A DNA stretch of 32,783 bases. It comes from Candidatus Omnitrophota bacterium. GTDB lineage: Bacteria; Omnitrophota; Gorgyraeia; Gygaellales; Profunditerraquicolaceae. Shown here in pieces: positions 1 to 32,783 of this stretch. Each line of letters starts with the position of its first letter. The first letter of the stretch is position 1. The DNA lies in the NCBI GenBank assembly GCA_028717885.1, contig JAQUMX010000015.1, positions 1-32,783 of the forward strand, read 5' to 3'. The notes beneath the pieces were generated by a model, which made no database searches, was not told the DNA's origin, and saw nothing but the letters and a program-made list of their open reading frames with translations. A program made the position numbers and the translations under genes.

Positions 1-2
1 GG

Positions 3-794
3 TTAGCTCCCATGCATACCTGGTTGCCGGATGCGCATAGCCAGGCAGTTGCCCCGATAAGCGCTTTACTTTCCGGAGTTTTATTAAAGACCGCTATTTA
101 TGCAATCTTGCGTTTTGCTATTATTACCAATAAAGCCTTAGGAACGCAGTTTTGCGGAAATCTTATGATGTTTTTAGGCTTGCTCTCCCTGGCAGTGGCT
201 TGTGTTTTTCTTTTAGTGCAAAAAGATTTAAAACGCCTGCTTGCTTACAGCAGTATCGAACATATCGGGATTATTTCTTTGGGGTTTGGCTTAGGCACGA
301 GCCTGGGGTTTCTGGGCGCGCTCTTACATGTTTTTAACCACGCGGTAAATAAATCACTAATGTTTTTTAGCGCTGGCGATATCGTAGCTAACTATAAAAA
401 GCATAATATGAACGCTATCCGGGGAGTGGTCCAGGCTTTGCCTTTCTGCGGGATCATGGCAATTTTAGGGACTTTTGCCTTAACCGGTTTTCCGCCTTTT
501 TCGATCTTTATGAGTGAGATGATGATTATTTTTGCTCTCTTTATGAAAGGCAATTATTTGACATGCGCGTTGCTGCTATTATTTATCGTAGTAATTTTTG
601 CTGCTTTGATTTTTCATTTAAGCAAAGTACTTTTCGGGCATAAGCCGAAAGAAATGGCAGCCTCCGGCGAGCCTTTAGCTGCAAAAATAGCGTTTATTTT
701 TCTTTTTATTCAAATTTCTCTCATAGGCATACTTTTGCCGTGGATCTTTAAAGACGGATTCAGCCTGGCAATTAAGGTGCTGCAGGGGGCGTAA
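3..794 (+). CDS. HyfF/NuoL-like proton-translocating membrane subunit (5' end outside window)
   Basis: The reading frame is open from base 3, so the gene begins upstream; the first internal ATG at 12 lies inside the conserved APMHTWLPDAHSQA stretch and is not the start. This is the PF00361 family of antiporter-like subunits (NuoL/M/N, HyfB/D/F, Mrp). The segments HSQAVAPISALLSG and LLKTAIYAILRF, the YSSIEHIGI stretch and the HVFNHAVNKSLMF helix (with its lysine) are the family's channel elements, and the first resembles HyfF more than HyfB. At least six membrane helices follow. The stop is 3 bases before the next gene, whose product is a HycE-like large subunit, so it is one operon. The likely role is ion translocation in a membrane complex coupled to a low-potential electron donor. 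The ion, H+ or Na+, cannot be told from this piece. Confidence 0.88.
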   Translation, partial: LAPMHTWLPDAHSQAVAPISALLSGVLLKTAIYAILRFAIITNKALGTQFCGNLMMFLGLLSLAVACVFLLVQKDLKRLLAYSSIEHIGIISLGFGLGTSLGFLGALLHVFNHAVNKSLMFFSAGDIVANYKKHNMNAIRGVVQALPFCGIMAILGTFALTGFPPFSIFMSEMMIIFALFMKGNYLTCALLLLFIVVIFAALIFHLSKVLFGHKPKEMAASGEPLAAKIAFIFLFIQISLIGILLPWIFKDGFSLAIKVLQGA

Positions 795-797
795 AGC

Positions 798-2372
798 ATG
801 GAAGAATTAAAAATTATTTCTGAACTTAAAGTCGTGCAGCCTGATTTTATTCCGTTGGAAGCTGTTTCGCTTTACCCTGATGAAGCCTATATAAAGGTAA
901 AGGGAGAACAATTTGCCGATATTTGCCTGGTTTTGCATAAAATCTTACCTTCGCCGGTAGAAATGTTCTTTGCCGTAGATGAGCGCCAAAAGGCGCAGAA
1001 ATTTATCCTTAACTGTGTGTTTGTGAGCCTGAAAAAATCTTTATGGGTTACAGTAAGCACTGACATCTCGGAAAATCACCCCAGTTTTGATTCTTTGGCA
1101 AAGAATATTTATTCCGCTAACTTTTTCGAAAGAGAGATCTATGAAATGTTCGGGGTGTTGCCTGTAGGCAATCCCGATTTAAGGCGTTTAAATTTGCATG
1201 ATGAGGTTTGGCCAAAAGGCAGTTTTCCTTTACGTAAAGATTTTAAGGCAAAGCAGCCCGGAGAACTTGATAGCTATAAATTCAGCCGGGTCGAGGGGGA
1301 AGGGGTTTTCGAAGTTCCGGTTGGGCCGGTGCACGCGGGGATTATCGGGCCAGGGCATTTTCGTTTTAGCGTGGCAGGGGAACCGATCGTGAACCTGGAG
1401 ATCCGCTTAGGCTTTACGCATCGCGGAGTGGAAAAGCTCTTCGAGGGAAGAGCTATTACGGAAGCGGTAAAACTGGCTGAGCGCGTTAGCGGAGACAGCG
1501 CTTTTAGCCACAGTTGGGCATTCAGCATGGCAGCAGAAAAGATCTGCGGCATTACCGCCCCAAAGGAGGCAACGTATTTAAGAGGAATATTCCTGGAACT
1601 GGAGAGGATCTATAATCATGCCAATGATATCGGCGGCATAGCTTTGGATGTGGGTTTCAGTTTTGCCTCAGCTTACGCCTCTTTAATTAAGGAAGCGATC
1701 CTGCAATTAAACGAGAAATTGACCGGATCGCGCTATTTAAAGAATATTAACCAGCCGGGGAACCTGGAGGCAAATTTTACCCTGGAAAAGAAAATCTGCT
1801 TGATCGCAACTCTGGATAAGGTTATGCGTGATTTTCAGGAATTGGTGCAAATATTATATTCGAGCGTCTCATTTATGGACCGGGTGGATACAGCCGGAGT
1901 TTTGCGCAAGAAAACCGCCCGCGACTTAGGAATAGTTGGTTTGGCTGCGCGTGCTTCCGGGATACCTACGGATTTAAGAAAATATTTTCCCGGAATCTAC
2001 AAAGAGGCTAAGTTTAAAATGATCACCCAGGAGTCCGGGGATGTGCTTGCGAGATTAAAAGTGAGGATCCAGGAAGTTGAAGAATCGAGCCGTTTGATCC
2101 GGGAATTTGTAACCAAGCTTGACTTTAGCCGGCCTAAAGTAAAACTTACGCCAAAATCCGGCACAGCCTTAGGGTATATAGAAGGATGGAGGGGGCCGGT
2201 GCTTTATTGGTTAAAAACCGATATTAATGGGATAATTGAACGTTGCAAGATAGTAGATGCCTCTTTTCATAATTGGCAGGGCTTAAGTTTCGCCGCCTTG
2301 GGGAATATTATCCCGGATTTTCCGCTTTGTAATAAGAGTTTTGATTTATCTTACGCAGGAAACGACCTATAA
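798..2372 (+). CDS. Ehr-type large subunit: fused NuoC-NuoD/HycE homologue lacking all Ni-binding cysteines
   Basis: The 524-residue product has a NuoC-like N-terminal third (FEREIYEMFGV; LRKDF) and a NuoD/HycE-like remainder (GPVHAGIIGPGHFRF, RLGFTHRGVEKLFEGR), the architecture of HycE and HyfG. In true [NiFe] hydrogenases the L1 motif reads like RVCGICGFAHS; here it is RVSGDSAFSHS, so the cysteine positions are S231 and S234. The C-terminal L2 motif, like SLDPCYSCTDR in HycE, is SFDLSYAGNDL, with S518 and G521 in place of cysteines. The protein ends exactly there, without the C-terminal extension that maturation proteases remove. The subunit therefore cannot hold a NiFe centre and should not be called a hydrogenase. 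It fits the known energy-converting hydrogenase-related (Ehr) group, whose substrate is unsettled. It sits between membrane and FeS subunit genes of the same complex. Confidence 0.92.
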   Translation: MEELKIISELKVVQPDFIPLEAVSLYPDEAYIKVKGEQFADICLVLHKILPSPVEMFFAVDERQKAQKFILNCVFVSLKKSLWVTVSTDISENHPSFDSLAKNIYSANFFEREIYEMFGVLPVGNPDLRRLNLHDEVWPKGSFPLRKDFKAKQPGELDSYKFSRVEGEGVFEVPVGPVHAGIIGPGHFRFSVAGEPIVNLEIRLGFTHRGVEKLFEGRAITEAVKLAERVSGDSAFSHSWAFSMAAEKICGITAPKEATYLRGIFLELERIYNHANDIGGIALDVGFSFASAYASLIKEAILQLNEKLTGSRYLKNINQPGNLEANFTLEKKICLIATLDKVMRDFQELVQILYSSVSFMDRVDTAGVLRKKTARDLGIVGLAARASGIPTDLRKYFPGIYKEAKFKMITQESGDVLARLKVRIQEVEESSRLIREFVTKLDFSRPKVKLTPKSGTALGYIEGWRGPVLYWLKTDINGIIERCKIVDASFHNWQGLSFAALGNIIPDFPLCNKSFDLSYAGNDL

Positions 2373-2374
2373 AA

Positions 2375-2887
2375 ATGTATAGAATATTTAAAGAAAGAAT
2401 GATTAAGGGGATAGTGACTTGCCGGATCGAGCCGGATTTAAGGCAAAAAATAGAATCCAGCGGCAACGAATTAAAAGCCTTGATTCAGCAGAAATTCGGC
2501 AGGTCCTTACATATCCGTGAAGTGGATACCGGCTCTTGCGGAGCTTGTGAATCGGAAATTATTGCCGCAAATAACCCGCTTTATGATTTGCAAAGGTTTG
2601 GGATTAATTTTGTGGCTTCTCCCCGGCATGCTGACGCGCTATTGGTTACCGGGCCGGTTTCAAAAAACATGGTACTGGCATTAAAAAAGACTTATGAAGC
2701 GGTTGGCGAGCCAAAATTTGTAATTAGTTGCGGAGACTGTGCTTGCGGAGGGGATATTTTTGTTTCTTCATATTATGTAGAGGGCGGCGTGGATAAGATC
2801 CTGCCTGTAGCGCTGCATATTCCCGGTTGTCCTCCTAGCCCTATGGCAATTATCAATGCTTTACTGGTGTTTTTACGCGAAAAATAA
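2375..2887 (+). CDS. NuoB/HycG-like small subunit of the Ehr complex
   Basis: The 170-residue protein starts 2 bases after the large-subunit stop, so translation is probably coupled. It carries the four cysteines for the proximal [4Fe-4S] cluster (N2 in complex I): the CGAC pair in DTGSCGACESEI, one in the SCGDCACGG loop and one in IPGCPPSP. The rest follows the NuoB fold (RHADALLVTGPVSKNM). So this partner keeps its cluster while the large subunit has lost its metal site, which argues for a working electron-transfer complex and not a decayed one. No HyfH/NuoI-type polyferredoxin gene lies between the large and small subunits as it does in E. coli hyf; one could be upstream of the window. Confidence 0.9.
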   Translation: MYRIFKERMIKGIVTCRIEPDLRQKIESSGNELKALIQQKFGRSLHIREVDTGSCGACESEIIAANNPLYDLQRFGINFVASPRHADALLVTGPVSKNMVLALKKTYEAVGEPKFVISCGDCACGGDIFVSSYYVEGGVDKILPVALHIPGCPPSPMAIINALLVFLREK

Positions 2888-2900
2888 GCAAAAATATCGC

Positions 2901-2928
2901 TTGACAAAACGAAAAAAGATGTTAAAAT
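2901..2928 (+). promoter_or_regulatory. Candidate promoter P1 for the cold-shock leader
   Basis: TTGACA at 2901-2906, a 16-base spacer, then TAAAAT at 2923-2928, one mismatch from each overall consensus at most. The predicted start near 2935 coincides with the left arm of an 11-base inverted repeat. The transcript would have a leader of about 115 bases before the csp start codon, the kind of long 5' UTR known for cold-shock genes. Confidence 0.65.
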
Positions 2929-2936
2929 TGTTTCTG

Positions 2937-3022
2937 TAGTAAATAAAGGATTAGAAGTTACCGAGGCGCAAGGCTAAAATTCTAACCTTGCGTTTTTTTG
3001 TTTCTAGCGTTTTTATTTACTA
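2937..3022 (+). promoter_or_regulatory. Structured csp leader with alternative hairpins (attenuator candidate)
   Basis: Three pairings can be read. (1) The terminator stem 2967-2973 with 2986-2992. (2) A competing stem in which AAGG plus TTAGAA (2946-2949, 2951-2956, A2950 bulged) pairs with TTCTAACCTT (2980-2989), which would occupy the terminator's 3' arm. (3) A perfect 11-base inverted repeat, TAGTAAATAAA at 2937-2947 with TTTATTTACTA at 3012-3022, enclosing both. Structures 1 and 2 exclude each other. The trigger (temperature, the Csp protein itself, or nothing) is not shown by the sequence. Confidence 0.5.
2967..2999 (+). terminator. Intrinsic terminator upstream of csp
   Basis: The arms CGCAAGG (2967-2973) and CCTTGCG (2986-2992) are perfect complements around a 12-base loop, followed by seven T (2993-2999). 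It lies after P1 and before the csp start codon, so it either ends the Ehr operon, attenuates csp, or makes a short RNA from P1. Confidence 0.75.
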
Positions 3023-3026
3023 TAAT
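2998..3026 (+). promoter_or_regulatory. Candidate second csp promoter P2
   Basis: A perfect TATAAT at 3021-3026 lies 17 bases after TTGTTT (2998-3003), a weak -35 with only TTG matching. A start near 3033 would give a short conventional leader carrying the ribosome binding site at 3035-3041. P2 is the alternative to read-through from P1. Confidence 0.4.
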
Positions 3027-3051
3027 AACAAAAGAAGGAGGAAGTACGAAC

Positions 3052-3255
3052 ATGGCAAGAGGTAAAGTGAAGTGGTTCTCGAACCAAAAAGGTTACGGAT
3101 TTATCACCGTGGCTGATACAGGCAGTGATGTATTTGTGCATCATAGTGCAATTCAGGGTGAAGGTTATAAATCTTTGGACGAAGGGCAAGAAGTCGAATT
3201 TGAAGTCGAAAAAGGCCCCAAGGGTGACCAAGCTACTAAAGTAGTGAAGTTGTAA
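3052..3255 (+). CDS. CspA-family cold-shock protein
   Basis: The 67-residue single cold-shock domain has the RNA-binding motifs KGYGFI (RNP1) and VFVHHSAI (RNP2), and the usual GKVKWF opening with the [15 protein letters not shown] turn near the end. I chose the ATG at 3052 because AAGGAGG lies at 3035-3041 and MARGKVKWF is the standard family start; the in-frame ATG at 2998 would read through the terminator hairpin and add a hydrophobic leader foreign to the family. These proteins bind single-stranded RNA and DNA and can melt hairpins, including terminators, which makes the structured leader upstream a possible autoregulatory target. The gene stands alone between two terminators. Confidence 0.95.
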
Positions 3256-3266
3256 CCTAAGCAAAT

Positions 3267-3305
3267 AAAAGCCCGGTTTCTTTTAAAGAAGCCGGGCTTT
3301 TTTGT
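3267..3305. terminator. Bidirectional intrinsic terminator between convergent genes
   Basis: A GC-rich stem built from AAAGCCCGG and CCGGGCTTT, extended by TTCTT and AAGAA around a TTAA loop region, followed by a T-run on the plus strand and by TTTTATTT on the minus strand. It separates csp from the convergent radical SAM gene and can serve both. Confidence 0.88.
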
Positions 3306-3316
3306 TTTAGGGGTAT

Positions 3317-4765
3317 TTATGCGTTTTTAATGAAGGTGCGTTTCAGCGAGTCTTTGAGCCTGCCGCGTTTTTGTTCCCTTGCCAATACGCTCACAATCAG
3401 GGTGGGTGCGAGTAAGAATACCGAAGCGATTTCTCCGAAACTGAAAAACCTGGTCACAAAAATATTTTTACAGAGTATTTTCATGTAGCGTGCAGGCGTG
3501 TAAAAGGAAAATTTGATTTTTCTGGCGATTTTCTTTAAGGCAGCATGGCTATAGGTATCGGAATAAAGCTCGCCTCGGTCGGTAATGTGGTAACCCGGAG
3601 TTTTCTCGGCAAGTTCTCTTAATGGCGAAAACTTCTCGATCCGTAATTTATTGCAGGTGATCGAATCTACGCCGATCTCTTTAGCGAACTGGGCAATATA
3701 GAGCATTTCTTTTTCGGTTTCTCCGATATTGCCATAAATAAAGTAACCGTTATAGTAAATCGGGTATTTGCGCAGTACTGCAAAAGCTCTTCTAACTGTT
3801 GCCTGGTCAAAGCCTTTGTTTAGCTGGGTTAATATCCAATCATGAGGGGATTCTATTCCGATAAGCAGGGCCTTAAAGCCTGCTTTTACCATTTTTTCCA
3901 GTAATACCGGGTATTTAGCGATATCGATCCTTGCCTGGGCAAGGAAACGCTTTTTGATTTTACGCGCGATAATCTGGTCGCAAATCTGTTCCGCCCGCAC
4001 GGGGTTAGCAAAAAGGTTATCATCGCTAAAAAGGATTACTTTTGCTTCCAGGCTTTCTACTTCATCGACCACGGATTTTACGTTACGCGCAGAATAATCC
4101 CTTTTTTGGCCTAAAGGATTAAGGCTAAAAGTGCAGAATTTGCAATTAAAAGGGCAGCCGCGCGCGCTTAATACCGAATCAAAGGTTAAGCCGGCAATTG
4201 GGATGCCATTTAAGGAAAGCGCGTATTTGTTATGCCGAAGAGCACGGTCCGGAGCTTTTAAGCTGTCAACGCGGGGGAAGGGCCGGTTGGCATTGTGGGT
4301 TACTTTGCCGTTAACGCGAAAAGAGATGCCCAGTATGTTTTCTAGAGGCTTGCCGCTTAAAATTTCGCGGATAGTTTCTTCACCTTCGCCTCGAACCACA
4401 ATATCAATGGTAGGGCAGAGGGCAAGAAGCTCCTCGACTTTTTCCGTGGCTTTATAGCCGCCGACAATTACCGGAATATGATCAGGAATGCGGTTGATTA
4501 GCTGGCAGATTTCTTCAAACTGCCTGTCCCAGCCGATGCCGATACAAACCAAGTCAATTTTTTCGGAAATAAAGGAAAGCAGCTGCTGCGGATCGGAGAG
4601 TTCCTTCTCGTACCTTAAATCAAGAAGGGTGATTTTGTCTACCAACCCCTTGGCGCTGGTGGCAACGTACTCTACCCCGATAGGGGGAAAGAGCATCATT
4701 GTGGAGTTAGCATTACTTTCGATATAAGGGTTGAGGAATAACGCGTGATGATACTTATTTTCCAT
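3317..4765 (-). CDS. Radical SAM protein with N-terminal B12-binding-type domain, function unknown
   Basis: The 482-residue product has a Rossmann-like B12-binding-type region at residues 1-150 (FPPIGVEYVATSAKG; VIVGGYKAT; VVRGEGEETI) followed by a radical SAM core with the cluster motif SARGCPFNCKFC (C204, C208, C211), then SDDN and GIESPHDWILTQLNKG, typical of the BchE-like B12-radical SAM group. The cobalamin-binding histidine motif DxHxxG is not seen in the N-terminal domain, so cobalamin may be held without that ligand or not bound at all. The C-terminal 100 residues are basic with a hydrophobic stretch (IASVFLLAPTLIVSVLA). Members of this group do methylations, ring closures and other radical reactions on lipids, cofactors or natural products; nothing here fixes the substrate. 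It diverges from a lipid acyltransferase gene, which weakly suggests lipid modification. Confidence 0.85.
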   Translation of the reverse strand: MENKYHHALFLNPYIESNANSTMMLFPPIGVEYVATSAKGLVDKITLLDLRYEKELSDPQQLLSFISEKIDLVCIGIGWDRQFEEICQLINRIPDHIPVIVGGYKATEKVEELLALCPTIDIVVRGEGEETIREILSGKPLENILGISFRVNGKVTHNANRPFPRVDSLKAPDRALRHNKYALSLNGIPIAGLTFDSVLSARGCPFNCKFCTFSLNPLGQKRDYSARNVKSVVDEVESLEAKVILFSDDNLFANPVRAEQICDQIIARKIKKRFLAQARIDIAKYPVLLEKMVKAGFKALLIGIESPHDWILTQLNKGFDQATVRRAFAVLRKYPIYYNGYFIYGNIGETEKEMLYIAQFAKEIGVDSITCNKLRIEKFSPLRELAEKTPGYHITDRGELYSDTYSHAALKKIARKIKFSFYTPARYMKILCKNIFVTRFFSFGEIASVFLLAPTLIVSVLAREQKRGRLKDSLKRTFIKNA

Positions 4766-4770
4766 ACATT

Positions 4771-4799
4771 ATTTTACCATTCTAATTTACTTTTGGCAA
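4771..4799 (-). promoter_or_regulatory. Promoter of the radical SAM gene, predicted leaderless
   Basis: Read on the minus strand: TTGCCA (4799-4794), a 17-base spacer, TAAAAT (4776-4771). A start 6-7 bases downstream falls on or next to the ATG at 4765, so the mRNA would have practically no leader. No Shine-Dalgarno sequence is present. Confidence 0.6.
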
Positions 4800-4814
4800 C
4801 GAATAAGATATAAT
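4786..4814 (+). promoter_or_regulatory. Promoter candidate of the acyltransferase gene, predicted leaderless
   Basis: A perfect TATAAT at 4809-4814 lies 17 bases after TTTACT (4786-4791), a weak -35. The start codon at 4823 is only 8 bases beyond the -10, so transcription would begin at or within a couple of bases of it. It overlaps the oppositely directed promoter of the radical SAM gene. Confidence 0.45.
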
Positions 4815-4822
4815 AAAAGGCC

Positions 4823-5548
4823 ATGAAAACTTTGCTTTCCATATTGATCTGGGTTTTTACGGCGCTGATGACACTGGGTGTTTTTCTGGGCGTTTTGCTG
4901 CTTAAACTTTGGCCTTTTGACCGGCAAAAGCGCTTAAGCCATGCTTTAGGATACTGGTGGGCTGAAGCAATTACCCGGGTTAACCCATTTTGGAGAATGA
5001 AGGTCGCAGGCTTAAAGCATTTTAGCCCAAAGCGCAGCTATGTGATAGTTGCCAATCATCAAAGCATGAGTGATATCGCCTTGGTTTATTTAACTCATCG
5101 CCAGTTTAAATGGGTAGCAAAGGAAAGCCTTTTTAAGGTGCCGATTTTTGGCTGGTGCATGTCGGGAATGAAGTACATAAAGCTTATGCGCGGAGAATTC
5201 AGTAGTATCAAAGATGTTTATCAGGAGGCTGCTTACTGGCTAAAAAAAGATATGTCCGTGCTTTTTTTCCCCGAAGGGACGCGCAGTACAACCGGAGAGT
5301 TGAGTGCGTTTAAAAACGGGGCATTTAAGCTAGCAATTAAAGAGCAGAAGCCGGTTTTGCCGCTTGCTATCAGCGGTACCCGGAATATCCTTCCTAAGGG
5401 GAGCTGGGTTTTTAAAAATAAGGTCACCTGTGAATTAAAAGTGCTTCCGGCAATCGAAACCAAAGATTATTCCGAACAGGATTTTGACCTTCTAAAAGAC
5501 AAGGTGCGCGGGGAAATTTGTGCGTCCTTAAAAGAGAATGAAAAGTGA
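4823..5548 (+). CDS. plsC: 1-acyl-sn-glycerol-3-phosphate acyltransferase (PlsC family)
   Basis: The 241-residue membrane protein has an N-terminal hydrophobic helix (residues 5-29) and the acyltransferase core. The HX4D catalytic motif is NHQSMSD with H79 and D84; the substrate-binding motif FPEGTRS lies at 149-155; and VLPLAISGTRNILPKG is the third conserved block. The family transfers a second acyl chain to lysophosphatidic acid in phospholipid synthesis at the inner membrane. Length is usual for PlsC. The stop overlaps the next gene's start by 11 bases, so the two are co-transcribed. Substrate specificity within the LPLAT family cannot be read from sequence alone. Confidence 0.93.
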   Translation: MKTLLSILIWVFTALMTLGVFLGVLLLKLWPFDRQKRLSHALGYWWAEAITRVNPFWRMKVAGLKHFSPKRSYVIVANHQSMSDIALVYLTHRQFKWVAKESLFKVPIFGWCMSGMKYIKLMRGEFSSIKDVYQEAAYWLKKDMSVLFFPEGTRSTTGELSAFKNGAFKLAIKEQKPVLPLAISGTRNILPKGSWVFKNKVTCELKVLPAIETKDYSEQDFDLLKDKVRGEICASLKENEK

Positions 5549-6602
5549 CGTTTATCTGGTAAAAGTTTCTTCTTCTGACCCTAATCAAAGGCAGGCAGCC
5601 TTAAAAAGGATTATCCAGGCAAAGGATTTTTGCGCTAATTTTAAAAAAGAGGAGATTGTTCCGGTAAAGCTGACTATCGGGGATACGCCTTGTGTTTACA
5701 ATGTTAGCCCGGAATTAGTGAAAATTATTATCCAGGAAATTAGCCGGCACCAGGCAAAACCGTTTCTTTTTGACACTTGCGTTATTTATCAAGGAGAACG
5801 CCAGAACGCCGTAGATCATTTGACGCTGGCAGAAAAGAAGGGTTTTTCTTACGCAAAAATCGGGGTACCCTTTATTATTGCAGATGGGCTTTTTGGCCAG
5901 GATGGCAGGGAATTTGTTGTTGATCGGGAGGACCTGAAAAAAGTCCGGGTTCCTTCTTTTGTGGGAATGTTGGATAGCCTGGTAGTACTGACCCATGTGA
6001 CCGGCCATATTGTTTCGGGTTATGCCGGAGCAATTAAGAACGTGGCAATGGGAATGAGCTGCCGGGCAACCAAGCAAATGCAGCACTCTTCTTTAAAACC
6101 CAGTGTTTTGATAGAAAAATGCACTAAATGCGGCTGTTGTATGGCGATCTGTCCGGCAAAAGCCATTACTTTTAAGAACGAGAAAAAGGCTTTTATTGAC
6201 CAATCTCTTTGTGTGGGGTGCGCAGAATGCCTCTGTGCCTGTAAATTTGACGCTATTAAAATTAATTGGGAAGAGGAGCCAAAGATTTTTTGCGAACGGA
6301 TGGTGGCAGTAGCAGGTGCTATCCTGAACAGGTTCAAAAATAAATTCTTTATTAACCTTGCTTTGGATATTACCAAGGAATGCGACTGTATTTCCAAAAA
6401 GGGGGAAAAGATAGTGAGCGAGGATTTTGGTATCCTGGTCTCTAATGATATTGTAAGCCTTGACCAGGCGACTATGGATTTGGCATTGGAGCATAAGAAA
6501 ACTAATTTCCTTGCCGGAGTCAAAGAGCTGCACCAGGATACTATCGATTATGCCGTACAAAGGGGCATGGGGAACAAAGAATATAACCTGATCGAACTAT
6601 AA
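5538..6602 (+). CDS. DUF362 protein with two [4Fe-4S] ferredoxin clusters
   Basis: The 354-residue protein has a DUF362 N-terminal domain (VVLTHVTGHIVSGYAGAIKN, the typical TH..GH....GA.KN stretch), then a two-cluster ferredoxin insert. Cluster 1 ligands are C195, C198, C201 and C205 (CTKCGCCMAICP), and cluster 2 ligands are C225, C228, C231 and C235. A second DUF362 portion follows (FFINLALDITKECDC; DIVSLDQATMDLAL). The domain is common in anaerobes and its enzymatic role is largely unknown. The start overlaps plsC by 11 bases. The next gene, rubrerythrin, is 10 bases away, suggesting a redox or oxidative-stress link. Confidence 0.9.
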   Translation: MKSDVYLVKVSSSDPNQRQAALKRIIQAKDFCANFKKEEIVPVKLTIGDTPCVYNVSPELVKIIIQEISRHQAKPFLFDTCVIYQGERQNAVDHLTLAEKKGFSYAKIGVPFIIADGLFGQDGREFVVDREDLKKVRVPSFVGMLDSLVVLTHVTGHIVSGYAGAIKNVAMGMSCRATKQMQHSSLKPSVLIEKCTKCGCCMAICPAKAITFKNEKKAFIDQSLCVGCAECLCACKFDAIKINWEEEPKIFCERMVAVAGAILNRFKNKFFINLALDITKECDCISKKGEKIVSEDFGILVSNDIVSLDQATMDLALEHKKTNFLAGVKELHQDTIDYAVQRGMGNKEYNLIEL

Positions 6603-6612
6603 GGAGGGTGGT

Positions 6613-7191
6613 ATGGCCAAATCAATCAAAGGCACAAAGACCGAAAAGAACCTTTTAGCTGCTTTTGCCGGCGAATCGCAGGCAAGGAACCGCTATACTT
6701 ATTTTGCGAGCATTGCCAGGAAGGAAGGTTTAGAGCAGATCGGTAATATCTTTCTGGAAACCGCAGAAAACGAAAAAGAGCATGCGAAGGTTTTCTTCAA
6801 GTATCTCGAAGGGGGAGACACGCAAATCCAGGCTACGTACCCGGCAGGTATCTTAAGCGATACTAAAAGCAATCTGGAGGCAGCTGCAGCCGGAGAAAAC
6901 CTGGAATGGACTACGCTTTACCAGGATTTCGCCTCAGTAGCTAAAGAGGAAGGGTTTGCCGAAGTAGCGCATTCCTTTGAGCAGGTATCGAAAGTAGAGA
7001 AGTTCCATGAAGCCAGGTATAGGAAATTGATCAACAATATTGCAGGCCACGAAGTATTCAAAAAGAAATCTGCGGTCAAATGGCATTGCCTTAACTGCGG
7101 TTTTGTTTCGGAGGGTAATGATGCCCCGCAACAGTGCCCGGCATGCAAGCACCCGCAATCATTTTTCGAAATTTTAGCGGAAAATTATTAG
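6613..7191 (+). CDS. rbr: Rubrerythrin
   Basis: The 192-residue protein has the diiron four-helix bundle followed by a C-terminal rubredoxin domain. Likely iron ligands are E21 (GESQARNRY), E54 and H57 (ENEKEH), the glutamates of GENLEW near 95-98, and E129 with H132 (KVEKFHEARY). The rubredoxin centre is C159, C162, C175 and C178 (CLNC and CPAC). Rubrerythrins reduce hydrogen peroxide in the cytoplasm of anaerobes. A strong AAGGAGG ribosome binding site at 6601-6607 precedes the start, and the gene follows the DUF362 ferredoxin protein closely. All expected metal ligands appear present and the length is normal. Confidence 0.96.
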   Translation: MAKSIKGTKTEKNLLAAFAGESQARNRYTYFASIARKEGLEQIGNIFLETAENEKEHAKVFFKYLEGGDTQIQATYPAGILSDTKSNLEAAAAGENLEWTTLYQDFASVAKEEGFAEVAHSFEQVSKVEKFHEARYRKLINNIAGHEVFKKKSAVKWHCLNCGFVSEGNDAPQQCPACKHPQSFFEILAENY

Positions 7192-7209
7192 AACGGAGAT
7201 ATGTAAAAA

Positions 7210-7566
7210 ATGAAAAGATTTTTCTTATATTTATTCAGATGGCAATTAAGTACCCCGATCCTCTGGCTAGTAGTTAGGAGAATGGGTTCAGGCATATGGT
7301 CAACAGTATTAGCTAATTTAATCGGAGGGTCAATATTTTTCTGGGTAGACCGTTTTATCTTTACATCTGCGGCAGTAGAGGTCTGGCATATAAAAGAGGG
7401 CAGGTGCGATAAATGCGGGACAAGTTCGCATCTTTGGAGGCTGGTAAAAACTGCCGGATACGATAAAAGCAATGACCATCCGGTTTTTCTTTGCTTGAAA
7501 TGCTCCAAAGAAAAAACCGATAGCTTAAGAGCAAAAGGAATTCCGGTAAGAGGCAGGAGCAGGTAA
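7210..7566 (+). CDS. Small membrane protein with zinc-ribbon-like cysteines, unknown function
   Basis: The 118-residue protein has a hydrophobic N-terminal half with two probable membrane segments (about 12-23 and 29-51) and a soluble, basic C-terminal half. The second half contains two CxxC pairs, C66-C69 (CDKC) and C95-C98 (CLKC), spaced as in a zinc ribbon. I do not recognise the family. It lies 18 bases after the rubrerythrin stop and 24 bases before the PAP2 gene, so it is probably in the same operon. A metal-binding or redox role of the four cysteines is possible but unproven. Confidence 0.7.
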   Translation: MKRFFLYLFRWQLSTPILWLVVRRMGSGIWSTVLANLIGGSIFFWVDRFIFTSAAVEVWHIKEGRCDKCGTSSHLWRLVKTAGYDKSNDHPVFLCLKCSKEKTDSLRAKGIPVRGRSR

Positions 7567-7590
7567 ATATAAAAATGAAAAGGATAGCGT

Positions 7591-8112
7591 ATGCAAAATT
7601 TTGATAATTGGTTGTTTTATTCGATTAATCATGGATGCAGCAATAAGCTGTTCGATTATTTAATGCCATGGATAACGCAGATAGGAGATTGGAAGTTTTT
7701 ATTCCTTTTGGTAATTGTGCTGGCGATTATTCCAAAGAAAGAAATCAGAAAATTTGGTTTTTTTCTTTTGCTCAGCGCAGTTGCTACGCATTTATTGGTT
7801 GCTTTGTTAAAGCACTTTTTTTCCAGGGTCCGGCCATTTGAAGCATTATCTGATGTTATCCAATTAGTTTCTGCACATGGCGGCTCATTTCCTTCAGGCC
7901 ATGCCAGTAACATATTTTTAATTGTGACCTTTTTTACGCTACGCGCAAAGAAATTCAATTGGCTTTATGCAGTAGCTTTTTTGGTGGCGTTTTCCCGGAT
8001 TTATTTGGGAGTGCATTATCCTTCCGATGTCATTGCCGGAGCAGTTGTCGGGACAGGATTCGGTTTTCTTTTTAACCAGTTATTCTATGGAAGAAAAAAT
8101 CGGGCATCTTAA
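7591..8112 (+). CDS. PAP2-family membrane phosphatase
   Basis: The 173-residue integral membrane protein has the full PAP2 signature: KHFFSRVRP (K74 to P82), PSGH (101-104) and SRIYLGVHYPSD with R136, H142 and D146 as catalytic residues. Several membrane helices surround these motifs. The family dephosphorylates lipid phosphates such as phosphatidic acid or undecaprenyl pyrophosphate at the membrane surface. Together with PlsC four genes upstream this fits phosphatidic-acid or carrier-lipid metabolism, although a BacA-like or lipid A phosphatase role is equally possible. The 3' end overlaps the next small gene. Confidence 0.92.
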   Translation: MQNFDNWLFYSINHGCSNKLFDYLMPWITQIGDWKFLFLLVIVLAIIPKKEIRKFGFFLLLSAVATHLLVALLKHFFSRVRPFEALSDVIQLVSAHGGSFPSGHASNIFLIVTFFTLRAKKFNWLYAVAFLVAFSRIYLGVHYPSDVIAGAVVGTGFGFLFNQLFYGRKNRAS

Positions 8113-8260
8113 AGTTGTAATTTTCAAAATTAAAAACCGCGAAGGCTACGCTGCAGTTTGCTGTGATCACCTTACGGAAGGACAAACACCCGAGTTGGCA
8201 AAAGAGAGGATGATCAAAGCGCTGCGCCGCAGTAACCGTAAAAACCTTTCCCTTGAGTAA
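8087..8260 (+). CDS. Small HicB-like protein (tentative)
   Basis: The 57-residue product matches, by eye, the N-terminal fold shared by HicB antitoxins: KVVIFKIKNREGYAAVCCDH followed by EGQTPELAKERMIKAL, comparable to the family's beta-beta-beta-alpha pattern with GDTxEEAxxNxxEA. I chose the ATG at 8087, which overlaps the PAP2 stop by 26 bases, because the homology begins directly after it; a farther in-frame ATG at 8027 lies deep inside PAP2. There is no DNA-binding C-terminal domain and no HicA toxin gene beside it, so it is unlikely to be a complete toxin-antitoxin pair. It is followed by an overlapping gp16-like gene. Confidence 0.55.
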   Translation: MEEKIGHLKVVIFKIKNREGYAAVCCDHLTEGQTPELAKERMIKALRRSNRKNLSLE

Positions 8261-8636
8261 TCTCGATAAAAAGAAATTAGCGGTAGTGCATATCGTAAAA
8301 AAAGAATTATCTTTAAGCGAAGCGGAATACCGCAGGATTCTGCGTGAAGTTGCGCAAGTGGATTCTGCGAAAGATCTTGATGAAACCGGGTTTCGCAAGC
8401 TAATGAATTATTTCGTGCGCAGCCGCTATTACCGCGTTAACCCGCTGGGCTTAACTATCCGCCAGAAGCTTTACATTAATTACTTAGTTGAGCAGTTAGG
8501 GTGGGAGGGAGGACACCTGCAGAATTTCCTGCACAAGTATTACCGCAAATCAAGCGTTAGCGAACTCTCCAAACACGAAGCAATCAATGTGATCGAGTCG
8601 TTAAAGAATATTCAAAAACATAATCCTTCCGTTTAA
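8253..8636 (+). CDS. Phage Mu gp16/GemA-family protein (DUF1018)
   Basis: The 127-residue protein follows the DUF1018 pattern: VHIVKKELSLSEAEYRRILREV, the S..DLDE..F..LM.YF stretch, then TIRQKLYINYLVEQLGW and the C-terminal HEAINVIESLK. The start is TTG at 8253, overlapping the previous stop by 8 bases, which suggests translational coupling. In phage Mu, GemA/gp16 belongs to the early regulatory region. No other phage gene (transposase, portal, Mor) occurs here; the gene sits at the end of a housekeeping operon, so it is either a phage remnant or a domesticated nucleic-acid-binding protein. Confidence 0.8.
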   Translation: MSNLDKKKLAVVHIVKKELSLSEAEYRRILREVAQVDSAKDLDETGFRKLMNYFVRSRYYRVNPLGLTIRQKLYINYLVEQLGWEGGHLQNFLHKYYRKSSVSELSKHEAINVIESLKNIQKHNPSV

Positions 8637-8690
8637 AGCAAGCTCAAATCTCTCGTAATTTCAATAAGTTACAACTCTATTACAAATATT

Positions 8691-8874
8691 AATGGCATGT
8701 GTTTGCTTTCGCGTGCTGAAATTTTTTGCCGTGTGCTTCGGTTTACGCCTCACTCTCGCGCAGTAGGCTAACGCAGGCCGCGAGCTCTCGTTCGGCGTAA
8801 TTCCTCGCACACTGTAATCTAAATGCCGGGCCAAAAAATTTCTTATGCACGCTTTAAGCAAAGCACATGCCATT
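8691..8874. repeat. Long imperfect inverted repeat (possible MITE-like or structured RNA element)
   Basis: The left arm 8691-8728 (AATGGCATGTG...AATTTTTTG) and right arm 8832-8874 (CAAAAAATTT...CACATGCCATT) are imperfect complements over about 40 bases. Inside them GTGTGC/TTACGCC (8731-8748) pairs with GGCGTAA/GCACAC (8794-8812), and CTCGCG pairs with CGCGAG around a central loop. The element has no coding capacity worth accepting and no T-run. Candidates are a MITE, a multicopy extragenic palindrome, or a folded RNA. Confidence 0.6.
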
Positions 8875-8928
8875 TACAAGCATATTAGTGTTGTCAAAAT
8901 GCCCTCCCGTCGAAAAAAAAGAAAATAC

Positions 8929-8957
8929 TTGACAAGACTTATAGCTTATGCTATAAG
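8929..8957 (+). promoter_or_regulatory. Promoter of the secretion operon
   Basis: TTGACA (8929-8934), a 17-base spacer and TATAAG (8952-8957) form a near-consensus sigma70-type promoter 46 bases before the MerR-like start codon. AAAGGTG at 8991-8997 is the ribosome binding site. Confidence 0.75.
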
Positions 8958-8958
8958 T
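8937..8958. promoter_or_regulatory. Perfect dyad operator between -35 and -10
   Basis: ACTTATAGC (8937-8945), TTAT, GCTATAAGT (8950-8958): nine-base perfect arms around a 4-base centre, lying across the spacer and -10 box. This is the position where MerR-family dimers bind. The adjacent MerR-like gene makes autoregulation the simplest explanation. The spacer is a normal 17 bases, so repression is more likely than the classic MerR twist activation of 19-20 base spacers. Confidence 0.7.
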
Positions 8959-9002
8959 ACTACTTAAATTGTGAATATAGTAGTTTACAGAAAGGTGATA
9001 GG

Positions 9003-9224
9003 ATGGACAACCTAATTTCTTCACCGCAGATTGTAGCGCGATACAAAATTTCTTATCAGACCTTGAACTATTATACGAACCTCGGCCTGCTGCATGTGAT
9101 CACTAAGCAGGGCAATAAGAGGCTGTATAAGGAAAGCGAAATCAGGCACAACCTGGTTAAGATTCAAGGGCTAAAGAATGAGGGCTACACCTTACGGTTA
9201 ATCAGAAAAATTTTAAACGGTTAA
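9003..9224 (+). CDS. MerR-type DNA-binding-domain-only regulator
   Basis: The 73-residue protein is just the winged-helix domain of the MerR family: helix-turn-helix in ISSPQIVARYKISYQTLNYY, wing in KRLYKESEI, and the second helix pair GLKNEGYTLRLIRKIL. There is no dimerisation coiled coil or effector domain. It lies 13 bases upstream of the ExeA-like gene and downstream of a promoter with a perfect dyad, so it probably regulates its own operon. A phage excisionase-like role is an alternative for such small MerR domains, but no integrase is present. Confidence 0.8.
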   Translation: MDNLISSPQIVARYKISYQTLNYYTNLGLLHVITKQGNKRLYKESEIRHNLVKIQGLKNEGYTLRLIRKILNG

Positions 9225-9237
9225 TTAAAAAAAGAAA

Positions 9238-10083
9238 ATGAGTTACTATAAAATATTAGGTTTAGACCGAGAACCATTTTCCACAAGCCCTGACCCGGTA
9301 TTTTTTTATGAGTCAGAAGAGCATAGGGCTGCGCTCATGCGTTTAATGGTAGAGATCAGGTTAAAGCGCGGCTTAAGTTTGATCTTGGGAGATGTGGGCA
9401 CCGGAAAAACTACGCTCTCCAGAAAACTTTTTCATATGCTTAAAGAAAGGGAAGATATCGTATTCCATATGATCCTGGATCCTACTTATGAAACAGAAGA
9501 GCTCTTTCTTGATTCTTTGATCCGCACGTTTAAAATCGATGTTAATCCTGCCACGGCAAATATCCTTGATTACAAAGAAGCAATAAAAAAGTATCTATTC
9601 CAAAAGGGAGTTGAAGAAAACAAAATCGTGGTACTTTTGATTGATGAAGCGCAGAAGTTAAATTTTCTTTCTCTGGAAATCCTGCGCGTCCTGCTTAATT
9701 ACGAAACCAATGAGTTCAAGCTTTTGCAATTGGTATTATTGTCGCAGCTTGAGCTTTTACCGAAATTAAAAGAAATGAAGAACCTGATGGACCGCATTAA
9801 TTTGAAATATGTGCTTAATCCTTTGGACGAATCAGAGACAAAGAAAATGATCGAGTTTAGGCTTACAGCTGCGGGTTATCAGCCGGGAATCGAATTTTTT
9901 GATGATGAAGCAATCCGCGAGATTTATCATTATACTCAAGGCTACCCTAGAAGGATTTCTATGATTTGTCACCATGCGCTGAAGACTTTGGTGATGGAAA
10001 ATAAGAGTATGGTTGATGGCGCATTAATCCGCGGTATCATTGCTAAAGAATCGCAGGTTTTTGCGGAACATAAGGTCGCTTAA
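9238..10083 (+). CDS. ExeA/GspA-like AAA ATPase
   Basis: The 281-residue protein opens with YKILGLDREPFSTSPDP, the usual ExeA N-terminus, followed by Walker A GDVGTGKTT (51-59), Walker B VVLLIDEAQKL (D136, E137), and an arginine-containing C-terminal lid (YTQGYPRRISMICH). ExeA with ExeB helps insert and assemble the secretin of type II secretion through peptidoglycan; here the peptidoglycan-binding C-terminal domain of long ExeA is missing, as in many short homologues. It directly precedes a GspC/PilP-like gene and two secretin genes, which supports a role in assembling that channel. Confidence 0.88.
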   Translation: MSYYKILGLDREPFSTSPDPVFFYESEEHRAALMRLMVEIRLKRGLSLILGDVGTGKTTLSRKLFHMLKEREDIVFHMILDPTYETEELFLDSLIRTFKIDVNPATANILDYKEAIKKYLFQKGVEENKIVVLLIDEAQKLNFLSLEILRVLLNYETNEFKLLQLVLLSQLELLPKLKEMKNLMDRINLKYVLNPLDESETKKMIEFRLTAAGYQPGIEFFDDEAIREIYHYTQGYPRRISMICHHALKTLVMENKSMVDGALIRGIIAKESQVFAEHKVA

Positions 10084-10084
10084 G

Positions 10085-10711
10085 ATGGAAGAAAAAATTA
10101 CTCCTGAAGAGAGGCTGTTGAAGATTATTGAGAATCCGGCAACAGAGAAGCGCAGGATCATTACGCCCGCAGTTAAGCAGAAGTTTTCCCTGAAAAATAT
10201 AAAGGGGATGATCAGCGGTTTTAAGCTGGACAAGGAACTGTTAAAGCGTTTTGATTTAAGGATGGCCACTAAAGTAGCCGCCGTAGCCTGCGTTTGTTTT
10301 ACGTTTTTTTGGATCTTTGATTTTATCAGGAGCGGCATAGCTTTGAATAAGCGTTTCGAAAAATTAGTCGCAGAATCGGCTTCGGCGCAGAATGTCGAAA
10401 AAAATTTGCCTGTTTTGAACGTAGATATGAATGAACTCTCGCAGCAGGTAAGAAGCCGGAATATTTTTTCTTTTGTGCCTACGAGAGCGGTGGCCGGGGA
10501 ATTTACCACAGAGGTGCCGGTAGCAATCACTAATTATAAGCTGGTTGGGATCATGTGGTCGGATAACCCGCAGGCAATGATCGAAGATACTAAAGAACAG
10601 AAGACTTATCTTTTAGGCAATGGAGATCAGTTGGGCCAGGTAAAAGTGAAGAAGATCTTTCGCGACAAGGTAGTGATCGGCAAGGATGAGCAGGAGTGGG
10701 AGTTAAGATGA
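10085..10711 (+). CDS. GspC/PilP-like inner-membrane clamp protein
   Basis: The 208-residue protein has a cytoplasmic basic N-terminus (1-60), one membrane helix (about 63-82) and a periplasmic region ending in a GspC homology-region-like domain: NYKLVGIMWSDNPQAMIEDT, YLLGNGDQLGQVKVKKI, VVIGKDEQEWEL. In type II secretion and type IV pili this domain binds the periplasmic N0 region of the secretin and connects it to the inner membrane. I chose ATG 10085, one base after the ExeA stop; the upstream ATG at 10040 would overlap ExeA by 44 bases. Its stop overlaps the next start as ATGA. No GspE/F/G genes are visible in the window. Confidence 0.8.
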   Translation: MEEKITPEERLLKIIENPATEKRRIITPAVKQKFSLKNIKGMISGFKLDKELLKRFDLRMATKVAAVACVCFTFFWIFDFIRSGIALNKRFEKLVAESASAQNVEKNLPVLNVDMNELSQQVRSRNIFSFVPTRAVAGEFTTEVPVAITNYKLVGIMWSDNPQAMIEDTKEQKTYLLGNGDQLGQVKVKKIFRDKVVIGKDEQEWELR

Positions 10712-12315
10712 GGCGTTTTACCTATATATTAATGGTTTTAGCCCTGCTTACAATGCCGGCGCAGATTTTGGATGCGCAAACAGAGAATCCTGCGCCTATG
10801 CAGCGTATTTCTTTGGACCTGAAAGGTATTGATATAATTGAACTTTTCAGGATCCTTTCTTTAAAAATGGGGGTAACGATTGTCCCTACGAAGAATGTTT
10901 CCGGAAGGATTAATGTTTTTTTGAATAACCTGACTTTGGACGATGCCTTAGATGTGGTTTTGAACAGCCAGGATTTAGCCTGTGAAAAAAGCCCGGGGAT
11001 CATTAACGTAATGACTAGCGATGAATATTTAAAGCTTTACGGCAGGAAATATAATGAAAAACGTAAATTCAACAGCTACAAGCTTAATTACGCCAAGCCT
11101 TCCACGGTTTTTAATGCCTTGGCGCAGGTAAAGTCCGATGTCGGAAAGATTATCGTAGACGAAACTTCCGCTACGATATTTCTAATGGATACTCCGGAGA
11201 GGCTGGTTTTAATGGAAAAAACCATCAAAGACCTTGATCAGGCGCCGGAAACAGCAGTGTTTGATTTGCAATACGCTAAAACCGATGATATTAAGTCTCA
11301 GTTATCCGGAGTAATTACGCCCGGAGCCGGAGAAATGCTGGTGGATAGCCGTTCGACAAGAGTAGTGGTTTCCGACCTTCCGGACAGAATGAAAAAAATT
11401 AAGCGCATCATCAGCGCTTTTGATACGGAAATCCCGCAGGTAGAAATCGAGACTAGGATCGCGGAAATCACCCTTAGAGACGAATACCAGCGGCAGATTA
11501 ATTGGCAGAGGATTTTTGAAGATATACACAACTTAAGCCTTGCAGGTACTTTTCCCGCGTCTCCGTCTTGGTCAGTTTCTCCGGCGCTTTCCGTAGCAAG
11601 TATGCTGATGAGCGTGGGTACCTTGGAAAGCGATAAATATACGGCTGCACTTAAATTTCTGCAGACGCTTGGCGATACCAAAGTGCTTTCTCAGCCGAAG
11701 GTTATAGCTTTGAATAATCAAGAAGCGAAAATTATGGTCGGTTCCCGCGAAGCATATGTAATCCAGAGTTTAAGCCAGGCTACGGCTTCTACGGTTTCCG
11801 CGGAAAATATCCAGTTTATCGATGTAGGCGTTAAGCTCAGCGTTATGCCTACGGTGCATAGAGACGGATTTATAACTTTGAAAATAAAACCGGAAGTGAG
11901 CTCTGTGCGAGAAACTATTACTACTGCTATGGGAAGTATCGTGCCGATTGTAAATACTTCAGAGGTCGATACCGTAGTGAAGGTTAAAGACGGGACAATG
12001 ATCATGATCGGCGGGTTAGTGAAGGAAGATAAGCGCAGCGATACTACCGGTGTGCCCGGTATTGCAAAGACTTTTCTCGGGCCGTTTTTTGGCTCGCGTG
12101 CGACATTAAAGAAGAGAACAGAGATGGTAGTTTTTTTGATCCCGCGTATTATTAAAGGAGATGTCAGCACCACTAAAGAAGATCTGCGTGGTGTAGTTTC
12201 TAAGGACTTGGTTCCTGGATTGGCGGATCATCCCTTAGCAACTGTGCTTCCTAAAGATAATACTGTTTCCGGAATTAACATTCAGCAAAAATTAAAAGGT
12301 CCGAAAGAATATTAA
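10708..12315 (+). CDS. Secretin 1 (GspD/PilQ superfamily)
   Basis: The 535-residue protein has a signal peptide (RFTYILMVLALLTMPAQ, cleavage near residue 24), an STN/N0 domain (ISLDLKGIDIIELFRILS), one or two secretin N domains (SYKLNYAKPSTVFNALAQVK; LQYAKTDDIKSQLSG) and the C-terminal secretin pore domain (VGVKLSVMPTVHRDGFITLK; KVKDGTMIMIGGLVKEDKR; EMVVFLIPRIIKG). The start ATG at 10708 overlaps the previous stop; the in-frame GTG at 10696 is less likely because the signal peptide begins at MRRF. The pore loop reads VPGIAKTFLGPFFGS, a departure from the usual VPxLGxIPxxGxLF. It should form an outer-membrane channel. Confidence 0.92.
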   Translation: MRRFTYILMVLALLTMPAQILDAQTENPAPMQRISLDLKGIDIIELFRILSLKMGVTIVPTKNVSGRINVFLNNLTLDDALDVVLNSQDLACEKSPGIINVMTSDEYLKLYGRKYNEKRKFNSYKLNYAKPSTVFNALAQVKSDVGKIIVDETSATIFLMDTPERLVLMEKTIKDLDQAPETAVFDLQYAKTDDIKSQLSGVITPGAGEMLVDSRSTRVVVSDLPDRMKKIKRIISAFDTEIPQVEIETRIAEITLRDEYQRQINWQRIFEDIHNLSLAGTFPASPSWSVSPALSVASMLMSVGTLESDKYTAALKFLQTLGDTKVLSQPKVIALNNQEAKIMVGSREAYVIQSLSQATASTVSAENIQFIDVGVKLSVMPTVHRDGFITLKIKPEVSSVRETITTAMGSIVPIVNTSEVDTVVKVKDGTMIMIGGLVKEDKRSDTTGVPGIAKTFLGPFFGSRATLKKRTEMVVFLIPRIIKGDVSTTKEDLRGVVSKDLVPGLADHPLATVLPKDNTVSGINIQQKLKGPKEY

Positions 12316-12330
12316 GGAAGGGAAAGATAA

Positions 12331-14448
12331 ATGGAGCATAAGAAAAGGGTCGTATGCGTTTTAGGAGGGGTAATTTTACTGGGAAGCTTAGTTTTTGTTT
12401 CTGCTGAACAGAGCACTTCTACAACAACTGCTTCTACTGCCACGACAGCAGCAAGTAATGCTACTACAACCGGTACTGCTGCCGCGACTACGCCTGCGGC
12501 AACTGCTTCTACGGCCGCAGCAACAACTACGCCTGCTGTTGCTACTCAACCAACTGTGCCAAAAACCGAGCCAAAAGTATTATCTGCCGGGCCGGCGGAA
12601 AGCGGGGCACCTGCTCAAACTCAGGATAACACGGGAGCAGCCGCACAAGATAATCCGCCTCCTCCCTTAGAAAACAATCCTCCTCCTCCGGAAAATCTGA
12701 ATGGACGCCAGGATATACCTGATGAGCCTGGGCAACAGGAACCCATTGAGCGGGTTGAAGAAGGGCAACGTACTGAATCTGCGGCCCCTTTAAATGAGGA
12801 ACAGGTTGCTCAAGGAGTGAAGGTAGATGAATCCCGCCTTTCTTTGGACCTAAAAGGTATTGATATTAACGAGCTTTTTAGAATTCTTTCCTTGAAGATG
12901 GGAGTAACCATTGTCCCAACGAAAAGCGTATCCGGTAGGATTAATATTTTCTTAAATAACCTTTCTTTCGAAGATGCCTTAGAAGTGGTTTTGGTCAGCC
13001 AGGACCTTGCCAGCGAAAGAAAAGGCACAATTATCAATATTATGACCAGCGGAGAATACGAAAAACTTTATGGAAAGAAATTCAATGAGAAAAGAAGATT
13101 TACTAGTTTTAAACTGAAATACGCCAAGCCGTCCACGGTTTTTAACGCTCTCTCGCAGGTAAAGTCGGATATCGGTAAAGTAATCGTTGATGAAGCTACA
13201 GGCACTATACTCTTAATTGATATTCCGGAAAAGTTAGAAAAAATGAAACTAACTGCTAAAGACCTGGATAAGGCCCCGGAAACGGAAATTTTCGATATTA
13301 AATATGCCAAGTCCTCGGATATGAAGACGCATCTTTCCAGCGCGATTACCCAGGGTTCTGGAGAGGTTTTTGTAGATGAACGTTCAAGCAAAGTGGTGAT
13401 TTCGGATTTGCCGGATAAGATGAAAAAAATCGGCAAGATGGTTAAGGCCTTTGATGCGGAAACCAAAGAAGTTTTTATCGAGGCGGAAATTTTACAGATT
13501 ACTTTAAAGAAAGAATACCAGCGCGGCATCAATTGGGAAAAGCTTTTTAAGTCGGCTGACTGGCATAATTTCGACCTTAAAGGCACCTTTGGCGTAAGCC
13601 CTTCCTGGACACCTTCGCCGACGCTGGCTGCTTCCAATGTTCAGCTTAAATCCGGGACATTGGCTACTGATACCTGGACCGAAACATTCCAGTTATTGGA
13701 AACTTTCGGCGATACTAAGATTATTTCTAGTCCTCGCCTGGCAGTAGTAAATAACCAGGAAGCAAAAATCCTTGTTGGTTCCCGTGAAGCTTATGTGACT
13801 CAGTCGCAAAGCCAGGCAGAAACCACCACTGTTACATCAGAGAACGTAGAATTTATTGACGTCGGAGTAAAATTACATATCGTGCCTTCGATCAATGAAG
13901 AGGGTTTTATTACCATGAAAATAAAGCCGGAAGTCAGCTCTGTCCGCGAGACGCTCACAACTTCTTTGAACAGTAAAATCCCAATTGTGGAAACTTCGGA
14001 AGCAGAAACCGTGGTAAAGATTAAAGACGGTTCGATGATCCTGATCGCCGGTTTGATCAAAGAGGATAAACGGCAAGATACCAATGGTATACCATTTTTA
14101 GGGGCTTTACCGGTTATCGGCGGATTTTTTGGCGCGAAGGCTAACCTCGACAAGCGCACGGAAGTAGTAATTTTCATTACTCCGCATATTATCCGGGGCG
14201 ACAACGAAATTGTCGGAGCAGAAGTTGACAGATTGGTCCCTCCTGATATCGCTACCGATGATATAAAACGCACCATTGTTGATTCGATCGTTGCTAAAGA
14301 AGTCGAAGAGAGTATCAAGAAAACTCAACGGGAAGCCAATCCTTTGCGTAATATCCCGCTTTCAGGAGGAAATTCGCCTGTGATGGATGAGCCTATGGTA
14401 TCGGGAACGGATGTGCGCGGGAAAATCAAAGGGTTAAAAAACTATTAA
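12331..14448 (+). CDS. Secretin 2 with Thr/Ala/Pro-rich N-terminal extension
   Basis: The 705-residue protein is a paralogue of secretin 1. In the STN stretch beginning LSLDLKGID, 44 of 52 residues are identical to the neighbour by direct comparison. It has a signal peptide (VCVLGGVILLGSLVFVSA), then about 140 residues of low complexity: Thr/Ala-rich (30-75), acidic and Gln-rich, with PPPP runs near 110-125. STN, secretin N and pore domains follow, and the pore loop IPFLGALPVIGGFFGAKA is canonical. The extension would sit in the periplasm and could span peptidoglycan. The tandem arrangement suggests either mixed multimers or two alternative channels. The C-terminal 80 residues (VDRLVPPDIATDD and onward) could be a pilotin-binding tail. 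Confidence 0.92.
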   Translation: MEHKKRVVCVLGGVILLGSLVFVSAEQSTSTTTASTATTAASNATTTGTAAATTPAATASTAAATTTPAVATQPTVPKTEPKVLSAGPAESGAPAQTQDNTGAAAQDNPPPPLENNPPPPENLNGRQDIPDEPGQQEPIERVEEGQRTESAAPLNEEQVAQGVKVDESRLSLDLKGIDINELFRILSLKMGVTIVPTKSVSGRINIFLNNLSFEDALEVVLVSQDLASERKGTIINIMTSGEYEKLYGKKFNEKRRFTSFKLKYAKPSTVFNALSQVKSDIGKVIVDEATGTILLIDIPEKLEKMKLTAKDLDKAPETEIFDIKYAKSSDMKTHLSSAITQGSGEVFVDERSSKVVISDLPDKMKKIGKMVKAFDAETKEVFIEAEILQITLKKEYQRGINWEKLFKSADWHNFDLKGTFGVSPSWTPSPTLAASNVQLKSGTLATDTWTETFQLLETFGDTKIISSPRLAVVNNQEAKILVGSREAYVTQSQSQAETTTVTSENVEFIDVGVKLHIVPSINEEGFITMKIKPEVSSVRETLTTSLNSKIPIVETSEAETVVKIKDGSMILIAGLIKEDKRQDTNGIPFLGALPVIGGFFGAKANLDKRTEVVIFITPHIIRGDNEIVGAEVDRLVPPDIATDDIKRTIVDSIVAKEVEESIKKTQREANPLRNIPLSGGNSPVMDEPMVSGTDVRGKIKGLKNY

Positions 14449-14460
14449 AAGAGAGGATTC

Positions 14461-15726
14461 ATGAATAATCCTAACGAAAAAAAGGAATCGGAAAAGCCCG
14501 CAGTAGAAAAAGGTTTTAAGTTTGGCCCTGTCTTGGTGTTATTTCTGGCAATAATTTTCGCAGCGAGCGTGGCGTATAGTTTTATGCTTTTTAAAAAAAC
14601 AGAATCCCAGAAAAAAGACCTGGAGCAGCGTTCTTCACAAGAGCAGGAGATCAGGGAAAAAGAATCGATACTGTCCAAAAAACTTATTGAACAAAAAGCT
14701 GAATTGGACAGGCTAAAAGCAGAAAACGAATCCGTGCGCCAGGAAGAGCAAACCAATACTACTCAGGCAAAAGCAATGGCAGATGCAGCTATTAAAGCCG
14801 CGCAGGAGAAAGTAAAGCTGCTTGAGCAGGAAAAAGCTGCGCTCCAGGGAGAATTGAATAAATTAAAAACCGAAAATGCCCTTTTGGCTACGCAACCGAA
14901 AGACCAGCCAAAAACTAAACAGGAAAAGAAAGAAGAGAAGCAGCAGGAGAAAGAAAACAAGGCTGCAAAAGCAGAAGAGGAGCGGCAGTTAAAATTAGCG
15001 GAAAATAAGCAGATTAATGATTTAAAGGCGCAGCTTAGCAAGGTTAAGGAGGAGAATTCCAGGCTTCAAGGAAAAAATAACCAGGCAGAGGCAAGAATTA
15101 AGGAACTGGATAAAGCCACTGAGCAGTTACGTACGGCCAGAAAAGATATCGAAGGGTTAAACCAGAAGCTCGCGAGCCTGAAACAGGCTTCCGATAAGGA
15201 AAAGTCAGATTTGAAAAATTCAAACAGCAAGCTGGAAGATAAAACGGGGACGCTGCAAAGGCTTAATACCCAACTGGAAGACAAAGCCAAAGGCCTGTAT
15301 GAAAAATTACAGACAGCAGATGACACGAAATACCAGTTGAATAATGCCAATAACTTGTTAGATAAGCTTGCCGATGAGCGCAAAGTTTTATTACAGGAAA
15401 TCGATAAGTTAAAAACCCAGGTGAGCGGATTAGAAAAAGAAAAAGCCAGGATATTTGCCGACCAGGGTAATGCCAATATGCAGGCAAAGCTTTTTGAGCA
15501 GGCAATCGATAGTTATGAAACCAGCCTTAAGCTTGATCCGAATAATGCGGAAGTAAATTACCGTTTGGGGCTATTGTATAAACACACCCGCGATGACCCG
15601 CAAAAGTCCGTGGTTTATTTTAGGAAGTACCTGCAGCTTCAGCCCCAAGCAAAGAATAAAAAAGAAGTAGAGTATTTGATTGAGTCCTTATCCCGGAGCG
15701 ATGATTGGGGGGCGGTAAACAGATGA
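14461..15726 (+). CDS. Membrane-anchored coiled-coil TPR protein (largest of three)
   Basis: The 421-residue protein has a single N-terminal membrane helix (about 20-41), a long charged coiled coil (about 45-335, rich in Glu, Lys and Gln, with a lysine-glutamate run near 150-175) and C-terminal TPR units (AKLFEQAIDSYETSLKLDPNNAEVNYRLGLLY and the following pair). The last domain should be periplasmic if the N-terminus is cytoplasmic. It is co-transcribed with the secretins and overlaps the next gene by an ATGA. The same architecture recurs in the next two genes. TPR lipoproteins such as PilF/PilW assist secretin multimerisation, so a scaffold role at the secretin is plausible, but this protein lacks a lipobox. 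Confidence 0.8.
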   Translation: MNNPNEKKESEKPAVEKGFKFGPVLVLFLAIIFAASVAYSFMLFKKTESQKKDLEQRSSQEQEIREKESILSKKLIEQKAELDRLKAENESVRQEEQTNTTQAKAMADAAIKAAQEKVKLLEQEKAALQGELNKLKTENALLATQPKDQPKTKQEKKEEKQQEKENKAAKAEEERQLKLAENKQINDLKAQLSKVKEENSRLQGKNNQAEARIKELDKATEQLRTARKDIEGLNQKLASLKQASDKEKSDLKNSNSKLEDKTGTLQRLNTQLEDKAKGLYEKLQTADDTKYQLNNANNLLDKLADERKVLLQEIDKLKTQVSGLEKEKARIFADQGNANMQAKLFEQAIDSYETSLKLDPNNAEVNYRLGLLYKHTRDDPQKSVVYFRKYLQLQPQAKNKKEVEYLIESLSRSDDWGAVNR

Positions 15727-16310
15727 AAAAGATGAATCCTATCACTTTATTTTTGTTAGTAAGCTGGTTTTCCGTAGCCTTTTTTGCGTTCCTCTATATA
15801 AGTACCCGCATTCAAAACCTGAAATTAAAAAGCACCCTGGCGGCAGAAGCGGAAAAAGTAAAAGTATTATCCGAAGAAAATAATAAATGCCAGGCATTAA
15901 GGGAGGAGGCGGCTAAGTTTCAGAATAGCGCGCTTAATTACCTGGAATGGCAGTTTGTTTTAAAGGAGCAGGTCAGCCAAGCATCGAACCGTTTAAGGCA
16001 GAGGATTAACCAGGTCAGAGAAGTAAAAAAAGACCGGCAGATGCTTAACCTTTTATATTATAACTTAGGGTTAAATGATACCATGGCAGTAAATTTTGAC
16101 GGGGCAATCAAAGCTTTTGAAGAAGCAGTGGATTTGGACCCAAAGGACGCAGACAGTTTCTATAATTTAGGGCTGCTTTATTCGGCATTCCGCCAGAGCC
16201 CGAGCAAGGCAGTGCGTTATTATGAGCAATATTTGAAACTGGTGCCTAAAGGGGCAAAGCCAGATGAAGTTAGAGAGCGGATCGAAATCTTAAAAGGCCG
16301 GAGCAGATAA
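15723..16310 (+). CDS. Membrane-anchored TPR protein (second of three)
   Basis: The 195-residue protein has a membrane helix (about 5-25, ITLFLLVSWFSVAFFAFLYI), a short coiled coil and C-terminal TPRs (LYYNLGLNDTMAVNFDGAIKAF; ADSFYNLGLLYSAF; KAVRYYEQYLKLVP). ATG 15723 was chosen because it forms an ATGA overlap with the upstream stop; the in-frame GTG at 15705 would add glycine-rich residues before the membrane helix. The TPR block aligns with those of the genes on both sides, including an inserted extra turn between repeats, so the three are tandem duplicates that differ mainly in coiled-coil length. Confidence 0.8.
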   Translation: MKKMNPITLFLLVSWFSVAFFAFLYISTRIQNLKLKSTLAAEAEKVKVLSEENNKCQALREEAAKFQNSALNYLEWQFVLKEQVSQASNRLRQRINQVREVKKDRQMLNLLYYNLGLNDTMAVNFDGAIKAFEEAVDLDPKDADSFYNLGLLYSAFRQSPSKAVRYYEQYLKLVPKGAKPDEVRERIEILKGRSR

Positions 16311-17054
16311 ATGGACAAAAAAAGAATAGTTTTGATAATCGCAGGTGTAGGCATATTGGTTTTATTGGGTGTGGCTATTGCTTCTTTTATAAAAGCAGTT
16401 AGCCTAGGCAGGGAACTTACGCAGACTAAACAGTTGCTTACCAAGTCCCAAGAGGAAACAAAGCGTATCCAGGGAGAAAAAGAAAAAGTTGCTAAAGAAA
16501 ATGAAAAGCTCCAATCTGATGCGGTTTCTTACTTGGGGGTAAACAGCCGGTTAGAGAGCGAAAAAGAAAAACTGCAAGCTGCCATTGATGAAAGTAAAAA
16601 GAACCTTGTTAAAAAGGAAGATGAGCTGGAAAGAGCAAAGATTAGTTTGGAGCGCCTGGAAAAAAAAGTGATCCAAGAGGGCAGCTCACGCAAGAATATT
16701 TATGAAAAGGAGAGCACCGAATTAAAGGGCAAAATCAGCTCCCTGGAGGAGACTTTAAAGAAAGAAAGAGGGGTCTATCATTATAATCTGGCAGTGGCGT
16801 TTACCCAGGCAAAGCTTTTTGACGAAGCAATAGATGCTTACGAAAAATCATTGAGCTTTGACCCTAATAACGCGGATGCGCATTATAATTTGGGGTTGCT
16901 TTATACCAGCGCCAGAGGTATACCGGAGCGGGCATTAGAGCATTACCAGGCATACCTTAAGTTGAAGCCAGATGCAGAAGATAAGGATGAGGTAATTGCT
17001 TGGATTGAAAAACTTAAAAATTATGGCCAAATTCAGCCTAGCGGATCCAAATAA
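16311..17054 (+). CDS. Membrane-anchored coiled-coil TPR protein (third of three)
   Basis: The 247-residue protein starts directly after the upstream stop codon. It has a membrane helix (about 5-26, VLIIAGVGILVLLGVAIASF), a coiled coil (about 30-150) and C-terminal TPRs (YNLAVAFTQAKLFDEAIDAYEKS; ADAHYNLGLLYTSA; ALEHYQAYLKLKP). It closely matches its two upstream neighbours in the TPR region. All three probably place TPR platforms at different distances from the inner membrane. I know of no named family with this exact arrangement. Confidence 0.8.
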   Translation: MDKKRIVLIIAGVGILVLLGVAIASFIKAVSLGRELTQTKQLLTKSQEETKRIQGEKEKVAKENEKLQSDAVSYLGVNSRLESEKEKLQAAIDESKKNLVKKEDELERAKISLERLEKKVIQEGSSRKNIYEKESTELKGKISSLEETLKKERGVYHYNLAVAFTQAKLFDEAIDAYEKSLSFDPNNADAHYNLGLLYTSARGIPERALEHYQAYLKLKPDAEDKDEVIAWIEKLKNYGQIQPSGSK

Positions 17055-17063
17055 TCGTTTTAA

Positions 17064-17094
17064 AATGTCCAATTTTGCCATGTTAATGTCCAAT
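17064..17094. repeat. Two 10-base direct repeats 21 bases apart
   Basis: AATGTCCAAT occurs at 17064-17073 and 17085-17094, two helical turns apart, in the 60-base gap before the short coiled-coil gene. The spacing suits a protein bound on one face of the DNA; chance is also possible. Confidence 0.4.
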
Positions 17095-17114
17095 CTGATC
17101 CTGGTTAAGCTTAA

Positions 17115-17441
17115 ATGAAGGAAAATCAATTGAAAACAGTGCTTCTTGGTTCAACAGGGGTTCTTGCCCTAGCTTGTGCAGGGTTATTCTTGTTTAATTT
17201 TCAATTAAATAGCCAAATTACCAATTTAAGTAAAAATAAAGAAAAAGAGCTGAATAACAAGGTAGCTAAGGAAAGGGAGCTTATCTGCAGGGATTTAGAA
17301 GAGAAGCATGCAAAAGAAATAACCTCTTATAATGACCTGGCAAAACAACTCGAATCCCAGAAAAATTTAGTAAAAGAACTGGAAAATAAAGCGCAAACAC
17401 AGGCCAGTACCACGCATCCTGCTAAGAGATTGAAAAAGTAA
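17115..17441 (+). CDS. Short membrane coiled-coil protein, paralogous to the tail of the RAYT fusion
   Basis: The 108-residue protein has a membrane helix (about 8-28) and a coiled coil (about 35-95), with no TPR. Residues 43-94 match residues 272-323 of the downstream RAYT fusion protein at 18 of 52 positions without gaps (shared ER..I.R, EK.A, SY..A and ELE.K positions), and the membrane helix stands at a similar distance before them. This looks like a freestanding version of the module attached to the transposase domain. A TTG at 17130 preceded by AAGGA at 17118-17122 is an alternative start. The stop lies inside the spacer of the next promoter. Confidence 0.7.
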   Translation: MKENQLKTVLLGSTGVLALACAGLFLFNFQLNSQITNLSKNKEKELNNKVAKERELICRDLEEKHAKEITSYNDLAKQLESQKNLVKELENKAQTQASTTHPAKRLKK

Positions 17442-17457
17442 GAAAATATGGTATACT
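17430..17457 (+). promoter_or_regulatory. Promoter of the riboswitch-controlled operon
   Basis: TTGAAA (17430-17435), a 16-base spacer and TATACT (17452-17457) precede the aptamer by about 20 bases. A start near 17464 gives a transcript that begins almost with the riboswitch, so the switch has its own promoter and does not depend only on read-through from the secretin operon. Confidence 0.65.
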
Positions 17458-17476
17458 TTATATTAGAAAAAGCAGG

Positions 17477-17568
17477 AATTGATCCGAAAGGGCAAACCCT
17501 GAGCAATCAGGGGACGCAAAGTCGTGCGTCCGTAATACGGATAGGCAGACTACCGAAGATGCGCAATT
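17477..17568 (+). promoter_or_regulatory. Cyclic di-GMP-I (GEMM-I) riboswitch aptamer
   Basis: The conserved GEMM-I core is plain: AAAGGGCAAACC, then hairpin CCCTGA-GCAA-TCAGGG with a GNRA tetraloop, then GGGACGCAAAG, a second arm containing TCCGTAATACGGA, and the closing TAGGCAGACTACCGA. P1 can form between AATTG.ATC (17477-17484) and GAT...CAATT (17558-17568). This class binds the second messenger c-di-GMP and usually controls motility, adhesion or surface-protein genes. It is followed by a terminator and the RAYT-protease-giant-protein operon. The aptamer class is recognised from consensus memory, not from a covariance search. Confidence 0.92.
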
Positions 17569-17578
17569 ATAAAGAATG

Positions 17579-17616
17579 AATCTCAGGTAGTTAAACCTAT
17601 CCTGAGATTTTTTTTT
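17579..17616 (+). terminator. Expression-platform terminator of the c-di-GMP riboswitch
   Basis: AATCTCAGG (17579-17587) pairs with CCTGAGATT (17601-17609), extended by TAG/CTA, and the T-run is 17608-17616. Its 5' arm contains GGTAGTT (17586-17592), which can pair instead with GACTACC (17548-17554) in the 3' side of the aptamer. Ligand binding would hold GACTACC in the aptamer and let the terminator form, so the predicted behaviour is an OFF switch. Confidence 0.88.
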
Positions 17617-17654
17617 GAGCAAAATCAAAAGTACCACGCAAGAAGGAGTAAAAA

Positions 17655-18671
17655 ATGACCAGAATACCACGAACCCATGTTGAAGGAGCGCTGGTTTACG
17701 TAACTTCGCGTGGAGATAACAATGAAAATATTTTTAAAGATGATTCTGACTATTATACATACCTTGAATTATTAAAAAAGTATAAGAATCAATATGGATT
17801 TAAATTATTTGCATTTTGTTTTTTGCCCAATCATTTACATTTGCTTATGGAACTAAAAGAAGGCTTAACTACCTCAGAAATTATGCATGACTTAAATGCG
17901 AATTACACGAAATATTTTAATGGCAAGCATGAAAGAAAAGGCCACCTTTTTCAGGAGAGGCATAAGCTGGTCCTGGTAGAAAAAGACGCCTATATTTTTC
18001 CGGCAATGAATTATATCCATTTAAATCCGCTGGCACTGGGGTTAACTAATGACCTGAAGGATTATAAGTATAGTAGTTACCTATATTATATAGGCGGTAA
18101 CCCGCAATTAGAGATGGAGGCGGAGATCAGAGAGATAAAATCCCGGCTTTCGGAATACTCTCTTTCTGATTATGCAAAATATTTAGCCGGCATCCCGAAG
18201 GAGCAGATGGAATCTTTAGGAAAAGAATTAAATAAGAAGACGGCCATTGGCTCGCAGGATTTTATTAAAAAGGTCGAGCAATTGAGCGCGGAATTGGAAA
18301 CCAAGCCTGCATCGCAGGGAAGCAGCGAAGTGGTTAAAGATGCTGTACACGGAAAATTTATCAGGATCGCCATATCCGGGGTCGTGATCTTAGGGATTTT
18401 TACCCTGTATCTTTATGCCAATTCCATGAGGCTTAAGAAAAATTTCACCAGGCAATTAGAGCAGAAGGAAAGCGAAATAGACAAGCGTTTAAAGGAAGAG
18501 CGTAATGCAATTATCCGCGGGGTCAATGAGAAGCAAGCCGCGGATATGGTTTCTTACCAGGCAATGGCTGTGCGTATGGAAAAAGAAAAACAGCGCGCGG
18601 CAGAGCTGGAAGAGAAGTTAAAGAGCGCGAAGGCGGGTTCTGTGCAGAATACGCCTAAGAAGGCACAATAA
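17655..18671 (+). CDS. RAYT-type Y1/HUH transposase domain fused to a membrane coiled-coil tail
   Basis: Residues 1-150 are a REP-associated tyrosine transposase domain (Y1_Tnp): VTSRGDNNENIF, the HUH pair in FLPNHLHLLM (H60, H62), KYFNGKHERKGHLFQERH, and the probable catalytic tyrosine Y120 in NYIHLNPLALGL. All key residues are present. Residues 150-230 form a linker, 237-255 a membrane helix, and 257-328 a coiled coil matching the small upstream protein. A strong AGAAGGAG lies at 17641-17648. Ordinary RAYTs are soluble and about 150-250 residues long; the membrane tail is the oddity. No transposon ends are visible. It could bind a DNA or RNA hairpin at the membrane instead of moving DNA. 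Confidence 0.9.
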   Translation: MTRIPRTHVEGALVYVTSRGDNNENIFKDDSDYYTYLELLKKYKNQYGFKLFAFCFLPNHLHLLMELKEGLTTSEIMHDLNANYTKYFNGKHERKGHLFQERHKLVLVEKDAYIFPAMNYIHLNPLALGLTNDLKDYKYSSYLYYIGGNPQLEMEAEIREIKSRLSEYSLSDYAKYLAGIPKEQMESLGKELNKKTAIGSQDFIKKVEQLSAELETKPASQGSSEVVKDAVHGKFIRIAISGVVILGIFTLYLYANSMRLKKNFTRQLEQKESEIDKRLKEERNAIIRGVNEKQAADMVSYQAMAVRMEKEKQRAAELEEKLKSAKAGSVQNTPKKAQ

Positions 18672-18683
18672 AGAGAGGCTACC

Positions 18684-19616
18684 ATGAGGGGCACCCAACG
18701 CTTACAACAAAATGAAATTTTACGAAAAGTGCTTTTAAGAGAGCACTTATTAGCTGCCTTGTCTTTATTGCTTTTTATAGCGCTCGTAGTTCTGGTAGCG
18801 AACCCTTTCTCTTGCCAGATAAAAAGAGGGTTAAGGCAGTTGCATTTAGTTACGCAAAATTTGCCCGCTGAAAATCAGGTTTATCAGGTAATCGACCGGC
18901 TGGAATATTCCGGTTTGCAGATGTTAAAAGAGAACCATGTAAGTATTGCGGTTAATTTCAACAAGGGAACCTGGGTTTTGCGGGATATTAACCAATTCGA
19001 TGAACAGGGGAATTTTGTTTTGGATGCAGGCAAGTATGGGACTTGCGGAGAATTGGCTGCTTATACATACGGGAAAATAAAACCGCTTTTGTCAGGTAAT
19101 TATGACCTGGCTTTTGTCAAGGCTTCGCAGTCAGGGTATTTTCTTTATCCGGTAGCAGGCCACATTGTAGTAAAAATTTCACCGAAGGTTACATCCGAGA
19201 ATTCGGCAACCTATATAGTGGATCCGGCTTTTCATAAATACGGGCCGATAGGAGAATTTGAAGATTACTATTTCCAGGAGGAAATGGGGGAATTGCCTTT
19301 TATACAGGACAGGCAGAAGGATATCGAGCTTGATATTGGGACATTGTTCCCTTTATTGATCAGGCAGCAGCATCTTTTAGGGGTCATGGTAATAGATAAC
19401 CTGGGCAAGTTCGATAAAGATAATTATATGTTCGCTCTTATAGTGAATAAAAAGCATAATTTTAGCGGCAAGCCGATTTTTATGCTGCGCAATAATAATG
19501 GCTCTGAAGAATACAGGGAAGAAAATACTGATTTACGCAGGAAGGTTTTAAACGATAAAGAATATGCGGATCTAAAGAGCAGGGTCTTTAAATTATTTAG
19601 GGAGGTAGAGAGATGA
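18684..19616 (+). CDS. Membrane-anchored transglutaminase-like cysteine protease (LapG-like in logic)
   Basis: The 310-residue protein has one N-terminal membrane helix (about 22-42) and an extracytoplasmic domain with a transglutaminase-fold triad: C121 in KYGTCGELAAY, H160 in PVAGHIVVKI and D180 in ATYIVDPAFH. Spacings are 39 and 20 residues; in LapG the triad C135, H172, D189 has spacings of 37 and 17. The family includes proteases, transglutaminases and amidases, so proteolysis is an inference. The gene is 12 bases after the RAYT fusion, and its stop overlaps the giant gene's start as ATGA. That tight coupling suggests the giant protein is its substrate. I do not recognise a named family. 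Confidence 0.72.
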   Translation: MRGTQRLQQNEILRKVLLREHLLAALSLLLFIALVVLVANPFSCQIKRGLRQLHLVTQNLPAENQVYQVIDRLEYSGLQMLKENHVSIAVNFNKGTWVLRDINQFDEQGNFVLDAGKYGTCGELAAYTYGKIKPLLSGNYDLAFVKASQSGYFLYPVAGHIVVKISPKVTSENSATYIVDPAFHKYGPIGEFEDYYFQEEMGELPFIQDRQKDIELDIGTLFPLLIRQQHLLGVMVIDNLGKFDKDNYMFALIVNKKHNFSGKPIFMLRNNNGSEEYREENTDLRRKVLNDKEYADLKSRVFKLFREVER

Positions 19617-22600
19617 AAAATACCAATCTCCTTAAAATAGCCTGTAGAATAATTTTCGCCGAGATACTTATCTTAGGCCAGATATTACCGATGTTTCCGC
19701 AAGTTGCTGAAGCTGCCAATTCTACCTTTACCCAGACTGACTGGTCAGGCGGAGATGATAATGACGTGGGAGCAGTGCATCCGGCCAATGATAGCAACTG
19801 GGCCAAGTATTCCGAAAAGAGCGCGGACGCCAATACTGCTACCGCCGGAAAGGTTATGCTTTCTCCGAGTACAAGTTCCGTAGTGGATACTGCGGATGCG
19901 GATTTTAACCAAGGTACGCATAATAATACGGAAACTACCGGCACTGGTGCAGTAAGAATACAGAATAATACTCATGATACCTTACGCCCTACTTTAGGCA
20001 AATGGGGCGCTCCTATGCCTTTGCCCAGAGCACCAAGAGAAGGCGCTTCTATTTGTTATGTACCTACGGTGGGCGCCTACACGGGAAATTATATCTATGT
20101 TTTAAACGGCAATAATACCACTTTTTTTAGAAGGTATAATTTTGTCACTAAGAAATGGGAAAATCTGGCTCCCGCACCAAAGGTAATTTATCAATCGTCT
20201 TGTATGGCTTATCCGGGAACCGGCACTTTGATCTATGTTTTAAGGGGCAGTTATTCGCAGGATTTCTGGTCTTATGATGTTGCTACCGATACCTGGAGCG
20301 ACCTGACTGACGGAGGGGCCGGGACAGGAACACCTCCTGCGGTAGTGGGGCAAGGCGCAAATTTGGTTACTTACAGTACTACCCAATTGTATGCTACACG
20401 CGGTTTCGCAACCTCCGATTTCTGGCGCTATAATATTTCTAATAATTCCTGGACTACCAGGCAGCCGATCAAATCCGGCAGTATTACTGCTGATAGCGGC
20501 GCAGTTTTGCAGTATCCCGGTACTGGAACACAAATTTATTTATTGCGCGGTAATGGCAACCTGCAGGTTTATTATTATGATGCCGGGGCAAACCAATGGT
20601 ATGACTCGCAGAGTGCGCCATATACTGTGAGCGACTCTTCTACTTTTGTCCCTGCCGGGGATGGTTATCTTTATACTACCTTTGGAACAAACGAACACTG
20701 GTATTTTCGTAAATTCGATCCTTCAGGCTCGGGAACTTGGGCAGCTACGAATATTACCAATATGCCGAATTTTGCAACTGCAGGAAGCTCTGTTTCCGGA
20801 GTATATGTCCCCAGCCAGAACAAGATCTTCTACTTGCCGGGTTATAGTACAAGTGGTTATGCCTTGTACACTATTCAACTGCCGTCTTTTGATATCGCAA
20901 ATCAAAAATGGGACCAGATCGGCGGCGGTGGAAGGGATTATTATGGTTTTCCTTATGCCGGGATTAAAGTAGGGAATTATTTTTATTTCGTAAGCGGTAA
21001 TGATACTTCCACATCTCTTTCCTATAGGAAGTTTATCCGCTTTAATCTGACTACCGAGCAATGGGATGAGGTAACAGATTTGCCGGGAAATGGTAATTAC
21101 TGGACGCAGGCAGACCAGTTGGTGTGGGCAGGTGCCAGCCACAGTAAAGCAGATTATATTTACTGGATGTCTAATTATAATTCTGACGCAGGAAAAATTT
21201 TTGCTTATCAGATTTCTACCAGCACCTGGAATGACACACCAATAACTACTGTGCCTTTTACTATTGGGTATGATGCGGATATGATCTATCCTGGCAGCGG
21301 CGATATTGTTTATGTGATCGGAGGAAGCAGTTCGGATAAGGTAGCTTCCTATAACCTGGTTACTGATACCTGGGATGATGCCGGAGTACCGGATTTGCCG
21401 GTAACCCTTGGCAGTAACCATGGTTCTCCTATCTATGTAAAACCTGCTGCCCAAGGCTATCTTTTTGTACATGGAGGATATAACTATCGGCAGAATTTTT
21501 ATCGCTGGGCAGTGGGAGAGGACAGCTGGAATACTTATACCGGCTTGCAAAACAGTTATTATACTTCCGATATTTTTGGGTTACAAGGCAGGTTTATTTA
21601 TCCCGGGACAGGAGATTATCTTTATTTTAACTGTAGTTATAGCAATTCATCCGGAAACAAGATCCAAATTTCCAATGGCGCAGTAACGGTGAATAATTTC
21701 CCCAGTAATTTCAATAATTATACTGCATGGCATTACCCGGGCTCAGGTAATTATATCTATTGCGCGGCAAATAATGGCCCAATGTTTTATAGGCAAAAAA
21801 TTTCCGATGGTTCTTGGGAAAAATTAAAAGATAAGCCCTGGCCGTCCAATGGTTGGCTGTGGGCGCCGGATCCTGCGGGTGATGTGATTTATTTCCTTAC
21901 GAGTACTTCATATAGCCAGCCGGCAGCACTCTTGAAATATACTATTTCTACGAACACCTGGACAGAGCCAATATATGATTATTACTCGCATTCTGGTTTT
22001 GGCGGCGGAGCTGTTGCGCAGAGAGTAGGTGACTACGTGTATGTTTTGCAGGGCGCAAACTCACGTAGTTTCTGGCGTTATAATATCGCGGCTGATAAAT
22101 GGGAACAGCGTGCTTTTGCGCCTACGCTAATAGGAGGCGGCGGATACCTGATTTACCCGAACTGGGGAGGGGATTATTTATACGCAGTTTGCGGAGGCAA
22201 CAGCGAAACATTCATCCGCTATTCTATTACCAATGATAGCTGGACAGAATTAGCTCCAATAAAAGTCGGGGCAACATATTACTCAATCAACTATGGGGCT
22301 GCCATGGCTGCTCCGGGAGATGGAATCGATGAAGACGGGATTTTTGTTTTGCGCGGCGGTACAACTTATGATTTCCTCAGGTATGATCTTTCAGCGAATA
22401 GCTGGTCAAAATTAAATAACTCTCCGCAATATTCCCGTGCAGGAACTGAAATGATTTATCCTGGTACCGGAGATTATATCTACATTATGATGACTTACAA
22501 CGGTACTAGTTATATGTATTTGTATCCTTGGAAGACGGATAATCCGTGGTTAACCGGCGATAGTAATTTTAAGAGTTTTCCGCGTATGAATAGAGGGTAT

Positions 22601-25600
22601 CCGAAATTCGTTTATACCGCAGGAGATTATATCTATTGTTTGGAGAATGAATCGCAGTACCCGTATTTATACCGCTATTCGATCTCCGAAAAGACCTGGA
22701 CGCAATTAGCAAACGCGCCTCTTTTTACCGGCGGCAGCTATGCCAGGCTCTTTGCCTGGGGTGGGCCGAATTACTCCGATTCCTTATTTTTATGGAGAGA
22801 CCCGGATTATCAATCCTATTCTTTTGATGCTTTTAAATATTCGATCAGCGATAACAAATGGGATTCGCCTTCTATACCGCAAAGTTTTATTACCGGTGCT
22901 ACCACCTATCGTTATTTTCCGTATGGTTATGGAGCGATGACGCCTGTGCGCTATAATGGCGTGAATTATCTTTATATCTCCGGAAGGGATTATAATTCGA
23001 GTGCCGGCAGGTATGAGAATCTGTTCTGGCAGCTTAACCTGGATACCGGTGTTTGGACGCAAAAAACTGCTCCGCCGACGCTGATTTATGGAAATACCGG
23101 AGGAGATATTCATTACCCGGGAAGCGGAAATTATATTTACGGGATGCCGGGGTATAACTCTACTAATTTTTGGCGTTACTCAATTTTAAATGACCGCTGG
23201 GAAGCAAGAAAAGACATACCGTTTACCACTGATGATAGTAGCGGGATGAAGTTGGCAGATGGCGGAGATAATGGCAAGTTGTATCTCTTGCGTTGCAATA
23301 ACAGTACAACTTTTTATAGTTATGATATTGCTAGTAATACATGGAGCCCGGAATTAAGCATTTTAGCGAACGCGCGTTATGGCAGCCAATTGGTTTACGG
23401 AGGCGATAATACCTTGTATGCTTTTCGCGGATATAACTATGCAGAGTTCTATAAGTTTGTTATTGGCAGCGGCTGGACGCAATTAACTTCTGTTCCCGGC
23501 AGGGTTTATGCCGGCTCCTGTTTGGTGTATCCAGGCATCGGGGATTATCTTTATGCTTCTGTAGGCAGCGGTTCCAGAAAATGGCTGCGTTACAGTAAGA
23601 CTAATGACAGTTGGACAGAATTGGATAGTGTGCCCGACGATTATCTGGTGGGCGAAGCAACATATGGAGGAGACAGATATATTTATCTTCTGAATAATCA
23701 ATATAATGGCACGCCTTACTTACGTAAATATAATGTATTTGGTTCAGGTGATTTTACTTCCCGGATTATGCAAGTCGGTAAAAATGCCGGTTTTGGCGCG
23801 GCAAACTGGACTACTACAGCAGATAACCAGGCATCAACTTCTAGAGTATTTATCCGTACTTCTGATTCCGCTACTATGAGCGGAGCGCCTGATTTTGGCG
23901 TGACCGCCACGAATAGTAACGATATATCCAATCTGGCGACAGTAACTGATAAGCATAAATACCTGCAATACAAGGTAGAGTTAAAAACCACGAATTTAGC
24001 CGCATCCCCTGAATTCAGGGATATGACGGTTAATTATACTAATTACCCGGCAAGTGCGAGCTTAACCTCTTCGGTTTTTGACAGCACTTTCTTAAGAGAC
24101 AGATTGATGAAACTTTCCTGGGATGAAACTTTGCTGCCCGGAACGGATATCCGTTTTCAGCTTTCCACTTCTCCGGATGGAGCCGGCAACTGGACTAACT
24201 TCCTTGGGCCCGTAGGGACAACTTCCGTAACCAATGATTTTTCCACGGAAAGCGACTATGCCAAGAGCTCATTAGTAAAAGTCGAAAGCGGCTCTGCCAG
24301 GTTAATGAAGGATCTGGAAGACATGCAGTATAAGCAGGCAGTGACTATCGATAATACCGGCCAAGGAGCAGGTACTAATGTGGTAGCAACCATAAACTTA
24401 ACTGCCGGTAATAGTGCTTTCTGGTCGCATGTGAAGAGCGATGGAGGGGATATCAGGTTCTATGATCCGGCAACTTCTGCTAAACTGCAATATAACTGTG
24501 CAGTTTTCAATTACACTGAAAAAAGTGCTGTTGTATATGTAAAGGTTCCTACTATTGCTGCTGGGGAGGTCAAGACTATTTATATGCTTTACGGTTCAAG
24601 CGAGGCAACTTCAGAAAGTACTAGTTCAGTCATTGCTATGCCAAGCCCTGGAATGGTTGGTTGGTATAAGTTTAATGAAGGAAATGGTTCTGCCATTAGT
24701 GATTCATCGAGTTATGTGAATAGCGGAGTGCTTACCGGGGGATCATGGTCATCTGATGTGCGTTCAGGCTCAACAGGGCATTCTTTAAATTTTAGTGGAA
24801 GTGGATACGTTACTTTAAATAATGTGCCTTTTAACACTGTTTCTGGTAACTATAATACAATTGCATTCTGGATGAAATGGAATGGTGTTCAGGGAATAAT
24901 GGCTTGGGGTAAAGCTTCACCTAACACCGATCTTTATATTGAAGGCGGATGGATAGGTTATAATTCAGGAAGCAGCGAAAGATATGGCCCGCTCAGTACT
25001 GGATTAGCAGGAGGATGGCATCATGTTGCTTGTGTTGTAAAGAATGGGGCTATTATAGATTCGAAATTATATATTGACGGTGTGCTGCAAACTCCAGTTG
25101 GACCTGGGGCTGGGAATAGTCTTCAATTGGGGTCAAGCTTACAAATTAGCGGCTGGCCGGGAAATTATTACTTCCAAGGATTACTGGATGAGTTTTGCCT
25201 TTATAATCGGGAACTTACACAGTCGGAGATAACAGCTTTAGCAGCTTCAGGCACGGGGATTTTTAATGGAGTAGTAAGTATTACTGTCCCCGAAGAATCC
25301 ACTACTTCACCTACCTTAGGCGCAAATTGGCCTTACCGGGAGGTTGTTACCTTGACTAATTCCGGAGCCTTAAAGGCCAATTATGTGGTTCAGGTTACTT
25401 TGGAGAGTAATCATAGAAATCTCTGGTCGCATGCCAAAGCCGATGGTGGAGATATTAGATTAGTTGATGCGAATAATACTACTTTGCTTACTTATAGCTT
25501 GGATACCTTTGATGCTACGAATAAGAATGCCAATATCCGCGTAATTGTGCCAAGTATCCCGGCTTCTTCTTCGAAAAATATTTATATCTACTATGGTAAT

Positions 25601-28600
25601 GCCGGAGTAAGCACTACTAGTGCCCCTTTAAGCTTTGTTCCGTCAACCGGCCCAGTCAGTTACTGGAGATTTGAAGATGGCAGCGGAACTACTGCTACTG
25701 ATGCCATGGGCGCTAATAATGGTACGCTCACGAATACTCCTACTTGGTCTGTAATAGGAGGAGGAAAATTCGGAAGAGCTATCTCGTTTAATGGCACGAA
25801 TAATTATATCGACTGTGGCAATGCCGCAGGCTTGCAATTAACTACCGGTACGATCGGCGCTTGGATTAAAACCAGTAATCCAGGTACGGGTCTAAGAGCA
25901 ATATTAACCAAAGGTAACGCATATGGGACATTTCTTTCGGATAGCGTTGTTGGGCTTTATAGTTGGTCAGGTGCAGTTTTTCGCAACGCTGGGAGAAATT
26001 TGGCAGATGGAAATTGGCACCATGTAGCGGCTACTTTTCAGTCAGGAGTCACTGAAGGTAGTATTATCTATGTTGATGGGCAAGCTTTGTATACAACTAC
26101 GATGACTGTTTCTAATCAAAACGGGAGCGTATCTATTGGTTCTGATAGAGGATCAGGTAATTATATAAGCAGTATGATAGATGAGCCGATTATTTATAAC
26201 CGCGTTTTAAGCGCTGCGGAAATCGCCACTTTAGCTACTGACCCGGATACTGCTATGGCAACATTCTCTTTCCCGGAAACCGCTAATGCTTATTCCATAA
26301 CAGGCAGTTATAATACAAGCAATCCTGTTATTCAGCCAATTTACGGCACAATGTATAATAATGACCTGGCAGCATTTACCGTAAACGCTACTACTACCGG
26401 CAGCGCCATTAAATTTCAATTCTCTAAGAATGGTTACCAGTGGTATTACTTGAACGGCGCTACCTGGACAACGATCCCTGCTGACGGCGGTTATGACTAT
26501 GCAAATACAGCTGCGCAAATAGATGCTACTGCCTTAACTAATTTTATGTCCCAGGTGGGTAGTTCCGGAGAATTTTTCTATCGCGCGTATTTACATTCCA
26601 ATACCGGAGCAGCTACGCCGTTAATAGATAGTATAGTTGTGAGTACGGCCGCAGCAACCAGCTTTTACCTGAATTCCTTAGGCACTAGCGAAGGAGTCAA
26701 TAGTCTGCATACAGACGCGGTAACTGACCGCTATTTCCGTTATAAGGCTACACTTTATTCTTCCGGGGAAGATACTCCGATTCTCGACGATGTTAGCGTG
26801 GAATTTGTCAGGGCTTATATTGATATTACTTCTCCTATAGGCGGAGAGATCTGGTCAATCGGTTCAGCCCATAATATTACCTGGAATAAGGATGGTTTGA
26901 CCAATGTTACTGGTGCAGCACTTGATGAAACCGTAAAGATCGAATACTATGATGGCACACAATGGGTCACCGAAGCGTCAAATGCGCCGAATACCGGTAC
27001 CTATAGCTGGACAGTGGATAATTGCCATACTACGGCTGCCAGGGTTAGGATTACTTCCAATGGCTGGCCGGTAATTACCTCTACCAGTCCGGCTGTGTTC
27101 AGGATCGTAGGCTCGGTGAATTTAACAAATCCAACCGGTAATGAACGCTGGCTAATTGGTTCTTCGCAGAACATTACCTGGACTTCTTCGGGTGCATCGC
27201 AAATCCCGTTGGTAAAACTGGAATATTCCATCAATAACGGCAGCGCCTGGAGCCCGGTAATAGAAGGCGAAGGCACGGCAAATGATGGTATTGTTACCAA
27301 TGACGGTACGTTTAGCTGGACGGTTCCCGATCAGGCGACAAATACCAATAGATGTTTAGTGAGGGTTTCTGACAGCACCGACCCGGATACCAAGTCAACT
27401 TTAGCCACACCTTTCAGGATTATCGGAGCCTTTGATGTAACGTATCCAACTTTAGGCGCAAACCTGGTTTCTTGGGCAACCTATAACGTAACCTGGACGC
27501 CTACTCCTGTTAACAGCGTTTCGATCCCGCAGGTAGATTTGATGTATTCTATTACCGGCGGAGGAAACTGGATGGATATGGATGGTAACAGCGGGCAGGT
27601 AACTACCGTGCCTAACAATGGAACTTATGCCTGGTATGTACCGAACCCACTTTCAGAAAATGCAGTAGTAAGAGTCCAGGATCATAACGATTCCACGGTT
27701 TATGATGATTCGCCGGTATTTAATATTAGAGGTTTCCAGGTATCTACACCTAACGGCGCAGAAGAGTGGGAAATGGGCTTTAGCCATGACATTACCTGGA
27801 GTTCCGGCGGTACAATCACCGCCCCAATTAAGATTTACTTATCCACCGACGGGGGAACCAGCTACCCGTATAAATTAAAGACTTATATGAGTATGCCGCC
27901 GACCCCAACTTATTCCTGGAATATTACAGGAATAGCTACTTCTGACTTAGGTGAAGCAATTTATTATACTACTTCGGATACGGCTAAGATCAAGATCGTA
28001 GATGCAAATAACCGCGCAGATATTTCCAATGCTAACTTTAGGATCATGCCTACACCGGCAATTACTGTTGATACGCCGGTTGTTTCCGATGAATGGGTCA
28101 TTGGTACCGCAGCTCATAATATTACCTGGACGAATACAGGCAATATTTCTGCGAATTTGGCAATTGAATATTCTGTAAACGCAGGGGATTGGACTGTAGT
28201 TTTACCTGCGCCTACAGCCGGGCAAATCAGCGCACGCAGTTATCCGTGGACTATTCCGGATATTGGCGGCGCTTTGCCGGCAGATGTGCAGATCAGGATC
28301 CGTGAAACCAGCGCTCCAGTGGGTAGAGATACGCAGTCATTGGTTTCTGCTACCTCCGCTACTTTTAAAATCGTGACGCCAACGTTTACTATTACTGCTC
28401 CGCCAAGCGGCACGATTTGGGTAGTAGGGGATACTTCCCGTACGATTACTTGGACACACGTAGGTACTTTATTGGATAACCTGAAATTAGAATATTCTGT
28501 TGATGGCGAAACTTGGAACGAAATTGCAACATTCACTCAAGCGCAGCATGACGGCACCTACAATTGGCAGAATATCACTGCTGGAGCTGCCGGCGCATCG

Positions 28601-31600
28601 GTATTACTGAGGATTTCCGATAGCCGTAGCCCCGCAGCAGTTACAGATAATTCTGATGCGATTACGATTCTGCCTCATGAAAGGATCACTTTAACGCATC
28701 CAAGTACCGGAGAAATGTTAATTCAGGGTGATACTTATAATGTCACCTGGGATTGGGATGGCCAGGCAACTAACAGCAATTTGACTTTGCGTTTCTCGAC
28801 TGACGGCGGCACAACCTGGTCGGATGTCCCTCCGTATATGATCGAACAACAGATACCGCATACGCCGACAGTCTTCCCGTGGACGGTTCCTAATAACGTT
28901 GATACGACACACGCGGTAATGCGCATTTATGATCCAGACGACGCTACAGAAATCAGTTCGCTTACGCCGGAATTTACTATCACTTTGCCGCAGATTAATA
29001 TTACTGCACCGGCTGCTGATGCCAATTGGTTCGGTACCGGAATCTATAATATTACCTGGACCAATGTCGGCGCAGTTAGTTCTAATATCGGTATACAATA
29101 CTCAATCGATGGCGGAGCCTGGACCAATGTTTCTCCTGCGCCAAGCGTCGGACAAATAAGTGCCAAGTCTTATCCGTGGGTTGTACCTGACAGCCCTGCC
29201 TCAACCTGTCAGATTAAAATTACCGATAATAGCAGGCCTGTGGTTACCAAGACTTCAGATACCTTTAATATCGTCGGCCCGACAGTAACGATTACTTCTC
29301 CGACGGGAACAGAGACCGGGGAAAATGCCTGGGTTGTGGGTACGCAGCATCCGATCACTTGGACTACCACCGGTGGAGCAGCTGGAGCGATCACCAGTTT
29401 GCGGCTGCAGTATTCTACTAACGGCACTAATTGGACCACGATTACTACTATAGAGGACGCACCTACTATTCAGGCTGATGCCGGTACCTATAACTGGACA
29501 GTCTCACCAGTTATCTCTTCAACAGTAAGGATAAAGATCTTTGATCCGGAGAGGGTGGCAACTACCGCTACTTCCAACTTGTTCGAGATCAAGGATTCTT
29601 CGCTGGTTATTACCAGCCCGAATTTAGGAACCGAGTCCTGGATTATCGGTACTACGCATGATATTACCTGGTACTCCGTAGGTACGATTACCGGGCCTTT
29701 AAAATTATACTATACTACCGATGGTTTGAACTGGACGCAAATCGCAGATTTTGACGGCACAAACGATGGTAGCTTTACTTGGACAATTCCTAATGCATAT
29801 TCTCCTGGTTTGGCAAAGATTAAGATAGAGGATAGTTATGCTACACCGCATACTGATCTTTCGGATAAGGCATTTACCATCGCGTATCCGACGATTTCTG
29901 CGACAACGCCGGCAACTTTCTTCTCTGATACGGAAGTTGCAACTTTAAACTGGACATCGCTCGGAACTCTTGTCGGCCCGAATTTAAAAGTAGAATGGTC
30001 AACTGATGACTTTGGCACATCGACTATTATCAGCCAGACCGTGCCAAAAGCTAATACGTCGGTGAGCTGGACAGTACCTGTTGCTGCAGTTTCTGCTAAC
30101 TGCAAATTCCGCGTTACAGATTTAGGCAGGACCCAGAGCTGGGGTAAATCCAATGCCTTTACCGTCTTGCCTGTGCCTTCGATCACGATTACATCTCCTA
30201 CCACTGCCAATACAGGAGATAATTCCTGGCGTATCGGTAAGGCATATAATATTACCTGGACGCGTAATAACGGCAATATCAGTAATGACCTGAAATTACA
30301 GTATTCTCTGGATGGCAATACTTGGGTTGATATTGCTGCCGGGAATGTTGCTAAGGATGACGGTACTCCTTATAACTGGATAGTGCCGACTGGTGCATCC
30401 GCATCGGTTACTGCCAAGATCAGGGTATATGATAATACACCTTGGAAGGCAGGGACCAATTTGAGTGTAGATTCCGGCGCTTTTGAAATTGCTATTCCAA
30501 GGATCAATATTACTTCTCCTACCGGAACAGAATACTGGGCAGTGGGCGACTCTGCGCCGGTTACCTGGACTACAGACGGGTTTATTAACGACGATATTAC
30601 CGTGCAGTATTCTATTGATAACGGCGAAAGCTTTTTGCCGACCGGCGGTTCCGGTTTGAGTAATAGCGGAAGCTATAACTGGACCATTTCGGATGTGGGT
30701 ACGGTGGCACAAGCAAAGGTCAAGATTATCGACGCTTCTTCTAATTACGATGGCGTGCAGGTGAATGCAATTTCCAATGCATTCCATATTATTTCGAAGC
30801 CGACAATTACTTTGAGCGCGCCCGACGGCGAAGAGGTCTATGTCTTAGGGGATACTCTGCCAATCAGGTGGTCATCGCGCGGCTTGCAGATTGAAAATGT
30901 AAAGATCCAGTATTCCAAGAATAACTTTGCCGATGAAAATGATCTTGATAATACTAGGACAATCGTAGCCTCTACTGCTAATGACGGAGTTTATGATTGG
31001 CCGATTCCGGAAGATGCGCTTTCCGGTGCTACTGTTAGAGTGCGGGTAAGTATGGTGGGTAATTCCAGTATAGAGGATACTTCAGAGAGTGAATTTAGGA
31101 TTCGCGGTGGTTTTAATATCACTAGCCCCGCAGCTGCCGGAGAACGCAGGATCGTCGGCAAGAGCGAAACCTTTACCTGGACCAATAGAGGTACGATCGG
31201 CAATGTAAAGGTATTGTATTCTGCTACCGGCGCAGCTCCTTGGACCACAATTTCTTCTTCGGCGACTAATACCGGAAGTTTCTCAGTTACCATACCGGAA
31301 CCGCGCGTTCCTACTGCATTAGCTAAGGTGCGTATTGAGGATGCTTCCGATGATACAGTATATGCCGAGACGCCGGCATTTATCGCCGATTACTATACAA
31401 TCACATGGCGTGTACTTGACTATGATACCAACGCGCCTCTGCAGCAATGCAGCACTACCGATAACCGTACTTTCTGGGTGGATCAGACTTCGACATTGAG
31501 CCCGCCGGTAGACCACGACTATCCTTATAATAGTTACACCACCTTCTGGTCAAAAGCAGGCTATATCGAACGTTCTTTGGAATGGACTGCGGATAGTGAT

Positions 31601-32783
31601 AAGACCGTAACCATTGCTTTGGAAAATCAGTTAACCGCAATGGTGCAGTGGAATGCGCAATTAGCCACTTCTTATAGCGCTGACACCGATACCTTGAAGT
31701 GTTCTGCATGGTTGGAACGTAGAGGTAAATTAGTCGGTACGGTAGCTACGGACTTATCTGACCTGCAGTTAGCCAGCTTGTCTATTTCCGACGGTACGGC
31801 TACCTTACATAGTGATAGCACTACTACCCATGATGACCAGGGCGTATATTGGTTCACCTGGGCAAACACTCAATTGGAAGCCGGAAAGACATATTTTGTC
31901 AAGGTTTCAGTTTCTTACCGTGATTCTGCGTATACAAGCGGATCTTCCATAGATATCACTTCTTCGAAGAAGATCCAGGAAACCAAGACTTTGTTGCAAC
32001 AGGAAGCAATTAAGACTGCAGCTATTCAGACCGCAGTAGAAACTACTTTGCCTAGTAAGATTACTGCTGCCCAGACCTCTTTGGAAACAAAGGTTACTGC
32101 GGCAAAGGATGAGATTAAGACCGATACCGGGAAGATTCTCACAGCGACGGAAACTACACTTCCGAATAAGATCGAAACCGCAAAGACGGCGATCCAGGAT
32201 GTGCAGAAGTCGCAGATATTAAATTCCGAGAATGCGATCCGTTCCGGACAAACTCTGACGATCCGTTTCCGTACTTACTCAGGGTTAAGCCCAACATTGG
32301 ATGTTTATGATCCAAAAGGCGGCCAAAAAGTAAATAAGCAGGCGTTGAAAGAGATTGGCACAACCGGAGTATATGAACATGCTTTGAAATTCCCGAATGG
32401 TTGGGGTAGAGGAGACTTTACCCTGGTGTGTTCCGAAACTACTAAAGGTACTATGGATGCTTTGACGATCACTGTCTTTAAGACCGACGTAGAGCAGATC
32501 TACGGCCAGGTTTCTTCCATCTTAGGTACGACTTCCGGCATCAGCGGATTAAAGAACGTTGCCGATACCTTGAATAGCCAGTTTAATGTCATCGAAACCG
32601 CGCTTTCTAAGGTGGGCAAGGATTTGGTCAAGGAAGTTAAAGACGCTGCTTCTTCAGCCACGGCTTTGGAATCCGTATATACACAATTAAGTTCTGTGGC
32701 AAAGCAGATTAAGCAATTAACCGGCGGTTCCAACGTGAGCTTGGAAAAACTCTATAGTGTTTCCGCAGAGAAGAAAAATGATA
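19613..32783 (+). CDS. Giant exported multidomain surface protein (3' end outside window)
   Basis: The frame beginning at ATG 19613 stays open to the window end, giving at least 4,390 residues; I checked the frame at 21002, 24302, 27122, 30182 and 32762. GGAGG at 19601-19605 is the ribosome binding site and the start overlaps the protease stop. A signal peptide (RIIFAEILILGQILPMFP, cleavage after AEA near residue 35) sends it through Sec. In order: kelch-like propeller blades, two DUF2341-LamG pairs, 15 Ig-like repeats, a beta domain and coiled coils. The first two are glycan- or protein-binding folds, and the repeats form a stalk. An adhesin or cell-surface predation factor is likely; the anchoring end is not visible. 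Confidence 0.93.
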   Translation, partial: MKNTNLLKIACRIIFAEILILGQILPMFPQVAEAANSTFTQTDWSGGDDNDVGAVHPANDSNWAKYSEKSADANTATAGKVMLSPSTSSVVDTADADFNQGTHNNTETTGTGAVRIQNNTHDTLRPTLGKWGAPMPLPRAPREGASICYVPTVGAYTGNYIYVLNGNNTTFFRRYNFVTKKWENLAPAPKVIYQSSCMAYPGTGTLIYVLRGSYSQDFWSYDVATDTWSDLTDGGAGTGTPPAVVGQGANLVTYSTTQLYATRGFATSDFWRYNISNNSWTTRQPIKSGSITADSGAVLQYPGTGTQIYLLRGNGNLQVYYYDAGANQWYDSQSAPYTVSDSSTFVPAGDGYLYTTFGTNEHWYFRKFDPSGSGTWAATNITNMPNFATAGSSVSGVYVPSQNKIFYLPGYSTSGYALYTIQLPSFDIANQKWDQIGGGGRDYYGFPYAGIKVGNYFYFVSGNDTSTSLSYRKFIRFNLTTEQWDEVTDLPGNGNYWTQADQLVWAGASHSKADYIYWMSNYNSDAGKIFAYQISTSTWNDTPITTVPFTIGYDADMIYPGSGDIVYVIGGSSSDKVASYNLVTDTWDDAGVPDLPVTLGSNHGSPIYVKPAAQGYLFVHGGYNYRQNFYRWAVGEDSWNTYTGLQNSYYTSDIFGLQGRFIYPGTGDYLYFNCSYSNSSGNKIQISNGAVTVNNFPSNFNNYTAWHYPGSGNYIYCAANNGPMFYRQKISDGSWEKLKDKPWPSNGWLWAPDPAGDVIYFLTSTSYSQPAALLKYTISTNTWTEPIYDYYSHSGFGGGAVAQRVGDYVYVLQGANSRSFWRYNIAADKWEQRAFAPTLIGGGGYLIYPNWGGDYLYAVCGGNSETFIRYSITNDSWTELAPIKVGATYYSINYGAAMAAPGDGIDEDGIFVLRGGTTYDFLRYDLSANSWSKLNNSPQYSRAGTEMIYPGTGDYIYIMMTYNGTSYMYLYPWKTDNPWLTGDSNFKSFPRMNRGYPKFVYTAGDYIYCLENESQYPYLYRYSISEKTWTQLANAPLFTGGSYARLFAWGGPNYSDSLFLWRDPDYQSYSFDAFKYSISDNKWDSPSIPQSFITGATTYRYFPYGYGAMTPVRYNGVNYLYISGRDYNSSAGRYENLFWQLNLDTGVWTQKTAPPTLIYGNTGGDIHYPGSGNYIYGMPGYNSTNFWRYSILNDRWEARKDIPFTTDDSSGMKLADGGDNGKLYLLRCNNSTTFYSYDIASNTWSPELSILANARYGSQLVYGGDNTLYAFRGYNYAEFYKFVIGSGWTQLTSVPGRVYAGSCLVYPGIGDYLYASVGSGSRKWLRYSKTNDSWTELDSVPDDYLVGEATYGGDRYIYLLNNQYNGTPYLRKYNVFGSGDFTSRIMQVGKNAGFGAANWTTTADNQASTSRVFIRTSDSATMSGAPDFGVTATNSNDISNLATVTDKHKYLQYKVELKTTNLAASPEFRDMTVNYTNYPASASLTSSVFDSTFLRDRLMKLSWDETLLPGTDIRFQLSTSPDGAGNWTNFLGPVGTTSVTNDFSTESDYAKSSLVKVESGSARLMKDLEDMQYKQAVTIDNTGQGAGTNVVATINLTAGNSAFWSHVKSDGGDIRFYDPATSAKLQYNCAVFNYTEKSAVVYVKVPTIAAGEVKTIYMLYGSSEATSESTSSVIAMPSPGMVGWYKFNEGNGSAISDSSSYVNSGVLTGGSWSSDVRSGSTGHSLNFSGSGYVTLNNVPFNTVSGNYNTIAFWMKWNGVQGIMAWGKASPNTDLYIEGGWIGYNSGSSERYGPLSTGLAGGWHHVACVVKNGAIIDSKLYIDGVLQTPVGPGAGNSLQLGSSLQISGWPGNYYFQGLLDEFCLYNRELTQSEITALAASGTGIFNGVVSITVPEESTTSPTLGANWPYREVVTLTNSGALKANYVVQVTLESNHRNLWSHAKADGGDIRLVDANNTTLLTYSLDTFDATNKNANIRVIVPSIPASSSKNIYIYYGNAGVSTTSAPLSFVPSTGPVSYWRFEDGSGTTATDAMGANNGTLTNTPTWSVIGGGKFGRAISFNGTNNYIDCGNAAGLQLTTGTIGAWIKTSNPGTGLRAILTKGNAYGTFLSDSVVGLYSWSGAVFRNAGRNLADGNWHHVAATFQSGVTEGSIIYVDGQALYTTTMTVSNQNGSVSIGSDRGSGNYISSMIDEPIIYNRVLSAAEIATLATDPDTAMATFSFPETANAYSITGSYNTSNPVIQPIYGTMYNNDLAAFTVNATTTGSAIKFQFSKNGYQWYYLNGATWTTIPADGGYDYANTAAQIDATALTNFMSQVGSSGEFFYRAYLHSNTGAATPLIDSIVVSTAAATSFYLNSLGTSEGVNSLHTDAVTDRYFRYKATLYSSGEDTPILDDVSVEFVRAYIDITSPIGGEIWSIGSAHNITWNKDGLTNVTGAALDETVKIEYYDGTQWVTEASNAPNTGTYSWTVDNCHTTAARVRITSNGWPVITSTSPAVFRIVGSVNLTNPTGNERWLIGSSQNITWTSSGASQIPLVKLEYSINNGSAWSPVIEGEGTANDGIVTNDGTFSWTVPDQATNTNRCLVRVSDSTDPDTKSTLATPFRIIGAFDVTYPTLGANLVSWATYNVTWTPTPVNSVSIPQVDLMYSITGGGNWMDMDGNSGQVTTVPNNGTYAWYVPNPLSENAVVRVQDHNDSTVYDDSPVFNIRGFQVSTPNGAEEWEMGFSHDITWSSGGTITAPIKIYLSTDGGTSYPYKLKTYMSMPPTPTYSWNITGIATSDLGEAIYYTTSDTAKIKIVDANNRADISNANFRIMPTPAITVDTPVVSDEWVIGTAAHNITWTNTGNISANLAIEYSVNAGDWTVVLPAPTAGQISARSYPWTIPDIGGALPADVQIRIRETSAPVGRDTQSLVSATSATFKIVTPTFTITAPPSGTIWVVGDTSRTITWTHVGTLLDNLKLEYSVDGETWNEIATFTQAQHDGTYNWQNITAGAAGASVLLRISDSRSPAAVTDNSDAITILPHERITLTHPSTGEMLIQGDTYNVTWDWDGQATNSNLTLRFSTDGGTTWSDVPPYMIEQQIPHTPTVFPWTVPNNVDTTHAVMRIYDPDDATEISSLTPEFTITLPQINITAPAADANWFGTGIYNITWTNVGAVSSNIGIQYSIDGGAWTNVSPAPSVGQISAKSYPWVVPDSPASTCQIKITDNSRPVVTKTSDTFNIVGPTVTITSPTGTETGENAWVVGTQHPITWTTTGGAAGAITSLRLQYSTNGTNWTTITTIEDAPTIQADAGTYNWTVSPVISSTVRIKIFDPERVATTATSNLFEIKDSSLVITSPNLGTESWIIGTTHDITWYSVGTITGPLKLYYTTDGLNWTQIADFDGTNDGSFTWTIPNAYSPGLAKIKIEDSYATPHTDLSDKAFTIAYPTISATTPATFFSDTEVATLNWTSLGTLVGPNLKVEWSTDDFGTSTIISQTVPKANTSVSWTVPVAAVSANCKFRVTDLGRTQSWGKSNAFTVLPVPSITITSPTTANTGDNSWRIGKAYNITWTRNNGNISNDLKLQYSLDGNTWVDIAAGNVAKDDGTPYNWIVPTGASASVTAKIRVYDNTPWKAGTNLSVDSGAFEIAIPRINITSPTGTEYWAVGDSAPVTWTTDGFINDDITVQYSIDNGESFLPTGGSGLSNSGSYNWTISDVGTVAQAKVKIIDASSNYDGVQVNAISNAFHIISKPTITLSAPDGEEVYVLGDTLPIRWSSRGLQIENVKIQYSKNNFADENDLDNTRTIVASTANDGVYDWPIPEDALSGATVRVRVSMVGNSSIEDTSESEFRIRGGFNITSPAAAGERRIVGKSETFTWTNRGTIGNVKVLYSATGAAPWTTISSSATNTGSFSVTIPEPRVPTALAKVRIEDASDDTVYAETPAFIADYYTITWRVLDYDTNAPLQQCSTTDNRTFWVDQTSTLSPPVDHDYPYNSYTTFWSKAGYIERSLEWTADSDKTVTIALENQLTAMVQWNAQLATSYSADTDTLKCSAWLERRGKLVGTVATDLSDLQLASLSISDGTATLHSDSTTTHDDQGVYWFTWANTQLEAGKTYFVKVSVSYRDSAYTSGSSIDITSSKKIQETKTLLQQEAIKTAAIQTAVETTLPSKITAAQTSLETKVTAAKDEIKTDTGKILTATETTLPNKIETAKTAIQDVQKSQILNSENAIRSGQTLTIRFRTYSGLSPTLDVYDPKGGQKVNKQALKEIGTTGVYEHALKFPNGWGRGDFTLVCSETTKGTMDALTITVFKTDVEQIYGQVSSILGTTSGISGLKNVADTLNSQFNVIETALSKVGKDLVKEVKDAASSATALESVYTQLSSVAKQIKQLTGGSNVSLEKLYSVSAEKKND
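20035..23745 (+). repeat. About 25 kelch-like beta-propeller blades in the giant protein
   Basis: Units of about 150 bases recur with the pattern YPGTGDYIYVLRG...FWRYDIATDTW.L, for example RYNFVTKKWENL, SYDVATDTWSDL, RYNISNNSW, RFNLTTEQWDEV, RYSITNDSWTEL, RYSISEKTWTQL and RYSKTNDSWTEL. Counting W-ending strands gives about 25 blades, enough for roughly four propellers. Kelch-type propellers bind proteins or sugars. Confidence 0.85.
24335..25255 (+). other. First DUF2341-LamG module of the giant protein
   Basis: DUF2341 reads YKQAVTIDNTGQGAGTNVVA, then WSHVKSDGGDIRFYD and IYMLYGSSEA. A LamG-type jelly roll follows (GWYKFNEGNGSAISDSS; GGWHHVACVVKNG; LDEFCLYNRELTQSEI). Such pairs occur in bacterial surface proteins and are thought to bind glycans. 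Confidence 0.82.
25330..26245 (+). other. Second DUF2341-LamG module of the giant protein
   Basis: A diverged copy of the preceding module: YREVVTLTNSGALKANYVVQ, WSHAKADGGDIRLVD and IYIYYGNAG for DUF2341; SYWRFEDGSGTTATDAMGAN, NWHHVAATFQSG and IDEPIIYNRVLSAAEI for LamG. Order and length match the first copy. Confidence 0.82.
26815..31395 (+). repeat. Fifteen tandem Ig-like (Kre9/KNH-type) repeats in the giant protein
   Basis: Units of about 292-327 bases (roughly 100 residues) begin with the pattern ITSPTGGE.W.IGS.HNITW and end with the pattern YSWTVP..........R.RV.D.......S..F.I. Starts lie near 26815, 27104, 27416, 27717, 28043, 28370, 28668, 28970, 29266, 29578, 29873, 30165, 30481, 30781 and 31099. 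They are diverged from each other, so this is an old array. The likely role is a long rigid stalk. Confidence 0.85.
31400..32782 (+). other. Beta domain and coiled-coil region of the giant protein
   Basis: After the Ig array comes a region starting YTITWRVLDYDTNAPLQ that resembles a carboxypeptidase-like or CNA-B-like sandwich, then helices rich in Ala, Thr and Lys from about 31975 (KTAAIQTAVETTLPSKITAA and a similar unit ETTLPNKIETAKTAIQ), a small beta domain around 32250-32480, and more predicted coiled coil to the window end. The helical parts could trimerise or lead to an anchor. Confidence 0.55.

Follow-up and report, generated by a model that had tools for sequence, protein, structure and literature searches.

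A RAYT transposase domain with a membrane anchor predicted in c-di-GMP-riboswitch operons for giant surface proteins across Omnitrophota

Background

What would a transposase domain do in a protein held in the membrane? The question is raised by one gene of the window, as we call the whole stretch of 32,783 nucleotides from a Candidatus Omnitrophota bacterium that was analysed here. A preliminary description of this DNA had proposed that the gene product is a RAYT/Y1 domain fused to a membrane helix and a coiled coil, domesticated inside a riboswitch-controlled operon as a tethered protein that binds or nicks hairpins. The operon continues into a giant ORF. Such ORFs, genes of the same kind in the same phylum, are a recognised puzzle of the Omnitrophota (PMC10066038), and neither a regulator, a riboswitch nor a RAYT is mentioned in the passages found there. 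The display of giant adhesins is governed by c-di-GMP in other bacteria, e.g. in the Lap system (PMC5231407, PMC13090378), whereas in the Omnitrophota operon the c-di-GMP control would be exerted by a riboswitch and accompanied by a secretin cluster. Our literature search returned nothing relevant on Omnitrophota transposases with riboswitches, RAYTs with riboswitches or RAYT-transmembrane fusions, and no earlier description of the family, here named RAYT-TM, was found in the literature searched.

The RAYT-TM protein and its gene neighbourhood

The features of the locus are collected in Table 1. Pfam assigned residues 23-122 of the window protein to Y1_Tnp (44.5 bits, cut-off 23), and the NCBIfam model REP_Tyr_transpos (NF047646) gave 75.5 bits, just below its equivalog cut-off of 80. 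The residues H60, H62 and Y120 are present and N124 completes the class-2 'Y---NP' motif, characteristic of class-2 TnpA-Y1 proteins and in which the N is expected to be the third metal ligand (PMC6006769). There is a single hydrophobic segment (KD 2.19 from residue 235). The AlphaFold2 model (pLDDT 88) predicts a HUH fold followed by one long helix (225-327) that includes this segment, and the solved structure closest to the model is 4er8, the TnpA_REP of E. coli with a REP hairpin (E 9.6e-9, TM 0.71 of the target). Sequence searches of the PDB with the full window protein or with the fusion profile gave no match, and 4er8 was reached by a sequence profile only when ordinary RAYTs were included. 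Pfam gave Y1_Tnp only and no winged-helix DNA-binding domain in the window protein. Altogether, Pfam, hydropathy and AlphaFold2 agree on the architecture originally described.

Table 1 Features of the RAYT-TM locus in the window
Feature	Positions	Strand	Evidence or remark
AAA ATPase (9238-10083) and GspC-like protein (10040-10711)	9238-10711	+	Pfam, NCBIfam
Two secretin genes of the adjoining secretion cluster	10696-14448	+	PF00263, PF03958
Three membrane-helix/coiled-coil/TPR proteins	14461-17054	+	
108 aa protein with membrane helix and coiled coil, homologue of the C-terminal half of RAYT-TM	17115-17441	+	E 4e-13
Second, degenerate palindrome copy CCAGTACCACGCA	17404-17416	+	Upstream of promoter and riboswitch
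Candidate promoter TTGAAA-16-TATACT	17430-17457	+	Consensus match only
c-di-GMP-I (GGC type) riboswitch aptamer	17482-17558	+	RF03167, E 3.7e-12
Riboswitch terminator hairpin with T-tract	17580-17617	+	
Leader palindrome AAAAGTACCACGCA, local variant of AAAAGTGCCAGGCAC	17627-17640	+	
RAYT-TM-coiled-coil gene, 338 aa	17655-18671	+	ORF call, Pfam, hydropathy, AlphaFold2
RAYT/Y1 HUH domain, residues 1-150	17655-18104	+	Pfam, alignment
Codons of H60/H62; Y120; N124	17832-17840; 18012-18014; 18024-18026	+	Inside the RAYT/Y1 domain
Linker, residues 151-224, conserved GS..F motif (G199, S200, F203)	18105-18326	+	
Predicted membrane helix, about residues 233-255	18351-18419	+	Hydropathy, AlphaFold2
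C-terminal coiled coil, about residues 256-327, predicted periplasmic	18420-18635	+	
310 aa membrane-anchored protein, Cys...His...Asp pattern	18684-19616	+	Transglutaminase-like by eye only
Giant surface protein, at least 4390 aa, hydrophobic signal-like N-terminal segment	19613-32782	+	Open at contig end

The part that follows the membrane helix has two forms in the family, a coiled coil as in the window or a beta-rich domain (residues 296-396 in the model of the L085 protein). Each form also has stand-alone counterparts, encoded in the gene clusters of the fusions (the 108 aa protein of the window, L046, L049 and further loci). Many of the stand-alone beta-type proteins begin with a segment resembling a signal peptide, and the C-terminal part of the fusion is therefore probably periplasmic. 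The predicted topology follows from these separate exported homologues, the charge rule (24 vs 15) pointing clearly to neither side. No Pfam family over cut-off was found for the beta-type domain or its stand-alone homologue, and Foldseek returned only weak matches for it (LolA-like and other barrels).

The fusion gene is followed in nearly all cases by a gene for a protein of ~150 aa and, after it, by a giant ORF running off the available DNA. The giant ORF was present wherever the contig was long enough, with the exceptions of L086 and L109. Upstream, many of the fusion loci contain an AAA ATPase, a GspC-like protein, secretins and membrane-anchored TPR/coiled-coil proteins. The 310 aa protein of the window had no match in Pfam or NCBIfam; its motifs YGTCGELAAY, GHIVVK and YIVDPAF might belong to a transglutaminase-like protease.

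Distribution of the fusion

The architecture of the window protein, with a linker leading from the RAYT domain into one membrane helix and a C-terminal module, is shown by at least 46 sequences from Omnitrophota and the neighbouring Ratteibacteria, and many full-length homologues of the window protein were found in the search of 147 relatives. A scan of GTDB species genomes provided 80 loci. The record titles of the best 44 (L070-L112 and L120) name Omnitrophota, one Ratteibacteria and three other labels ('Planctomycetales', 'uncultured bacterium' and 'Lokiarchaeota'). The 'Lokiarchaeota' contig (L109, MBAA01000064.1) carries an Omnitrophota-type RAYT locus with its riboswitch and is probably mis-binned. 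The membrane anchoring claimed for the window protein extends to the family, with a helix at residues 229-265 (KD peak 1.67-2.74) in 42 of the 44 fetched fusion loci; the two exceptions are L096, cut by the contig end, and L109, where the peak is weak (KD 1.37). In the 36 non-fusion RAYT loci, which come mostly from other phyla and include few Omnitrophota, the KD peak was at most 1.11.

The 46 fusion sequences were set apart from the other RAYT domains by a single branch in a tree of 81 (support 86/87, found in 87% of bootstraps). Outside this clade, L057 (the same gene as L028; 8083-8910, G036) is a RAYT with a membrane helix at the same place in the operon and without a detected riboswitch; a separate fusion event or rapid evolution within the fusion clade may account for it. 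The same fusion is shared by more than 40 loci in independently assembled genomes, mostly metagenome assemblies in which related genomes are not independent and several contigs end near the RAYT gene. Recurring in so many loci, the fusion gene is not an assembly artefact, and an isolated occurrence or the erroneous joining of two genes, which would have spoken against the preliminary description, could be ruled out. The domestication that had been suggested is supported as well. No near-identical second copy of the gene was found in the window's genome (G000). One further RAYT is present there (L001, G000:C21, about 880-1600), anchorless, with HUH intact and flanked by GGGGACGTTCCCC-type palindromes. 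The fusion family is RAYT by fold and descent, without two of the usual traits, dispersed REPs and the small soluble form.

Riboswitch control

The view of the gene as a riboswitch-controlled member of a surface-protein operon is sustained by the RF03167 riboswitch and the terminator upstream and the giant ORF downstream. The covariance model of c-di-GMP-I-GGC scored 60.7 bits at the window locus, above the gathering score of 59, and since there are only eight to nine c-di-GMP-I riboswitches in the 1.47 Mb of the window's genome, a chance occurrence at this locus is excluded. At the Rfam gathering threshold the riboswitch was found in 18 of the first 20 fusion loci. The model built here (R1) detected it in 44 of 45 fusion loci, the window included, against 0 of 36 anchorless RAYT loci, with the reservation that some of these loci or their twins had served to train R1, which leaves the Rfam count as the independent one. 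The riboswitch lies directly upstream of the RAYT gene in 42 fusion loci; in L072 and L101 it separates the RAYT gene from the giant gene, and the R1 scan found none in L110. A terminator accompanies it almost throughout. The candidate promoter matches were not in excess over shuffled sequences. Modelled folding of the leaders gave no consistent ON/OFF polarity across loci, and the window leader taken alone resembled an OFF switch.

Several of the other c-di-GMP-I riboswitches of the window's genome (L062-L068) precede genes of signal-peptide proteins, one of them with GDYEDYGDY repeats. The riboswitch at 7733-7818 of L088 (the L050 locus) has an A instead of the G of the others in AAGAGCAAAC, a change at what we take to be the position separating cGAMP from c-di-GMP binders. 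In the terminator stems of L078-L081, L099, L101 and L109, CCAGGCA...TGCCTGG is frequent, similar to the two halves of the leader palindrome described below.

Catalytic residues and conserved core

The check that had been suggested, conservation of H60, H62 and Y120 in orthologues, gave a divided picture. The tetrad H60/H62/Y120/N124 is intact in 23 of the 46 fusion proteins, including that of the window, and broken in the other 23, vs 36 intact out of 36 anchorless RAYTs in the same alignment. The state of the tetrad changed at least five times on the tree, and it was lost without loss of the anchor, the riboswitch or the palindromes. The positions relaxed in the fusions (15, 19, 20, 57, 59, 60, 62, 120, 124 and 125) are located around the active site. 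Positions 32, 84, 89, 96-99, 102, 122 and 141 remain conserved, with T85 and K86 turning invariant, and D32, Y84, K86, N89, G96, R102 and S141 are invariant across fusions. The leader palindromes were preserved despite HUH loss or broken catalysis in L076, L077, L088, L089, L097, L100, L104 and L107. Because the tetrad is broken in half of the family while the palindromes persist in such loci, nicking or cutting is not the selected function. Nicking as a conserved role, one of the two activities initially contemplated, was consequently discarded, and hairpin binding would be the simplest alternative.

The leader palindrome

One to three copies of the short palindrome AAAAGTGCCAGGCAC were found between the terminator and the start codon in the leaders of the fusion loci. 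The copy of the window, GTACCACGCA (17627-17640), is recognisable, with a stem only partly paired (G-A and A-C mismatches). The extra copy upstream of the promoter and riboswitch has the same layout in L071, L097, L100, L104, L107 and L033. A weight-matrix scan gave 94 sites at most 450 nt upstream of the start codon (46 loci), some of the weak ones being the riboswitch terminators themselves, vs 43 mostly weak sites in the other ~600 kb. Among sites of at least 14 bits, 73 were in sense orientation and 4 opposite; standard pairs occupied 274 of 292 stem cells (94%), the loop was CAG or CAC in 72 of 73, and an A-T compensatory change in the stem was seen in one clade only.

A count over 147 whole genomes gave 19 occurrences of the exact 14-mer AAAGTGCCAGGCAC and 0 of its reversed control. 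Since 16 of the 19 occurrences are at RAYT-TM leaders, the palindrome is not a dispersed REP in the fusion genomes, and a dispersed REP system could be ruled out there. The local variant AAAAGTACCACGCA showed no clear excess in G000, and none of the other c-di-GMP riboswitch loci of this genome carries the palindrome. A search of the host genome for REP-like palindromes had been advised; they are present at the operon leader but not spread over the genome. Similarly, the reported lack of transposon ends holds for mobile ends, but not in the sense of a locus free of REP-type elements, given the conserved palindromes of the leaders. In G137, a genome with anchorless RAYTs, a RAYT whose residues are intact is preceded at ~43 nt by the related AGGTGCCAGGCACC, and more copies are found at several dispersed sites, some in REPIN-like pairs, which ties the palindrome to RAYTs independently. 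Two of its intergenic regions (L161 and L162) contain REPIN-like pairs of the form AAAGTGCCTGGCACC...GGGTGCCTGGCACTTT.

The near restriction of the REP-type palindrome to the leader of this operon supports the hairpin-binding role that had been proposed, the link between the RAYT domain and the palindrome being, at the level of sequence, one of association. Furthermore, in L072 and L101 the palindromes are beside the riboswitch and none is found at the RAYT start. As the sites stay with the riboswitch and the giant gene, the target of the RAYT-TM protein would be more than its own gene, namely the giant-protein unit.

Possible function of RAYT-TM

RAYT-TM is most likely a domesticated hairpin-binding protein that would link the leader of the giant-protein operon to the export machinery, and its domain looks like a reader of a hairpin in the leader of its own operon rather than a mover of DNA. 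A single fusion to a membrane-anchored module from a secretin-type export cluster would have turned the RAYT transposase domain into an immobile host protein. The cytoplasmic RAYT domain would bind the palindrome of the leader in its hairpin form, as RNA or as one strand of DNA, leaving it uncut, and the C-terminal part would contact the export machinery across the membrane. In this way the protein would keep the transcript or gene of the giant protein tied to the export site, or tune expression to the export capacity, and the riboswitch would decide whether the operon is transcribed. A link of DNA or RNA to the secretion site, which the preliminary description had offered as a possibility, is plausible. 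That all three elements hold together, the domain on the palindrome, contact of the C-terminal part with the export cluster and transcription gated by the riboswitch, we consider slightly on the probable side. In a narrower version RAYT-TM would be an mRNA anchor that grips the hairpins of the 5' leader and holds the giant-protein transcript at the export machine, with synthesis at the export site, which is possible but rather doubtful.

The nature of the ligand bears directly on the alternatives. The sense orientation and the conservation of the loop favour an RNA or single-strand hairpin as candidate ligand, and we lean towards RNA or ssDNA over dsDNA as the target of the RAYT domain. Both traits are unusual for a symmetric operator, and most sites lie downstream of the terminator and near the start codon. 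They argue against a membrane-anchored transcription regulator of the ToxR/CadC kind, in which the RAYT domain would bind the palindrome as dsDNA and the periplasmic part would sense the state of export or of the envelope. We see this as unlikely, even if some copies suit DNA binding better than mRNA binding by their position: they lie upstream of promoters in the clade of the window (17404 in the window itself), in L072 one abuts or overlaps the -35 box TTGACA of the riboswitch-giant promoter, and in L110 one is at the presumed transcription start. The tandem spacings (20-23, 30-32, 43, 53 and 64) fall close to multiples of 10-10.5 (R 0.6 for 12 distinct values) and also weakly hint at DNA. 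ToxR and CadC are one-component regulators with a cytoplasmic winged-helix domain, one membrane helix and a periplasmic module. RAYT-TM resembles them in having a predicted cytoplasmic nucleic-acid-binding domain, one membrane helix and a periplasmic module, but with the RAYT fold in place of the winged helix.

Another explanation makes RAYT-TM a structural component of the export apparatus, with the RAYT fold serving only as a protein-protein scaffold and the palindromes being leftovers of an ancestral REP arrangement. Its constant place beside the secretin cluster, the C-terminal modules shared with that cluster and the palindromes also found upstream of ordinary RAYT genes would fit, but leftovers would hardly persist throughout families of the phylum, frequently as two copies, or stay with the riboswitch where the RAYT gene lies apart (L072 and L101), and we find this distinctly improbable. 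An active ssDNA nickase or transposase mobilising or processing leader elements is very improbable: the window and 22 relatives keep the four catalytic residues and the fold matches TnpA_REP, but the repeated tetrad losses left anchor, riboswitch and palindromes in place, and the fusion-host genomes have no dispersed copies of the 14-mer. Catalytic decay in half of the clade might also suggest a selfish RAYT hitch-hiking in the operon, an idea to which we give hardly any credence considering the mostly intact reading frames, the invariant non-catalytic residues, the conserved operon order and the single fusion clade.

Comparison with known systems

With RAYT/TnpA_REP (class 2 of the TnpA-Y1 superfamily, PMC6006769; 4er8) the fusion family shares the HUH/Y1 fold, the Y---NP motif and a REP-type palindrome near the gene. 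It differs in the added membrane anchor, periplasmic module and riboswitch control, in the dispensable catalytic residues and in a palindrome confined to one operon leader; a term search of PMC6006769 gave no mention of an anchor, a leader-confined palindrome or riboswitch control for RAYTs. The Y1 HUH fold is also that of the IS200/IS605 TnpA proteins (IS608, ISDra2), but no mobile element with ends, tnpB or near-identical multiple copies was seen here, and the operon context is fixed over more than 40 loci. The nearest precedent is provided by TldR, nuclease-dead TnpB-derived RNA-guided repressors (PMC13418256), in which an IS200/IS605-related protein likewise turned into a regulator of surface structures with loss of catalysis. 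TldR are, in contrast, derived from TnpB, RNA-guided and soluble, and lack the hairpin-in-leader arrangement.

Conclusions

Judging from the sequences, a transposase-derived domain with a predicted membrane anchor is built into a c-di-GMP-riboswitch operon for giant surface proteins across Omnitrophota. A large set of the giant ORFs of this phylum thereby gains a common control locus, where a second-messenger riboswitch stands together with a dedicated secretin cluster and with a domesticated transposase and its likely binding site. A host can apparently recruit an entire REP-transposase pair, the hairpin as well as the protein, for a function of its own, and the RAYT-TM operon is a concrete case for testing whether leaders are recognised by membrane-tethered proteins in bacteria. 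Should RAYT-TM prove to be an mRNA anchor, this would be a new kind of system, with a transposase domain converted into an mRNA-localisation factor of bacteria.
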